Shown here in pieces: positions 1 through 64,000 of a stretch of 64,000 nucleotides of DNA (positions within the stretch are counted from its first letter, which is position 1; every line of letters begins with the position of its first letter). The translations under genes were made by a program, and so were the position numbers. The notes below the pieces were generated by a model. That model searched no databases, was not told the origin of the DNA, and worked only from the letters and a program-made list of their open reading frames with translations. This stretch comes from Sulfuriferula multivorans (GTDB taxonomy: Bacteria > Pseudomonadota > Gammaproteobacteria > Burkholderiales > Sulfuriferulaceae): positions 1 to 64,000 of the forward strand of contig NZ_BGOW01000001.1 of the NCBI RefSeq assembly GCF_003851125.1. The letters are read 5' to 3'.

Positions 1-10
1 CAGCATCAAA

Positions 11-169
11 TTACCGACGTTGCTTGCCCATCCAGGTTTCTCCATAGGTGAATGATCCACCTATCGGAGTGTCTGTGTAAATTAGACCACTACATCCGCC
101 TCCATATTGAGTTTCAAGGACATCGGGAAAAGACTTGCTGAGCTTGACTGGGGACGGACTGCGCGCCAT
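11..169 (-). CDS. possible small hypothetical protein (52 aa)
   Basis: A short open frame on the minus strand starts with ATG and stops 11 bases from the window edge. The product would be glycine-rich in its second half (a YGGGCSG stretch) and end in a basic KQRR tail. I recognise no family and see no Shine-Dalgarno sequence before the ATG. It may be a small protein, the remnant of a longer gene, or chance. The rest of 170-352 holds nothing that I can support. Confidence 0.2.
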   Translation of the reverse strand: MARSPSPVKLSKSFPDVLETQYGGGCSGLIYTDTPIGGSFTYGETWMGKQRR

Positions 170-352
170 TCAGCCATGCAAGGCGATGTAATGTAATATC
201 TATCGGGAGCGACTAATTGATGCGAAACCGGTCATTGTGTACTTCGAAAGCTCCGCTTCACCGTTATTCCTGTTGTAGCGGAAATCCATCCATCGATACA
301 TTTTTTCGGCGCATTGCAAATTCATTAGAAATCTGGAGAGATCCAAAAAAAC

Positions 353-382
353 AAAAGCCCCGACCAAGTGGTCGGGGCTTTT
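353..382. terminator. bidirectional intrinsic terminator
   Basis: A perfect inverted repeat has 14-base arms (AAAAGCCCCGACCA and its complement) around a 2-base loop, flanked by A and T runs, so it can act on both strands. It lies 54 bases beyond the stop of the minus-strand PEP-CTERM gene and most likely ends that transcript. Confidence 0.85.
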
Positions 383-436
383 ATTCTGGAAAGGACAACT
401 ATTGGATAGCTGTTCCCGTTTGTAGATTTCCCGAGA

Positions 437-1276
437 TTATGCTTTCCGACGACGCATACCACCAACGCCCATACCCAGCAGGCCAATCCCTAGCAAGGCA
501 AGCGTAGCAGGTTCTGGCACGGTTTCCAGTTTGAACTGGCCGCCGTTATTAACGAAGAAGTGTGAAGGAGCATTATTTGTTGTTCCTGCCGCACCACTCA
601 GTGCCAAGACCAAATTCGGGTCAATAGTATAGGTTCCGCTATTTGCAGAGTTATCCTGACTCGCATTGGTTGTAACGAAACCAAGCGTCAAGTAAAGTGG
701 AAGATCCACACCCAGATATTTCCAGATACCAGCAATTGGTTCATTTGTTAGCGTAAATCCCGCCGTGACCACGCCATTTGCAGCTGGTGTCCCATCTGGG
801 TTGATCGCACCACCGTACCCTGCCAATTGGGTAAATGTAGCAATGTGGGTGCCGTCACCTGCCCCATAATAATTCGCAGCGGTGGTCCCGTAATTCGCGC
901 TACCCAGAGCTTGATAATAAAAATCCAAGCTACCACCTGCGTTAAAAGTAAATGCGCCGGTGGTGAGGTTGGTAGTGCCTGTACCCTTGAATACAGCCGT
1001 CAGTTCTCCGCCGTTTAGTTTAAGACTTAAGCCACCGTTATATTGGTTAATGTTAAATACGCCGAGATCATTAAAGCTATAGACGGGCCCCGCCCCAGTA
1101 TTTTGGACAAAACTCTCTCCATTGAAGGCTAGATTGCTAATACCTGTGGTGTTACCACCCCCTTGCCCGGTCAGATCAAGGTTCCAGTTTGTGATTTGGG
1201 TTGCCGATGCGAACGAAGAAAATGCAGTTACAGCGACGGCGGTGCTAATTAGTGCTGCAAGGCGGTTGCGTGTCAT
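437..1276 (-). CDS. PEP-CTERM sorting domain protein
   Basis: A secreted protein of 279 residues. It has a Sec signal peptide (about residues 1-25, ending ASA) and a C-terminal exosortase sorting tail: VPEPATLALLG at about 253, a hydrophobic helix, then the basic end RRRKA. The middle is rich in Gly, Asn, Thr and Ala, typical of beta-rich surface or matrix proteins, and has no catalytic motif that I recognise. In known systems exosortase removes the tail during export to the cell surface or exopolysaccharide; no exosortase gene is in this window. AAGGAG stands 8 bases before the ATG, a sigma-54 type element lies at 1341-1357, and a strong terminator follows. It is monocistronic. Its ligand and exact role are unknown. 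Confidence 0.9.
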   Translation of the reverse strand: MTRNRLAALISTAVAVTAFSSFASATQITNWNLDLTGQGGGNTTGISNLAFNGESFVQNTGAGPVYSFNDLGVFNINQYNGGLSLKLNGGELTAVFKGTGTTNLTTGAFTFNAGGSLDFYYQALGSANYGTTAANYYGAGDGTHIATFTQLAGYGGAINPDGTPAANGVVTAGFTLTNEPIAGIWKYLGVDLPLYLTLGFVTTNASQDNSANSGTYTIDPNLVLALSGAAGTTNNAPSHFFVNNGGQFKLETVPEPATLALLGIGLLGMGVGGMRRRKA

Positions 1277-1653
1277 TTCGAGGACTCCTTAAATTGATAA
1301 TTCTAAAATTCACTGTTGCTACGTTTGCTGTTCGTAATAAAGCACACAGCATGCCAACAAACTCAACATATTGAATATTAAATATTAAATATTATTATCC
1401 CAGTTTCCAATAGAGATTTTGTAAGAAACTCCGACAACTTCCATCAACCCTAGCCCGTCCATGACAGTAAGCTCCTCCCGGTGCACCAGAAAAATGAGGT
1501 GTAGCCCGAAATTTGTTTATTAAAGAATAATAAAACATATAGTTGCAAAGAATTCGCATGAATGGAACACGCATGGCTTAGTTAAAAACCGCTGCATGCA
1601 TAGCGTCCAAACTGTGGAGTAAGGCACGCTTGGAAGAACAAATTAAAAGTTTA
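1277..1653. other. 377-base intergenic region
   Basis: No gene is supported here. The half next to the PEP-CTERM gene holds its ribosome-binding site, the sigma-54 type element and an AT-rich block with three perfect tandem copies of the heptamer AATATTA (1374-1394), which could be a bendable upstream region or an activator site. The other half follows the nitroreductase stop and shows no convincing terminator. Confidence 0.6.
1341..1357 (-). promoter_or_regulatory. sigma-54 (-24/-12) promoter candidate for the PEP-CTERM gene
   Basis: Read on the minus strand the site is TTGGCATGCTGTGTGCT. It matches the RpoN consensus YTGGCACGrNNNTTGCW with the invariant GG and GC exactly 10 bases apart. 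It would give a leader of about 50 bases before the ATG at 1276. PEP-CTERM genes in other betaproteobacteria are known to be controlled by RpoN with the PrsK/PrsR two-component pair, which makes the match more credible. No activator site was identified. Confidence 0.6.
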
Positions 1654-2733
1654 TTAAGGCAGTTTCTCTAAAGGCTGCTGGAGGGACGACACACTCTTGC
1701 GCAAAGAGCGCGCCCAAGGGGAGGCGCCATGCCCGATTCGTCCGATGAACACCGTCCGGGGCGTGTCATCCTCCAACACTGTCTTCAGTCGTCCCGCCAG
1801 TGTTTTCGCCTGTATCCAAGCCCCAGCAGATTGTGAAAATTGCCTTTCCTCGCGCACATAACGAGAGAAAATCAAAGGGGTTAATTCTGGCTGCAACCCT
1901 ATTCCCAAACTGGTGGCAGTGAGCCAGAAACGCTGAACTGCCCGGCCTGCAGCCACATAATCACCTATCGTCTCAGGCGCTTTGTTAGCCAGAATGGCAA
2001 AGTGTGCGGCACAGAACACACCGGGCAATAGATCCATTTCAATCCGTGGAACCAGATGCCCAGCCAAATAAGTGTTAAGGAATTCGACACGCTGCCAACT
2101 AGTCATGGCCCAGCGCATCAGTTTAAGGGTCATGGCATCCAGCCCGAGGGCCTGGTCGGGTACTTTGTCTTCGCTAAAACGAGTTTTCCATTCGATGATG
2201 TCGCGGTGGACGGGATAGGCTTCTGGCAAGGTAAGCCTGAGCTTGGCATTGTCAAACATCAGTTTGGCCAGCTGCCAGCGTTGCGCTCCTCCCTCGAACC
2301 AGCGAATAGTGTAAACATTACCGACAGCGTTTTGCAAGGCCTGTTTTTGCGATTCGATCAGAGGGGTAGTACGCATGCGCCGACGCTGTACGGAACGCTG
2401 TTTGATATGTGCCAACAATGGATCAGGCATCAAATGGCTGTCAGAGATCAGCTCCACAGAATAGTCGGGGTGCGTATCTGGAGAATCAGGGCGGCGACTG
2501 AATTCGGCCCGCAGCCCATGCGCACTGGCGGCTATGGCGATGGTTTCCAGAAGCGCGCCCAAGGCAATCTGGCTGGGGTGACCATCCAGGTCATAGACGC
2601 AATGGTTACGGGTATCGAAAGCGTGAACGACCAGATGGCGGTCGTCGATGATTTCAAAGCGCCATGGCTGGGTGTTGTCGCCGGAGGGCGCCCAGCGGGC
2701 GAGATCGAGAATCTGTTCTGCGACTCCTGGCAA
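1654..2733 (-). CDS. nitroreductase-family protein in the ThiF/acyltransferase cluster
   Basis: A nitroreductase-like FMN-fold protein of 359 residues. The N-terminal ARWAPSGDNTQPW (residues 12-24) is the characteristic FMN-binding start of this superfamily. At 359 residues it is longer than ordinary nitroreductases (about 200), and its substrate is unknown. I chose a TTG start at 2733 because TAGGAG, overlapping the stop codon of the upstream ThiF-like gene, sits 7 bases before it; the next start upstream (2880) would overlap that gene by over 130 bases. The same two domains are fused in mycobacterial Rv1355c (annotated MoeY), which supports joint action of this gene and the ThiF-like gene. 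It is last in an apparent three-gene minus-strand operon. Confidence 0.75.
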   Translation of the reverse strand: MPGVAEQILDLARWAPSGDNTQPWRFEIIDDRHLVVHAFDTRNHCVYDLDGHPSQIALGALLETIAIAASAHGLRAEFSRRPDSPDTHPDYSVELISDSHLMPDPLLAHIKQRSVQRRRMRTTPLIESQKQALQNAVGNVYTIRWFEGGAQRWQLAKLMFDNAKLRLTLPEAYPVHRDIIEWKTRFSEDKVPDQALGLDAMTLKLMRWAMTSWQRVEFLNTYLAGHLVPRIEMDLLPGVFCAAHFAILANKAPETIGDYVAAGRAVQRFWLTATSLGIGLQPELTPLIFSRYVREERQFSQSAGAWIQAKTLAGRLKTVLEDDTPRTVFIGRIGHGASPWARSLRKSVSSLQQPLEKLP

Positions 2734-2743
2734 GGCACCGCTC

Positions 2744-3631
2744 CTACTGATTTGGGGTGAATTTAGTCGCGGCTTTAGCCGCCAAGCGTTTCCTGGCAAT
2801 CGTGAGGGCAAGGCGCTGCAGCGGATTGAGATTGCCCCCCGGACGCCAAGTATGGGCCAGTTTGTTGCGATAGGCGTCAAAGTGTACGCCGTAAGGCGCA
2901 GCTTGTACTTTGCCTCGCTTAAGCAGGATTTTCAATGCTTCAGTTGCCGCAAAGCCGGCGCACAATTGGCACGCCATTACCGTGGAGGGGCCTCGATGCT
3001 CGGCCAGATCGACCCGCGACGGGTCAACGAGATATCCCATCTGCAGCATCGCCGGAGACAAGCCGAGCAGGAAGCGTAGCGCCTGCTCGCCTTCGTCACA
3101 CCCCTCCAGACGGAAATATTCCTCGAACGTCATACCGCCGGGCAGAAAATTCAGCAGCGCGACCCCCATACCCAAGGGCGCAGCAGTGATGGCGGGAATA
3201 TCGAACCGGGTGCACGCAGTGAAGACAGCTCTTCTAGCATCGAAGGCAAAGAAATCCAAGCCATCCAGGTAGAGATCGACCCCAGTAAAAAAATCCGCCA
3301 AATTATCTGAGTCAACGCCCTTGGGAAAGATTTTGATGTCCAGATCGGGGTTAATATCCCTGGCCAAAGCCACCATCACCTCCACTTTGGTCTCGCCCAG
3401 AGCCGACATGGAGGCGCCTGCCTGGCGGTTGAAGTTGGGAAGGTCAAAGGTATCGAAGTCTGCAATGTTAAAGGCGCCGATACCGAGCCGAACCAAGGTG
3501 AGCAGATGCGAGCCGCCGACGCCTCCCAAGCCTGCGATGGCCACGCGCTTGCCCCGCAGGAGCGATTGTTCCTCGAGCGTTACCCAACCGATATTGCGCG
3601 AAAAAGCCTCATCGTATGAAAAAACCGGCAT
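2744..3631 (-). CDS. ThiF/MoeB/E1-like adenylating enzyme
   Basis: A 295-residue member of the ThiF superfamily, whose members adenylate a C-terminal carboxylate of a small protein or a peptide, or a related acid. The nucleotide-binding GLGGVGG lies at 34-40, the acidic DFD at 58-60, and N66 and R69 fit the conserved N/R of the active site. Only one CxxC pair is obvious (CQLC), so the usual four-cysteine zinc site looks incomplete. Nothing here is a ubiquitin-like partner such as ThiS or MoaD, so it is unlikely to be the housekeeping thiamine or molybdopterin enzyme. Its stop codon supplies part of the next gene's ribosome-binding site, so the two are translationally linked. Substrate unknown. 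Confidence 0.8.
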   Translation of the reverse strand: MPVFSYDEAFSRNIGWVTLEEQSLLRGKRVAIAGLGGVGGSHLLTLVRLGIGAFNIADFDTFDLPNFNRQAGASMSALGETKVEVMVALARDINPDLDIKIFPKGVDSDNLADFFTGVDLYLDGLDFFAFDARRAVFTACTRFDIPAITAAPLGMGVALLNFLPGGMTFEEYFRLEGCDEGEQALRFLLGLSPAMLQMGYLVDPSRVDLAEHRGPSTVMACQLCAGFAATEALKILLKRGKVQAAPYGVHFDAYRNKLAHTWRPGGNLNPLQRLALTIARKRLAAKAATKFTPNQ

Positions 3632-3667
3632 AAGATTTCGATCATGTGGGCGCCATAACCATTATTG

Positions 3668-4453
3668 TCAGGCGCCGGGGTTGTTCTCTCCGCGCTGCAG
3701 GCGCGCCGTGATACCAAGTTCGTCTTGCTTGGAAAAAAAATAGGGGTAAAGCGACTTCTCGTTCACTGCATTTTTTCCAAGACCGCCGAGCCGTGCAATC
3801 TCGCGCTCGCTATACTCAAGCTCCAATCGCAGCAGTACGGCTGGCGCGCTCACACGTTCGCAATGCCGCTCCGGGCCGAAGTGATTGAAGCCCAACATTC
3901 TCTTGTAAAACAGAACATGGCGCGGGTTGACCTCAATAACAAAGTCCGTCCCATTGTGAATATTGCGTCCATAAATGTAAGCAATATGGAATAGTGCGGC
4001 TAGCACCTGCTTGGATTTCACGCTTTCGTCAACCGCGAGCTTGGTGAGCTCACACACCTTGCGCCCGTCCGCGCGCAACGCGTCAATCTCCGCTTTGTAG
4101 AGGTCGTCAACCTGCAAACCAACGGATGAGTCCAGCCCCAGCGTCAGTGTACCTACGATGGCGTCCTGATCAAAGGCAAGCAGTGTAACTCGGTTGGGAT
4201 CGCGGTTGATTGTGGCGGCATCATAACCACGCCAAGAATACATCTTATGGATAAGCAGGCTGGCCGACTGCACTCGGTCATCGCTCGTGGCAAGCCGAAT
4301 CTTGAATTTCTGCTGGTCGACCGTGATATTTTTGGCGCTGACCTGGTCACCGCTTTGCGGAATACACATTTCCCTCAGTTTATGGGGAGATTGAAACTCC
4401 ACAATGGTCTTGGACCACTCGTCTGCCGGTTTTCTGCGTTGAATAGTCATCAT
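3668..4453 (-). CDS. FeeM-like N-acyl amino acid synthase / exosortase-associated acyltransferase
   Basis: A 261-residue GNAT-fold acyltransferase related to the FeeM/NasY long-chain N-acyl amino acid synthases and to the PEP-CTERM/exosortase-associated acyltransferase family. Diagnostic stretches are the N-terminal FKIRLATSDD, the central CELTKLAVDE and the C-terminal EVNPRHVLFYKRMLGF. Such enzymes take a long acyl chain from acyl-ACP and place it on the amine of an amino acid. The ATG at 4453 is preceded by AGGT 6 bases upstream; an in-frame GTG at 4474 would add 7 residues. It leads the set with the ThiF-like and nitroreductase genes, 36 bases from the former. The acceptor amino acid cannot be read from sequence. 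Confidence 0.7.
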   Translation of the reverse strand: MMTIQRRKPADEWSKTIVEFQSPHKLREMCIPQSGDQVSAKNITVDQQKFKIRLATSDDRVQSASLLIHKMYSWRGYDAATINRDPNRVTLLAFDQDAIVGTLTLGLDSSVGLQVDDLYKAEIDALRADGRKVCELTKLAVDESVKSKQVLAALFHIAYIYGRNIHNGTDFVIEVNPRHVLFYKRMLGFNHFGPERHCERVSAPAVLLRLELEYSEREIARLGGLGKNAVNEKSLYPYFFSKQDELGITARLQRGENNPGA

Positions 4454-4625
4454 TTTACTACCTGTGAGACCCACTACTAAATTAACGAGACACCGATTAA
4501 TTACAGATGCTTATTGAATTTAACGGATAAAACAGCAGACAGTTTAGAAAAAAACAAATCTTAAGGAACAGAAGTTGCAGATTGTTCAGCGCCGACCCGA
4601 CCTGTACATAGCCCATAAGTTTCTT

Positions 4626-5657
<1,032 letters not shown>

Positions 5658-5709
5658 TTATTTGATAAAGAATTTAAAAAAAAATGAACTTCTTTATTAA
5701 CGAGCCATC

Positions 5710-6435
5710 TTACTTTGCAGACGGCTCGCTGCCGTCTCCCGCTTCTCCTCCCTGAGCGGGCGCCTCGACACCAGTTGAGGCTTTTTTGGCCCCGGTTTTA
5801 CTCCCCTTTAACCGGGGCTCTTTTATGCCCGCTATTTTTGTGTCAATACCGAGCCATCTGGCAAATACCTCTCCTGCTTCATCCATGCCCAGACGCTTGG
5901 GGCTTGAAAACAACTGCGCTGTGTAGAGCGGCGACAAGGCTGCAAGTTCCTTGCTCACAAAGCGTAAAGTACTCGAGGAATCACTGCGATTCAATTTGTC
6001 ACTTTTGGTCAGCAAGCAATGCACCGGCTTGCCGGTGGGCAAAAACCATTCCAGCATCTGCCGATCCAGGTCGGTCATCGGATGACGAGAATCCATAATC
6101 AGGATCAAGCCCGCAAGCTGCTCACGCTGTGCCAGATATTGCGCCAGCAACTCACGCCAATGATCTTTAATGGCTCCCGGCACTTTGGCATAGCCGTAGC
6201 CGGGCAAATCTACCAAAAAACGATTCTGCCCCAGGCTGAAATAATTGATGTGTTGTGTTCGTCCGGGGGTTTTGCTGACGAAAGCCAATCGAGTCCGGTT
6301 AGCCAACGTATTGATTGCGCTGGATTTACCGGCATTTGAGCGCCCGGCAAAAGCCACCTCAATGGCGCTTTCAGGAGGCAAGTCACGTAAATGATTTACC
6401 GTTGTGTAAAACTCTGCATGCTGAAATAGATTCAT
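5710..6435 (-). CDS. engB: ribosome biogenesis GTPase EngB (YihA/YsxC)
   Basis: An essential-type GTPase that assists maturation of the large ribosomal subunit. Of 241 residues, 31-39 form the P-loop [20 protein letters not shown] is the G3 region and [10 protein letters not shown] the G4 region. The protein is longer than typical EngB (about 200 residues) because of a C-terminal tail from about residue 197 that is rich in Lys, Gly, Ala and Glu and probably disordered. It is transcribed away from the cytochrome c4 gene, with 89 bases of shared upstream DNA. Confidence 0.93.
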
Positions 6436-6524
6436 GTATAGGTATTCCGGGAACTGGCGTCGAAACCAAAACGCAGCTAAAATATTAGCTTTTTAGAATG
6501 TTACGGTAAGAGGAACTCACTAAA

Positions 6525-7154
6525 ATGAAATACACCATGGCGCTTGCGGCGCTTGCCGCGTTCACTGCCCTCTCCCCGGCTCAAGCTGAAGTCGCCACCA
6601 CCAAAGGTGACCCAGCCAAAGCTCAACAGCTGGTGACATCGGTTTGCGCAGCCTGCCACGGTGCAGACGGCAACAGCACATCGCCGGCCAACCCGAATCT
6701 GGCTGGCCAAGGAGCAGAGTATATCACCAAGCAATTGATGGACTTTAAGTCCGGCGCACGCAAAAGTCCGATCATGCAGGGCATTGTTACCTCCAACAAC
6801 CTGACCCCGGACGACATGAAAAACCTGGGTGCCTACTTCTCTGCACAGACACCCAAACCAGGTAGCGCCAAAAACAAGGAACTGGCTCTGGAAGGCGAGA
6901 AAATATTCAAGGGCGGCAATGCCGGTAGCGGCGTACCCGCCTGCGCAGCCTGCCACGGCCCTACGGGCGCGGGCATTCCCGTACAATTCCCACGCCTGGC
7001 TAGCCAGCACAGTGAGTACGTTCTGGCGCAATTACACAACTTCTGGAATGGCGACCGCGCCAACGACGGCGGCAAAATGATGCGCGTCATTGCTGCAAAA
7101 TTGACCGATCAGGAAATGAAGGCCGTTGCTGAATATATTTCCGGTCTGCATTAA
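6525..7154 (+). CDS. diheme cytochrome c4
   Basis: A periplasmic diheme electron carrier of 209 residues. It has a Sec signal peptide (about residues 1-21, ending AQA) and two CxxCH haem-attachment motifs, CAACHG near residue 44 and CAACHG near 143, in two repeated cytochrome domains as in the c4 family. Such proteins pass electrons from the bc1 complex to terminal oxidases. AGAGGA lies about 12 bases before the ATG. The cytochrome assembly genes resB and ccsB follow directly, but a terminator at 7199-7227 separates them, so most transcripts of this gene probably stop there. Confidence 0.93.
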   Translation: MKYTMALAALAAFTALSPAQAEVATTKGDPAKAQQLVTSVCAACHGADGNSTSPANPNLAGQGAEYITKQLMDFKSGARKSPIMQGIVTSNNLTPDDMKNLGAYFSAQTPKPGSAKNKELALEGEKIFKGGNAGSGVPACAACHGPTGAGIPVQFPRLASQHSEYVLAQLHNFWNGDRANDGGKMMRVIAAKLTDQEMKAVAEYISGLH

Positions 7155-7198
7155 ATTACCCTGCCTGCCGGAACCTGCCGGCATATAAGCAATCAATA

Positions 7199-7227
7199 GG
7201 GGGTGGCGCGAGTCACCCCTTATTTTT
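7199..7227 (+). terminator. intrinsic terminator after cytochrome c4
   Basis: The stem GGGGTG/CACCCC (7200-7205 with 7214-7219) and an 8-base loop are followed by TATTTTT. A GTG at 7203 that could extend the next gene lies inside this stem, so that extension is unlikely. Confidence 0.7.
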
Positions 7228-7238
7228 CCAGGCACGCC

Positions 7239-9263
7239 ATGAGTAAATCCTCCGCCACATTCTCAAAATCAGTATACGAACTGATGAGTTCGATGCGCTT
7301 TGCCATCAGTTTGCTGACGGTGCTGGCCATTGCTTCAATTATCGGGACGGTGCTCAAGCAAAACGAGCCGTATCTGAATTACGTGCTTCAATTTGGTCAA
7401 TACTGGTTTACCGTATTCAAATGGCTGGGACTCTATGACGTTTATCGCACCACCTGGTTTGTGACCATACTGGCTTTCCTGGTCGCATCCACCAGTACCT
7501 GCATCTACCGCAATATGCCCAGCATGCTGCGTGAAATGCGCAGCTATCGTGAACTGGCCAGCGAAAATTCATTACGCCACTTTCAGCATCATGCAGAATT
7601 TACTACGCACGGCACCCATCTTGAGGCTTTGATCCAATACCTGACGGAACAAGGTTATCGTTACAAACAGCGCGCATTGGATAATGGCGCAGGCACCTTG
7701 TTGGCAGCCAAGGTGGGCAGCGTTAACCGGCTCGGATATATTTTTACCCATTCAGCTATCGTTATTATCTGCCTGGGCGCCCTGATCGACAGCAATATTC
7801 CGCTCAAGATTGAACAGACCTTCGGGCTGAAACGCATCGAAACCCGCGACATCCCCGAGAGCCAGGTACCCGCCATTAGCCGCCTGGCGCCGAACAGCCT
7901 GTCGTTTCGCGGCAACGTCACCATCCCGGAGGGCGCCAGCGCCGACGTGGTATTTCTCAATATCGGCGATGGCTACATGGTGCAGGATCTGCCCTTCACC
8001 ATTGCATTGAAAAAATTCCACATTGAGCATTACAGCACCGGGCAACCGAAAATGTTTGCCAGCGACATCGCCATTCTCGACAATGCCACCGGCAAGCAGA
8101 TACTGGAGCACACGCTAACGGTCAACCACCCCCTCATTTATGATGGCGTTGCGATCTTCCAGGCCAGCTTTGGCGATGGCGGCACCAAACTGAAAATGAA
8201 TGGCTGGAATCTATTCTCGGCCAGCAGCAAGCCGTTCGATGTGAATGGTGTGGTCAACAGCAAAACCAAAATCACTGCCGATAATCAGCAATACACATTG
8301 GAATTCACCGATTTTCGTCCCTTCAATATCGAAAACACCGGTCAATTGCCTTCCGCGGAGCAACGGAATAAAGATGCGCGCAGCGTGATGGTGGGCAATG
8401 CTGTGGGCGACAAATCCAACCTGCATAATGTCGGACCCAGCTTCCAGTACAAGGTGCGCGATGCGCAGGGTCAGGCACACGAATACAGCAATTACATGCT
8501 GCCCTTATTGGTCGACAAACGCTGGTACATGCTCTCGGGCGTGCGTAACAACCCCGGTGACCCGCTTCACTATATCCGCTTTCCTCTGGATCAGGATCGG
8601 CGCCTGGATGGTTTCATGCGTCTACGCGGAATGCTGCTGGACCCATCTACACACGCTGAAATTGCACGCCGTTTTGCTGCCAGTGCTATTCAGGGAGGGA
8701 ATGTTCCAGTCGATGTACGTACCAAATTGGCCGATAGCACAACCAAAGTACTCGACCTGTTTGGCAAGGGTGGCTACCAGGCATTGTCGGATTTTATAGA
8801 AAAACACATCCCTGCAGCCGAGCGTGATCGTGCTGCACAAACCTATCTGAAAATCCTTGAATTATCTTCATTTGAAGCCTATATCATGGCAGAGCAGAAA
8901 GCGGGCGCCCCGGCACCCAAAGCTGACGAGGATACCGGCTGGTTTATTCGCGATTCGCTCAATAGCATCAGTGATATCTTTTTTTATGGCGCGCCTGTTT
9001 ATTTGCAACTGGCTGAATATGACCAGGTGAATGCCAGCGGTTTGCAGTTGACACGCTCCCCCGGCGAGAATATTGTTTTCGGGGGCTCTGGATTACTGGT
9101 ACTGGGCATATTCGCCATGTTCTTTATCCGGGAACGAAGACTGTGGCTACTCGTCAAACCCGGGCAAGTATTGTTTGCCATGTCAAGCAACCGCAAAACC
9201 CTGGATTTTGAAAATGAGTTTGAGCGCCATAAGCAGCGCATTTCCGCAATCGTGAAGGACTGA
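7239..9263 (+). CDS. resB: cytochrome c biogenesis protein ResB
   Basis: An inner-membrane component of the System II cytochrome c assembly apparatus, which brings haem and reduced apocytochrome together on the periplasmic side. The 674-residue product has the expected layout: N-terminal membrane helices (about residues 25-50, 70-90 and 165-185), a large periplasmic domain with the TVNHPLIYDGVAIFQASF region, and a last helix near 610-630 (LLVLGIFAMFFI). The ATG at 7239 begins MSKSSATF; the longer GTG form starts inside a terminator. ccsB starts 5 bases after its stop, and the two proteins form one complex. Confidence 0.93.
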   Translation: MSKSSATFSKSVYELMSSMRFAISLLTVLAIASIIGTVLKQNEPYLNYVLQFGQYWFTVFKWLGLYDVYRTTWFVTILAFLVASTSTCIYRNMPSMLREMRSYRELASENSLRHFQHHAEFTTHGTHLEALIQYLTEQGYRYKQRALDNGAGTLLAAKVGSVNRLGYIFTHSAIVIICLGALIDSNIPLKIEQTFGLKRIETRDIPESQVPAISRLAPNSLSFRGNVTIPEGASADVVFLNIGDGYMVQDLPFTIALKKFHIEHYSTGQPKMFASDIAILDNATGKQILEHTLTVNHPLIYDGVAIFQASFGDGGTKLKMNGWNLFSASSKPFDVNGVVNSKTKITADNQQYTLEFTDFRPFNIENTGQLPSAEQRNKDARSVMVGNAVGDKSNLHNVGPSFQYKVRDAQGQAHEYSNYMLPLLVDKRWYMLSGVRNNPGDPLHYIRFPLDQDRRLDGFMRLRGMLLDPSTHAEIARRFAASAIQGGNVPVDVRTKLADSTTKVLDLFGKGGYQALSDFIEKHIPAAERDRAAQTYLKILELSSFEAYIMAEQKAGAPAPKADEDTGWFIRDSLNSISDIFFYGAPVYLQLAEYDQVNASGLQLTRSPGENIVFGGSGLLVLGIFAMFFIRERRLWLLVKPGQVLFAMSSNRKTLDFENEFERHKQRISAIVKD

Positions 9264-9267
9264 AGCC

Positions 9268-10410
9268 ATGGAACTGACCCAAACCGCTCCGCAGGAATCG
9301 TTTTTCAAGCGCCTATCGTGGTTCGATTGGCTGTTTGCCGCTTTTCTCATCGGCGGCGCCGGCTACGCATTGAGCCTGTATAGCAGCTACATGAATGTCT
9401 ACGATAAAAGCATTTTGCTGGCCGCAGTCGGGGTTTTTTCCATACTCGGCTGGAACTGGAAACCCATTCGCCCCCTGATGATTGGGGTAGCCGTGTTGAG
9501 CATGTTCGCCATCTCGAATTATCACGGCGATCTGGCGCGTGGCAATCAGGCATTTTTCCTGAAGTATCTGTTTGCCAGCCAGTCCGCCATCATGTGGATG
9601 AGCGCCCTGTTCATCATGGCAACTTTAAGCTACTGGCTCAGCCTGGCCACGCGCTCGGAATTCGCCGCCAAGGTAGGCAGCGGACTGACCTGGGCCGCCA
9701 TCCTGATGGGGCTGATCGGCTTGATGGTGCGGTGGTATGAATCCTATCTGATCAGCCCTGATGTAGGCCACATTCCCATTTCCAACCTGTACGAAGTTTT
9801 CATCCTGTTTTCCATCATCACCTCATTACTGTATCTGCATTACGAACGTCTCTATAACAACCGTCAAATGGGCGCTTTCGTGTTGCCCGTGATCAGTGCC
9901 GCGGTAGGTTTTTTGCTGTGGTATGCATTTGATCGCCAGGCTCAGGAAATTCAACCCCTGGTACCGGCGCTGCAATCCTACTGGATGAAAATCCATGTCC
10001 CGGCCAACTTCATCGGCTATGGTTCGTTTTCACTTGCCGCGATGGTGGGCATTGCGTATCTGCTGGCTTCCAAAGGCATACTCGCCTCGCGTCTGCCGAA
10101 ACTGGAAGTGCTTGATGATGTCATGTACAAATCCATCGCCGTAGGTTTTGGCTTCTTCACGATTGCCACGATTCTCGGCTCGCTGTGGGCGGCGGAAGCC
10201 TGGGGCGGATACTGGTCCTGGGATCCCAAGGAAACCTGGGCGCTCATTGTCTGGCTCAACTACGCTGCGTGGCTGCATATCCGCCTGGTGAAGGGTTTGC
10301 GCGGCCCGATGCTGGCCTGGTGGGCAGTGGTCGGCCTGTTCGTAACCCTGTTCGCCTTTCTGGGCGTGAATATGTTCCTGTCCGGCTTGCATTCCTACGG
10401 CACACTCTAA
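9268..10410 (+). CDS. ccsB: cytochrome c biogenesis protein CcsB/ResC (haem handling)
   Basis: A polytopic haem-handling protein of System II cytochrome c maturation, partner of ResB. The 380-residue protein has about eight membrane helices and the tryptophan-rich haem-binding motif WGGYWSWDPKETW near residue 310, which defines the family (also called CcsA). A conserved histidine precedes it in the WMKIHVPANFIGYG segment. It is the last gene of the resB-ccsB unit and is followed by a strong bidirectional terminator. Confidence 0.93.
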   Translation: MELTQTAPQESFFKRLSWFDWLFAAFLIGGAGYALSLYSSYMNVYDKSILLAAVGVFSILGWNWKPIRPLMIGVAVLSMFAISNYHGDLARGNQAFFLKYLFASQSAIMWMSALFIMATLSYWLSLATRSEFAAKVGSGLTWAAILMGLIGLMVRWYESYLISPDVGHIPISNLYEVFILFSIITSLLYLHYERLYNNRQMGAFVLPVISAAVGFLLWYAFDRQAQEIQPLVPALQSYWMKIHVPANFIGYGSFSLAAMVGIAYLLASKGILASRLPKLEVLDDVMYKSIAVGFGFFTIATILGSLWAAEAWGGYWSWDPKETWALIVWLNYAAWLHIRLVKGLRGPMLAWWAVVGLFVTLFAFLGVNMFLSGLHSYGTL

Positions 10411-10471
10411 TCGCACGGCATCCCGCCTGCCGGGGAAACGCATCGTGACATGACTGTATCGATGCATGGAT

Positions 10472-10508
10472 AAAAAAGGCACCTCGCTGGTTACGAGGTG
10501 CCTTTTTT
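10472..10508. terminator. bidirectional intrinsic terminator
   Basis: AAAAAAGGCACCTCG pairs with CGAGGTGCCTTTTTT around a 7-base loop. It lies between two convergent genes, ccsB on the plus strand and the BPSS1780-family gene on the minus strand, and can serve both. Confidence 0.9.
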
Positions 10509-10526
10509 AATTGACTGCTAAGCTCA

Positions 10527-11255
10527 TCAAGTCACGTCAAATACATCTTTGTAGCTAGTGTAATAAGTGATGAATGCCAGAGGAAGCATGATCAGGAAAC
10601 CGAGCATCAGCGGTATGGCCGCCACAACGAACAGAACAAATACGATCATCCCATAAACCAGAAAAGGGATCATGTTTGCCCACGCCGCGCGCATGCTGAG
10701 CTTCATCGCATCGACTGCGCCCATGTTGCGAAACACCACCAGTGTGGGTGCAAACCAATATGCCATCAACAATGGTATCAACAAGGCCAGCGCCACCAAT
10801 ACGGCCAGGCCGGTACCGCTGCCGAGCATTTCCGGCGTAACGACATTGCCGGCCTCCGGGTGCCCTTGTAACATCATGGTAACCAATGCTCCGCCGCCTA
10901 GCGCCGTCATGACGCCGGCAATCAGGATCAAGCCCACCAGGTAAATTCCGCCTACAGTCACCAGTTGCGCACCATGTGATTTAAAACCGGCGAACAGGTG
11001 CGCTATTTCCAGTTCCTCACCTGATTCCATCGCCTTGCATCCAAGCATCAGCCCCGCGGTGAATGCCGGTGAGATAAGTTGAAATACCACGCTGCCGATG
11101 CGCGGGATAATCCCCAGCAAACCTGCCACTAAAAAAATACTGACCGATAGCGCTATCCAGATCAGCGGGCTCTGCTTGAACAGACCAAACGCCTGTTTGA
11201 TCCATAACCAGCCGTGACCGGCAGGTACGCGACGAAATTCGGGGATGGTTTGCAT
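10527..11255 (-). CDS. BPSS1780-family membrane protein
   Basis: A 242-residue integral membrane protein. After a short soluble start (MQTIPEFRRVPAGHGW) it has about five or six hydrophobic segments with Gly/Ala/Leu-rich helices and no catalytic motif. The N-terminal RRVPAGHGWLW pattern is typical of a conserved betaproteobacterial family of unknown function. The ATG at 11255 follows AGG at a suitable distance; an upstream in-frame start at 11294 would overlap the preceding homoserine kinase. It is 25 bases downstream of thrB and probably in the same transcript. Its function is unknown. Confidence 0.8.
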   Translation of the reverse strand: MQTIPEFRRVPAGHGWLWIKQAFGLFKQSPLIWIALSVSIFLVAGLLGIIPRIGSVVFQLISPAFTAGLMLGCKAMESGEELEIAHLFAGFKSHGAQLVTVGGIYLVGLILIAGVMTALGGGALVTMMLQGHPEAGNVVTPEMLGSGTGLAVLVALALLIPLLMAYWFAPTLVVFRNMGAVDAMKLSMRAAWANMIPFLVYGMIVFVLFVVAAIPLMLGFLIMLPLAFITYYTSYKDVFDVT

Positions 11256-11280
11256 GGTATTTACCTGTTGAAACCGGAAA

Positions 11281-12231
11281 TCAAACCCAGACACGTTGCA
11301 GCTGCGACTGAGCGGTTACGCGCTGACGCAGAATACGTTCAAAATGCACCGGATCTTTGGCATGGGTAAGTTCGCCGGGGCGCGGAAAGTGCAAGTCATA
11401 CAATCGCGACACCCAGAAACGCAGCGCCGCAGCACGCAGCATTACCGGCCAGGCACCCCGCTCGATCGGGGTAAATGGCCGCACAGCATGATACGCACTC
11501 AGTAATGCCAGCATGCGTTCCTCATCCAGCCCGCCCTCATCGCTCACACACCAGTCATTGACGGAAATCGCCACATCGTAGAGCCATACATCCTGGCAGG
11601 AAAAATAAAAATCGATCACCCCGCTCAGGCGTTCGCCGTCGAACAGCACGTTATCGCGAAACAGGTCTGCATGCACCACACCACGTGGCAGATCCTGCAA
11701 ACGGTGCAACGCCTGAAAACGCACCTCGTCGAGCAACACCTGCGCCGAGTCGGCATCCAGAAACGGCATAAGCTGCTGTGCCGTCACCTTCCACCATGCA
11801 GCACCCCGCGGATTGTCACGCTGGAAAGGGAAAGTCTTGCCCGCCAAATGAATATCGGCCAGGGTTTCACCCACCTGAGCGCAATGCGCGATGCCCGGCG
11901 TTTCCAATGACTTGCCCGACAGACACGATACGATACTGGCCGGCTTGCCGTTCAGGCTGGTCAGCAGGCTGTCGGCGATGGTTGCCACCGGTTGCGGGCA
12001 CGGCACGCCATGCCGCGCCAGGTGATCCATGAGATTGAGAAAATACGGCAGCTCATCATGCGTCAGCTTTTCGAACAGCGTCAATACATAACGGCCATGC
12101 GTGGTGGTGAGGAAGTAATTGGTATTTTCGATCCCCGAAGAAATACCGTTGAGTTCGACCAGCGTGCCGATAGCATACTGGCCAAGCCAGGTACTGGCTT
12201 CGTCGGGGGTAACGGTAGTAAATACAGACAT
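11281..12231 (-). CDS. thrB: homoserine kinase (ThrB, aminoglycoside-phosphotransferase fold)
   Basis: Phosphorylates homoserine in threonine synthesis. This 316-residue protein is of the APH/choline-kinase fold used by betaproteobacteria and pseudomonads rather than the GHMP type of E. coli. The catalytic loop HADLFRDNVLF is near residue 190 and the metal-binding ISVID-like segment, here GVIDFYFSC, follows. The N-terminus MSVFTTVTPDEASTWL fits the family. A longer open frame (from 12375) has a non-homologous N-terminus and is rejected. It sits between a DUF2782 protein gene and the BPSS1780-family gene, all on one strand. Confidence 0.9.
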   Translation of the reverse strand: MSVFTTVTPDEASTWLGQYAIGTLVELNGISSGIENTNYFLTTTHGRYVLTLFEKLTHDELPYFLNLMDHLARHGVPCPQPVATIADSLLTSLNGKPASIVSCLSGKSLETPGIAHCAQVGETLADIHLAGKTFPFQRDNPRGAAWWKVTAQQLMPFLDADSAQVLLDEVRFQALHRLQDLPRGVVHADLFRDNVLFDGERLSGVIDFYFSCQDVWLYDVAISVNDWCVSDEGGLDEERMLALLSAYHAVRPFTPIERGAWPVMLRAAALRFWVSRLYDLHFPRPGELTHAKDPVHFERILRQRVTAQSQLQRVWV

Positions 12232-12286
12232 GGTTACTAAGATGACCGTGGCCGCAAATTCGCGGCCAGAAATTAGAACGCCGGGA

Positions 12287-12625
12287 CTACCACTCGTGTA
12301 CCACCCACATCGGTGGATGGATGTTTGAACCCAGGCCTTCCTGACGTGCAAAGGTGCCGTCGCCCAACTGGTCAACCAGATAATAAGGTTTGCCCACGGC
12401 CGGCGTGACCTTGATCATATAGAGCTTGCCGTGCACACGGTATTCTTCGACTTTCTCCTGACCGCGTTTCTTGATGGTTATCTGAGGCGCATTGGCGTCA
12501 TTGGTCAACCCTGGCGGCGGCGGTGGGGGTGGCGCATCCGGCAAAGGCTGCAGGTTATTCGGGCGATCCGCTGCTGCAGCAGCAATGGGCAGTATGATTA
12601 GCAAGGCGGCAATGAGACGGCGCAT
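12287..12625 (-). CDS. DUF2782 periplasmic protein
   Basis: A small exported protein of 112 residues: signal peptide (about 1-19, ending AAA), a proline run of seven residues in the linker near 29-40, then a conserved domain with EEYRVHGKLYMIKVTP and PYYLVDQLGDG. This is a conserved small family often found beside homoserine kinase or polA in betaproteobacteria; its role is unknown. The ATG at 12625 is preceded by AAGGA 9 bases upstream. The longer frame upstream has no homologous residues. Confidence 0.8.
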   Translation of the reverse strand: MRRLIAALLIILPIAAAAADRPNNLQPLPDAPPPPPPPGLTNDANAPQITIKKRGQEKVEEYRVHGKLYMIKVTPAVGKPYYLVDQLGDGTFARQEGLGSNIHPPMWVVHEW

Positions 12626-12683
12626 GGTGGCGTCCTTATGTTTATACGATTGTTTTGATTTTAGCAGAGCCTGCAACGCCACC

Positions 12684-13412
12684 CTACAAATAAAGTTGAA
12701 TTTCACGTTCCCGCGCCGAAGGCTCAAAACCGCGTTTCTCATAATGGTCAAAAATTGCCCGCACCACTTCTTCGGGCTGATCAATCACCTTGATCAAATC
12801 CATATCCTCCGCACCTATCATGCCCTCGTTTACCAACGTGACCCTGAACCAGTCCAGCAACCCGCGCCAGAAGGGCTCATGAACCAGTATGATGGGGATT
12901 TTGCGGGTTTTCCCTGTCTGTACCAGGGTAAGCGCTTCCATTAATTCATCCATGGTGCCAAAACCGCCGGGCATCACCACGTATGCCGAGGCAAACTTGA
13001 CGAACATCACCTTGCGCGCAAAAAAATGCGTGAAGCTCTGCGAGATATCCTGATAAGGGTTGTCATGCTGCTCGTGCGGGAGTTGAATGTTCAAACCCAC
13101 ACTCGGTGATTTGCCAAAATAGGCGCCCTTGTTGGCAGCTTCCATAATACCGGGGCCACCGCCCGAGATGACCGAAAAACCAGCATCCGACAGTTGCCGT
13201 GCGATGCGCTCGGTGAGTCCATAGTAAGGATGGTCGGCAGGTGTGCGGGCACTGCCGAACATACTCACCGCCGGACGGATCTCGCCCAGACGTTCGGTAG
13301 CCGATACAAACTCTGACATAATCTCGAACATGCGCCAGGATTCGCGTGCGTTATAGCCTGCATGGGCAGCAAGTTCCGGATCGGCGGGCAGAGGCAATTT
13401 TTCTTTAAGCAT
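12684..13412 (-). CDS. LOG-family protein (TIGR00730, cytokinin riboside 5'-monophosphate phosphoribohydrolase-like)
   Basis: A Rossmann-fold protein of 242 residues of the LOG/YgdH-like family, whose characterised members release adenine-type bases from nucleoside monophosphates. The diagnostic motifs are present: SGGGPGIMEAANKGA and PGGFGTMDELMEALT, the latter carrying the catalytic glutamate. I prefer ATG at 13412; an earlier in-frame ATG at 13478 would overlap the divergent polA by 55 bases. Only 11 bases separate the two start codons, so their promoters must overlap each other's coding DNA. Confidence 0.85.
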   Translation of the reverse strand: MLKEKLPLPADPELAAHAGYNARESWRMFEIMSEFVSATERLGEIRPAVSMFGSARTPADHPYYGLTERIARQLSDAGFSVISGGGPGIMEAANKGAYFGKSPSVGLNIQLPHEQHDNPYQDISQSFTHFFARKVMFVKFASAYVVMPGGFGTMDELMEALTLVQTGKTRKIPIILVHEPFWRGLLDWFRVTLVNEGMIGAEDMDLIKVIDQPEEVVRAIFDHYEKRGFEPSAREREIQLYL

Positions 13413-13423
13413 TTTGGGGTATC

Positions 13424-16153
13424 GTGGTGACAAAAAAGCTGCTGTTGGTGGATGGATCGTCGTATCTGTATCGGGCATTTCACGCGCTGCCGGATATGCG
13501 CAACAGTGCCGGTGAACCCACCAGCGCCATTTACGGCGTGCTCAACATGCTGCGCCGGTTGAAAAAAGATATCGCCGCCGATTATAGTGCCTGCGTATTT
13601 GACGCCAAAGGCAAAACCTTCCGCGACGACTGGTATCCCGAGTATAAAGCGCACCGGCCATCCATGCCAGACGATCTGGCACGCCAGATCGAACCGCTGC
13701 ACAACGCCATCCGTGCCATGGGCTGGCCGCTGTTGATGATAGACGGCGTCGAGGCCGACGATGTGATCGGCACATTGGTCAAAATGGCCGAAGCCGAGGG
13801 CATGCACAGCATCGTATCTACCGGCGACAAGGACATGGCGCAACTGGTCAACAACCACGTCACTCTGATCAATACCATGACCAACGAAACCCTGGATGAA
13901 GCTGCGGTGCTGATCAAGTTCGGTATTCCTCCGGCACGCATTGTGGACTACCTGACGCTGGTGGGCGACGCGGTGGACAATGTGCCGGGGGTGGAAAAAG
14001 TCGGTCCCAAAACCGCGGTGAAATGGCTCACCGAATACGGCACGCTGGACAATCTCATCACCCACGCCGGGCAAGTGAAAGGTGCCGTGGGCGACAACCT
14101 GCGTCGCGCGCTGGACTGGCTACCCACCGGCCGCAAGCTGATCACCATCCGCACCGATGTCCCTTTGCCCGTGGATATACATGAGCTGTTAATGGATGCG
14201 CCAGACAAAGCCGCACTTGGTGCGCTCTACACCCACTATGAATTCAAGAGCTGGCTGCGCGACCTCGACAATGGCGCGCCCTCCCCTTCCGCGGCTCCCA
14301 CCATAACAGACATGTTCGCCAGCGACGCGCTGCCCGCAACGCCCGCGCCGCATCATTACGACACCCTGCTCACCCAGGCACAGCTTGATGCCTGGCTGAC
14401 CAGGCTGATGGCCGCCGCGCTGGTATGCGTGGATACCGAAACCACCAGCCTCGACCCACTCCAGGCGCGCATTGTGGGTATGTCTTTCGCCATCGAGCCG
14501 CACTCTGCAGCCTACCTGCCGCTGGCGCACGTCGGGCCGGATGCGCCTCAGCAGTTGGACCGCGACAGCGTGCTGGCGCAACTCAAGCCCTGGCTGGAAG
14601 ATGCCACCCGCGCCAAACTCGGCCAGAACCTCAAATACGACATGCACGTACTTGCCAACCACGGCATTCAACTGGCCGGGGTGGCACACGACACCCTGCT
14701 GCAGTCCTACGTGGTGGAATCGCACCAGTCGCGCAACATGGATAGTCTTGCCTTGCGCCACCTGGGGGTAACCACCATCACCTATGCCGAAGTCGCCGGC
14801 AAGGGTGCCGGACAAATCGGCTTTGAGCAGGTAGACGTGGCGCGCGCCGCCGAATACGCCGCCGAGGATGCCGACGTCACACTCCAGCTCCATCAATCCA
14901 TGTACCCGCGAATCGCCGCTGACGCCAGGCTGGACTATGTATACCGCCAGCTGGAAATACCCGTGTTATCGATACTCTGGAAAATCGAGCGCAACGGCGT
15001 ACTGCTCGATGTTAAATTACTCGACGCGCAAAGCCGCGAACTCGGACAAAAAATGCTGGCACTGGAACAGCAGGCGCACACGACCGCCGGCCAGCCGTTC
15101 AACCTCAACTCGCCCAAGCAGATTCAGGAAATCCTGTTCACCCAGCTGGGCTTGCCGATAATCAAGAAAACCCCGGGAGGCGTACCTTCCACCGACGAGG
15201 ACGTGCTCACCCAGCTCGCCCTGGATTACCCGCTACCCAAGCTGTTGCTGGAATACCGCGGCCTGGCCAAGCTCAAGTCCACCTATACCGACAAGCTGCC
15301 GCGCATGGTCAACCCCGCCACCGGACGCGTGCATACCAGCTATTCGCAAGCGGTGGCGGTAACCGGGCGGCTGTCCAGCTCCGACCCCAACCTGCAGAAC
15401 ATTCCGGTAAAAACCGCCGAAGGCCGGCGTATCCGCGAGGCCTTCATCGCGCCGCCGGGCAGCCACATTGTTTCCGCCGACTACTCGCAAATCGAACTGC
15501 GCATCATGGCGCACCTCTCCAATGATGCCAGCCTGCTCAAGGCCTTCGCCGAGGACGCCGACATCCACAGCGCCACTGCCGCCGAAATCTTCGGCATGCC
15601 CCAGCAGGAGATTGGCCCGGAACAGCGCCGCGTCGCCAAGACCATCAACTTCGGGCTGATCTACGGCATGTCCGCTTTTGGCCTGGCCAGCCAGCTGGGC
15701 ATCGACCGCGCGGCGGCGCAGTCCTATATTGACCGCTACTTCGCCCGCTATCCCGGCGTCGCCGACTACATGCAACGCACGCGCGAACAGGCGCGCGAAC
15801 AGGGCTATGTGGAAACCGTATTCGGGCGCCGGCTGTGGCTGCCGGAAATCCGCAGCGCCAACAAACAGCGGCGCGACGGCGCCGAGCGCGCCGCCATCAA
15901 CGCCCCCATGCAAGGCACCGCGGCCGACCTCATCAAGCTCGCCATGATCGCCGTGCAGGGCTGGCTGGAACGCGAGCGCCTGCACAGCCGTCTGATCATG
16001 CAGGTACACGACGAACTGGTGCTGGAAGTGCCGGATGTTGAACTGGAACGCGTACGCGGTGCGTTACCCGGTTTGATGTGCGACGTGACCAAGCTGGCAG
16101 TGCCGCTTAAAATCGGACTGGGTGTTGGATTAAACTGGGAAGCCGCGCATTGA
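13424..16153 (+). CDS. polA: DNA polymerase I
   Basis: A replication and repair polymerase with three domains in 909 residues. The N-terminal 5'-3' exonuclease (about 1-290) contains DGSSYLYRAFHALP and the acidic EADDVIGTL; the proofreading 3'-5' exonuclease begins at CVDTETTSLDP (about 332) and keeps its acidic residues; the polymerase domain has motif A SADYSQIELR (about 683) and motif C VHDELVLEV (about 861). The start is one of two adjacent GTG codons (13424 or 13427). It is transcribed divergently from the LOG-family gene. Confidence 0.97.
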   Translation: MVTKKLLLVDGSSYLYRAFHALPDMRNSAGEPTSAIYGVLNMLRRLKKDIAADYSACVFDAKGKTFRDDWYPEYKAHRPSMPDDLARQIEPLHNAIRAMGWPLLMIDGVEADDVIGTLVKMAEAEGMHSIVSTGDKDMAQLVNNHVTLINTMTNETLDEAAVLIKFGIPPARIVDYLTLVGDAVDNVPGVEKVGPKTAVKWLTEYGTLDNLITHAGQVKGAVGDNLRRALDWLPTGRKLITIRTDVPLPVDIHELLMDAPDKAALGALYTHYEFKSWLRDLDNGAPSPSAAPTITDMFASDALPATPAPHHYDTLLTQAQLDAWLTRLMAAALVCVDTETTSLDPLQARIVGMSFAIEPHSAAYLPLAHVGPDAPQQLDRDSVLAQLKPWLEDATRAKLGQNLKYDMHVLANHGIQLAGVAHDTLLQSYVVESHQSRNMDSLALRHLGVTTITYAEVAGKGAGQIGFEQVDVARAAEYAAEDADVTLQLHQSMYPRIAADARLDYVYRQLEIPVLSILWKIERNGVLLDVKLLDAQSRELGQKMLALEQQAHTTAGQPFNLNSPKQIQEILFTQLGLPIIKKTPGGVPSTDEDVLTQLALDYPLPKLLLEYRGLAKLKSTYTDKLPRMVNPATGRVHTSYSQAVAVTGRLSSSDPNLQNIPVKTAEGRRIREAFIAPPGSHIVSADYSQIELRIMAHLSNDASLLKAFAEDADIHSATAAEIFGMPQQEIGPEQRRVAKTINFGLIYGMSAFGLASQLGIDRAAAQSYIDRYFARYPGVADYMQRTREQAREQGYVETVFGRRLWLPEIRSANKQRRDGAERAAINAPMQGTAADLIKLAMIAVQGWLERERLHSRLIMQVHDELVLEVPDVELERVRGALPGLMCDVTKLAVPLKIGLGVGLNWEAAH

Positions 16154-16252
16154 TCCCCAAGAACACACCATAGTGCCGCAAGGGTTTGATGATGCAAATG
16201 ATGTCGAGTATGCTTACCCAGCAAACTTTTTTGCGGCCTACTATTTAACAAC

Positions 16253-17488
16253 TTGTCGATCGTCAATACTCTAGCTGTCGATTTCCGCCTTGCGCTGCGC
16301 AATATCCTGCGTCAGCGCCGGCGCAGCTTCATCGCTGTTGTTGCCATCGGCTTTGGCGTGATCGCCATGATGCTATCTTCAGGCTACATCGAATGGATTT
16401 TCTGGGCAAACCGTGAACTGACCAGCGTTAACCAGCTCGGCCACATACAAGTGAGTAAACCGGGGTATCACGAAGAAGGCCAGGCAAACCCTTGGGCCTT
16501 TCTGCTTCCGGAAAACGCCCCCGCATTGAATGTTCTCGAACACATTCACGGTGTAAAGTCGGTGACGCCTCGCCTGGCTTTCAACGGCCTGATAAGTCAT
16601 GGCGAAAACACCATCTCCTTCATTGGCGAGGGCATTGACCCAACCAAGGATCCATCGGCTCGCAATCTGGCCATCATGGACGGGCAAGGACTCAATGCAA
16701 ATGACCCGAAGGGTATCCTGATGGGAACCGGACTGGCCGCCAATCTGGGGGTAAAAACCGGCGATACAGTGGTGTTGCTGGCCAACACGGCATCGGGTGG
16801 CATCAATGCAGTGGAAGGACATGTACGCGGTTTGTCGTCAACTTCAATGAAGGAATACGACGACACCATGCTGCGTGTGCCGATCGAAATGGCGCGTACA
16901 TTGCTGCGTACCAAGGGTTCTCATCTATGGGTCGTGTCTCTGCAACACACGGAAATGACTGATGAAGCCATGAAACAACTGAAAACAGACCCGGCACTAA
17001 AGGGTTACGAAATCGTGCCTTGGACGAAACTTGCAGACTTCTATAACAAAACCGTCGCGCTGTTTTCCCGCCAGATGAGTGTAGTCAAGTCCATCATCGC
17101 TCTGATCATCATACTCAGCATCAGCAATACCATGACCATGAGCGTATTGGAGCGCACAGTCGAGATTGGCACGGCGATGGCCTTGGGTGTCAGACGTCAG
17201 CGCATCCTAGGCCTGTTCCTGATGGAAGGATCGCTGTTGGGTGCGATTGGGGGCGCTTGCGGCGTAATACTCGGTTATCTGGCGGCCCACACCATCTCGG
17301 CAATCGGCATTCCCATGCCGCCAGCGCCAGGCATGTCGCGCGGGTTCATCGCCGCAATCATGATCACGCCCACGATTATCTGGCAGGCCTTGTTGCTGGC
17401 CCTAACGACCACCCTCATCGCCAGCATCTATCCGGCCTGGCGTGCATCGCAACTGGTCATTGTCGACGCGCTGCGCCACAATCGCTGA
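16253..17488 (+). CDS. ABC transporter permease, FtsX/LolE/MacB type (first of two)
   Basis: A 411-residue permease of the FtsX superfamily: one N-terminal helix (about 25-45), a periplasmic MacB-PCD-like domain, then three C-terminal helices (about 275-300, 320-350, 370-395). The cytoplasmic loop ERTVEIGTAMALGVRRQ is the coupling-helix signature of LolC/LolE and MacB relatives. These proteins extract lipids or lipoproteins, or transmit force to the periplasm, rather than form a channel. The TTG start at 16253 has no clear ribosome-binding site. A second permease follows after 12 bases. The ATPase, an outer-membrane barrel and a LolA-like protein are encoded just downstream. Confidence 0.85.
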   Translation: MSIVNTLAVDFRLALRNILRQRRRSFIAVVAIGFGVIAMMLSSGYIEWIFWANRELTSVNQLGHIQVSKPGYHEEGQANPWAFLLPENAPALNVLEHIHGVKSVTPRLAFNGLISHGENTISFIGEGIDPTKDPSARNLAIMDGQGLNANDPKGILMGTGLAANLGVKTGDTVVLLANTASGGINAVEGHVRGLSSTSMKEYDDTMLRVPIEMARTLLRTKGSHLWVVSLQHTEMTDEAMKQLKTDPALKGYEIVPWTKLADFYNKTVALFSRQMSVVKSIIALIIILSISNTMTMSVLERTVEIGTAMALGVRRQRILGLFLMEGSLLGAIGGACGVILGYLAAHTISAIGIPMPPAPGMSRGFIAAIMITPTIIWQALLLALTTTLIASIYPAWRASQLVIVDALRHNR

Positions 17489-17500
17489 GGAACTCCAGGT

Positions 17501-18712
17501 ATGTGGAAACTCGCCCTGCGCAATGTCCTGCGCCACAAAGCCCGAACCGGCATGACGCTATTGGCAATCATCGCCGGCGTAGTAGGCCTGATCCTGAGCG
17601 GCGGTTTCGTCCAGGATATCTTCACTCAGCTAGGTGAAGCTCTTATCCATTCTCAATCCGGCCACATACAACTTTCGCGCACCGGATATTTCGAACATGG
17701 CGCCCGCAGCCCAGAGAAATATCTGATCGCACAACCCGAGCCGATACGCCGGGAAATCTCTGCCATCAAAGGAGTGGAGGATGTGATGGGCAGAATCTAT
17801 TTTGCCGGCCTGCTCAATAATGGCCGTTCCGATCTGCCCATTGTTGGGGAGGGTGTGGAGGCATCCCGAGAGGCGAGGCTTGGCAGCGGTATGGTAATCT
17901 CGGCTGGACGAATGCTAGAGGACAAAGATACTCAAGGCATGATGGTAGGTTACGGACTGGCCCACGCGCTGAAACTCAAACCTGGCGACTGGGCAACCCT
18001 GGTGATGAACACCGCCGACGGCGCTTTGAACAGCCTCGACTTCCAGGTCGTGGGGGTCTTTCAGACCTTAGCCAAGGATTATGACGCACGTGCTGTGCGC
18101 ATCCCTCTGTCAGCCGCCCAATATCTGCTGGCCACACATGGGGTCAATACGCTGGTGGTGTCATTAAAGCACACCCGGGACACGGCACCGATCACCGCTG
18201 TCTTGTCCAGAAAATTTGCCGGAACCGGCCTGGAAACAAAAACCTGGCTGGAGTTGAACGACTTTTACGCCAAGACCGTGAAGATGTATGACGTGCAGTT
18301 CGGCGTGCTGCGCATCATCATCCTGTTAATGGTGTTGTTGAGCGTGATCAATAGCGTCAATATGAGTGTGTACGAGCGTGTGGGCGAATTCGGCACCATG
18401 ATGGCTCTGGGCAATCGCAGTAGCAAAGTATTCGCTCTGATCATCACGGAGAACACGATTATCGGCCTGGCTGGAGCCACTCTCGGCGTGGTGCTGGGCA
18501 TCGTCCTGGCGCTGATCATCTCTGCCATCGGCATTCCCATGCCACCGCCCCCCAACGCGGATCTGAGCTACACCGCTCACATCCGTGTCGTACCCTCGGT
18601 AGTCGCAGGCGCTTTCGCAGTGGGGCTGATTGCCACCTTCATCGCAGCGTTTCTACCAGCAGCGCGTGTACATCGCATACCTGTGGTGGATGCACTCCGC
18701 CAGAACGTTTAA
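17501..18712 (+). CDS. ABC transporter permease, FtsX/LolE/MacB type (second of two)
   Basis: A 403-residue paralogue of the preceding permease with the same order of one N-terminal helix, a periplasmic domain and three C-terminal helices. The N-terminus MWKLALRNVLRHKARTG and the coupling segment YERVGEFGTMMALGNRS are family signatures. Both permeases carry the IGIPMPP motif near the C-terminus. The two probably form a heterodimer, as LolC and LolE do. The gene ends 28 bases from the convergent stop of the barrel gene, with only a weak CCGGG/CCCGG hairpin (18727-18739) between them. Confidence 0.85.
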   Translation: MWKLALRNVLRHKARTGMTLLAIIAGVVGLILSGGFVQDIFTQLGEALIHSQSGHIQLSRTGYFEHGARSPEKYLIAQPEPIRREISAIKGVEDVMGRIYFAGLLNNGRSDLPIVGEGVEASREARLGSGMVISAGRMLEDKDTQGMMVGYGLAHALKLKPGDWATLVMNTADGALNSLDFQVVGVFQTLAKDYDARAVRIPLSAAQYLLATHGVNTLVVSLKHTRDTAPITAVLSRKFAGTGLETKTWLELNDFYAKTVKMYDVQFGVLRIIILLMVLLSVINSVNMSVYERVGEFGTMMALGNRSSKVFALIITENTIIGLAGATLGVVLGIVLALIISAIGIPMPPPPNADLSYTAHIRVVPSVVAGAFAVGLIATFIAAFLPAARVHRIPVVDALRQNV

Positions 18713-18739
18713 GTTTTCGCTCTGCACCGGGAATCCCGG

Positions 18740-20341
18740 CTAAAAATCGCGGCGCAGTTCCGTATAGACTCGATCCTGCTTGTTGTACTGACCGAACAAG
18801 CCGGTGGGCGGACCGCCGAAGGTATCCAGCCCGAATGCCAGACGCCAGTTGCGTTCAAACCCCCATGTTATTTTCGGTCGGAACATCCAGTCGCTACGAT
18901 TTAGGCTATGCACCGCCAGCGCCTCCACTTCCCAGTTGTGGCCAAGCTTATGATTGACCAGCAGAGAGACGTCATTCTCAATCCGGTCGGGAACAATATT
19001 CGGATCGTGATTGAAATAAACACGCTGGAAGAACTGCGTATTGATCCGGGTCTTCGAAGTAGGATTGAAATCCAGACCAACAATCCAGTCGAGCGTATTC
19101 TGTTTCACCAGACCGTTGATATCAGCAGGACTCAGCGTATTGTAACTGCGTCCGCTGGTATACACCGCTTCAGCCTTAAGCACGAATGAGCCCAAATCCT
19201 TGGCCAGAGTTCCACCGGTTTGCCAGATGCGGTCATGTCTGGGTGTGTATACGAAATACGGCGTGGGTGCAGTCACCAACTGACGATAGAAGGTTTGCTG
19301 GCTATCCATGCTGCTATAAAAGAAACCCGACATGTCCCAGCCATTGGTCAACTGGTTAAGCCGCAAGCCGTAATTGGTATTGCTTAAGCGATTTCCGGGC
19401 AACACTTCGTCCCGGAACGCAACCGGGTAACCCGCAGGCGTCGCCGGATAGGGATAGAAATCCGATCCGGCACCGGGCTGACTAAAGTCTTTCGGCTTGC
19501 CGATCTTGTCGTAGCTGGGGACGGGGATCCAGATCATCTCAGCATGAAAATCGTTCTTGAAATACTCGGCGCGAGCCGCCCATTGGGGGATGCGCAGCAC
19601 CTGGAAGTCAGGCAGGATGAATTCGCGTAAATCCTTGGCGGAGACTACGTCGGCAACGAATACCCCCACCATTTCTCCCCACACAATCTGTTGACGCCCT
19701 ACACGCCAATCCAGGCCTCCTCCGCTAAAGTCCAGATAGGTTTCACGAAACTGGAGCCCGAACCGCTGGTCATCACGTACTGCATCCTGATAGTAATTGG
19801 TGAGGTCGTAAACTGCGTTGTAGTCCAGGCGTCCACTGACTTTCCAATGCATACCCTGACCCAGGTTGCCCTCTGTGCCAAGCTCAAAACGCCCCATGAC
19901 TTTCGACCAATGCGCAGGATGCGGATAAGTGTAGGCAAACTCGGTTTGGGCAAACCCGTGCCATCGCGACGGCGCCTTATCCTTGCCTGACGATAACCCC
20001 GCATCATCGAAAAGCGATGCTTTGCTGTCCGGCACACCTTTCTCCGCCTTGGTCACGGACTTGCTGCCCGGATCCGAGTCAGAATCGATACCAAACAATG
20101 AATCCTTTGATTCCGGCGCAGCCTCAGCCGCCTTTTTGGAAACGGATTTATCTGTGCTGCTCGTCGCAGGAGGCGCATCGAAGAGCGCATCCCTGGATAT
20201 CGGCATTTCAGAATTTCCGGCAGCCAGCAAGAAAGCGCCTTGTTTGCCGGATATATTCAAGGCATCCGTTCCAGACGCGCCCGCCAGGACAGGCGCACCC
20301 AGCACCACCATCCCTACCGCCCTTGCCCAACGTAAAATCAT
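18740..20341 (-). CDS. DUF1302-like outer-membrane beta-barrel protein
   Basis: A 533-residue predicted outer-membrane protein: signal peptide (about 1-22), a low-complexity linker to about residue 125, then a barrel-like domain rich in aromatic and alternating hydrophobic residues that ends in phenylalanine, as barrel proteins do. The segment WRVGRQQIVWGE followed by DLREFILPDF resembles the DUF1302 family. The linker repeats a short motif three times (SRDALFD, SKDSLFG, SKASLFD). GAGAGGG precedes the ATG. The start lies one base after the TAG of the ATPase gene, so the two are coupled. It probably provides the outer-membrane part of the ABC system; the substrate is unknown. Confidence 0.65.
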   Translation of the reverse strand: MILRWARAVGMVVLGAPVLAGASGTDALNISGKQGAFLLAAGNSEMPISRDALFDAPPATSSTDKSVSKKAAEAAPESKDSLFGIDSDSDPGSKSVTKAEKGVPDSKASLFDDAGLSSGKDKAPSRWHGFAQTEFAYTYPHPAHWSKVMGRFELGTEGNLGQGMHWKVSGRLDYNAVYDLTNYYQDAVRDDQRFGLQFRETYLDFSGGGLDWRVGRQQIVWGEMVGVFVADVVSAKDLREFILPDFQVLRIPQWAARAEYFKNDFHAEMIWIPVPSYDKIGKPKDFSQPGAGSDFYPYPATPAGYPVAFRDEVLPGNRLSNTNYGLRLNQLTNGWDMSGFFYSSMDSQQTFYRQLVTAPTPYFVYTPRHDRIWQTGGTLAKDLGSFVLKAEAVYTSGRSYNTLSPADINGLVKQNTLDWIVGLDFNPTSKTRINTQFFQRVYFNHDPNIVPDRIENDVSLLVNHKLGHNWEVEALAVHSLNRSDWMFRPKITWGFERNWRLAFGLDTFGGPPTGLFGQYNKQDRVYTELRRDF

Positions 20342-20342
20342 G

Positions 20343-21089
20343 CTATCCCTCTCGCTCACTCGCCATTGTGGAATTTGTACTAACCGAGTTCCATTTCTTG
20401 TCAGTTTTAATGCCAAGCATGGTGACATGACCATCATCGATGCGTATCAAACGATCCGCCATCGACATGACACGGCGATCATGGGTAGAAAAAATGAAAG
20501 TTGTACCGTAACGCCTGTTGATCTCTTTCATCAGATTCAGAATGCTCTCACCCGTTTTGCTATCAAGGTTGGCGGTTGGTTCGTCAGCCAGAACAATGCG
20601 CGGATTGATTACCAGCGCCCTTGCAATCGCGACTCTCTGGCGTTGTCCGCCGCTCAGCTGATTAGGCATATGCTTGCCGTAGCGCTCCAGCCCAACCACA
20701 TTCAGAAACTTCTTGACCCGTTTATGCCGCTCTTCGCGAGTGATTTCCGGGAGCTGAAGCAGCGGGTATTCCACATTTTCCCAGGCTGTCAGTACCGGAA
20801 ACAGGTTAAAGGTTTGAAAGATAAATCCCGTGGTGCGTGCACGCAAGTCAGCCAGCTGATTGGGTGAGCGACCGGTCACTTCGACATCGTCGATAAAAAC
20901 CTTGCCATGAGTCGGGTTGTCTATACAGCCAATGATATTTAACAGCGTCGTTTTGCCACTACCGGAAGGCCCGGCAATGGCCAAAAACACCCCCTCCTCG
21001 ATGGAGAGTGTGATATCTTCGAGCGCAATAACCTTTTGCTCCCCGAGTAAATATTCCTTGGTTACGCCTTCGACCCGGACCAGACTCAT
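20343..21089 (-). CDS. ABC transporter ATP-binding protein, LolD/MacB type
   Basis: The ATPase for the two FtsX-type permeases encoded at 16253-18712. In 248 residues it shows Walker A GPSGSGKTTLL (about 36), the signature LSGGQRQRVAIARAL, Walker B IVLADEPTANLDS and the switch histidine in FIFSTHDRRV. The closest subfamily is LolD/MacB. The ATG at 21089 begins MSLVRVEGV. It is oriented opposite to the permeases and is transcribed with the barrel gene, so this five-gene system uses at least three transcripts, which is unusual for an ABC complex. Confidence 0.9.
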   Translation of the reverse strand: MSLVRVEGVTKEYLLGEQKVIALEDITLSIEEGVFLAIAGPSGSGKTTLLNIIGCIDNPTHGKVFIDDVEVTGRSPNQLADLRARTTGFIFQTFNLFPVLTAWENVEYPLLQLPEITREERHKRVKKFLNVVGLERYGKHMPNQLSGGQRQRVAIARALVINPRIVLADEPTANLDSKTGESILNLMKEINRRYGTTFIFSTHDRRVMSMADRLIRIDDGHVTMLGIKTDKKWNSVSTNSTMASEREG

Positions 21090-21134
21090 CGCATCATATC
21101 CGTACAAGGCAGCATCGTTTGAAGGATTAATACC

Positions 21135-21914
21135 ATGTCCATGACCTCCATTTTTCGTGCCGGTTTTTTAACAAGTTTCCTGTTCCTGGCCTTGGCGAGT
21201 ACCGCCATCGCTGCCGAGTCGCCTTCTGATTCCAAGGCAGACTCGCTTGCACGCAGCATCCTGGAAAAATCCGACGAGATACGATTTCCAGCCCAAGGCT
21301 TCCAGGTCGACGTCGATATCATCAGCTCTTCGCCCGGAGTTACACCGGAAAAGCGAAAATACCGGATTCTCTCCAAAGGTAATGAGAATACGGTGGTCAT
21401 GATACTAGAACCGGCGTCAGAACGGGGGCAGATCATGTTAATGAAAGGCCGTGACCTCTGGGTCTTCATGCCCGACGTCTCCCAGCCCATTCGGCTTGGG
21501 CTGGCCCAACGCCTGACCGGCCAGGTCGCCAACGGCGATCTGGCACGCGCCAATTTCTCAGGCGATTACAACTCCAAATTGCTGCGCACCGAAAAACTCG
21601 ACGGTGAAGAGTACTACGTCCTCGAACTGGACGCCGTGGACCGAAGCGTGACCTACCATCGAGTCATGCTATGGGTCAACAAATCCAACTATCGCCCGCG
21701 CAAAGCCGAATTCTATTCCCTCTCCGGCCGTCTGCTGAAGACCAGCACGTACGAAAACTTCGAAACCATGGCGGGAAAACCGCGACCTGCTCGCATGCTC
21801 ATACAGGATGCGCTCAAGGTCGGCGACACATCAGTGCTGGACTACAGCAACATGAAATTGCGTGATCTGCCCGACAAGGTTTTTAACAAAGACTATCTCA
21901 AGAAACTGCAATAA
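21135..21914 (+). CDS. LolA-like outer membrane lipoprotein-sorting protein
   Basis: An exported protein of 259 residues with signal peptide (about 1-27, ending IAA) and a LolA/LppX-like fold typified by DLWVFMPDVSQPIRL and by the C-terminal YSNMKLRDLPDKVFNKDYL. This periplasmic family commonly accompanies MMPL or FtsX-type exporters and is thought to carry lipid-like cargo across the periplasm. It is transcribed divergently from the ATPase, with only 45 bases between start codons. The cargo cannot be inferred. It is unlikely to be the housekeeping LolA, which is shorter and encoded elsewhere in related genomes. Confidence 0.8.
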   Translation: MSMTSIFRAGFLTSFLFLALASTAIAAESPSDSKADSLARSILEKSDEIRFPAQGFQVDVDIISSSPGVTPEKRKYRILSKGNENTVVMILEPASERGQIMLMKGRDLWVFMPDVSQPIRLGLAQRLTGQVANGDLARANFSGDYNSKLLRTEKLDGEEYYVLELDAVDRSVTYHRVMLWVNKSNYRPRKAEFYSLSGRLLKTSTYENFETMAGKPRPARMLIQDALKVGDTSVLDYSNMKLRDLPDKVFNKDYLKKLQ

Positions 21915-22046
21915 ATCATTTAGCCGGCTTCAGAACAAGCTTCAGTGCCCATTGACATTTGCTCTATGGGGTACACTGAAATCAGGTCTGTTGCAAAGCA
22001 CGGAAATACGCAAACTATCCGCGAAATGGTTTCAGGAGAACAAACA

Positions 22047-22976
22047 ATGACCCAATCACGTCTTGCCTTGATTACCCTGATTACAGCAAGCACCCTGCTC
22101 ACCGCTTCCTGTGAAACCGTTAATACAACGCAAGGTGGCGCGATTGGCGTAGATCGCAAACAAATCATGTCGCCGCTGGTCTCCAGCCGGCAACTCGAAC
22201 AACAGGCATCCCTGGCTTATACCGACCTGATAGGCAAGGAAGCCAAACAAGGTGATCTGAATCCTGATCCGGCACAAACTGCGCGCGTACGGCGCATTGT
22301 TGACCGCCTGATCCCACAGACCGCTGTGTTCAGACCGGATGCATTGAAATGGAACTGGCAGGTCAACGTCATCCGCTCGCCGGATGTCAATGCGTGGTGT
22401 ATGCCCGGAGGAAAGATCGCCATCTACACCGGCATACTCGACAAACTGAAACTGAGCGATGATGAGATCGCTGCGGTGATGGGACATGAAATCGCTCACG
22501 CGCTGCGCGAGCATGCGCGCGAGCAAGCTTCCGAGCAGACGCTGGCGCAATTGGGATTGCTGGGCGCATCGCTGGCCGGCGCAGGCCAGAACACGGTCAA
22601 TGCAGGGAGTCAGCTGTACCAACTCGGCATCGGTTTGCCGCATAGCCGCACGCATGAAACCGAAGCCGATCGTATCGGTGTGGAACTCGCGGCGCGCGCT
22701 GGCTATGATCCACGCGCCGCCATCTCGGTGTGGCAAAAAATGACCCGGCTCGGCGGCAGCCGCCCACCGGAATTTCTGAGTACCCACCCCAATCCGGAAT
22801 CACGCATGCGTGATCTGCAGCAATACGCAGAAAAAGTAATGCCGTTGTATTTGCAGGCAAAAAAAACTAGCCATACAGTTTTGCCGCGACTGCGGATTGC
22901 GTATAAAATAGGCAGCCTTTTCTTCACTCCTGCCCTCACATGCGCATTGGTGTGCACACCCTCAAGAACAATCTGA
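22047..22976 (+). CDS. M48-family metallopeptidase, lipoprotein
   Basis: A zinc metalloprotease of the M48 family, likely a periplasmic lipoprotein involved in envelope quality control, like LoiP/BepA relatives. A lipobox-type signal (STLLTASC, about residue 18) precedes the domain; HEIAH is at 147-151 and the third ligand lies in the ETEAD segment. AGGAG is 8 bases before the ATG at 22047; the longer frame from 21945 is rejected. The last 37 or so residues are odd: they follow an A8 run at 22859-22866, resemble no M48 end and overlap dusB by 37 bases. One extra A in that run would stop the protein right after QAKKN, so a frameshift or sequencing error at the run is likely. Confidence 0.85.
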   Translation: MTQSRLALITLITASTLLTASCETVNTTQGGAIGVDRKQIMSPLVSSRQLEQQASLAYTDLIGKEAKQGDLNPDPAQTARVRRIVDRLIPQTAVFRPDALKWNWQVNVIRSPDVNAWCMPGGKIAIYTGILDKLKLSDDEIAAVMGHEIAHALREHAREQASEQTLAQLGLLGASLAGAGQNTVNAGSQLYQLGIGLPHSRTHETEADRIGVELAARAGYDPRAAISVWQKMTRLGGSRPPEFLSTHPNPESRMRDLQQYAEKVMPLYLQAKKTSHTVLPRLRIAYKIGSLFFTPALTCALVCTPSRTI

Positions 22977-23977
22977 TAGTCGCTCCCATGGCGGGCGTGA
23001 CCGATCGGCCATTTCGCCAGCTGTGCAAGCAGATGGGGGCGGGTATGGCAGTGTCGGAGATGGTAACTTCCAACTCGCTGTTATATGGCTCGACCAAGAC
23101 CGCGCGCCGCGCCAACCATGACGGCGAAGTGGACCCGATTTCGGTACAGATTGCCGGCGCCGACCCCGCGATGATGGCAGAGGCAGCGCGTCATAATGTT
23201 GATCGCGGCGCGCAAATCATCGATATCAATATGGGTTGCCCGGCCAAGAAAATCTGCAACGTGATGGCGGGCTCGGCGCTGCTGCAGGACGAACCGCTGG
23301 TGGCGCGGATCCTGGAAGCGGTTGTCAATGCCGTGCCCAATGTGCCGGTCACACTTAAAATACGCACCGGCTGGGACAAGCAGCACAAAAATGCGCTCAC
23401 CATTTTGAATATTGCACAGAACAGCGGCATCCAGGCGCTGGCGATGCATGGCCGTACCCGTGCCTGCGGCTACACCGGCAATGCCGAGTACGACACCATT
23501 GCTGCAGTCAAGGCCGCAGCACACATCCCCATCATCGCAAACGGTGATATCACCACACCGGAAAAAGCGAAATTCGTGCTCGACTACACTGGTGCGGATG
23601 CTGTCATGATTGGCCGCGCCGCCCAGGGTCGCCCGTGGATTTTTCGCGAAATCGAATACTTCCTGCAAACCGGCTCGCACTTGCCCGCACCTGAAGTCGA
23701 TGAAATCCACCACGTATTACTCGATCATTTGCACGATCTCTACGGGTTTTATGGCGAATATGCAGGAGTACGCATTGCCCGCAAACATATCTCCTGGTAC
23801 ACCAAAGGCCTGCAGGACTCTGCCACCTTTCGCCACGCCATGAACCAGTTACAGAACGTTGCCGAACAGGAAGCTGCAGTGAACGAATTTTTCGACCGGT
23901 GCCGCGCACGCGGACAGCGCCTCGATTACGTAGAACCCGACAATAACAACTTTAACGAAACATCGCTTGCCGCATGA
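22940..23977 (+). CDS. dusB: tRNA-dihydrouridine synthase B
   Basis: A flavoenzyme that reduces specific uridines in tRNA to dihydrouridine. The 345-residue sequence has the Dus landmarks: APMAGVTDRPFRQL near the N-terminus, DINMGCPAKKICN with the catalytic cysteine (about residue 98), TLKIRTGWD and GRAAQGRPWIF. It lies directly upstream of fis, the common proteobacterial dusB-fis order, and is probably co-transcribed with it. The start overlaps the abnormal tail of the M48 gene. Confidence 0.95.
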   Translation: MRIGVHTLKNNLIVAPMAGVTDRPFRQLCKQMGAGMAVSEMVTSNSLLYGSTKTARRANHDGEVDPISVQIAGADPAMMAEAARHNVDRGAQIIDINMGCPAKKICNVMAGSALLQDEPLVARILEAVVNAVPNVPVTLKIRTGWDKQHKNALTILNIAQNSGIQALAMHGRTRACGYTGNAEYDTIAAVKAAAHIPIIANGDITTPEKAKFVLDYTGADAVMIGRAAQGRPWIFREIEYFLQTGSHLPAPEVDEIHHVLLDHLHDLYGFYGEYAGVRIARKHISWYTKGLQDSATFRHAMNQLQNVAEQEAAVNEFFDRCRARGQRLDYVEPDNNNFNETSLAA

Positions 23978-24005
23978 TGCGGCGAGCACAGGGAGATTCA
24001 GCAAG

Positions 24006-24248
24006 GTGAGAAAAGAAAAAGAAAATGATATTCCGGCATGTGTGGCACGCGCCATGGATGATTACTTTCGCGATCTGGACGGGGAAGTGCCGACAGGAAT
24101 ATACGACATGGTAATGGCCTGCGTGGAGCAGCCACTATTGGAGCAAGTCCTGCTTTTCGCTGAAGGCAACCAGACTCGCGCCGCTGAATACCTGGGCATT
24201 AACAGAAATACCCTGCGCAAGAAAATGGCGCAATACGGAATCAAATAA
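24006..24248 (+). CDS. fis: Fis family DNA-binding protein
   Basis: A nucleoid-associated transcription factor that bends DNA. The 80-residue product consists of an N-terminal helical part and a helix-turn-helix ending NQTRAAEYLGINRNTLRKKM, as in Fis. GTG at 24006 is preferred because GGGAG lies 12 bases upstream and the length fits betaproteobacterial Fis; an upstream frame from 23967 overlaps the end of dusB. It is 28 bases downstream of dusB. Confidence 0.9.
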   Translation: MRKEKENDIPACVARAMDDYFRDLDGEVPTGIYDMVMACVEQPLLEQVLLFAEGNQTRAAEYLGINRNTLRKKMAQYGIK

Positions 24249-24259
24249 ACTTATTTTTA

Positions 24260-24331
24260 GCCACGGAGTTCACAGAAAACACAGAGAAGAAATATGCCGT
24301 TCATCTCTGCGTTTTCTGTGAACTCCGTGGC
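24260..24331. repeat. large palindromic element, 28-base arms
   Basis: The arms start GCCACGGAGTTCACAGAAAA and are 28 bases long with one mismatch around a 16-base loop. The element lies in the 114-base gap between fis and purH and is followed by AAAAGCTTTTT. Sequences of the GCCACGGAGTTCACAG type occur as dispersed repeats in many environmental bacterial genomes. It could act as a terminator or mRNA stabiliser for fis. Only one copy is in this window. Confidence 0.8.
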
Positions 24332-24362
24332 AAAAGCTTTTTAAACAATCAGGATAAACAAC

Positions 24363-25925
24363 ATGGCATACATTGAGCGCGCGCTGATCAGCGTTTCCGA
24401 CAAGACCGGTGTGCTGGAATTTGCCAAAGGCTTGCGCGAATTCAATATCGAAATTCTGTCCACCGGCGGCACCGCCAAAATGCTTGCCGAACATGGCGTC
24501 CAGGTGACCGAAGTGGCGGATTACACCGGCTTCCCGGAAATGCTCGATGGCCGGGTGAAAACCCTGCATCCAAAAATCCACGGCGGCATTCTGGCGCGCC
24601 GCGACCTCGCCGAACACGCCGAGGCGGTACGCGCAGCCGACATCGGTTACATCGACATGGTGGTGGTGAACCTCTATCCGTTCAGTCAGACTGTCGCCAA
24701 GCCCGATTGCACCCTGCCCGAGGCAATCGAGAATATCGACATTGGCGGCCCGACCATGGTGCGCTCCGCGGCCAAGAACTACCAGCACGTTGCGGTGGTG
24801 ACGGATCCGGCCGATTACGCCAGCGTGCTCGCCGAACTCAAAGCCAACCACGGCTCGGTAACCACCGCCAGCTGCTACAACCTGGCGCGCAAGGCGTTTT
24901 CGCATACCGCCGAGTACGACAGCGCGATTTCCAATTACCTGACCGCGCGCGAGCTGAATGGCGAACGCGCCGATTTTCCCAGCCGTCTCAACCTCAATTT
25001 CGAGCGCATGCAGTCGATGCGCTATGGTGAAAATCCGCACCAGGCAGCGGCGTTCTACCGCGACATCAAACCGGCCGCAGGCACGCTGGCACATTACACC
25101 CAGTTGCAGGGCAAGGAATTGTCCTACAACAATATCGGCGACGCCGACGCAGCGTGGGAATGCATCAAGACTTTCGATACGCCGGCCTGCGTCATTATCA
25201 AACACGCCAACCCCTGCGGCGTGGCGCTGGCACCTGATACGCTCGGCGCCTACCAGCGCGCACTGGCTACCGACCCGACCTCGGCGTTTGGCGGCATTAT
25301 CGCCTTCAACCGCGAGGTCGATGCCGCCACCGCCGAAGCGGTATCCGGCCAGTTCATGGAAGTGTTGATTGCACCGGCCTACACTGCGGCCGCACTGGCA
25401 CTGCTGGCGAAAAAGGTGAACGTGCGTGTGCTCGCCGTGCCGCTTGCTGCAGGCCACAACGCGCTGGAGCTCAAACGCGTCGGCGGCGGCTTGCTGGTAC
25501 AAAGCGCGGACACCTTCAACATCAGCGCCGCCGATTTGAAAGTGGTCACGCAGCGCCAACCCAGCCCACAGGAAATTCAGGACATGCTGTTCGCCTGGCG
25601 CGTGGCCAAATTCGTCAAATCCAACGCCATTGTATTTGCCGCCAACGGCCAGACCTTGGGTGTGGGTGCCGGCCAGATGAGCCGGGTGGATTCCACCCGC
25701 ATCGCCGTCATCAAGGCCGGTCAAACCAACTTGCCTCTGACTGGTTGTGCTGTCGCTTCCGATGCATTCTTCCCGTTCCGCGACGGCGTCGACATTCTTG
25801 CCAGCGCCGGTGCCAAGGCGGTGATTCAGCCGGGCGGCAGCATCAAGGATGCTGAAGTCATCGCCGCTGCAGATGAGCATGGAATCGCCATGGTATTTAC
25901 CGGGCACCGGCATTTCCGTCACTGA
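24363..25925 (+). CDS. purH: bifunctional AICAR formyltransferase / IMP cyclohydrolase
   Basis: Catalyses the last two steps of IMP synthesis. The 520-residue enzyme has the N-terminal cyclohydrolase (MGS-like) domain with [14 protein letters not shown] and STGGTAKML, and the C-terminal formyltransferase domain with the KHANPCG motif (about residue 280) and the C-terminal [13 protein letters not shown]. It is followed after 17 bases by purD in the same direction, a frequent proteobacterial pair. The palindrome at 24260-24331 lies just upstream. Confidence 0.97.
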
Positions 25926-25942
25926 GTTTTGACAGGTCAACT

Positions 25943-27220
25943 ATGAAAGCTCTAGTCATTGGTTCCGGTGGTCGCGAACATGCTCTGGCCTGGCGGCTGG
26001 CTCAGTCACCACGCATTTCAAAAGTGCTGGTGGCGCCCGGCAATGCCGGCACGGCGCGGGATACGGCGCTCACCAATGTGCCGGTCAGCGCCATCCTCAG
26101 CCTGGTGGAGTTTGCCCGGCGCGAAGATGTCGCGTTCACCGTGGTAGGGCCGGAGGCGCCGCTGGCGGCCGGCATCGTGGACGCATTCCGTGCGGCCGGC
26201 CAGAAAATTTTCGGCCCCACCCAGGCTGCTGCCCAGCTCGAAGCCTCCAAGGATTTCGCCAAGGCATTCATGGCACGGCACAACATTCCCAGCGCAAAAT
26301 ACCAGACTTTCAGTGCCGCACAACCAGCTCATGCATACATCGACGCCAACGGCGCGCCTATCGTCATCAAGGCCGATGGGCTGGCGGCAGGCAAGGGCGT
26401 GGTGGTCGCGCAAACCCTGGCAGAGGCTCACGCGGCGGTGGACATGATGCTGGAAGGAAACAAACTCGGCAGCGCCGGCGCGCGCGTGGTGATCGAGGAA
26501 TTCCTCACCGGTGAGGAAGCCAGCTTCATCGTGATGTGCGACGGCGAGCACGTGCTGCCGCTGGCCACCAGCCAGGACCACAAGCGCCTGCTGGACGGCG
26601 ACGCCGGACCCAATACCGGCGGCATGGGCGCGTATTCGCCGGCGCCGGTGGTCACCCCGGAAATCCATGCGCGCGTGCTGCGCGAAGTCATCGCCCCGGT
26701 AATGGCCGGCATGAAAAAAGAAGGCGTGCCCTACACCGGATTTCTTTATGCCGGACTGATGATCGACGCCGCAGGCCATATCAAGGTGCTGGAATTCAAC
26801 TGCCGCATGGGGGATCCGGAAACCCAGCCCATCATGCTGCGCCTGAAATCCGATCTGGTCGGCATCATGGAACACGCCGTCAATGGCACGCTGGACAAAG
26901 TGGAAGCCGAGTGGGACCGGCGTACCGCGCTGGGCGTGGTGCTGGCGGCGGCGAATTACCCGGATGCGCCGCGCAGCGGCGACGAGATTGCCGGCCTGCC
27001 CAGGGATGAGGAAGACTTCCATGTATTTCACGCCGGCACGGCGCTCAAGGATGGCAAAGTGCTGGCCAGCGGTGGGCGCGTGTTATGCGTCACCGCACTG
27101 GGCGACAGCGTGAAAATTGCGCAGCGCCGCGCCTACGAGATTGCCGATCAGATCCACTTCGACGGCTGTCAGATGCGGCGTGATATCGGTTACCGTGCAA
27201 TTGACAAAAAACCCCGTTGA
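25943..27220 (+). CDS. purD: phosphoribosylamine-glycine ligase
   Basis: An ATP-grasp enzyme that joins glycine to phosphoribosylamine in purine synthesis. The 425-residue sequence begins MKALVIGSGGREHALAW, the classic PurD N-terminus, and contains IKADGLAAGKGVVVA (ATP-grasp), PNTGGMGAYSPAP and EFNCRMGDPETQ. It follows purH after 17 bases, and its 3' end overlaps the start of the YrdC-domain gene. Confidence 0.97.
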   Translation: MKALVIGSGGREHALAWRLAQSPRISKVLVAPGNAGTARDTALTNVPVSAILSLVEFARREDVAFTVVGPEAPLAAGIVDAFRAAGQKIFGPTQAAAQLEASKDFAKAFMARHNIPSAKYQTFSAAQPAHAYIDANGAPIVIKADGLAAGKGVVVAQTLAEAHAAVDMMLEGNKLGSAGARVVIEEFLTGEEASFIVMCDGEHVLPLATSQDHKRLLDGDAGPNTGGMGAYSPAPVVTPEIHARVLREVIAPVMAGMKKEGVPYTGFLYAGLMIDAAGHIKVLEFNCRMGDPETQPIMLRLKSDLVGIMEHAVNGTLDKVEAEWDRRTALGVVLAAANYPDAPRSGDEIAGLPRDEEDFHVFHAGTALKDGKVLASGGRVLCVTALGDSVKIAQRRAYEIADQIHFDGCQMRRDIGYRAIDKKPR

Positions 27221-27752
27221 TTCCGCGTTGCGTGGCTGGCTGAAGACAGGCGGCGTCATTGCCTACCCCACCGAATCCTGCTATGGGCTGGGTTGCGACC
27301 CGATGAACCCGCACGCCGTCCGGCGCATTCTGCAGCTCAAGGGACGGCCGAAATCCAAGGGACTGATACTGATCGCTGCGCGCGTCGAACAACTCAAACG
27401 CTACGTGGATGCCGAAGCATTACAGGCTGCCAAGCATTCCGGCTATTGGCCGGGGCCGGTCACTTTGCTGCTGCCCGCGGCCGGACATTGCCCGCCCTGG
27501 CTCAGCGGACGCCACACCAAGCTGGCGGTACGCGTCACCGCGCACCCGCTCGCGGCCTCGTTGTGCGAGCGCCTCGGCATGGCGCTGGTTTCCACCAGCG
27601 CCAATCGGGCAGGCGGCAGGCCGCTGAAAAACGCTCGCGACTGCCACCGGATGTTCGGCAATCAAATCCGCGTCATTCCCGGTAAAATCGGCACAGCCCG
27701 GCGTCCCAGCACCATTATCGATTTTGCCAGTGGCGATATCCTGCGCAGCTAA
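27195..27752 (+). CDS. YrdC/Sua5-family L-threonylcarbamoyladenylate synthase-like protein
   Basis: A YrdC-domain protein of about 185 residues, the fold that makes threonylcarbamoyl-AMP for the t6A tRNA modification. Core motifs are [25 protein letters not shown] and the STSANRAGG segment. It lacks the C-terminal Sua5 domain, so it is TsaC/YciO-sized. GTG at 27195 places 21 residues before the AYPTE motif, as in E. coli TsaC; GTG at 27180 is an alternative. The start is inside purD, and hemF begins 11 bases after its stop. Whether it is the main TsaC of the cell cannot be told here. Confidence 0.85.
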
Positions 27753-27762
27753 GGAACGAAAC

Positions 27763-28668
27763 ATGAACACAGATTCAATCAAGGAATATCTTCTGGAACT
27801 GCAAGAGCTCATTGTCGAGCGCATGGAACAGATTGACGGCAAGCCCTTCCTGCGCGACAGCTGGGCGCGCCCGGAGGGCGGTGGCGGCATCAGTTGCGTA
27901 CTGGAAGACGGCAACGTGCTGGAGCGTGGCGGGGTGAATTTCTCCCACGTGTTCGGCGACAACCTGCCACCTTCCGCCAGCGCGGTGCGGCCGGAACTGG
28001 CAGGACGCAGCTTCGAAGCCATGGGTGTGTCGCTGGTATTCCACCCGCGCAATCCCTATGCCCCCACCGTGCATCTCAATGTGCGCTTTTTCATGGCCAC
28101 CAAGCCTGGCGCCGAGCCTGTGTGGTGGTTTGGTGGCGGCATGGACTTGACGCCGTATTACGGCTTCGAGGAGGATGCGGTGCATTTTCATCACGTCTGC
28201 CGCAACGCGCTGAATCCGTTTGACACCGCCTATTACCCGCGTTTCAAGCAATGGTGCGACAAGTATTTTTTTCTCAGGCATCGCAACGAGCCGCGCGGTA
28301 TCGGCGGGATATTCTTTGACGATTTCAACGAGGGCGATTTCGATTTCAGTTTCAACCTGATGCAAAGTGTGGGTGATCATTTCCTTTCCGCCTACGCGCC
28401 CATCCTGGAACGCCGCATGGATACCCCTTACGGCGAACACGAACGCGATTTTCAGGCGTATCGGCGAGGTCGCTATGTGGAATTCAACCTGGTGTATGAT
28501 CGCGGCACGCTGTTCGGCCTGCAATCCAATGGCCGTGCCGAATCCATCCTGGTATCCATGCCTCCGGTGGTCAAATGGCGCTACCACTGGCAACCCGAAG
28601 CGGGTACGGCGGAGGCGCGCCTGTACAGCGATTTTCTCACTGGCAAAGACTGGCTCGCCAGTGCTTAA
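27763..28668 (+). CDS. hemF: oxygen-dependent coproporphyrinogen III oxidase
   Basis: Converts coproporphyrinogen III to protoporphyrinogen IX using oxygen. The 301-residue protein contains the family block [37 protein letters not shown] with metal-binding and catalytic histidines, and [19 protein letters not shown] near the end. AAGGAA lies 7 bases before the ATG at 27763. It follows the YrdC gene closely in the purH-purD direction. An oxygen-dependent enzyme implies that the organism makes haem under at least microaerobic conditions. Confidence 0.97.
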
Positions 28669-28686
28669 CCGGGTCTAAGCGGCATC

Positions 28687-31600
28687 ATGGCATCCACACG
28701 CAGCAAACTCATTATTACCGGTAGCGGCCTGCTCATCGTGGGCGTACTGGCAGGCTTTCTCGCCTGGGAGTTCACCACTTCCACCTTGCAGGCAAAGTAT
28801 CTCAGCGAGTATGCCGCGCGCATGCATTTCAAGCTGGAACCAGGCCCCAGCCCATCCATCCGCTTTCCGCACGATGGACCTTATGACGTGCGCCTTGGTT
28901 ATACCCGTCTGCCGGACTTCAGCAAGCGCCTGACAAGTTCAGGCTTCGCGATCGCTGCGCAGGCGCTCATCAGTCCGGCCATGGCGCAAATGGCCGATAG
29001 CGATCTGTTCCTCCCTTACCATGAAAAAGACCAGACCGGCCTCACCCTGTACGACACCACCGGCGCGGTGATGTTTTCCAGCCGCACGCCGCAACGCGTA
29101 TTCAGCGATTTTCAGAGCATTCCTGCGCTGATGCGAGACTCGCTGCTGTTTATCGAAAACCGCGAACTGTTGTCGACGGATAACCCCAAGCGCAATCCGG
29201 CAGTGGAATGGGACCGGCTGGCGCAGGCGGTGATGGACAAGATCGTGCAGATTTTCCGTCCCGAGCACGACGTGCCGGGCGGCAGCACGCTTGCCACACA
29301 GATCGAAAAATACCGGCATTCGCCGGATGGCCTGACCCTGTCCATGGGCGACAAGCTTCAGCAAATGGAATCGGCATCGGTACGAGCTTATCTGGACGGC
29401 GAGAACACCCTGCCCGCGCGCCGCAGGGTGGTGCTGGATTATCTCAACACGGTGCCGCTCTCTGCCGCGCCCGGCTTTGGCGAAGTGATCGGCCTGCCCG
29501 ACGCGCTGTGGGCATGGTACGACCTGGACTACCGGGAGGTGGTGCGTCTGCTCAATGCCAATCAACCTGATCACGCCACCGCCAATGCCTTCAAACACGT
29601 ATTGTCGCTGCTGATTGCGCAGCGCAAACCGTCGTTTTATCTGGGCAGCAATCGCAAGGCTCTGAACGATCACACCAACATCTACCTGCGCCTGCTGGCC
29701 AAAGCCGGACTGATCAGCCCGGCGCTGCGCGACGCCGCGCTGGCTATTCCTTTGCGCTTCAATATCCAGCGCGCGGTCAGTAGCCGTGACTTTGTCGAAC
29801 AAAAAGCCGCCAATGCCGTACGTTCACGGCTGGCCGGCTTGCTTGGCATGAATCGTCTGTACGACGTGGACCGCCTCGACCTGTCCGCCAGCAGCACCCT
29901 GAACGCTATCGCGCAAAAGGCGGTAAGCCGCTTATTGATAAGCCTCAACTCGCCTGAGGGTGCGCACGCAGTAGGCATCTATGGCAAAAACCTTTTGAGT
30001 CCGGAGAATGATCTATCGAAGATCATCTACAGCTTTACCCTGTATGAAATAAGCCCGCAAGGCGCACTGTTGCGGGTCCAGGCGGATAACCTCAACCAGC
30101 CGTTCGACATCAACAAGGGCGCCAAACTGGATCTGGGTTCCACCGCCAAACTGCGCACCCTGATCAGTTATCTGGAAATCGTCAGCAAGCTGCGCAATGC
30201 GTATCTGCAATTGCCTGACAAGCGCCTGCATGAAATTGCTCACCAGGATAACGATGCGATTGCCCAGTGGGCCGCTCAATACCTGTTGACTGCACAGGAC
30301 AAAAGCCTCGCTGCGATGCTGGAGGGCGCGATGAATCGCACTTATTCGGCGGACCCATCCACTGGTTTTTTCACTGGTGGCGGCTTGCTCCATTTCGTCA
30401 ACTTCAACAAGGACGACAATGGTCGCCGCATGAATCTGTGGGAAGCCACACGCAATTCGGTCAACCTGGTCTATATCCGCGTGATGCGCGATATTGTTCG
30501 TCACTATATCGCGCAAAACCCGGGCGTCGTAGGCAGAATCCTCGAAGATGCCAGCAACCCTGCGCGTAAAACCTATCTGGAGCGCTTTGCCGACCGGGAA
30601 GGGCAAGCCTTCCTGCTGCGTTTTCATAAAAAATACCGCGGTTTGAAGCCCACCCAGGTTACTGAAAAGCTGTTTTCCGAGGTACATCCGGTGCCGCGCA
30701 GGCTGGCAGCGATTTACCGATATATCGCTCCGGACGCGTCTTTAAGTGCATTTTCCAGCTTTCTGCGGGGCCGCGCGCTGGATGGTACGACGCTGTCGGA
30801 CAGGGAAATTCAGACGCTTTACTCGCAGAACGCAACCGATGCTTACTCGCTCGCAGACCGTGGCTACATCGCGCAGATTCATCCGCTGGAATTATGGCTG
30901 GTGCGCTATCTGCGCAGCCACCCGACTGCTACTTTTGCCGACATCGTCGCTGCCAGCCATGATCAGCGCATCGAGGTGTATAACTGGCTGTTCAAGACCA
31001 GCCGCAAAAATGCTCAGGATCAGCGCATCCACAGCCTGCTCGAAGTCGAAGCTTTCCAGAACATCTATCGCGACTGGAAGCGGCTTGGCTACCCGTTTGA
31101 CAGTCTGGTGCCTTCCTATGCCACCGCCATCGGCAGCTCGGCAGACCGCCCCGCCGCACTCGCCGAACTGATGGGCGTGGTAGTCAACAACGGCGTGCGT
31201 CTGCCGGCGGTATCCATCCAGGAACTGCACTTTGCTGCCGGAACACCCTACGAAACCGTGTTTGTGCGCCAGCAACCGCAAGGCGAGCGCCTGCTCCCCG
31301 TCGAACTCACACAGGTAGTGCGGCGCGCATTGCAGGGCGTGGTGGAGCATGGCACCGCCGCGCGTCTGAATGGCGCGTTCAAGGACGCCAAAGGTAATCC
31401 CATTATCATGGGGGGCAAGACCGGCACCGGCGACCACCGCTACAAAACTTTTGGGGCAGGCGGCAATCTGCTCACCTCACGGGTAGTAAATCGTACCGCT
31501 ACCATGGTGTTTTTCCTCGGCGACCGTTTCTTCGGCACCATGACCGCGTTGGTCCCCGGTGAAGAAGCAGCCAAGTACCGTTTTACCAGCTCCTTGCCGG

Positions 31601-31917
31601 CTCAACTGCTCAAGGAAATGGGGCCGGAATTAAGCAATGTTCTGGCGCCCATTGAAGGCCAGACTGCTGCCGAAACTGGTCAAGACTCCACAACGGTACC
31701 ACAACCGTCGCAAGCCAAACCGCAGCATTCACAGTCGCCCTCTTCCAGCAAAAAGGCATCAACACCCATGCCGCCTGTAAAGCCGGCACCTGACTCTGAG
31801 CCAGAGGAAACCACCCCTGGTACTCCGCTCAAACCCGATACAAACATCAGCTCTCCACTACCTGAGTTACCTGCGTCCGATGAAGAACATAAGCCCAAGA
31901 GTGAGGAAACCTATTGA
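28687..31917 (+). CDS. class A penicillin-binding protein-like transglycosylase/transpeptidase, long form
   Basis: A 1076-residue inner-membrane protein with one N-terminal helix (about 10-28) and two peptidoglycan synthase domains. The GT51 transglycosylase has FIENRE with the catalytic Glu (157) and GGSTLATQIEKYR (about 198). The transpeptidase has STAK (485-488), SVN (591-593) and KTG (911-913), so the catalytic triad is intact. The distance from SVN to KTG is about 320 residues, far more than in PBP1a or PBP1b, implying a large insertion. The last 70 residues are Pro/Ser/Glu-rich and probably disordered. It starts 18 bases after hemF. Its specific role may be in a specialised growth or envelope process. 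Confidence 0.8.
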   Translation: MASTRSKLIITGSGLLIVGVLAGFLAWEFTTSTLQAKYLSEYAARMHFKLEPGPSPSIRFPHDGPYDVRLGYTRLPDFSKRLTSSGFAIAAQALISPAMAQMADSDLFLPYHEKDQTGLTLYDTTGAVMFSSRTPQRVFSDFQSIPALMRDSLLFIENRELLSTDNPKRNPAVEWDRLAQAVMDKIVQIFRPEHDVPGGSTLATQIEKYRHSPDGLTLSMGDKLQQMESASVRAYLDGENTLPARRRVVLDYLNTVPLSAAPGFGEVIGLPDALWAWYDLDYREVVRLLNANQPDHATANAFKHVLSLLIAQRKPSFYLGSNRKALNDHTNIYLRLLAKAGLISPALRDAALAIPLRFNIQRAVSSRDFVEQKAANAVRSRLAGLLGMNRLYDVDRLDLSASSTLNAIAQKAVSRLLISLNSPEGAHAVGIYGKNLLSPENDLSKIIYSFTLYEISPQGALLRVQADNLNQPFDINKGAKLDLGSTAKLRTLISYLEIVSKLRNAYLQLPDKRLHEIAHQDNDAIAQWAAQYLLTAQDKSLAAMLEGAMNRTYSADPSTGFFTGGGLLHFVNFNKDDNGRRMNLWEATRNSVNLVYIRVMRDIVRHYIAQNPGVVGRILEDASNPARKTYLERFADREGQAFLLRFHKKYRGLKPTQVTEKLFSEVHPVPRRLAAIYRYIAPDASLSAFSSFLRGRALDGTTLSDREIQTLYSQNATDAYSLADRGYIAQIHPLELWLVRYLRSHPTATFADIVAASHDQRIEVYNWLFKTSRKNAQDQRIHSLLEVEAFQNIYRDWKRLGYPFDSLVPSYATAIGSSADRPAALAELMGVVVNNGVRLPAVSIQELHFAAGTPYETVFVRQQPQGERLLPVELTQVVRRALQGVVEHGTAARLNGAFKDAKGNPIIMGGKTGTGDHRYKTFGAGGNLLTSRVVNRTATMVFFLGDRFFGTMTALVPGEEAAKYRFTSSLPAQLLKEMGPELSNVLAPIEGQTAAETGQDSTTVPQPSQAKPQHSQSPSSSKKASTPMPPVKPAPDSEPEETTPGTPLKPDTNISSPLPELPASDEEHKPKSEETY

Positions 31918-32013
31918 ACACCCAGGAGCTCGTATCAAGGTTGAACACACCCAAGTCTGCGCTGTCTTCAACAATTGGTTAAAATAGAACGGTTATAGTG
32001 TTTCAACACATCC

Positions 32014-33264
32014 ATGCAGTTATTTACATTCGGCATTAATCACCAGACCGCACCGCTCAGCATTCGTGAGCAGGTGGCGTTTCATGCCGACCGCATGGAG
32101 GAGGCGCTGCGCGACCTGACTACGCAGACGCCGGTGAAGGAAGCGGCCATCCTGTCCACCTGCAATCGCACCGAGGTATATTGCAACACCAAGCAGGGTG
32201 AAGCCGCGCTGGATTGGCTGGCGCGCTATCACCAGCTCAAGCGCTCGGTTATCCAACCCTACCTGTATGCACTGCCGCAAGCCGAAGCAGCGCGCCATGC
32301 ATTTCGCGTGGCATCCGGACTGGATTCGATGGTGCTGGGTGAAACACAGATCCTCGGCCAGATGCGCCAGGCGGTGAAAACCGCCGAGCACGCCGGCACG
32401 CTGGGCATGCTGCTACACAAGCTGTTCCAGCGTACCTTTGCAGTGGCCAAGGAAGTGCGCACCAGCACCGAAATTGGCGCCAGTTCGGTATCCATGGCAG
32501 CCGCCGCAGTGCGGCTGGCGGAGCGTATTTTCCCCAGCATTGCCGAACAAAACGTGCTGTTCATCGGCGCGGGTGAAATGATCGAACTATGCGCCACGCA
32601 TTTTGCCGCACGCCATCCCAAACATATTCTGGTTGCCAACCGCACCGAAGAACGCGCGCGCCTGCTGGCTGACCGCCATCACGGCAGCGCCATTGCATTG
32701 ACCGACCTGCCAGAACATCTGGCAAATTACGACATCGTGGTGACCTGTACCGCCAGTCCGCTTCCCATACTCGGCAAGGGCATGGTCGAGCGTGCGCTCA
32801 AGGCGCGTCGCCACCGTCCCATTTTCATGGTGGATCTGGCCGTGCCGCGCGATATTGAAACCGAGGTCGCCGAGTTGGCCGACGTATTCCTCTATACCGT
32901 GGACGATCTGGGTGAAGTGGTCAAACAAGGCATGGACAATCGCCAGGCGCATGTCGGCCAGGCCGAGGCGATTATCGAAGCCAGGGTGGAGACCTTTGTG
33001 CACTGGATGGAAACCCGCGAGATGGTACCCACCATCCGCGGTTTGCGCGACCATGCCGAACGTTACCGCCGCCACGAACTGGAGCGCGCGCAAAAAATGC
33101 TCGCGCGCGGCGACGATCCGCACGAGGTCATTGATGTGCTGTCGCGCGCGCTCACCAATAAATTCCTGCATTTGCCGACGCATGCACTCAGCCATGCCAG
33201 CGACAACGAACGCCAGGAACTGGCCACGCTACTGGCCCGGATGTACTCGCTCCACCACGAATGA
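32014..33264 (+). CDS. hemA: glutamyl-tRNA reductase
   Basis: First committed enzyme of the C5 route to 5-aminolevulinate: it reduces glutamyl-tRNA to glutamate-1-semialdehyde, the substrate of HemL. The 416-residue protein has [18 protein letters not shown], the catalytic cysteine in [12 protein letters not shown] (about residue 50), GETQILGQ and the NADPH-binding FIGAGEMI. Its stop codon overlaps the ATG of prfA, forming the typical hemA-prfA-prmC operon. Confidence 0.97.
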
Positions 33265-34340
33265 AACCAAGCCTGCTAACCAAGCTCGCTCAGATTACCG
33301 AGCGGCTGGATGAACTCAACCGTCTGCTGGCCGGCGAGACGGTTACCAGCGATCTGGACAATTACCGCAAGCTCACCCGCGAGCATGCTGAAATCTCTCC
33401 GGTGGTCGCGCTTTACAAGGCTTATCGTCAGTCCGAAACCGACATTGCCAATGCCCAGGCCATGCTGTCCGACCCGGAAATGCAGGAACTGGCCGAGGCC
33501 GAAATCGCAGACGCCAAGGCACGCCTGCAACAGCTCGAGACCGAACTGCAAGCCGAGCTGCTGCCCAAGGATCCCAACGACGAGCGCAATATCTTTCTGG
33601 AAATCCGCGCTGGCACCGGCGGTGACGAATCAGCGCTGTTCTCCGCGGATTTGCTGCGCATGTATACGCGTTATGCGGAACGACAGCGCTGGAAAATCGA
33701 GCTGATTTCGGAAAACATGAGCGAACTGGGCGGCTATCGGGAAGTGATTATCAAGATTATCGGCCGTGGTGCCTACTCGCGGCTCAAATTCGAATCCGGC
33801 GGCCACCGTGTGCAACGCGTGCCTACCACCGAAACTCAGGGACGCATCCACACCTCTGCCTGTACAGTAGCGGTGATGCCGGAGGCGGACGAAGTGGCCG
33901 AGGTTAACCTCAACCCTGCCGATCTGCGCATCGACACCTATCGCGCCAGCGGCGCTGGCGGCCAGCACATCAACAAGACCGACTCGGCGGTGCGCATCAC
34001 CCATCTGCCCACCGGTATCGTGGTGGAATGTCAGGATGACCGCTCGCAGCACAAGAACAAGGCGCAGGCGCTGTCAGTCCTTGCCGCACGCATCAAGGAC
34101 AAGCAACTGCGTGAAATCGCCGCCAAGGAAGCCGCCACGCGCAAGTCTCTGATCGGCAGCGGTGACCGCTCAGAGCGCGTGCGCACCTACAATTTTCCGC
34201 AGGGACGCATCACCGACCACCGCATCAACCTCACCCTGTACAAGATCGACGCCATCATGGACGGCGATCTCACCGAACTGCTGGACGCATTAGCGTCCGA
34301 ATACCAGGCCGAATTGCTGGCAGCGATGGGCGAGCGTTAA
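33261..34340 (+). CDS. prfA: peptide chain release factor 1
   Basis: Recognises UAA and UAG and triggers peptide release. The 359-residue sequence has the GGQ catalytic motif in [19 protein letters not shown] (about residue 235) and the anticodon-like PTTETQ-type tripeptide region with PxT, preceded by GHRVQRVP. It overlaps hemA by 4 bases (ATGA) and is followed by its own modifying enzyme PrmC, which methylates the GGQ glutamine. Confidence 0.97.
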
Positions 34341-34342
34341 TT

Positions 34343-35197
34343 TTGCTGGCAATACGAGAACGTCTCGCCGCCGATCAGGCACAACTGGTGCAGGCACTCG
34401 GTCTTGCGTCCTGCGACGCCCGCCTGGAAGCACAGCTTTTGATGGCCGCCGCTCTTGACGTCAACCGTGCGTGGCTGCTGGCGCATGATGACGAAATGCT
34501 CGCCCCGCCCGTCGCAGCGCGTTATACAAGCTGGCTCAAACACAGACTGACAGGCGAGCCGATCGCCTATATTTTTGGCGAAAAGGAATTCTACGGCCTG
34601 ATGTTCAAGGTCAGTCCGGCCGTGCTCATCCCGCGCCCGGAAACCGAACTGCTGGTGGAGCTGGCGCTGGCGCGCATCCCCGTGGATCGGCCATGCCGGG
34701 TACTCGATCTGGGCACAGGTAGCGGGATCATCGCTATCACATTGGCCAAGCTGCGCCCGTTAGCCGAACTGGTGGCCGTAGATGTCAGCCCGGAAGCACT
34801 GGAATTGGCGCAAGCCAATGCCCGTAATCTAAAAGCGGACAATGTACAGTTTATTGAAAGTGACTGGTTCAGCGCACTGAACAGTGTCGAAAAATTTGAC
34901 GTTATTGTCAGCAATCCGCCGTATATTGCCGCAAATGACTTGCATCTGACGCAGGGGGATTTACGCTTTGAGCCGATTAATGCGCTGGCAGCGGGGGGGT
35001 CAGGGCGTGTCGCGCTGGAAGTACTTATTCAAACAGCCGCTCGACACCTCAAACCAGAGGGCTGGCTACTGCTTGAACACGGTTACGACCAGGGTGAATA
35101 CACACGCAATGCGCTTGCTGTAGCGGGCTTCGGGGAAACCCAAACCTATCCTGACTTGGCGCGGGTCGATCGGGTCAGCATCGGGTGTGTCGATTAA
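34343..35197 (+). CDS. prmC: release-factor glutamine N5-methyltransferase
   Basis: Methylates the GGQ glutamine of release factors using S-adenosylmethionine. The 284-residue protein has the SAM-binding LDLGTGSGIIAITLA and the catalytic NPPY in VSNPPYIAAND, plus the FYGLMFKVSPAVLIPRPETE lead-in. It starts with TTG, 2 bases after the prfA stop. It ends the hemA operon; no good terminator follows. Confidence 0.95.
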   Translation: MLAIRERLAADQAQLVQALGLASCDARLEAQLLMAAALDVNRAWLLAHDDEMLAPPVAARYTSWLKHRLTGEPIAYIFGEKEFYGLMFKVSPAVLIPRPETELLVELALARIPVDRPCRVLDLGTGSGIIAITLAKLRPLAELVAVDVSPEALELAQANARNLKADNVQFIESDWFSALNSVEKFDVIVSNPPYIAANDLHLTQGDLRFEPINALAAGGSGRVALEVLIQTAARHLKPEGWLLLEHGYDQGEYTRNALAVAGFGETQTYPDLARVDRVSIGCVD

Positions 35198-35233
35198 CTT
35201 TACACACGGCCCAACAAGGATTTGTGTAGCAAG

Positions 35234-35273
35234 GCGTTTTTTCCTGAAAACGCTATTGCCCACATGGTGTGGG
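35234..35273 (+). other. two adjacent hairpins after prmC
   Basis: GCGTTTT and AAAACGC (35234-35240 with 35247-35253) can pair across six bases, and CCCACA with TGTGGG (35259-35264 with 35268-35273) across three. Neither is followed by a T run, so they may end the hemA-prfA-prmC transcript poorly or mark the upstream border of the next unit. Confidence 0.35.
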
Positions 35274-35290
35274 ATGGCCAATCTTTATAA

Positions 35291-35307
35291 ACGGTATGTT
35301 TCTTGCT
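35291..35307 (+). promoter_or_regulatory. weak sigma-54 type promoter candidate for the secreted-substrate gene
   Basis: GG at 35293 and GC at 35305 are 10 bases apart with an intact TTGCT -12 half, but the -24 half (ACGGTATG) has several mismatches. It lies about 60 bases before the ATG at 35367, the same distance as the stronger element before the PEP-CTERM gene. It is a candidate only. Confidence 0.3.
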
Positions 35308-35366
35308 TTATATTTATTTACACATACTTTATTCACGATAAATCCCAAATACTAAGGATTGCTCTC

Positions 35367-36029
35367 ATGGAAAACAAAGATAACGGTAAAGCTGAGGTGA
35401 ACCAGCCAACGATTAGCGCAGGCGAGCCATCCGGCGTGAGTGAAGCCCGCCGTCGTTTTTCCAAAATCGGATTAACCGGCTCAGCCGTCATTTTCACTTT
35501 GGCCAGCCGTCCTGTCTGGGCAGGACAGTGCAGCATTTCCGGCATGATGTCGGGTAACGTGTCCTCACCCGGTCAGATCACATGCGCTGGCTGCACCCCC
35601 GGTTTCTGGAAAAACAACCATGTCGATACTACCTCGCATGACTGGATTGGCACCGGATATAAGACCACGGAGACATTTAACTCGGTCTTCGGTGTCGAAA
35701 AATACAAGATTACTTGCAATCCGACCCTTACTCATGTTTACACTTTGTACGAAGTGCTGTGGTTGCAAGGCAGCGAAGACCCGCTCTTTCCCGAACTGGG
35801 TGCGCATGCAGTGGCGGCACTGCTTAACGCTGCCTCCTTCCCCGATCAGTTCGGTTATACCGCTTCGGAAATCCTGCAGCTATTCAGAAACGCAACCAAT
35901 CATGAGGAACTGAAAAACATGCTGGCGATTCTGAATCAGCGCGATTGTCCAATATCAGGCGATTCGGGCTCTCAACCAGAAGGTACAGGATTTACTTGCC
36001 CAACGAGCGGCAATGGCAACTCCCATTGA
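35367..36029 (+). CDS. exported six-cysteine protein with CTPGFWKNN motif, candidate substrate of the PqqD/HprK/nucleotidyltransferase cassette
   Basis: A 220-residue protein with a long polar N-terminus (1-27), a Tat-like signal RRRFSKIG (28-35), a hydrophobic stretch and a likely cleavage after VWA (52). The mature part has six cysteines (55, 73, 76, 117, 194, 211) and CTPGFWKNN at 76-84, a motif type (TPG[FY]WKN) seen in various secreted bacterial proteins. The tail after C194 is rich in Ser, Gly, Thr and Asn, ending at GNSH. No enzymatic motif is visible. AAGGAT is 7 bases before the ATG. A PqqD-like protein, an HprK-like kinase and a nucleotidyltransferase follow directly, so it is probably their substrate. 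Tat export would mean it is folded, and perhaps modified, before secretion. The function is inferred. Confidence 0.7.
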   Translation: MENKDNGKAEVNQPTISAGEPSGVSEARRRFSKIGLTGSAVIFTLASRPVWAGQCSISGMMSGNVSSPGQITCAGCTPGFWKNNHVDTTSHDWIGTGYKTTETFNSVFGVEKYKITCNPTLTHVYTLYEVLWLQGSEDPLFPELGAHAVAALLNAASFPDQFGYTASEILQLFRNATNHEELKNMLAILNQRDCPISGDSGSQPEGTGFTCPTSGNGNSH

Positions 36030-36044
36030 ATAATCCGTCTGAAT

Positions 36045-36344
36045 ATGCCTGCTCGAGGTAAAGACACACTTTGGCAAATTACGCCCGGTCACGGGTTACT
36101 GCTGCATACCTGGGGCGACGAATACGTGATTTTCGACAAAGCCTCCGGCGACACCCATCTGATCAGCGAACCAGCAGGTAGCCTGCTGGAATGCTTGCAG
36201 CTTGGGGCGGCCAGTTTTGAGGATTTGGCCAAGCGAGTCTTCGGCCAGACAGAAACTTTACCGAAACTGGAATCTCATCAAATTCTCAAAACCATGACGG
36301 AAGAGTTGACCCGTCTTGGCTTGATTGCCGAATTTCACATTTGA
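36045..36344 (+). CDS. PqqD-like peptide chaperone (HPr-rel-A system type)
   Basis: A 99-residue PqqD-fold protein. PqqD domains act as recognition elements that bind a leader sequence and bring the substrate to modifying enzymes. The length and the central segment (WGDEYVIFDKASGDTHLIS, then a C-terminal LTRLGLIAEF helix) fit the small PqqD-related proteins associated with HprK-related kinases. It begins 15 bases after the six-cysteine protein and its stop overlaps the TTG start of the kinase. It probably binds the N-terminal part of the six-cysteine protein. There is no radical SAM partner in the window, unlike classical PqqD. Confidence 0.7.
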   Translation: MPARGKDTLWQITPGHGLLLHTWGDEYVIFDKASGDTHLISEPAGSLLECLQLGAASFEDLAKRVFGQTETLPKLESHQILKTMTEELTRLGLIAEFHI

Positions 36345-37264
36345 CTGCTTCAGCCCGATATAGCTTGGCCGAACTGCGCAGGCGCTTGGCCGGCCCGGGC
36401 ATTTATTTAAGTATGGGCGCGTTTGTTACGCATGTGCAAAGCGCCATCCCCAGTGTGGCGGAGGGTATCCATCAGATATACCATGATGCCCAGATTCTCG
36501 AAGAGCAGCGTTTCGCTGATTTCCATGTCGCACTGGAACGCCCCGCCAGCCACCGCCGCTGGCTCAGGCCGCAGGTGATCTTCCGCTTCGATGGTTACAC
36601 CCCATTCAAGCCATTACCGGTCAACCAGGCGTTCGCCTTGTTCGAATGGGGGCTCAATTGGTGTATCACCACCCATGCCCATCAGTACCTCATCATCCAC
36701 GCGGCAGTTATCGAAAAAGAGGGGTTTGCCGCCATACTGCCAGCGCCGCCGGGGTCAGGCAAAAGCACGCTCACGGCCGGCTTGGTGAATCGCGGCTGGC
36801 GGCTACTGTCGGACGAACTTGGCTTGATCTCGAAAGCCGGCTTGATCCAACCCGTGGCACGCCCTGTCAGCCTGAAAAATGAGTCCATCGAAGTTATTCG
36901 CCACTTCGCCTCCGAAGCATGCATCGGCCGGGTCGTAAAGGACACGCTCAAAGGCACGGTCTCGCACATGCGCGCCCCTACAGAGAGCGTTGTCCGGGCA
37001 CATGAACAAGCACGCCCCGCCTGGGTGGTATTCCCGAAATTCGACACCGGCACAGCCGCCACTCTGAAGCCGATGGCGCCTGCCCAGGCATTCCTGGGTC
37101 TGGCACGCAATGCTTTTAATTACAGTCTGCTAGCGGAAGACGGATTCCGGCGCTTGGCCACGCTGATGGATACCACCACCGCTTACAGTTTCCATTATGG
37201 CAACCTGGAAGAGGCCGCCAGCGTGTTCAATGCACTGGCAGAACAGCAGCGTGCATACGGCTGA
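36341..37264 (+). CDS. HprK-related kinase A
   Basis: A 307-residue protein related to HPr kinase/phosphorylase. Its P-loop PPGSGKSTL lies about residues 138-146, followed by GWRLLSDELGLI (about 152), which occupies the place of the catalytic acidic motif in HprK. It lacks the N-terminal sensor domain of true HprK, and no HPr or PTS gene is near. Similar kinases phosphorylate peptides in some lasso-peptide clusters. The TTG start overlaps the TGA of the PqqD gene (TTGA), and its end overlaps the nucleotidyltransferase start by 14 bases, so the three are strictly co-translated. The substrate is inferred to be the six-cysteine protein. Confidence 0.8.
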   Translation: MTASARYSLAELRRRLAGPGIYLSMGAFVTHVQSAIPSVAEGIHQIYHDAQILEEQRFADFHVALERPASHRRWLRPQVIFRFDGYTPFKPLPVNQAFALFEWGLNWCITTHAHQYLIIHAAVIEKEGFAAILPAPPGSGKSTLTAGLVNRGWRLLSDELGLISKAGLIQPVARPVSLKNESIEVIRHFASEACIGRVVKDTLKGTVSHMRAPTESVVRAHEQARPAWVVFPKFDTGTAATLKPMAPAQAFLGLARNAFNYSLLAEDGFRRLATLMDTTTAYSFHYGNLEEAASVFNALAEQQRAYG

Positions 37265-38336
37265 TTGCGCCATTATTCGCGCCCTGCGCGAGCCTACTGG
37301 CCTGGTTCAGGCCAGTGCCGGCGAATGGGATGTAATCATTCGCCAAGGCAGGCGTGCCGACCTGCTCGCCCGACTACACTGGACACTGGAGCAAACCGGG
37401 GTACTCAATACGCTGCCTGAGGCCACGCGCGCCCACCTCGAATCAGCGCAAGTCATCGCGCGCAAACAGGCCGGTGCAGTCAAATGGGAGGTCAGGAAAA
37501 TTTGCCAAGCACTGGTAAACATCGGCGCACCACTCATTCTGCTCAAAGGCGCGGCCTATTGTATGGGCGGCCTGATGGCCAGTCAGGGACGCATATTCTC
37601 CGACGTCGACATCATGGTGCCAAAAACATGCATTGACCAGGTCGAAGCCGCGCTCATGCTGCACGGGTGGGTCGCCACTCAACATGACGCCTACGACCAG
37701 CGTTACTACCGTACCTGGATGCACGAAATTCCACCGCTCATGCATCTCAAACGCCAGTCTGTAATTGACGTGCATCACGCCATACTGCCCGAAACCGCGC
37801 GCCTGAAACCCGATCCCGCTTTACTTCTCGCCGCTGCGCAAGCCATTCCTAGTGAGCCTGGACTGTTCACCCTGGCACCCGCGGACATGGTGCTGCACTC
37901 AGCCAGTCATTTATTCTGCGGCGAATTCGAGCATGGCTTGCGCGATTTGTCGGACATCGACTTGCTGCTGCGCGAATTCGATACCGTGGCAGGGTTCTGG
38001 GATGACTTGGTGCCGCGCGCGCAACGACTGGATCTGGCGCGGCCGCTGTATTACGCGCTGCACTGGGCGGTGCGGTTGTTTGCTACGCCGGTACCTTCCC
38101 CGGTGCTGCACGAGATCGACGCATGCGCGCGTCCCTCCACACCGGCAAAGCAGCTCATGAATACGCTGCTACAACGTGCCTTGGTACCTGATCACGTCAG
38201 CTGCCACGATGCACTGTCTGTCCCGGCGCGCGGCCTGCTCTATGCGCGCGCCCACTGGCTGCGCATGCCGGCGCATTTACTGGCTTATCACCTGGCGCAC
38301 AAGGCGCTATTTCCACCACACTCGGCGGCAAATTAA
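37251..38336 (+). CDS. nucleotidyltransferase-family protein (NTP_transf_5-like)
   Basis: A 361-residue protein with a polymerase-beta-type nucleotidyltransferase core: KGAAYCMGGL, then GRIFSDVDIMV (about 113-123) with the metal-binding DxD. Proteins of this family also accompany HprK-like kinases in lasso-peptide clusters, where they are thought to modify the phosphorylated peptide further. I prefer the GTG at 37251; an ATG at 37197 lies deep inside the kinase gene. It is last in the four-gene unit and its 3' end overlaps the convergent cbpM by 4 bases. Its product may add a nucleotide or nucleotide-derived group to the substrate. Confidence 0.75.
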   Translation: MHTADCAIIRALREPTGLVQASAGEWDVIIRQGRRADLLARLHWTLEQTGVLNTLPEATRAHLESAQVIARKQAGAVKWEVRKICQALVNIGAPLILLKGAAYCMGGLMASQGRIFSDVDIMVPKTCIDQVEAALMLHGWVATQHDAYDQRYYRTWMHEIPPLMHLKRQSVIDVHHAILPETARLKPDPALLLAAAQAIPSEPGLFTLAPADMVLHSASHLFCGEFEHGLRDLSDIDLLLREFDTVAGFWDDLVPRAQRLDLARPLYYALHWAVRLFATPVPSPVLHEIDACARPSTPAKQLMNTLLQRALVPDHVSCHDALSVPARGLLYARAHWLRMPAHLLAYHLAHKALFPPHSAAN

Positions 38337-38632
38337 ACGCAGCGCAAACGCGCGCGCAGCCGTTCGATCTCGTCCTGCATATCCAGCATCAAGCCCAGCA
38401 CTTCCAGGTTGGCCTCCAGTTCGTGATACAGCCGCCAGGCGCGGCGCGCGCGTGCCAGGTCTTCTGCACTGAAACGCCAGTCGGCCAGAGTGGTGCCTGC
38501 CGGGTTAAGGATGGCTTCGTCTACGAGTTGGCATATCCAGGTGGATTCAGCACCGCAAGTCCAGGCAAGCTGCTCCAGCGTCAGTTTAAAAACACAGTCT
38601 GCAGTCAGTACGGGCGTGGTATGTGGTCCCAT
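38333..38632 (-). CDS. cbpM: chaperone modulator CbpM
   Basis: A 99-residue partner of the DnaJ-like CbpA; CbpM binds the J domain and restrains it. The sequence has a MerR-like helical start (FKLTLEQLAWTCGAESTWI) and a long helical C-terminus (LEVLGLMLDMQDEIERLRARL), as in the family. It starts 5 bases after cbpA on the same strand. Its stop overlaps the convergent nucleotidyltransferase gene by 4 bases, leaving no room for a terminator between the two units. Confidence 0.8.
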   Translation of the reverse strand: MGPHTTPVLTADCVFKLTLEQLAWTCGAESTWICQLVDEAILNPAGTTLADWRFSAEDLARARRAWRLYHELEANLEVLGLMLDMQDEIERLRARLRCV

Positions 38633-38637
38633 CTACG

Positions 38638-39570
38638 TCATACCCCCAGTGAGTGACGCGGATCGAATGCCAGCTCCTGCGCCATGGTTTGATATAGCTC
38701 GCGCGCGCGCGGTGTTGTCGCTTCCGGCAGCACCACTTCCAGCGTCAAATACAGGTCACCCGACGGATTGCCCGGCAACCCGCGGCTTTTCAGGCGCAGC
38801 TTGCGTCCGGACTGGGAACCGGGGGGTATTTTCACTTCAACCCCTCCGCCTGGAGTAGGCGCTTTCACCGTTGCACCCAGTGCGGCTTCCCATGGGGCAA
38901 CCGGCAGTTTCAGATAAAGATCCGAGCCATCCACACGATATAGCGGATGCGGTTTGAACTGCACTTCCAGATATAAGTCTCCCGCACCTCCCGCGCTGGC
39001 CGCTCCCTGACCTGCGAGTCGCACTTGTTGTCCCGCGCGCACCCCTTTTGGCATTTGTACATCCAGACTGCGTTCGCGGTATGCAAGGTGTCCACTCGCA
39101 TCAATTTCCGGCACGCGCAGGCTGATTCGATGCGTACCGCCGCGATAGGCGTCTTCCAGATCGAGCATGATTTTAGCGTGATGATCCTGCCCAGCTGCAC
39201 GTTGTTGCGCAGCGCCGGCATGGCGTGTCCGACGACCAAACAGTTCGGAGAAAAAATCGCTGAAGTCCTGAGCCTGTCCCCGCTGATGGGGAGCGCCGCT
39301 GAATTCAAAACCCGCATCCCAATCAGGCGGCGGACGGAATTGTTCGCCTGCCTGCCAGCGACTGCCGAGTTGATCATAGGCCGCCCGCTTTTCGGCATCC
39401 TTGAGCACCTCGTTGGCCTCATTGATTTCCTTGAAGCGTGTTTCGGCATCGGCTTCCTTGCTTACATCCGGATGGTACTTACGCGCCAGCTTGCGATAAG
39501 CTCGTTTGATTTCATCCTGCGATGCGTCTCGCGCCACCCCCAGAATCTTGTAATAATCCTTATATTCCAC
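38638..39570 (-). CDS. cbpA: curved-DNA-binding DnaJ-like co-chaperone CbpA
   Basis: A J-domain co-chaperone for DnaK of 310 residues. The N-terminal J domain has [21 protein letters not shown]-type sequence with the HPD motif in YHPDVSK (about residue 33); a Gly/Phe-poor linker is followed by the DnaJ C-terminal substrate-binding domains ([17 protein letters not shown], then [13 protein letters not shown]). The zinc-finger domain of DnaJ is absent, as in CbpA. A GTG start is used, with AAGGA upstream. A possible heat-shock promoter lies at 39613-39641. Confidence 0.9.
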
Positions 39571-39612
39571 AGCAGTTTTTCCTTTTTTGTGCCCAAGTTT
39601 GTATACGCTCTC

Positions 39613-39641
39613 ATTTTGGACTGTCGTCTCACAATTTCAAG
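39613..39641 (-). promoter_or_regulatory. possible sigma-32 heat-shock promoter for cbpA-cbpM
   Basis: On the minus strand CTTGAAA (39641-39635) matches the sigma-32 -35 element exactly, and TCCAAAAT stands 14 bases further on as a degenerate form of the CCCCATNT -10 element. It would give a leader of roughly 35 bases before the cbpA GTG at 39570, and suits a co-chaperone operon. Confidence 0.4.
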
Positions 39642-39771
39642 CAAAGCCTGGTAAATAAGCGTTCCGGTGAGGCTTGACGCGGGCGTCTGCTCGCGCGTAT
39701 TATTCCTGATTGATTTAGTCGGGTATTCCCCCGCATCGTTATAACCTAATTTTCATGGAGTACCAGCAACA

Positions 39772-40077
39772 ATGAGCGCACAAGACACCATCCGCGAGCA
39801 AGTCACTTCTCACAAAGTCGTGTTGTACATGAAGGGTACACCGCAATTCCCGCAGTGCGGTTTTTCCGCCAACGCCACGCAAATTCTCAAGTCCTGCGGC
39901 GTAGCCGATCCGTTTACCGTAAATGTTCTGGCCGACCCCGAAATTCGCCAGGGTATTAAAGAATATGCAAACTGGCCGACCATCCCGCAGCTTTACGTGA
40001 ATGGCGAGTTTGTTGGCGGTTCCGACATCATGCAAGAAATGTTCAAGAACGGCGAGTTGCAAAAACTGCTGGCCTGA
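39772..40077 (+). CDS. grxD: monothiol glutaredoxin, Grx4 family
   Basis: A 101-residue monothiol glutaredoxin that binds and transfers iron-sulfur clusters. The active-site CGFS is in [13 protein letters not shown] (about residue 30); [20 protein letters not shown] is the typical glutathione-binding region. It is a single-gene unit: 201 bases of shared upstream DNA separate it from the divergent cbpA, and a strong bidirectional terminator follows. Confidence 0.96.
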
Positions 40078-40091
40078 TTGAATCGTCAAAT

Positions 40092-40119
40092 AAAAAACGC
40101 AGCCTGAGCTGCGTTTTTT
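40092..40119. terminator. bidirectional intrinsic terminator
   Basis: A perfect inverted repeat with 12-base arms (AAAAAACGCAGC and complement) and a 4-base loop lies between convergent grxD and hemL. The A and T runs allow termination in both directions. Confidence 0.92.
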
Positions 40120-40135
40120 ATTGGGCATCCAGCGA

Positions 40136-41419
40136 TTACCGCGCCATTTGCGCAAATACCCTATCCGCAGCCGCCAGTGTGGCCTCAATCTCTGCGGCGC
40201 CGTGCGCAGCAGACACAAACCCGGCCTCGAACGCTGAGGGGGCAAAGTAAACGCCCTCATCCAGCATGGCGTGGAAAAAGCGGTTGAAGGCCTCTTTGTC
40301 GCATTCCATCACCTCCGCATAGGTTTGTGGCGCTGTGGCGCGGAAATACAAGCCAAACATGCCGCCCACTGCCTGCGCTGAAAACACCACACCATGGCTG
40401 GAAGCAACGTCGCCCAGTCCGGTCACCAGGGTTGTGGTGGTGGCAGCCAGTCGTTCATGAAAACCCGGTTCACGAATGAGACCAAGTGTCGCCAGACCCG
40501 CCGCCACTGCAACCGGGTTACCCGACAACGTGCCTGCCTGATAAACCGGGCCCAGCGGCGCGAGTTTTTCCATGATCTCGCGCCGCCCGCCAAATGCGCC
40601 TACTGGCAGACCGCCACCAATGACTTTGCCGAAGGTGGAAAGGTCCGGGGTAATCCCATACAGCGCCTGTGCCCCGCCCAGCGCAACGCGAAACCCGGTC
40701 ATCACCTCGTCGAAAATCAGCACCGCGCCATGCTGCGTGCACAAATCGCGCATGGCTTGCAGGAATTCCGCACGCGGCGCAATCAGATTCATGTTGCCCA
40801 CCACCGGCTCGACAATTATCGCAGCGATTTCATGACCGATGCGGGCGAAGGTATCCGCCAGTTGCTGCGTGTCGTTGTAATCCAGCACCAGCGTGAGCGC
40901 AGCCAGTTCAGCAGGCACCCCGGCGGAACTGGGCTGGCCGAAAGTGAGCGCGCCGGAACCCGCCTTGACCAGCAGCGAGTCGCCGTGCCCATGGTAGCAG
41001 CCCTCGAATTTGATGATCTTGTCGCGCCCGGTATGGCCACGCGCCAGGCGAATCGCGCTCATCGTCGCTTCGGTACCGGAACTGGTGAGACGTACCATGT
41101 CCATGCTCGGCACCAGTTCAACCAGCAGGTCGGCCATTTCAACTTCCAGGCCCGTCGGTGCACCAAAGCTCAGACCGCGCGCAGCGCGCTCATACACGGC
41201 TTGCAAAACCTCAGGGTGGCTGTGGCCAACGATCATCGGTCCCCACGAACCTACATAGTCGATGTATTCGCGGCCATCGGCATCCCATACACGCGCACCA
41301 AGCGCACGTTCAAAAAAACATGGCGTACCGCCCACCGAACGAAACGCGCGCACCGGTGAATTGACCCCACCCGGAATATGGCGCTGGGCGCGGGCAAACA
41401 GCTCTTCATTTTTACTCAT
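40136..41419 (-). CDS. hemL: glutamate-1-semialdehyde 2,1-aminomutase
   Basis: A PLP enzyme that turns glutamate-1-semialdehyde, the product of HemA, into 5-aminolevulinate. The 427-residue sequence shows [18 protein letters not shown] near the N-terminus, [26 protein letters not shown] and the PLP lysine in [18 protein letters not shown] (about 267). It is the last gene of the minus-strand unit thiD-thiE-hemL, starting 5 bases after the thiE stop. Confidence 0.97.
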
Positions 41420-41424
41420 GGTTT

Positions 41425-42051
41425 TCAGTCTTCTGTTTCAGCAATGAAAAAATCGGCGAAGCAACGCGCGCGCGCTTCGATATCGGCCGCCTCAAACAAG
41501 GCATGAATCACCGCAATCGCATCCGCCCCCGCCTCGATGAGCGACTCTGCATTGTCAGGCGCGATACCGCCTATTGCCACGATGGGCAGGTGCATCATGT
41601 GACTGGCGTGTTGCAGCAGGGCGATATCCGCGCGCGGCGCAGCGGGCTTGGTGGTGGATGCGAAAAAACTGCCAAACGCCACATAATCGGCACCTGCAGC
41701 CTGAGCTGCCAATGCCAGATCCAGACTTTGATAGCATGACACACCAATAATTTTTTCCGGACCCAGCACTATGCGCGCTTCGCGAATGCCGCCATCGTCG
41801 CGACCAAGGTGGACGCCGTCCGCACCCACCAGGTCAGCCAAACGCAGGCTATCGTTGATAATCAAGGGCGCCCGGTAGCGCTTGCATATAACCAGCAACT
41901 CGCTGGCTTGCTCGTGCTGGCGCGCCACGTCGCCGCTTTTATCACGGTACTGGACAACTGCGGCGCCGCCCCTGAGCGCCGCCTCAACCTCGTTCAATAA
42001 CCGTGCGCTATCGTCGGTTTCGCGCGTGATCGCATAAAGTCCGCCGATCAT
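41425..42051 (-). CDS. thiE: thiamine-phosphate synthase
   Basis: Joins HMP-pyrophosphate and the thiazole phosphate to form thiamine phosphate. The 208-residue TIM-barrel protein has [23 protein letters not shown] and the C-terminal [13 protein letters not shown]. Its ATG overlaps the stop of thiD (4 bases), so thiamine kinase and synthase are coupled, followed by hemL. Confidence 0.95.
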
Positions 42052-42872
42052 TGTGGCTTTTCGCCTTCACGCGCCCAGAACAGGCGATCCGGAATGAACT
42101 GCCCCATGCCGGGGCGGAACGCGGCGCGCAGCGCTTCATAGGTAAATTCCTGTGCTTCGCGGACTGCCTCGGGGAGATCCAGGCCGTGTGCCAAAGCAGC
42201 GGCAATAGCAGATGCCAGCGTACAACCCGAGCCATGATAACTGCCCGGCAATCTGTCCCAGGCATCTCGGCGCAACACACCATTCTCACCATAGAGCGTA
42301 TTGAAGACCTGAGGGGTGTTCTCATGGGTGCCGGTAATCAGCACATATTCGCAACCCATATCAATCAGCCGTCGGGCACATTCACCCAGATCAAGCTCGG
42401 CATTATCTTCACTGTCGTCCTGCAACAGACGCCGAATTTCCATACTATTGGGGGTCAGGATGGTCGTCTGCGGGATCAACATATCGAGAAGCGCCGCCTG
42501 CATGTCGTCACTAGCCAGCTCATCACCACGCCCGGATGCCAGAACCGGATCCAATATCAGCGGCACATCGGGATAATCGCTGACGATCTCGGCAATTGCG
42601 GCGATGGCCTCAATACTGCCCAACAGGCCGATCTTGAATGCGGCCACCGGCATATCCTCGAGTACGCTGCGCGCCTGGTCGGCAATCCAGTCGGCATCGA
42701 TGGGCAGATAATCTTCCACGCCAACCGTGTCCTGCACGGTTATCGCGGTCACTACCGACAACGCATGACACCCCATGCTGGTCAGCGTAAGGATATCAGC
42801 CTGAATACCTGCCCCCCCACTAGGATCTGTCGCGGCAAAAGTGAGTACGATGGGCGGGAGTTCGTTGGTCAT
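42048..42872 (-). CDS. thiD: hydroxymethylpyrimidine/phosphomethylpyrimidine kinase
   Basis: Phosphorylates HMP twice in thiamine synthesis. The ribokinase-fold protein of about 274 residues has FAATDPSGGAGIQADILT at the N-terminus and DRLPGSYHGSGCTLASAIAA at the active site, with the catalytic cysteine-containing GSGC loop. I use ATG at 42872; a TTG at 42878 is also possible, and neither has a clear ribosome-binding site. It is transcribed divergently from the rubredoxin gene, with 76 bases between. No TPP riboswitch is seen here, unlike thiC. Confidence 0.95.
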   Translation of the reverse strand: MTNELPPIVLTFAATDPSGGAGIQADILTLTSMGCHALSVVTAITVQDTVGVEDYLPIDADWIADQARSVLEDMPVAAFKIGLLGSIEAIAAIAEIVSDYPDVPLILDPVLASGRGDELASDDMQAALLDMLIPQTTILTPNSMEIRRLLQDDSEDNAELDLGECARRLIDMGCEYVLITGTHENTPQVFNTLYGENGVLRRDAWDRLPGSYHGSGCTLASAIAAALAHGLDLPEAVREAQEFTYEALRAAFRPGMGQFIPDRLFWAREGEKPQ

Positions 42873-42948
42873 GGTCAAGGAGGCGGCACTAAATAATTCA
42901 GTGCATAAGGAGTTAGAATATGCATTTTAACTTAAAAGTGGAGACTCA

Positions 42949-43125
42949 ATGGCACCCCCCTTCAACAGCTATCTGTGCGTGATCTGCGGTTTTATCTACG
43001 AAGAGGAAAAAGGTTGCCCGGATGATGGCATTGCTCCCGGGACCCGCTGGGAAGATGTGCCACCCAACTGGACTTGCCCTGATTGCGGGGCACGCAAGGA
43101 TGACTTTGAGTTAATCCAGATATAG
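42949..43125 (+). CDS. rubredoxin
   Basis: A 58-residue one-iron redox protein. Two iron-binding pairs are clear: CVICG (residues 10-13) and CPDCG (43-46), with the conserved IYEEEKGCPDDGIAPGTRWEDVP-like core between them (YEEEKGCPDDGI, then WTCPDC). GGAG stands 5 bases before the ATG. Its partner enzyme is not in the window. The position between divergent thiD and the pilGHIJL operon is common in betaproteobacteria. It probably transfers electrons in oxidative-stress defence or to a haem or fatty-acid enzyme. Confidence 0.95.
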   Translation: MAPPFNSYLCVICGFIYEEEKGCPDDGIAPGTRWEDVPPNWTCPDCGARKDDFELIQI

Positions 43126-43176
43126 TTAACCACAGCAATTACTAAAGATTTCGCCGCGCAGTCCGATATTTACTCA

Positions 43177-43221
43177 AAGCCTGTACTGGTGCTTATTGCA
43201 TCTGCACCATTAAGTAGGCTT
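43177..43221 (+). other. nested inverted repeat upstream of pilG
   Basis: AAGCCT (43177-43182) pairs with AGGCTT (43216-43221), and inside them TGGTGC (43187-43192) pairs with GCACCA (43204-43209) around an 11-base loop. The element lies 29 bases before the pilG GTG and 51 bases after the rubredoxin stop. It may end the rubredoxin transcript or structure the pilG leader. Confidence 0.4.
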
Positions 43222-43250
43222 AAACCGACATAACCAGGACGGGATACAGC

Positions 43251-43652
43251 GTGAGCGACACCAAAAATCTGGCTGGCATCAAAGTGATGGTGATTGATGA
43301 CAGCAACACAATCCGCCGTAGCGCAGAGATTTTTCTCAATCAGGCCGGCTGTCAGGTCATTCTTGCCGAAGATGGATTTGACGCGTTGGCAAAAATCACC
43401 GAGCACCTGCCGGATGTCGTTTTTGTAGACATCATGATGCCGCGCCTGGATGGCTACCAGACCTGCTCGCTGATCAAGAAGAATGCCCATTTCAAAGCCA
43501 CGCCGGTAGTCATGCTGTCAAGCAAGGACGGCCTGTTCGACAAGGCGCGCGGGCGCATGGTCGGCTCCAATGAATACCTGACCAAACCATTTACCAAAGA
43601 CACCCTGTTAACCGCAGTACAACGCCACACCACCCAGCATTTAGCTGCCTGA
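43251..43652 (+). CDS. pilG: twitching motility response regulator PilG
   Basis: A single-domain CheY-like receiver of 133 residues, the forward output of the Pil-Chp system that directs type IV pilus extension. The phospho-acceptor aspartate is in VFVDIMMPRLDGYQ (about residue 65), the acidic pair in MVIDDSNTIRRS and the lysine in YLTKPFTKD. It uses GTG and is the first gene of the operon pilG-pilH-pilI-pilJ-pilL. Regulatory hints are limited to the inverted repeat just upstream. Confidence 0.9.
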   Translation: MSDTKNLAGIKVMVIDDSNTIRRSAEIFLNQAGCQVILAEDGFDALAKITEHLPDVVFVDIMMPRLDGYQTCSLIKKNAHFKATPVVMLSSKDGLFDKARGRMVGSNEYLTKPFTKDTLLTAVQRHTTQHLAA

Positions 43653-43674
43653 CCTTTAAGACGAGATTATTACC

Positions 43675-44037
43675 ATGGCTATTCAACGCATCCTGATTGT
43701 AGACGACTCCCCCACCGAGCGCTTTTTCCTGGCCGATTTGCTCGGAAAAAATGGCTATGAAGTCAGCATGGCTGAAAATGGTACCGAGGCGCTGGATAAA
43801 GCCAAGCAAACCAAGCCAGACCTGATTCTGATGGATGTGGTGATGCCTGGCCTCAATGGTTTTCAGGCCACTCGTGCGATTACACGCGACGACGATACCA
43901 AACATATTCCCATCATCCTGTGCACCACCAAAAACCAGGAAACCGACAAAATATGGGGAATGCGTCAAGGCGCCATTGAATATATGGTCAAACCCATTGA
44001 TGGCCCTGCTTTACTGCAAAAGATTCGTACCTTATAA
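43675..44037 (+). CDS. pilH: twitching motility response regulator PilH
   Basis: A second stand-alone receiver of 120 residues. LIVDDSPTERFFLADLL carries the acidic pair, LILMDVVMPGLNGFQATR the phospho-acceptor (about residue 53), and YMVKPIDGPAL the lysine. In Pseudomonas, PilH limits signalling by drawing phosphate from the kinase or favours retraction. It follows pilG after 22 bases. Confidence 0.9.
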   Translation: MAIQRILIVDDSPTERFFLADLLGKNGYEVSMAENGTEALDKAKQTKPDLILMDVVMPGLNGFQATRAITRDDDTKHIPIILCTTKNQETDKIWGMRQGAIEYMVKPIDGPALLQKIRTL

Positions 44038-44069
44038 GTCTCCTGTTTTCTGACAATTCACATACAGCC

Positions 44070-44582
44070 ATGTCAAAACGCGTCAGTCTCAAACAATTCC
44101 AGCAAGACCTGAGCACCCGTCTTCAAGATGCGAATACCCGCACTACCCTGGCAACCAGCCTGGGAGTGCGCGTTGGCGATGAAAACTGGCTGGTCGAACT
44201 TGGCAATATCAGCGAAGTCATTGCACCGGGTCCATGGGTGCGGGTGCCGCTTGCCAAGGCCTGGCTCCTGGGTGTCGCAAATATCCGCGGAAAATTGTAT
44301 AGCGTTGTCGATTTGTCCGCTTTTTCTGGGCACGCGACGGTTACACCTGGGCCGGATACCCGATTATTGCTGGTACACAGCCGATTCGCGGTGAATGCCG
44401 CATTGCTCGTCGACCGGACATTAGGATTACGCAGCACGGAACAGACAAGTCACAAAGAAACCAGCGTGTCTGATACGGAATGGATATCTCGTCATTATCG
44501 CGATGAGCAGGATGTTTTCTGGAAAGTTCTGGACATGGGCGCGCTCGTTTCGCATCCGGCATTTCTCCAGGCAGGCATCTAG
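44070..44582 (+). CDS. pilI: CheW-like adaptor PilI
   Basis: A CheW-domain adaptor of 170 residues that couples the receptor PilJ to the kinase PilL. The domain covers roughly residues 28-165, with VGDENWLVELGNISEVI and VANIRGKLYSVVDLSAF as typical CheW strands. It is placed between the two response regulators and the receptor, as in the Pil-Chp order. Confidence 0.88.
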   Translation: MSKRVSLKQFQQDLSTRLQDANTRTTLATSLGVRVGDENWLVELGNISEVIAPGPWVRVPLAKAWLLGVANIRGKLYSVVDLSAFSGHATVTPGPDTRLLLVHSRFAVNAALLVDRTLGLRSTEQTSHKETSVSDTEWISRHYRDEQDVFWKVLDMGALVSHPAFLQAGI

Positions 44583-44636
44583 ACGCATTTCATCATAATA
44601 ATAATTCATTTAATCAATTATTAAGCGGAGAAAAGC

Positions 44637-46775
44637 ATGGCTATCAGCTTTCCCAGTTTCAATCTTAAGTCCTCCAAGGATAAAACTGCCAAATCCAGGA
44701 GTGCTCGCGACGTACCCGAGCACACCACGCTTATCATGAGTGGATTACGCAAAATTTCTGCCAAAACCCCTGGAGAAACACCACTCATTGGCCACCTGCC
44801 GATCGAAAAGCAGTACATGCTCACGCTGGGTGCTGCCTTGGCTCTGCTCGTGCTGGCAGCAGGCTTGGTGACATACAGCACCATTCAGACAGGTAATAAA
44901 ACCGAATATATCGGTACTTCCACCGAAATGCAGATGCTTTCGCAGCGTATCGCCAAGGGTGCACAACAGGCTGTGCTGGGCACCCCTGAGGCATTCAAGC
45001 AACTGCAGGACAGCCGCACCATCTTCAAAAACAGCCTGTCAGGTTTGATAAACGGCAACAGCAGCATCCCTGCTTCGCCCAATTCGATTCAGCCGCTACT
45101 GGCTCAACTCGACAAAGACTGGAAGCCGATGACCGGCCAGATCGACTTGATTCTGGGTCAGGAAAAAACCCTGGTTGGTTTGCATAAAAGTGTGGGAAAC
45201 ATCAATAAATCCAGTAGTACATTGCTGGAGCTATCCGAACAGCTTGTTGGCCGCATGAACGATGCCAATTCGCCGCAGCGCCCCACCTCACTGGCCAGCG
45301 AAATGGTCATGTTGACCCAACGCATGGCCAAAAACGCCAACACGCTGCTGTCCAGTGAAGTGATCGACCAGGACGTCGCGTTTCAGCTCGGCAAGGATGC
45401 GACCACTTACAAGGACATCATGAACGGGTTGAATGACGGCAGCGAAAAGCTGCGCTTGACCGCCGCCACAGACCAGGACGTTCGCGCCAAGCTGCAGGAT
45501 ATTATCACTGCCTATAAAGGGTTCGAGGTCGACGTCAACAACATTCTCGCCAATATGCAGCCACTGGTGGAAGCCAAGCTGGCTGGACACGGTATTTTTA
45601 CCGAGAGCGATAAACTGCTGGCCGACACACAAAAAATCACCACTGCTTATCAAGGGCTGGGGGCACTTGGCAATGCTTTGGCCATTTTGTTTGGTGTGTT
45701 GGGGCTGGCCAGTCTGGCGCTGTTTGGATATATCAACATCAACGAAGCCAAACGTCGCGCCCTGCAAGGTGAAGCCGAGAACAAGCGTAACCAGGAAGCC
45801 ATTCTGCGGCTATTGAACGAGTTGGGCGACCTCTCGGAAGGCGATCTGACCGTCAGCGCTACGGTTAACGAAGATATCACCGGCGCGATTGCAGACTCCA
45901 TCAACTTCACTATTGATGAGTTGCGCTCACTGGTTGTGGGTATCGATAAAGCTACTGAGCAAGTCAATTCGACAACCACCCAAGCCAAACTGGTATCGGA
46001 CGAACTCCTGTCTGCCGCACAGCGCCAGTCACGTGAAATCGAAGATACCTCTGCCGCTATTCTGGATATGTCGGAATCCATTAATGAAGTGTCCGCCAGT
46101 GCCAGCCAGTCTGCACAGGTGGCGCACCAGTCACTGGAAGCCGCAGAAAAAGGCACGCACGCGGTACAAAACTCCATCTCCGGCATGAACGGGATTCGTG
46201 AGCAGATTCAGGAAACATCCAAGCGCATCAAGCGCCTGGGCGAATCGTCACAGGAAATCGGCGAAATTGTGGAACTGATTTCCGACATTACCGAACAGAC
46301 CAACGTGCTGGCATTGAACGCTGCCATTCAGGCGGCATCGGCTGGTGAAGCAGGACGCGGTTTCTCGGTGGTTGCGGAAGAGGTGCAACGTCTGGCAGAG
46401 CGCTCCGGCCAGGCTACCAAGCAGATTGCAGCGATTGTGAAGACCATTCAGTCAGATACGCAGGACGCGGTTGCCGCCATGGAAACCAGTACCCAGGGTG
46501 TGGTTGAGGGAGCAAAGCTATCCGACGCTGCCGGCCAGGCGCTGTCCGAGATCAGCCAGGTGTCCCGCAATCTGGCCGCACTGATCGAAAACATCTCAAC
46601 CGCAACCGAAGCCCAGGCTGCTGCAGCCACCAAAGTCGCCCGTACCATGCAGGACATCCAAAGTATTACCGAGCAGACAACCAACGGCACAAACCAGACC
46701 GCGTCTTCGATTGGTGCTTTGAGCGACCTGGCAACCGATCTGAAGAAATCAATTGCCGGCTTCAAACTGGCCTAA
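44637..46775 (+). CDS. pilJ: methyl-accepting chemotaxis protein PilJ
   Basis: The receptor of the Pil-Chp system, 712 residues. A cytoplasmic N-terminus of about 60 residues precedes helix 1 ([17 protein letters not shown]), then a periplasmic sensor of two repeated PilJ-type helical modules (each with [13 protein letters not shown] or [13 protein letters not shown]), helix 2 near 345-365, a HAMP-like linker and a methyl-accepting signalling domain whose hairpin tip is [15 protein letters not shown] (about 550). The sensor is duplicated, as in known PilJ, which senses pilin or surface contact. A perfect 10-base hairpin follows at 46785-46807. Confidence 0.92.
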
Positions 46776-46784
46776 CGCAGCTCC

Positions 46785-46807
46785 CGGCGTGCGCATGGCG
46801 CACGCCG
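46785..46807 (+). other. GC-rich hairpin between pilJ and pilL
   Basis: CGGCGTGCGC pairs perfectly with GCGCACGCCG across the 3-base loop ATG. No T run follows, so it is not a standard terminator. It may stabilise upstream mRNA or lower expression of pilL relative to pilJ. Confidence 0.5.
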
Positions 46808-46837
46808 CCGTGATTAGCCGACTAAACAGGACACACC

Positions 46838-49800
46838 ATGAGCGCAACTGTGGAATATGATACTGGCCCGCTGAGCTGGGTAAAAAGCGAAATTGACCAT
46901 GCCCTGCAGCAAACCCGGGACACCCTGAGCAAGTTCCGCCCCGGGGAAGACGACCCAGCGCAACTGCGCAATGCGCGCACCTACCTGAATCAGGTCAGCG
47001 GCGCCATCGAGATGGTCGGCTTGCAAGGCGTAGCACTCGTGTCCCAGGACACGAAAAAACTGCTGGAACAACTGGAAAACCAGTCCCTGCCAGTCAATGC
47101 CGCTGCGATTGATCTGTTGCAACGCACCATTGATGCAATATGCATCTATCTGGACGATCTGGTCAAAGGCAAACCCAATCTGGAGTTGCGTCTGTTTCCG
47201 CTATATCAGGAAATTCGCACCACTCTGGGCATCGAAAATAGTGCCGAAAGCGACCTGTTTTTTCCTGATCTGAGCCAACGCGCTCCCAAGACCCAATCTG
47301 TTGCATCGCGTACCGAAGCGGAACTGACAGCGCTGGTCAAAAAGTCACGCGTCCAATTTCAGCGCGGCCTGCTGGCGTTTTTGCGTCAACAGAATGCAGA
47401 CCAGGGGCTGGCGGTTATGCGTGTGGCTGTGCACGAAATCGAACAGGCCATGGAACTGCCGGCCAATCGCACATTGTGGTGGGGTGCGACGGCATTCGTG
47501 GATTGCCTGGCTAACCACGCTATCGAGCCCAATTTTGCAGTCAAGCAACTTTGCGGCCGCATTGACTTGCAAATGCGCCGTCTGGCCGAGGGCTCCAACA
47601 AGGTAGCAGAACGCCTGCTCAAGGATATTCTCTATTTTGTGGCTAAAAGCGGCGATGTCAGCGACCATGTCAAAGCCGTCAAAGAAGCGTTTTCGCTTGA
47701 CCACATCATGCCGGACAATGCGGGTGAATCCGGTGAAATGGCGGCACTGATGCCATTGCTGAAAGAATTGCGTAACCTGCTCGCGCCAGCCAAGGAGTCC
47801 TGGCTCAAATTCACTGCCGGCAATCGCGACAGCCTGGTGCAATTCCAATCCCATATCAATACGTTGCACACTCGCATTGCTGAACTCAAAAGCACACCGT
47901 TGTTGAATTTACTGACACTGATCAGCGAAATCGCCAACTCCATCGGGTCGCTTGCCTCGGACAAAACCGAATCGCTCGGGCTGGAAATGGCCACTGCATT
48001 GCTGTTGATACAAAACACCCTGGAAAACTACCAGAACGTCACGGGTGAGCTGGTAGCGCAAGCCGATGTGCAAATGCTGCGCCTGCGCGCTGCCGCTTAT
48101 GGCGACGTAGATGTCTCGCAGATACCTGAAATCCCGCTGCTGGACGAAATGTCGCGCCGCGCCCAAGAACGTCTGCTCATAGCACAGGTTGCGCAAGAAA
48201 TTCAATCCAACCTGAAGCAGGCCGAAGAAGTGCTGGATGCCTTTTTCCGTGACCCTGAGCATGACCGTCAAACCTTGGTCAGCATCAATGCACCGCTGAC
48301 ACAGGTACAGGGTGCACTGAGCATTCTGCAGCTTGACCAGGCTGGCCAGCTGCTCAGCGCTGCGCGCAATATCGTGTCGGGTTTTCAGGATGCCCAGCTT
48401 CCGATTAACGAGACCGATTTTGCAGTGCTCGCTGACGCCCTGAGCAGTCTCGGCCTCTTTATTGATGCACTACGTCATCAACGCAGCGACGCGGACACCA
48501 TTCTGCTCCCCGCACTTCAGCAACTGGGTCTGTGGGAACCGGAACCTGACACATCATCCGATCTGTCCGCACCCAGTGTTGAAGACAGCCTGGATGCGCT
48601 GAAACTTGACGTTCGGGAACAGCATAGCGCCTGGCAAGAAGCCCCCGAAGAGGAAAATGCTCAAAAAAAGTTTTTGAGCGCATTGCATGAGCTCGAAGAA
48701 GATGCCGAACTCATCGGGGACTATGCGCTCAAACAGCAGACAACCGACGCACTCAAGCTTGCTGACAGCGGCCCCAATCCAGCACTGAGCCAAGCCATTC
48801 AGGAAATCAGCGGCAGCGAATCAGCACCGCATGAAATCGCCGTTGAAGCACCTGCCGACGCCGCCACAAATCAGGCTATTGATGCCGAACTACTGGAAAT
48901 CTTCCTGGAAGAAGCCGGCGAAGTTCTCGATAGCATTGCCAGCCATCTGGAAATTTCCCGGGCCGAGCCCCATAACCACGACAGCCTTACTACACTGCGC
49001 CGCAATTTCCATACCCTGAAGGGTAGCGGACGCATGGTGGGCCTCACGGATCTGGGTGAAGTTGCATGGAGCATTGAACAATTGCTCAATCAGTGGCTGC
49101 AGGATGAAAAATCTGCCAGCGATGCTGTTCTGGAAGTTCTGAGCGACGCCCATGTTCATTTTGACGGCTGGATCAAATCACTAAAATCCAGCGGACAAGC
49201 CCACATTGTCGCTGACGAGCTAGTGGCAAGGGCAACTCAATTGCGCACTGGCGAATTACCCGAACCTGCTGTCGAACAAGCCGAATTGCCTCCGGCGGAG
49301 CAAAGCGCTACACCAGAACTCGAGAGCGCGGTACATGAGCCCATAGAAACTGTCGGCCAATCCGAGCCTGCCGTTACGGATGACTCGTCTGTTACGGCAA
49401 TAGCCGAGACGGATCTCGGCAACCTCAACACCGCAGAAGAAATGACGGTTGTTGAGATTGCACCCCCCGAAGATGATCGTATCAGCATTGGCACCAATCT
49501 GATCTCTGCACCCCTGCTGGATATATTCCTGCGCGAAGCCGAGCAGCATCACGCCACGTTGCGTCGCGAATTCGTACGCCTGCAAGCCAACCCCGGCGAA
49601 CCCGTCGCATACGACTTCATGCGTGCGGCGCATACACTGGCAGGCATCGCCGGCACCACGGGTTTCACCGCCGCGGCCGATCTCGCACACGCACTTGAAG
49701 CATGGCTTACCCAGTTACAGGAAAGCGTTGCGCCGTTGCCGTCAGACAGCAGGTTGACTGACGACACCATCACTGCGCTGGGTGCAATGCTGGACAACAT

Positions 49801-52303
49801 CCGCGCAAAAACACCACCCGTACCGGCGCATGAACTCATCGCCGCGCTGGAAGCCCTGCAGACCGCTACCCTCGAATACGAAGCGCAACTGACCGACAGC
49901 GATGCAGTTAGTATTGAACCCGTAGTAGAGTCTGGTATCGAAATCGTAGCTGGCCCGGCTGATACCACCTCGATCAGTCCGATAAATATTATCGAAGCTG
50001 CCACCGACATTCCGCACCTCAACACGCTGCTCGCCACTGCCGACGAGCAACAGGCGCGCCGCAATATTGTGGATGACCTGGATGATCAGTTGCTACCGAT
50101 CTTCCTTGAGGAAGCGGCTGAATTAATGCCGAAGATCAGTGCTGAAAGCCGCAATTGGCGCGCCAATCCCACCCAGGGTGAAGCCCCTGCCAGCTTGCAG
50201 CGACTGTTGCACACACTCAAGGGCAGCGCGCGTATGGCCGGTGCCATGCGTCTTGGCGAGCTGACCCATGTCATGGAAACCCATGTGGTCAACGCGCTTG
50301 AATCTGGCGCCTTGGGAGCAGCGTATTTCGATGAGTTTGAAATCGAGCTGGATCGTCTCAACGATGCATTGAATCAGTTGCTGAACCCAGAGGAAATCAA
50401 GCCGCCAATCGAGACAGAGGAGCCGCAAACAGCTCAGCCAGAGGCACTGCATGTGCACACGCCGGCCGTGGCTTTCATCGAGTCGGAGTCCCGTGCGCAA
50501 ATGTTGCGCATCCGCGCTGACACGGTAGATCGCCTCGTCAACGAGGCCGGCGAAATCAGTATCACGCGTTCGCGTCTGGAAAGCAGTGTCTCCGGCATCA
50601 AACAAAACGCGGGTGAACTGGCGGAAAATATTGGACGCTTGCGCAGCCAGTTGCGCGAACTTGAAATCCAGGCGGAAAGCCAGATGCAATCCACGCTGTC
50701 GCATATGCAAATGGATGACCAGCAGTTCGATCCCCTGGAATTCGACCGCTTCACACGACTGCAGGAACTTACCCGCATGATTGCCGAGAGCATTAATGAC
50801 GTCGGTACCGTGCAGCAAAACATCTCCATCGGCCTCGGTGAAACCGAAATCGCATTAACGCAGCAAGGCCGCATGACGCGTGACCTGCAACAGGCATTGA
50901 TGCATATTCGTATCGTGCCACTGTCCAGCATCGCCGATCGCCTGCACCGCACGGTGCGGCGTGCGGCCAAGGATATGGGCAAGAAAGCCAGCCTGCAAAT
51001 AATCGGCGAACAGGTCGAAATTGATCGCAGCGTACTGGAAAAAATGGTTGCGCCTTTCGAACATCTGTTACGCAATGCCGTTGCTCACGGCCTGGAACTG
51101 CCTGCAGACAGGGTACAGGCAGGCAAATCCGAATACGGCGAGATTGTGCTACACGCACGCCAGGAGGGTAACGAAGTCATGCTGTCGTTGCGCGATGACG
51201 GACGCGGGCTCGATCTGGAGGCGATCCGTACTCGCGCAATTGCTAAAGACTTATTGCAACCAGAAATACACGTGGCACCCAACCAACTGATGCAATTTAT
51301 TTTTGCACCAGGTTTTTCCACGGCTGAAACTGTCACCGAATTATCTGGCCGGGGTATCGGCATGGATGTGGTGAAAAGCGAAATCACCGGTCTCGGCGGA
51401 CGCCTTGAAGTATCCAGCGAAACGGGCAAAGGCGCGCAGTTCATGATCTACCTGCCGCTCACGCTCGCAGTGACTCAGACAGTCCTGATAAAAGCCGCTG
51501 ACCATCTGTATGCCCTGCCTTCCACCATGGTCGAACAGGTGCAGGAATACAAGAGCGAGGCCCTGGCCCAATTACTCGCCACCGGCGCCATCGAATGGCA
51601 GGGTAACCGCTATAGCCTGTTCTACTTGCCACACCTCCTGGGTCAGACAGAGCAAGCCCACCTCACTCAGCGTTACAACGCGGTCATTCTGCTGCGTAGC
51701 GGTATGCAACGCTGCGCAATTCTTGTGGATGATCTGATAGGAAACCGCGAGGTCGTGGTGAAAAATATCGGGCCGCAATTGGCTCGGGTCAGCGGTATCG
51801 CCGGCGCCACGGTACTCGGAAATGGCCAGATAGTGCTCATTCTCAACCCGGTGCAATTGGCACTGCGTCAGGGCGAACACACAGAAACTACGCCAGCACC
51901 CATCGTAGAAATAGCACCTGTACGCACCAAAGTGGTGATGGTTGTAGACGACTCACTTACCGTACGCAAGATTACCGGCCGTCTGCTGGCACGTGAAGGT
52001 TATGAAGTCATCACCGCCAAGGATGGCCTGGATGCATTGCAAATGCTGCAGGACGTGATCCCGGACGTGATGTTGCTGGACATCGAAATGCCGCGCATGG
52101 ATGGTTTTGAGCTGACCAAAACCATGCGTGCCGACACGCAACTGGCCGGTGTGCCCATTATCATGATCACATCACGCACTGCAGATAAACATCGTGACCA
52201 CGCCATGAGCCTGGGGGTCAATGCCTACCTCGGCAAGCCCTTCCAGGAAGAAGAGTTGCTGGCTCAAGTTGCACATTACATGCAACTGTCGGAAACGGCC
52301 TGA
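46838..52303 (+). CDS. pilL: giant hybrid histidine kinase PilL/ChpA
   Basis: The central kinase of the Pil-Chp system, 1821 residues. An N-terminal region (about 1-650) resembles degenerate Hpt modules without a phospho-histidine. Three Hpt domains follow with histidines in FHTLKGSGRMVGL (about 724), AHTLAGIAGTTG (about 931) and LHTLKGSARMAGA (about 1123). The CheA-type dimerisation and ATPase domain has LRNAVAHGLE (about 1410), DDGRGLD (about 1453) and GRGIGMDVV. A CheW domain (about 1545-1680) and a receiver with LLDIEMPRMDG (Asp about 1748) end the protein. The second Hpt lacks the usual lysine after His-Thr-Leu. It closes the operon and is followed by a hairpin terminator. Confidence 0.92.
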   Translation: MSATVEYDTGPLSWVKSEIDHALQQTRDTLSKFRPGEDDPAQLRNARTYLNQVSGAIEMVGLQGVALVSQDTKKLLEQLENQSLPVNAAAIDLLQRTIDAICIYLDDLVKGKPNLELRLFPLYQEIRTTLGIENSAESDLFFPDLSQRAPKTQSVASRTEAELTALVKKSRVQFQRGLLAFLRQQNADQGLAVMRVAVHEIEQAMELPANRTLWWGATAFVDCLANHAIEPNFAVKQLCGRIDLQMRRLAEGSNKVAERLLKDILYFVAKSGDVSDHVKAVKEAFSLDHIMPDNAGESGEMAALMPLLKELRNLLAPAKESWLKFTAGNRDSLVQFQSHINTLHTRIAELKSTPLLNLLTLISEIANSIGSLASDKTESLGLEMATALLLIQNTLENYQNVTGELVAQADVQMLRLRAAAYGDVDVSQIPEIPLLDEMSRRAQERLLIAQVAQEIQSNLKQAEEVLDAFFRDPEHDRQTLVSINAPLTQVQGALSILQLDQAGQLLSAARNIVSGFQDAQLPINETDFAVLADALSSLGLFIDALRHQRSDADTILLPALQQLGLWEPEPDTSSDLSAPSVEDSLDALKLDVREQHSAWQEAPEEENAQKKFLSALHELEEDAELIGDYALKQQTTDALKLADSGPNPALSQAIQEISGSESAPHEIAVEAPADAATNQAIDAELLEIFLEEAGEVLDSIASHLEISRAEPHNHDSLTTLRRNFHTLKGSGRMVGLTDLGEVAWSIEQLLNQWLQDEKSASDAVLEVLSDAHVHFDGWIKSLKSSGQAHIVADELVARATQLRTGELPEPAVEQAELPPAEQSATPELESAVHEPIETVGQSEPAVTDDSSVTAIAETDLGNLNTAEEMTVVEIAPPEDDRISIGTNLISAPLLDIFLREAEQHHATLRREFVRLQANPGEPVAYDFMRAAHTLAGIAGTTGFTAAADLAHALEAWLTQLQESVAPLPSDSRLTDDTITALGAMLDNIRAKTPPVPAHELIAALEALQTATLEYEAQLTDSDAVSIEPVVESGIEIVAGPADTTSISPINIIEAATDIPHLNTLLATADEQQARRNIVDDLDDQLLPIFLEEAAELMPKISAESRNWRANPTQGEAPASLQRLLHTLKGSARMAGAMRLGELTHVMETHVVNALESGALGAAYFDEFEIELDRLNDALNQLLNPEEIKPPIETEEPQTAQPEALHVHTPAVAFIESESRAQMLRIRADTVDRLVNEAGEISITRSRLESSVSGIKQNAGELAENIGRLRSQLRELEIQAESQMQSTLSHMQMDDQQFDPLEFDRFTRLQELTRMIAESINDVGTVQQNISIGLGETEIALTQQGRMTRDLQQALMHIRIVPLSSIADRLHRTVRRAAKDMGKKASLQIIGEQVEIDRSVLEKMVAPFEHLLRNAVAHGLELPADRVQAGKSEYGEIVLHARQEGNEVMLSLRDDGRGLDLEAIRTRAIAKDLLQPEIHVAPNQLMQFIFAPGFSTAETVTELSGRGIGMDVVKSEITGLGGRLEVSSETGKGAQFMIYLPLTLAVTQTVLIKAADHLYALPSTMVEQVQEYKSEALAQLLATGAIEWQGNRYSLFYLPHLLGQTEQAHLTQRYNAVILLRSGMQRCAILVDDLIGNREVVVKNIGPQLARVSGIAGATVLGNGQIVLILNPVQLALRQGEHTETTPAPIVEIAPVRTKVVMVVDDSLTVRKITGRLLAREGYEVITAKDGLDALQMLQDVIPDVMLLDIEMPRMDGFELTKTMRADTQLAGVPIIMITSRTADKHRDHAMSLGVNAYLGKPFQEEELLAQVAHYMQLSETA

Positions 52304-52310
52304 ATTCAAC

Positions 52311-52335
52311 AGGCCCGCTACTGAGCGGGCCGTTT
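52311..52335 (+). terminator. probable terminator after pilL
   Basis: GGCCCGCT (52312-52319) pairs with AGCGGGCC (52324-52331) across a 4-base loop, followed by GTTT and then C-rich sequence. The T run is short, so efficiency is uncertain. Confidence 0.55.
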
Positions 52336-52387
52336 CCCCTTGCCACTCGCTACGCCAGTTCACCCTGTGCGCCAAAGCCCATACCAA

Positions 52388-53209
52388 TCAAGCCGCACTG
52401 GCAAATAAGGTATCGCGGAAATAGATCAGCAATAGCACGCCAAACACGATGCGATACCAGGCGAATATTGCGAAGCTGTGGTTGGAAATATAGTGCAGCA
52501 GCGCGCGTACGGCGAAAAATGCACTGACGAAGGCCGTGGCGAAGCCAATCCCGAACACTACAAAATCGTGGGCATGAAGTTCATGCCAATGTTTCGCCAG
52601 CTCGTAGAAGGTGGCCGCAAACATGGTGGGAATGGCGAGGAAAAAGGAAAATTCCGTAGCTGCCTGCCGCGACAACCCGAAGATCATCCCGCCCATGATG
52701 GTGGCACCTGAGCGCGACGTGCCCGGTATGATGGAAAACGCCTGGGCAAAACCCACCTTGAGGGCATCTTTCCAGGTCATGTCATCCACGTGAAGAATGC
52801 GTGGGTTGCGCGCGTAGCGTTCCACCGCAAAAATCACGAAGCCACCCAGGATAAAAAATACCCCGACCCAGAACGGGGTAAACAAATGCGCCTTGATCGC
52901 TTTGATGAACAGCAGCCCGAAAACTGCCGCCGGCAAAAAGGCAATCATTATATTTGCGGCAAAGCGCTGGGACACGGGGTCGTGGCCGAGCCCTCTCACC
53001 ACCTTGCCGATGCGTTCCCGGAACTCCCACACCACCGCCAGAATCGCGCCGAGCTGGATAACGATCTCGAACACCTTCCCTACGTTATCGTTGAAATTCA
53101 ACAAGTCGCCAGCAATGATCAGATGGCCGGTGGACGATACCGGCAAAAACTCCGTCACTCCTTCCACCAAGCCCATGATAAAGGCCTTGAGATATATCAG
53201 ATTGTCCAT
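52388..53209 (-). CDS. uppP: undecaprenyl-diphosphate phosphatase
   Basis: Recycles the undecaprenyl carrier for peptidoglycan and polysaccharide synthesis and gives bacitracin resistance. The 273-residue membrane protein has about eight helices and the catalytic motifs [19 protein letters not shown] near the N-terminus and [13 protein letters not shown] in the second half. I use ATG at 53209, which follows GGGGAT and gives the common [13 protein letters not shown] start; an ATG four codons upstream is also possible. It is transcribed after thiC, with the thiC terminator between. Confidence 0.95.
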
Positions 53210-53258
53210 TGATCCCCGCATAAAAAGGCGTCCTTAAGGACCTGAATCATCCCAGGAC

Positions 53259-53288
53259 AAAAAAAACCGCGCTTAACCAACAGCGCGG
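53259..53288 (-). terminator. intrinsic terminator after thiC
   Basis: On the minus strand CCGCGC pairs with GCGCGG around a 10-base loop and is followed by eight T. It lies 26 bases beyond the thiC stop and separates thiC from uppP. Confidence 0.85.
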
Positions 53289-53313
53289 CGGTTAATTTAG
53301 GCAACTATGCAGA

Positions 53314-55362
<2,049 letters not shown>

Positions 55363-55422
55363 TTAAATTAAAGGAATTATGGAATAATCGCAAGGGATTA
55401 ATATGCGTCCAGGTGTTTAACA

Positions 55423-56076
55423 ATGAATATCGAACAAGCCCGCTTCAACATGGTCGAGCAACAGATCCGTACCTGGGATGTGCTGGATCAGGACATCCTC
55501 AACCTGTTGTCCAAGGTCAAGCGTGAGGAATTTGTCCCGCAGACATATCGCACCCTGGCGTTTGTGGATATGGAAATTCCGCTCGGCCACAACCAGCTGA
55601 TGATGCAGCCCAAGCTCGAAGCACGCATCGTGCAGGAATTGTCCATCAAAAAAACCGACAAGATTCTCGAAATCGGCACCGGTAGCGGCTACCTCACTGC
55701 GTTACTGGCACATCAGGGACATCATGTTCACAGCGTGGATATCGTGCCGGACTTCAAGACACGCGCCGAAGCCAAACTCAAGGCGCATGGCTTTGCCAAT
55801 GCCTCGCTGGAAGTGGGCGATGCCGCGCGCGGCTGGTCGCGGCATGGTCCGTATGACGTGATTGTGCTCACCGGTTCCATACCGATATTGCCGGAAGTTT
55901 TCCTGCATGACCTGAAACCCGGCGGGAGAATGTTCGCCATTGTCGGTGATGCTCCCGCGATGCAGGCCCAGCTCGTCACTTGCATGGCCGAAGGCGCCTA
56001 CAATACCGTAACACTGTTTGAAACCAGCATTCAGCCGCTCATCAACGCTCAGCAACCCGAACGCTTCGTGTTTTAA
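55423..56076 (+). CDS. pcm: protein-L-isoaspartate O-methyltransferase family protein
   Basis: A SAM-dependent methyltransferase of 217 residues of the PCMT family, whose members start repair of isoaspartyl residues. It has the N-terminal RFNMVEQQIRTWDVLD, QPKLEARIVQEL, the SAM-binding LEIGTGSGYLTALLA and the ARGWSRHGPYDVIVLTG segment. The betaproteobacterial tolC-linked form lacks some residues of classical Pcm, so repair activity is not certain. It leads pcm-rhodanese-tolC. Confidence 0.85.
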   Translation: MNIEQARFNMVEQQIRTWDVLDQDILNLLSKVKREEFVPQTYRTLAFVDMEIPLGHNQLMMQPKLEARIVQELSIKKTDKILEIGTGSGYLTALLAHQGHHVHSVDIVPDFKTRAEAKLKAHGFANASLEVGDAARGWSRHGPYDVIVLTGSIPILPEVFLHDLKPGGRMFAIVGDAPAMQAQLVTCMAEGAYNTVTLFETSIQPLINAQQPERFVF

Positions 56077-56083
56077 CCCCCGC

Positions 56084-56407
56084 ATGCAGCAAATCGGCGC
56101 GCATGAACTCCAGCAATGGATACAGGACTCAAGCCGCGTCAGTCCGTTTTTGCTGGATGTGCGCGAGCCTTGGGAATATGAGTATTGTCATATCGACAAT
56201 AGCCGATTGGTGCCGATGCAGAGCGTACCCGGCAAACTCGACACGCTCGACAAAAACGCGCACATTGTGGTGATCTGTCATCATGGCGTACGCAGCATGC
56301 AAGTGGCGCGTTACCTCGAACATGCCGGGTTTGAACAGGTCTACAATCTGCAAGGCGGCGTGGACAGCTGGGCCCGGGTGGTGGACACCGGCATGCGTAC
56401 GTACTGA
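56084..56407 (+). CDS. rhodanese-domain protein
   Basis: A single rhodanese domain of 107 residues. LLDVREPWEYEYCHI and the active-site loop CHHGVRSMQVA (Cys about residue 64) are intact, so sulfur transfer is possible. It starts 8 bases after pcm and precedes tolC, an arrangement common in betaproteobacteria; the sulfur acceptor is unknown. A longer frame from 56018 overlaps pcm and is rejected. Confidence 0.88.
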   Translation: MQQIGAHELQQWIQDSSRVSPFLLDVREPWEYEYCHIDNSRLVPMQSVPGKLDTLDKNAHIVVICHHGVRSMQVARYLEHAGFEQVYNLQGGVDSWARVVDTGMRTY

Positions 56408-56439
56408 AACCCATCAATACCTATTTGCGAGATGCCTTT

Positions 56440-57744
56440 ATGAAACAATTGTCTCTTGCACTCATTGGTATCGGATTTAGCCACCTGGCGCTCGCCGCCA
56501 ACCTCTCAGATATTTATCATCAGGCACAAAACAGCGATGCTGCCTATGCTTCCGCCCGTGCGGCTTATCGCGCCGGCGTGGAAAAACTGCCGCAAGGCCG
56601 CGCCGGCTTGCTGCCGCAAGCCAGCCTCAACGCCAGCGTGCTCAATAACGACACCCAGTCATCGCTTTTCGGCAACATGAATTACACCTCCAGGAGCGCC
56701 GCTGTCACCGTCACCCAGCCGATCTACCGCAAGCAGAACTGGGAACAGTACGAACAGGCCAAGCAACAAGTCAGCGCAGCCGAGGCACAACTCGCCAGCG
56801 GTGCGCAGGATCTGATCCTGCGCACCGCACAGGCGTACTTTGATGTATTGCAAAGCCAGGACAACATCAACTTCGTGCGCGCACAGAAGGCCGCCATCGG
56901 CGAGCAATTGGCACAAGCCAAGCGTAATTTCGAGGTCGGCACCGCCACCATTACCGACAGCAACGAAGCGCAGGCGCGTTCCGATCTCGCCAATGCCCAG
57001 GGAATCGCCGCCCTCAATGACCTGCAAATCAAGCAGCGCGCACTGCAGCGCATCATCGGCACAATGCCGCCCAAACTCGACGCGCTTGGGGATAAACTGC
57101 AGCTGGCCCCGCCCAATCCCGCCAACATGGACGTGTGGATCGCCCGCGCCGAGCTGGGCAGCCCGGTACTCAAGGCTCAGCTCGCCGGTTATGAGATCGC
57201 CCGGCGCGAGGTCGAGCGGAACCGCGCCGGCCACTATCCGACCCTGGATGCAGTCGCCAGCTACTCGGACAACCGCAACCAGAATTTTGGCGGATTCCAG
57301 GTCAACACCAAAAATGCGGTAATCGGGGTGGAGTTCAACCTGCCGCTGTATCAGGGCGGCCTGGTCGGTTCGCGCGTGCGCGAAGCGGTGGCCAACCAGG
57401 ACAAGGCGCGCGCAGACCTCGAAGACGCGCGGCGCCAGGTCGACCTCAATACCAGCCAGGCCTACCTCGGCGTAACCAGTGGCGAAGCCCAGGTCAAGGC
57501 ACTGGAACAGGCGCTGATATCCAGCCAGACTTCACTCGACTCCACCCGGCTCGGCTTCGAAGTCGGCGTGCGCACCACGGTGGATGTACTCAATGCACAA
57601 CAACAGCTGTATTCTGCGAAACGCGATCTGGCCGCTGCGCGTTACAACTACATTCTATCTGGCCTGCGCCTGAAAGCCGCAGCTGGAACATTGAGCGAAA
57701 TGGACCTTGGCGAAGTAGACAAATGGCTGGTGAGCAACAACTAA
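56440..57744 (+). CDS. tolC: TolC-family outer-membrane channel protein
   Basis: A trimeric outer-membrane exit duct for type I secretion and multidrug efflux. The 434-residue protein has a signal peptide (about 1-19, ending ALA) and two repeated OEP domains; family motifs include NLSDIYHQAQNSDAAYASA-like start, QPIYRKQNW, and GVRTTVDVLNAQQQLYSAKRDLAAARYNYI near the end (in two parts). ATG at 56440 is preferred over TTG at 56425. It ends 6 bases from convergent waaA, with no clear terminator between. Confidence 0.93.
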   Translation: MKQLSLALIGIGFSHLALAANLSDIYHQAQNSDAAYASARAAYRAGVEKLPQGRAGLLPQASLNASVLNNDTQSSLFGNMNYTSRSAAVTVTQPIYRKQNWEQYEQAKQQVSAAEAQLASGAQDLILRTAQAYFDVLQSQDNINFVRAQKAAIGEQLAQAKRNFEVGTATITDSNEAQARSDLANAQGIAALNDLQIKQRALQRIIGTMPPKLDALGDKLQLAPPNPANMDVWIARAELGSPVLKAQLAGYEIARREVERNRAGHYPTLDAVASYSDNRNQNFGGFQVNTKNAVIGVEFNLPLYQGGLVGSRVREAVANQDKARADLEDARRQVDLNTSQAYLGVTSGEAQVKALEQALISSQTSLDSTRLGFEVGVRTTVDVLNAQQQLYSAKRDLAAARYNYILSGLRLKAAAGTLSEMDLGEVDKWLVSNN

Positions 57745-57750
57745 TCCGGT

Positions 57751-59016
57751 TCAATCCATAAATTGATCAATAATCCGCATCAGGCGCTGCACCGTGCCTC
57801 GATGGGCACGACTAAACGCCAGCGCCGCTTCCGACATCTGGCGGCGGCGTGAAGAATCATCCAGCAAACCCTTGAGTTCTCGCGCCAATCCGGCCACATC
57901 CTCCACTCGCTTTGCCGCACCACTGGCGACAGCCTGGCGCGCCACCTCGGCAAAGTTCCAGGTATGGGGGCCAATCAACACCGGGCAACCTACGGCCGCC
58001 GCTTCAATCAGGTTCTGTCCGCCGAATGGCAGCAAACTTCCCCCCACAAACGCCACATCGGCGGCGCGATAATAGGCAAACAATTCGCCCATGCTGTCGC
58101 CCAGCAATACTGCTGTCTGCGCCGCCATGGGCCGGCCTGCGCTGCGCCGCTGATAAATAATGCCGCGCCGTTCCAGCAGCGCGACCACTTCGTCAAAACG
58201 TTGCGGATGACGCGGCACAAGCACCGTAAGCAGATTGGGGTGCGCAACCCGTTCCAGCGCATCCAGCACCAGCGCCTCTTCACCCTCGCGCGTACTGGCC
58301 GCCACGAATACCGGCCGGGCGCTGCCCAGTTGCGCGCGTAGCCGCACCCCGGCCTGGATTTGCGCATGCGGCGGCTCGCAATCAAATTTCAGGTTGCCCG
58401 CCACTTCAACACGTAGAGCACCCAGCTGGCTCAGGCGATCCGCATCGGCGCGGGTTTGCGCTACCACAGCAGCCAGCTTGCCCATGCTGTTGCGCACCAG
58501 CACGCCGAGCCAGCCATAGCGCCGGGCCGAGCGCGCTGACAGGCGTGCGTTCACCAGCAGCACAGGCGTGCCGCTGGCGTGGCAGGCAACAATCAGGTTC
58601 GGCCAGATTTCAGTTTCCATCAGCAAGCCGATCGCCGGCCGGAAATGCCGCACGAAGCGCCGCACAGCAAAACTGTAATCGTAGGGTAGATATACTCGCA
58701 GCACGCGCTCGCCAAACAGCGACTCGCTGGTCGCGCGCCCTGTGGGCGTGGTGTGCGTCAGCAAAATCCGGTGCCCTGGGTAGCGCGCCAGCAACGCCTG
58801 CACCAGCGGCACCGCGGCACGCGTTTCGCCCACCGACACCGCGTGCAGCCAGATCACCGGTTGCGTGGGGCGGGCCGGATAAAACCCGAAGCGCTCGCCC
58901 CAGTGCTGCAGGTAAGCAGGCTGGCGACGCGCGCGCCAGAGCAGGTGCAGCATCGTATAAGGAAGTGCAAGGACCAGCAGCAAGGCGTAGATGAGCCGGG
59001 ACAAAAGCAGTTTCAT
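57751..59016 (-). CDS. waaA: 3-deoxy-D-manno-octulosonic acid transferase
   Basis: Adds Kdo residues to lipid A precursor at the inner membrane. The 421-residue GT30 protein has a membrane anchor at the N-terminus (LLSRLIYALLLVLALPY), WLHAVSVGETRAAVPLVQAL, the METEIWPN motif and the C-terminal GGQNLIEAAAVGCPVLIGPHTWNF, all diagnostic. It is convergent with tolC and divergent from the epimerase gene (70 bases between starts). Confidence 0.95.
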   Translation of the reverse strand: MKLLLSRLIYALLLVLALPYTMLHLLWRARRQPAYLQHWGERFGFYPARPTQPVIWLHAVSVGETRAAVPLVQALLARYPGHRILLTHTTPTGRATSESLFGERVLRVYLPYDYSFAVRRFVRHFRPAIGLLMETEIWPNLIVACHASGTPVLLVNARLSARSARRYGWLGVLVRNSMGKLAAVVAQTRADADRLSQLGALRVEVAGNLKFDCEPPHAQIQAGVRLRAQLGSARPVFVAASTREGEEALVLDALERVAHPNLLTVLVPRHPQRFDEVVALLERRGIIYQRRSAGRPMAAQTAVLLGDSMGELFAYYRAADVAFVGGSLLPFGGQNLIEAAAVGCPVLIGPHTWNFAEVARQAVASGAAKRVEDVAGLARELKGLLDDSSRRRQMSEAALAFSRAHRGTVQRLMRIIDQFMD

Positions 59017-59086
59017 GCCGGCATTCTAACAGCGCATGAAGCACAAACGAGCATGCTAGAATCTGCTCAATAATTCTGGAGGCAAC

Positions 59087-60100
59087 ATGAAAATTCTACT
59101 CACCGGCGCGGCTGGCTTCATCGGAATGCACACCGCCCTGCAACTTCTGGCGCGCGGCGATGTAGTCGTCGGTGTGGATAACCTCAACGATTACTACGAT
59201 GTCAACCTCAAGCGCGCGCGACTAGCGCAGCTTACCCCCCATGACAACTTCCGTTTCATCCAGCTAGACATTGCCGACCGGGCAACCATGGAAACCCTGT
59301 TCGCCACGGAAAAATTCCAGCGCGTCATCAATCTCGCCGCCCAGCCCGGCGTGCGCTATTCGCTGAAAAACCCGCACGCCTATATCCAGTCCAATATTGT
59401 CGGCCTGACCAACGTTCTCGAAGGTTGCCGCCACAACCAGGTCGAACACTTGGTCTACGCCAGCAGTTCCAGCGTGTACGGCGCCAATACGCACATGCCG
59501 TTTTCCGTACACGACAACGTCGATCATCCGGTAAGCCTGTACGCGGCCACCAAAAAAGCCAGCGAGATGATGGCGCACAGCTACAGCCACCTGTACAACC
59601 TGCCCACCACCGGCCTGCGTTTTTTCACCGTGTACGGCCCATGGGGACGCCCGGACATGTCGCCCTCGCTGTTCGCCGGCGCCATCCTGCGCGGTGAGCC
59701 GATCGACGTTTTCAACCAGGGCAAAATGCAGCGCGACTTCACCTATATCGACGACATCGTCGAAGGCGTAGTGCGCATCCTTGACCGTGTCGCCACCCCG
59801 GACCCCCACTTCGACACCAACGCACCCGACCCCGGCACCAGCTACGCCCCCTACCGCGTCTACAACATCGGCAACCACGAACCGGTGGAACTGATGACCT
59901 TCATTGAAACCATCGAACGCGCCGCGGGCCGGCAGGCCGTGAAAAACTTCCTGCCGATGCAAGCCGGCGACGTGGTGGCGACCTACGCCGATGTGGCCGA
60001 CCTCAAACGGGACGTGGGGTTTGAGCCGAGCACACCTCTCGCCGAGGGGATAGAGAAATTCGTGGCGTGGTATCGCGGGTATTATCATCGGAGCGCATGA
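59087..60100 (+). CDS. NAD-dependent nucleotide-sugar epimerase, UDP-glucuronate 4-epimerase-like
   Basis: A short-chain dehydrogenase-type epimerase of 337 residues. TGAAGFIGMHTALQLL is the NAD-binding loop, YAATKKASEMMAHSY carries the YxxxK pair (about 155-159) and FFTVYGPWGRPDMSP is typical of UDP-glucuronate/galacturonate 4-epimerases (CapI/LpsL type). GGAGG lies 6 bases before the ATG. It opens the polysaccharide locus and would supply UDP-galacturonate or a similar sugar. Confidence 0.88.
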   Translation: MKILLTGAAGFIGMHTALQLLARGDVVVGVDNLNDYYDVNLKRARLAQLTPHDNFRFIQLDIADRATMETLFATEKFQRVINLAAQPGVRYSLKNPHAYIQSNIVGLTNVLEGCRHNQVEHLVYASSSSVYGANTHMPFSVHDNVDHPVSLYAATKKASEMMAHSYSHLYNLPTTGLRFFTVYGPWGRPDMSPSLFAGAILRGEPIDVFNQGKMQRDFTYIDDIVEGVVRILDRVATPDPHFDTNAPDPGTSYAPYRVYNIGNHEPVELMTFIETIERAAGRQAVKNFLPMQAGDVVATYADVADLKRDVGFEPSTPLAEGIEKFVAWYRGYYHRSA

Positions 60101-60273
60101 TGCTCACACCGATCAATAAGAACGCTGCACAACAAACTGTTCGATAGCGACCGCCAGTTCGCCATCGCAGATATGAAAAACTGCCTCACCACACAGGCCG
60201 GCGCGCGAAGTCGCGAAAATAGTGTTCGCTCTCATTTTCTTTATAACACCACCGCTTTGAAATCAAACCTGAC

Positions 60274-61623
60274 TTGCCAGCACCCTCTTACCTAATCAAA
60301 GCGCTCAGCGTATTTCGTGAGCGTCTACGAAATGCCCACCCAGACCATCATGCTATTGCCCGAGGTATGGCATGGGTGGCTTTGTTCGTTTTATTTGGGT
60401 CGTTCGCCCGCGCCGCGAAGGAAATGGCGATTGCTTATCGCTATGGTGTCAGCGCGGAGGTAGACGCCTATCTTTTTGTCTTCAACCTGGTGAGCTGGCC
60501 GGTCGGCGTCTGGTTCAGCGTTCTCACTGTCGTCCTGATTCCATTGGCAGCTCGCATCCGGCAAGGGTCATCGGCGGAGCTTCCTCGCTTCCGATCTGAA
60601 CTTTTTGGCCTCGCCCTCCTGCTTGGACTGGCCTTGGTATTCTTGAACTGGCTGGGATTGCCCCTGCTACTACATTCATCATGGACAGGGCTTCCACATT
60701 CCACTGCGGTCATCGCCGCCAACATGGTGCCGACGTTAGCCCTGCTGGCCCCTCTGGGCGTAATCATCAGCCTTTTTTCTGCCTGGATGCTGGCCGCCGG
60801 TCGACACGCCAACACTCTTCTGGAAAGCGTGCCCGCCCTGGCAGTTTTGGTAGCACTGCTTGTTTTCCCCGGTGGAGGTGCAGAACCGCTGGTGTGGGGC
60901 ACGCTTGCCGGTTTTGCTTTTCACCTTGCCAGCCTTGCCGTGCCTTTGGCGCGGCAAGGCGAGATCGAAGCACCGCGCTTTACCCGCCGATCTCCCCAAT
61001 GGACCCCATTCTGGCAGGGTTTCGGTATTATGCTCGCCGGTCAGACTCTGATGAGCTTCACAGGTATCATCGACCAGTTCTTTGCCGCTCATCTGGGTAC
61101 AGGCGCCATTGCCACACTAAGTTATGCCAACCGCATTCTGGCCTTGATCCTTGGCATGGGCGCTATGGCGGTGTCCCGCGCTACGTTACCGGTTTTTTCT
61201 CAGGCTCAGGCGCAAGGTGGAGAACAAGTAAGTCGCGTGGCTACCCATTGGGCGCGACTTCTGTTTGCATTAGGCGTGATCGCCATGATCGTTGGCTGGT
61301 GGCTAGCACCCTGGGGGGTGAGGCTACTTTTTGAACGCGGCGCATTTACTGCACAGGATGCAACCGTTGTAACGGAAGTCCTACGCTACGGGCTCGCACA
61401 GTTGCCGTTTTATTTTGCTGGTATCGTTCTGGTTTCATTACTGGCCAGTCAGAGGAGGCATCGGGCGATTGCGGCAGTGGGTAGCATTAATCTCTTGGTT
61501 AAAGTGGTGGCAAATTTCAGCTTAGTGCCATGGCTTGGGTTGAACGGACTTGTCTTGTCCACTGCATTCATGTATTTAATTTCAATGTCGCTTTGCTGGC
61601 TTACGGTTCAGCGCTCAAGATAA
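60274..61623 (+). CDS. MurJ/MviN-like lipid-linked glycan flippase
   Basis: A 449-residue polytopic protein of the MOP superfamily with about 12-13 membrane helices. GSFARAAKEMAIAYRYGVSAEVDAY and the ASGFVRE-like start, and the middle GTGAIATLSYANRILALILGMGAMAVSRATLP, resemble MurJ. Because it lies among sugar genes and begins with TTG after a 173-base gap, it may serve exopolysaccharide or O-antigen precursor transport rather than essential lipid II flipping. A stand-alone housekeeping murJ elsewhere would support that. Confidence 0.75.
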   Translation: MPAPSYLIKALSVFRERLRNAHPDHHAIARGMAWVALFVLFGSFARAAKEMAIAYRYGVSAEVDAYLFVFNLVSWPVGVWFSVLTVVLIPLAARIRQGSSAELPRFRSELFGLALLLGLALVFLNWLGLPLLLHSSWTGLPHSTAVIAANMVPTLALLAPLGVIISLFSAWMLAAGRHANTLLESVPALAVLVALLVFPGGGAEPLVWGTLAGFAFHLASLAVPLARQGEIEAPRFTRRSPQWTPFWQGFGIMLAGQTLMSFTGIIDQFFAAHLGTGAIATLSYANRILALILGMGAMAVSRATLPVFSQAQAQGGEQVSRVATHWARLLFALGVIAMIVGWWLAPWGVRLLFERGAFTAQDATVVTEVLRYGLAQLPFYFAGIVLVSLLASQRRHRAIAAVGSINLLVKVVANFSLVPWLGLNGLVLSTAFMYLISMSLCWLTVQRSR

Positions 61624-61636
61624 AGAGGTTTCTGAG

Positions 61637-62323
61637 TTGGATCAAACAAAAATCTGGGATCATTTCCAAAACAATGACGAAATAGGTGATGCATTTATCA
61701 ATGCACTACCGCGTTATGAGTTTCTTGCGAAACAGATTAAATCTGGCATGACCATACTTAATATTGGCGTAGGTCGCGGCGGCCTCGAATCCATTTTGGT
61801 TAAAAAAAGGGTCGTGGTGAATTGCCTTGATCCAAGTGCAGAGACCATTGATAGGCTACGCAAACAATATGACCTCGGTGTACGGGCGCAAGTCGGCTTC
61901 TCACAGAGCATGCCATTCCAAGATGGCGAATTCGACGTTGTGATAATGTCCGAGGTGCTGGAGCACTTAACTGACGATGTACTGCACTCGACCTTGGGGG
62001 AAGTCAGACGCGTACTGAAGCCCGGTGGATTCTTCATCGGAACAGTACCAGCCAATGAAAGATTGATGGATAACCAGGTTGTATGTCCGCATTGCGGGGA
62101 ATCATTTCACCGCTGGGGTCATGCACAAAGTTTCTCGTTATCGCGACTGAGAGAAGCTCTATCCTCAAACTACTTCACTGTTCAACGGATTGAAACCAGA
62201 GCCTTTCCAGATTGGCGCCGGGAAGGTTTGAAAAACCTTATCAAAAGTTCATTTAGGTATGTGCTGGGCAGGGCTGGAGCTCCTATCGCCAGCCCGAATA
62301 TTTTTTTCAAAGCCCGGCGGTGA
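61637..62323 (+). CDS. class I SAM-dependent methyltransferase (first)
   Basis: A 228-residue methyltransferase of the Methyltransf_11 type. LNIGVGRGGLESIL is the SAM-binding loop, VVIMSEVLEHLTDDVLHSTLGE and VRRVLKPGGFFIGTVPANE complete the fold. A CPHCG pair (about 152-156) just after the core hints at a metal site or a substrate loop. TTG start with AGAGG upstream, 13 bases after the flippase. The acceptor, probably a sugar or lipid-linked glycan, is unknown. Confidence 0.8.
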   Translation: MDQTKIWDHFQNNDEIGDAFINALPRYEFLAKQIKSGMTILNIGVGRGGLESILVKKRVVVNCLDPSAETIDRLRKQYDLGVRAQVGFSQSMPFQDGEFDVVIMSEVLEHLTDDVLHSTLGEVRRVLKPGGFFIGTVPANERLMDNQVVCPHCGESFHRWGHAQSFSLSRLREALSSNYFTVQRIETRAFPDWRREGLKNLIKSSFRYVLGRAGAPIASPNIFFKARR

Positions 62324-62375
62324 TTTCTTAAATCACAAGCTCAATTAAAAAAAAATGATTCAGGGAAATGTATAA

Positions 62376-63215
62376 ATGGCCACGCACGCAACAGAAGTCG
62401 CAAGAGGTGATCGATTCGAATTCGGTGCCAATTGGGCGCAATTTTTGAATGTGCTCAACGACGAGCGCATCGTATTGGCGGAACAATCACTGCGCAACAT
62501 GCTGGGCGTAAATGATTTACAGGGAAAGCGCTTTCTGGATATCGGCAGCGGCTCTGGGCTGTTCAGCCTGGTGGCGCGTAGGCTGGGGGCGACAGTGCAT
62601 TCCTTCGATTACGATCCGCAATCGGTGGCTTGCACTGCGGAACTGAAGCGACGTTATTTTCCGGACGATCCTGACTGGATTGTCGAGCAAGGCTCGGCAC
62701 TCGACAAAGGCTATCTGCAAACGCTTGACCAGTGGGACATTGTTTATTCCTGGGGTGTGCTGCATCACACGGGCGCCATGTGGCAGGCGTTGGGTAATGT
62801 AATCCCGTTGGTGCGCCATGGAGGCACGCTTTTTATCGCCATCTACAATTATCAACGGGTAATGACCCCCGTATGGACTTGGGTAAAGCGCGCCTATAAC
62901 CGGTTGCCAAATGAATTGCGCTGGCTGGCGCTTGGACCTGCGCTGATCTGGCTTTGGACTCCCCGAACAATTTACGATCTGCTGCGCGGAAAACCTTTTC
63001 ACACCTGGCGGAATTATGCAGAGCACAGCGTTCGCGGCATGTCCGCCTGGCGCGATGTGGTTGACTGGGTCGGCGGTTATCCTTTCGAAGTAGCCAAACC
63101 CGAGGAGATTTTCCGTTTTTATCATGACCGGGGATTTGCGCTCAGGAACATGGTGACTTGCGGAGGTAGATTGGGTTGTAATGAGTTTGTGTTTACCCGT
63201 GCATCCAATCCCTGA
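62376..63215 (+). CDS. class I SAM-dependent methyltransferase (second)
   Basis: A 279-residue methyltransferase with the SAM-binding LDIGSGSGLFSLVARRLGA (about 51-69), followed by YSWGVLHHTGAMWQAL and VRHGGTLFIAIYNYQ. A later section (WVKRAYNRLPNELRW...) is rich in Trp and basic residues and may contact lipid or sugar. AGGGAA precedes the ATG. Its end overlaps the glycosyltransferase start by 35 bases. It probably methylates a glycan precursor, like its neighbour. Confidence 0.8.
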   Translation: MATHATEVARGDRFEFGANWAQFLNVLNDERIVLAEQSLRNMLGVNDLQGKRFLDIGSGSGLFSLVARRLGATVHSFDYDPQSVACTAELKRRYFPDDPDWIVEQGSALDKGYLQTLDQWDIVYSWGVLHHTGAMWQALGNVIPLVRHGGTLFIAIYNYQRVMTPVWTWVKRAYNRLPNELRWLALGPALIWLWTPRTIYDLLRGKPFHTWRNYAEHSVRGMSAWRDVVDWVGGYPFEVAKPEEIFRFYHDRGFALRNMVTCGGRLGCNEFVFTRASNP

Positions 63216-64000
63216 AACCATCCTGTTCCTTGCGCGCTCGCTTGATCGTGGTGGTGCGGAGCGCCAGTTGGTTGTACTGGCCAAGAGTTTGGCGAGTCGC
63301 GGCCACGCTGTTTCTGTGGCGGTGTTTTTTGGTGGCGGAGTATATGAGACCGAACTAGCCGAGTCAGGGGTGCGCGTCCTTAACCTGGGTAAAACTGGCC
63401 GTTGGGACATTCTGCCATTTCTATACAGGCTGGTGCATCTCTTGCGCAAGAAACGCCCCACCGTGTTGCATAGCTACTTGGGTGTACCCAATATTCTGGC
63501 GACCGTACTAAAGCCGCTACTGCCCGGCACTCGTATCGTATGGGGCGTGCGTGCTTCGAACGTAGATTTGTCCCGTTACGATTGGCTCTCGCGCTTGGCC
63601 TACGCGTTGGAACGCAGCCTGGCACGTTTCGCTGACCTCATCATCGCCAATTCCCATGCGGGCGCTACTTATGTGGTTAAGCATGGGTTTCCGGCGCAAC
63701 GTGTCGTCGTCATTCCCAATGGCATCGACACGCAACGCTTCCGCTTTGACCTGCAAGGCCAGGAACGAATCAGGGCGAAATGGCACATACGCGAGAGTGA
63801 GCTACTGATTGGCCTTGTGGCGAGGCTTGACCCGATGAAGGGTCACACCATGTTTCTTCAGGCGGCAAGCCTACTTGCCGCAAAATTTCCCAATTTACGT
63901 TTTGTATGTGTTGGAAATGGCGCGCCCGATTATTCAGAAAATCTGAAACAGATGGCAGTAGAGCTGGGTTTGAGAGAGCGCATGATCTGGGCGGGTGCGA
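63181..64000 (+). CDS. glycosyltransferase family 4 protein (partial, runs off window)
   Basis: The open frame starts with ATG inside the end of the methyltransferase gene and continues to the window edge without a stop (273 codons seen). ARSLDRGGAERQLVVLAK is the classic GT4 N-terminus; HSYLGVPN, NSHAGATYVVKHG, IPNGIDTQRF and LVARLDPMKGH follow in the expected order up to the sugar-nucleotide domain. It transfers a sugar from a nucleotide donor; the specificity is unknown. The C-terminal third is outside the window. Confidence 0.9.
   Translation, partial: MSLCLPVHPIPETILFLARSLDRGGAERQLVVLAKSLASRGHAVSVAVFFGGGVYETELAESGVRVLNLGKTGRWDILPFLYRLVHLLRKKRPTVLHSYLGVPNILATVLKPLLPGTRIVWGVRASNVDLSRYDWLSRLAYALERSLARFADLIIANSHAGATYVVKHGFPAQRVVVIPNGIDTQRFRFDLQGQERIRAKWHIRESELLIGLVARLDPMKGHTMFLQAASLLAAKFPNLRFVCVGNGAPDYSENLKQMAVELGLRERMIWAGA

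Follow-up and report, generated by a model that had tools for sequence, protein, structure and literature searches.

A four-gene cassette of Sulfuriferula multivorans is, with a probability of about 60%, a cytoplasmic modification system. On the reading of sequence and analogy preferred here, a PqqD-family protein would present a Tat precursor, an HprK-related kinase would phosphorylate a fixed serine, a PF14907 enzyme would extend the modification and the Tat route would export the product. The constant elements of the substrates, as read from their alignments, are the Tat signal and the serine motif, not the fold.

Description of the cassette

The cassette lies in the window, that is, the whole stretch of 64,000 nucleotides that was analysed.

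35367–36029, plus strand: putative type-1 Tat-exported substrate protein, 220 aa.
36045–36344, plus strand: PqqD-family peptide chaperone, 99 aa; matches TIGR04353.
36341–37264, plus strand: HprK-related kinase A; TTG start; matches TIGR04352.
37251–38336, plus strand: nucleotidyltransferase NTP_transf_5 (PF14907); GTG start likely, ATG at 37197 the alternative.

The coordinates bear out the earlier description of four genes on one strand with the last three overlapping; the kinase start and the PqqD stop overlap by 4 nt. Profile searches of the S. multivorans genome find a single kinase and a single PF14907 protein. The earlier note had described the cassette as devoid of a lasso B1/B2 protease, a cyclase and a radical SAM enzyme. 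This holds for the B2-type protease (PF13471), without a match anywhere in the genome, and for an asparagine synthetase-like lasso cyclase, absent from the four genes. The lasso B1 protein is PqqD-like.

A name for the kinase and PqqD already exists in NCBIfam. The window proteins exceed both curated cut-offs of the 'HPr-rel-A system', PqqD with 50.3 bits against TIGR04353 (cut-off 35) and the kinase with 395.7 bits against TIGR04352 (cut-off 200). The same names are used in a Sphingomonas parapaucimobilis plasmid record. The two models cover kinase and PqqD, but not the Tat partner, which is annotated as 'hypothetical protein' in both plasmid loci inspected. A literature search on the names of the system found no paper.

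Description of the enzymes

Kinase residues H120, K141, D158 and E159 are invariant in 35/35 aligned sequences. A His-Lys-Asp-Asp set is reported for lasso kinases. The candidate fourth catalytic residue of the cassette kinase is Glu, in contrast to that Asp; positions are equated by reading, and the alignment contains no lasso kinase. The window kinase is weakly related by profile to ScmC of the SynChlorMet system (21.5 bits), but far under the ScmC cut-off of 125, and the window PqqD has no ScmD match.

The nucleotidyltransferase matches PF14907 with 175.4 bits (gathering score 31.2, E 2e-51). Residues K98, G99, D117, D119 and D172, numbered from 37254, are invariant in 32 sequences; D117, D119 and D172 presumably form the hDhDh motif and the third carboxylate, with roles assigned from the fold and the activity predicted. 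The predicted structure has a mean pLDDT of 94. Fold searches return generic nucleotidyltransferases with E 0.01 or worse, so the donor is not readable from them. A lasso B2-type protein also occurs in fusion with a nucleotidyltransferase of family PF14907.

According to PMC9266682 and PMC8498205, PadeK of paeninodin and PsmK of pseudomycoidin phosphorylate serine, and PsmN is required for the hexoses on the phosphoserine of pseudomycoidin. Phosphoglycosylated lasso peptides share with the cassette an HprK-like kinase and a nucleotidyltransferase, acting there, according to these sources, on a serine of a ribosomal precursor. Unlike the lasso systems, the cassette has no B2 protease in its genome and its putative substrate carries a Tat signal, mostly on a protein of ~180–250 aa.

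Constancy of the Tat partner

A Tat-signal protein occurs within ~3 kb of the kinase in 118 of 120 kinase loci (a set with at least two duplicates); both exceptions lie at contig ends. The PqqD profile matches in all 120, and kinase, PqqD and nucleotidyltransferase co-occur in 119. In a wider sample of 55 loci the Tat substrate is adjacent in 49, elsewhere in the genome in five and not found in one (L315). At eight Sphingomonadaceae-type loci of this sample the substrate was located by a pattern containing CxxS or a variant, so these substrates are circular as evidence for the motif. The PqqD profile has no match at ten of the 55 loci or at the Vibrio plasmid locus. Where the substrate is unlinked, PqqD adjoins it in four of the five genomes, and these have no PqqD match near the kinase.

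The Tat-signal protein is therefore the constant fourth gene, as had been supposed; the comparison across loci did not show the three enzymes without such a protein and beside another conserved partner. That the nucleotidyltransferase is a defence or toxin-antitoxin part, in keeping with CdnE and AbiEi among its weak fold matches, is hardly credible; the grouping is unlikely to be accidental because the gene set is constant.

The kinase exceeds the TIGR04352 cut-off in 41/369 class genomes and 61/398 phylum genomes sampled. Full-length type-1 proteins, a hand-picked set, occur in 30 of the 41 kinase-positive class genomes versus none of the 328 kinase-negative ones. Automatic motif search succeeds at 156/175 loci (A 35/40, B 72/78, C 47/55, plasmids 2/2) against a background of 39/1306 genes per pattern; the 156 include at least two chance labels (L291, L311) and several of the wrong type. 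Diverged kinases outside the named family adjoin short Tat peptides in which a Gly-Ser is constant.

Description of the type-1 proteins

35448–35522, plus strand: region of the Tat signal peptide, spanning R28-R29 to A52 and containing a T-L-A-S-R-P element; conserved twin arginine, cleavage site read from the sequence.
35529–35564, plus strand: candidate modification motif C55-x2-S58-x3-S62-G-N64-x-S66, directly after the predicted cleavage site.
35592–35936, plus strand: helical TPGxW domain, about residues 76–190, from an AlphaFold2 model.

The window protein has an A-R-R-R-F signal, a C-T-P-G-F-W-K-N element and six Cys downstream of the signal. It scores above no cut-off among NCBIfam and Pfam profiles. 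The TPGxW domain is modelled with pLDDT block means of 85–96 over residues 91 to 190, and a structural search of the model against the PDB gives no meaningful match (best E 2.7).

Over 107 aligned type-1 proteins the two arginines are present in 98% and 100%, transport itself being predicted. Apart from them, the top-conserved residues are the motif Cys (99%), the first Ser (98%) and the second Ser (99%); C55, S58 and S62 are without exception in A2, an alignment of 40 sequences. The site in type 1 is not unique, because two or three serines are conserved. A strict C-x2-S-x3-S pattern, which fits only 22 type-1 proteins of 78 named loci, was dropped because the Cys spacing varies. Type-1 motif breakers are L318, which lacks the Cys, and the irregular L132, L319, L320 and L190; Thr replaces the first motif Ser in Vibrio L255. 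In L197, a second substrate unlinked to the kinase, the Tat signal and CTLSGMMSGNVS are kept and TPGYW is lost.

Description of the type-2 proteins

Type-2 proteins have no recognisable kinship to type 1 beyond the signal and carry C-x-x-S near the C-terminus. Both residues of this motif are invariant over 25 type-2 sequences, rows gathered with a pattern that itself contains CxxS. Three type-2 proteins (L042, L044, L063) have lost the Cys and kept the Ser. Two type-2 cases have just ~13–20 predicted mature residues. The substrate had been described as a folded, exported protein of 220 residues rather than a small RiPP; the export signal is confirmed, but L055 (74 aa) and L297 (82 aa) approach small RiPPs in size.

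A single change of type suffices for the 115 type-1 and 55 type-2 rows of the kinase tree (support 97). Labels of this final tree are partly hand-set, with seven from wrong or overlapping ORFs corrected by hand. The first tree, with automatic labels, 18 set by hand and five left out, gave eight changes; the fall from eight to one follows these seven further corrections, and the one-change result therefore carries our curation. Since types switch just once on the tree, relocation of the motif is seen once.

A Cys precedes the Ser by 1–5 residues in most substrates, and class III/IV lanthipeptide enzymes eliminate serine through kinase activation. Conversion of the serine to dehydroalanine by kinase and transferase, with attack by the nearby Cys to a lanthionine-like ring (CxxS) on the exported protein, would suit both facts. 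This is quite unlikely: the four genes include no lyase or cyclase, and the Ser outlasts the Cys in the three type-2 proteins above and in type-1 L318.

Phosphorylation of the conserved Thr in the T-L element of the Tat signal, controlling export and leaving the mature protein unmodified, is very unlikely. Among 25 type-2 proteins and 13 short peptides the Thr of the signal never varies, but it is present in only 27/38 of another alignment, and such control would leave the conserved Ser motifs and the transferase unexplained.

The TPGxW domain outside the cassette

Kinase-negative genomes, too, contain the type-1 domain, matched there without the signal-and-motif part. What the profile hits in such genomes, in the class and phylum scans, is either the domain alone or a short Tat peptide. 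These other TPGxW proteins share the C-terminal domain with type 1 (L191 also has DUF7507), but the type-1 profile covers only that part of them. The five class proteins with a visible start (L191–L193, L195, L196) lack an Arg pair up to residue 60; the domain-only control L210 has Arg pairs near the start. Among nine domain-only controls, three without a visible N-terminus, two (L192, L194) contain a loose version of the motif, and two of the nine host genomes (G015, G249) have a kinase above cut-off.

Neither the six cysteines nor the CTPGFWKN fold is the constant element: the domain is missing in type 2, and TPGxW is lost in some type-1 proteins and found without the cassette. The earlier proposal of a six-cysteine folded domain as the constant feature is accordingly abandoned.

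Proposed mechanism

PqqD would bind the precursor, probably at the Tat signal region. The HprK-like kinase would then phosphorylate the fixed Ser, in type 1 S58 and/or S62 just past the signal peptide and in type 2 the Ser of the C-terminal CxxS. The PF14907 enzyme may add a hexose or a nucleotide to the phosphoserine, by comparison with PsmN in pseudomycoidin; analogy thus suggests phosphorylation plus a nucleotidyl- or glycosyl-type step on the Tat protein. The finished protein would leave via Tat, with removal of the signal peptide. The comparisons establish the gene content, the constancy of the partner, the conservation of the motif and of catalytic-type residues, and the co-variation of kinase and substrate. 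We infer the action of the enzymes on the Tat protein, and with it the choice of Ser, the chemistry, the role of PqqD and the biological purpose.

The enzymes could instead target a small molecule, lipid or cell wall, the Tat protein being a co-regulated effector. Occurrence of the TPGxW domain elsewhere agrees with this, as does the fact that enzyme action on the Tat protein is deduced from sequence. It is nevertheless unlikely: PqqD is a peptide-binding family, kinase clade and substrate type go together, unlinked substrates still keep the motif and the two substrate families have no recognisable kinship.

A wider pathway, widespread in the Pseudomonadota, can be put forward tentatively, as possible and somewhat short of probable. 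The Tat signal would serve as a RiPP-type leader docked by PqqD, the HprK-like kinase and the PF14907 transferase would place a phosphodiester-linked sugar or nucleotide on a fixed Ser, and the Tat-exported cargo would range from a ~13-residue peptide to a ~200-residue folded protein; the diverged kinases beside short Gly-Ser Tat peptides would extend the principle.

An orphan cassette is thereby given a candidate substrate, together with a candidate residue at which the proposal can be tested. Given the number of kinase-positive genomes in the class and phylum samples, the annotation of many 'hypothetical proteins' could be revised in one step. If the proposal is true, exported proteins are a further target of tailoring enzymes of the lasso type, which would link RiPP chemistry to the modification of proteins; Tat would then be the route by which a protein modified in the cytoplasm can exit the cell.

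Gene layout and family assignment

The four genes proposed in the earlier note are all present in the window, on the plus strand.

35367–36029, +, Tat-signal protein (window translation)
36045–36344, +, PqqD-like protein (TIGR04353 match)
36341–37264, +, HprK-like kinase, TTG start (TIGR04352 match)
GTG 37251 (or upstream ATG 37197) to 38336, +, nucleotidyltransferase (PF14907 match)

The Tat gene ends 15 nt before the PqqD gene, and kinase start and PqqD stop overlap by 4 nt. The upstream neighbours, from their translations, are taken to be hemA-prfA-prmC-like genes; downstream lies a minus-strand pair, presumably DnaJ-related by appearance. In NCBIfam, the kinase scores 395.7 bits against HprK-related kinase A (TIGR04352) and the PqqD protein 50.3 bits against TIGR04353, 'HPr-rel-A system PqqD family peptide chaperone', both above the cut-offs of the models, and the fourth protein is PF14907 (2e-51); the enzyme cassette is therefore an already named bioinformatic system. 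The Tat protein reaches no family cut-off in NCBIfam or Pfam. No paper on the HPr-rel-A system names was found in the open-licence PMC literature.

Constant partner of the kinase

By profile search, TIGR04352 is over cut-off in 41/369 genomes sampled from the window's class and in 61/398 from the phylum. The first sample comprises 120 kinase loci: 40 from the class and 80 named loci, the best 80 of at least 293 confirmed relatives, with at least two duplicates (L099 = L032, L129 = L050). With profiles built for this comparison, PqqD was found in 120/120. Nucleotidyltransferase was found in 119 (two as fragments at contig ends); in the other locus, L142, the contig stops 730 bases past the kinase match. 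A Tat-signal protein was found in 118/120, which bears out the expected constant, exported partner; in both misses (L062, L150) the kinase lies at most about 600 bases from a contig end. The Tat gene is immediately 5' of PqqD in most loci (L100, L130, L132 and L140 deviate).

The candidate substrates are of two types. Type 1, including the window protein, carries Cys then Ser-x3-Ser just after the Tat signal, and a TPGxW domain (107 distinct in the 120 loci, counting L132, a short irregular protein with a weak match). Type 2 (9 in these loci) carries C-x-x-S near the C-terminus and is not recognisably related to type 1 beyond the signal. In type-2 loci L055, L057, L066 and L068–L070 the nucleotidyltransferase lies upstream on the opposite strand.

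The second sample comprises 55 loci (L277–L331) from the phylum scan and the earlier scan. A Tat protein is adjacent in 49, eight of them found by a pattern containing the C-terminal motif. Five further genomes (G385, G426, G438, G477, G618) carry it elsewhere, as found by the type-2 profile; each of these substrates terminates in C-x-x-S-F followed by another 1–8 residues, and a PqqD gene adjoins four. No Tat substrate was found in one of the 55 (G564, locus L315), and no PqqD profile match near the kinase in 10. Two plasmid loci fit the cassette pattern, their substrates annotated 'hypothetical protein': Vibrio alfacsensis (type 1, Thr in place of the first Ser, no PqqD match) and Sphingomonas parapaucimobilis (type 2, ending TCFLSVQNPRT).

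Conserved residues of the candidate substrates

The residues that vary least in type 1 (n = 107, gap-trimmed columns) are the twin Arg (98% and 100%), the motif just past the signal peptide (Cys 99%, Ser 98%, Ser 99%), and, within the domain, another Cys and an Asn at 96% each. TPGxW is conserved less strongly and is absent from some (L083, L084, L115, L148). In raw sequences Cys stands mostly 1–5 residues ahead of the first Ser, the fixed core being Ser-x3-Ser. The invariant positions of type 2 (n = 25) comprise R, R, K, P and T within the signal, a Cys that follows the signal, and C-x-x-S near the C-terminus; type-2 substrates L042, L044 and L063 lack the Cys and retain Ser then Ile. Minimal type-2 substrates are L055 (74 aa, C-terminus SCNASLI) and L297 (82 aa, SCLDSFNGL). 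Automatic pattern search found a motif in 156/175 loci versus 39/1306 neighbouring genes for each pattern, the automatic labels being partly wrong and the remaining loci judged by eye. The constant element is the Tat signal plus Ser motif, not the six-cysteine fold. The model of the window substrate shows a helical domain predicted with confidence (block means 85–96 over residues 91–190). Near the motif its confidence is low, as might be the case for an accessible tail. One kinase-positive genome holds an additional type-1 substrate that is unlinked (L197:3905-5101, minus strand); it retains Tat and CTLSGMMSGNVS and has lost TPGYW.

Co-occurrence and co-variation with the kinase

The type-1 profile (40 sequences) matches in 48/369 class genomes. 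Thirty genomes hold a match spanning signal, motif and domain, as selected manually on the profile ranges: 30/41 kinase-positive versus 0/328 other class genomes (Fisher p 3e-35, the genomes not being independent). Ten profile-positive class genomes have no kinase over cut-off; their matches are domain only (G080, G084, G099, G215) or short Tat peptides (G036, G101, G184, G285, G318, G360). Phylum-wide, the profile matches in 27/398 genomes, 24 with the kinase over cut-off (20/23 checked plus four already scored in the class scan); the remaining three (G522, G633, G691) are domain only. Since spanning matches are confined to kinase-positive genomes and domain-only matches occur elsewhere, the signal-plus-motif part travels with the kinase; the domain part does not.

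Nine domain-only proteins were read as a control (L191–L196, L202, L210, L213). No Arg pair occurs in the first 60 residues of the five class proteins with a visible start; L210 has one, and for L194, L202 and L213 the start falls beyond the sequence covered. A loose motif pattern stands ahead of the domain in two of the nine (L192, L194). Away from the cassette, the TPGxW domain is thus a module of other proteins, accompanied by DUF7507 in L191; no Pfam model matched it in the proteins scanned.

In a tree of 175 kinases (five rows unlabelled, 25 labels assigned by hand), the 115 type-1 and 55 type-2 labels need one change, with branch support 97. Loci L141, L142 and L146, from records named alphaproteobacterial, have type-1 substrates and group with type-1 kinases; kinases from the window's class that accompany type-2 substrates group with type-2 kinases. 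The split thus tracks substrate, not taxonomy alone.

Enzymes and lasso-peptide precedents

Kinase residues H120, K141, D158 and E159 are invariant in 35/35. His-Lys-Asp-Asp is the set reported for lasso kinases in PMC9266682, the two being compared here by reported motif. Transferase residues K98-G99, D117, D119 and D172 (numbered from 37254) are invariant in 32/32. The transferase model has mean pLDDT 94; its top-ranked solved folds are small nucleotidyltransferases, at E 0.01 or worse. PF14907 also occurs in Deinococcus radiodurans, fused there to a lasso B2-type protein, which links the transferase by family to lasso genes. That fusion (L340:3851-5167, plasmid MP1) has no annotated lasso cyclase within 4 kb in an incomplete gene table. 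Two reviews (PMC9266682 and PMC8498205) describe pseudomycoidin as having a C-terminal Ser that PsmK phosphorylates and that receives one or two hexoses in a step requiring PsmN, with the transferase chemistry unsettled. The lasso B2-type protease family PF13471 has no match in the source genome. The earlier note was right to consider lasso-type tailoring, the candidate chemistry here.

Diverged kinases and short Tat peptides

HprK-like kinases below cut-off adjoin short Tat peptides, mostly 57–90 aa, with the signal RRxFLKKxAYVAPAILTLxAxPAxA and Gly-Ser a few residues past the predicted cleavage site (18/18 read). A profile of this signal matches in 22/369 class genomes, nine at TIGR04352 loci. 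Ten of the other 13 have a kinase match above 40 bits, on the same contig and within about 3 kb of the peptide in nine; the three of the 13 that have none are G048, G272 and G353. Two short peptides scanned gave no family above its cut-off. Seven loci (L181, L183, L184, L185, L187, L351, L369) have Gly-Ser peptides near sub-cut-off kinases, with PqqD-like matches in five and PF14907-like in three. At L198:5917-12880, HprK-like kinase, PqqD and nucleotidyltransferase-like genes lie near an apparent Tat-exported oxidoreductase set, possibly another kind of substrate. The candidate modified unit spans near-RiPP peptides to folded proteins.
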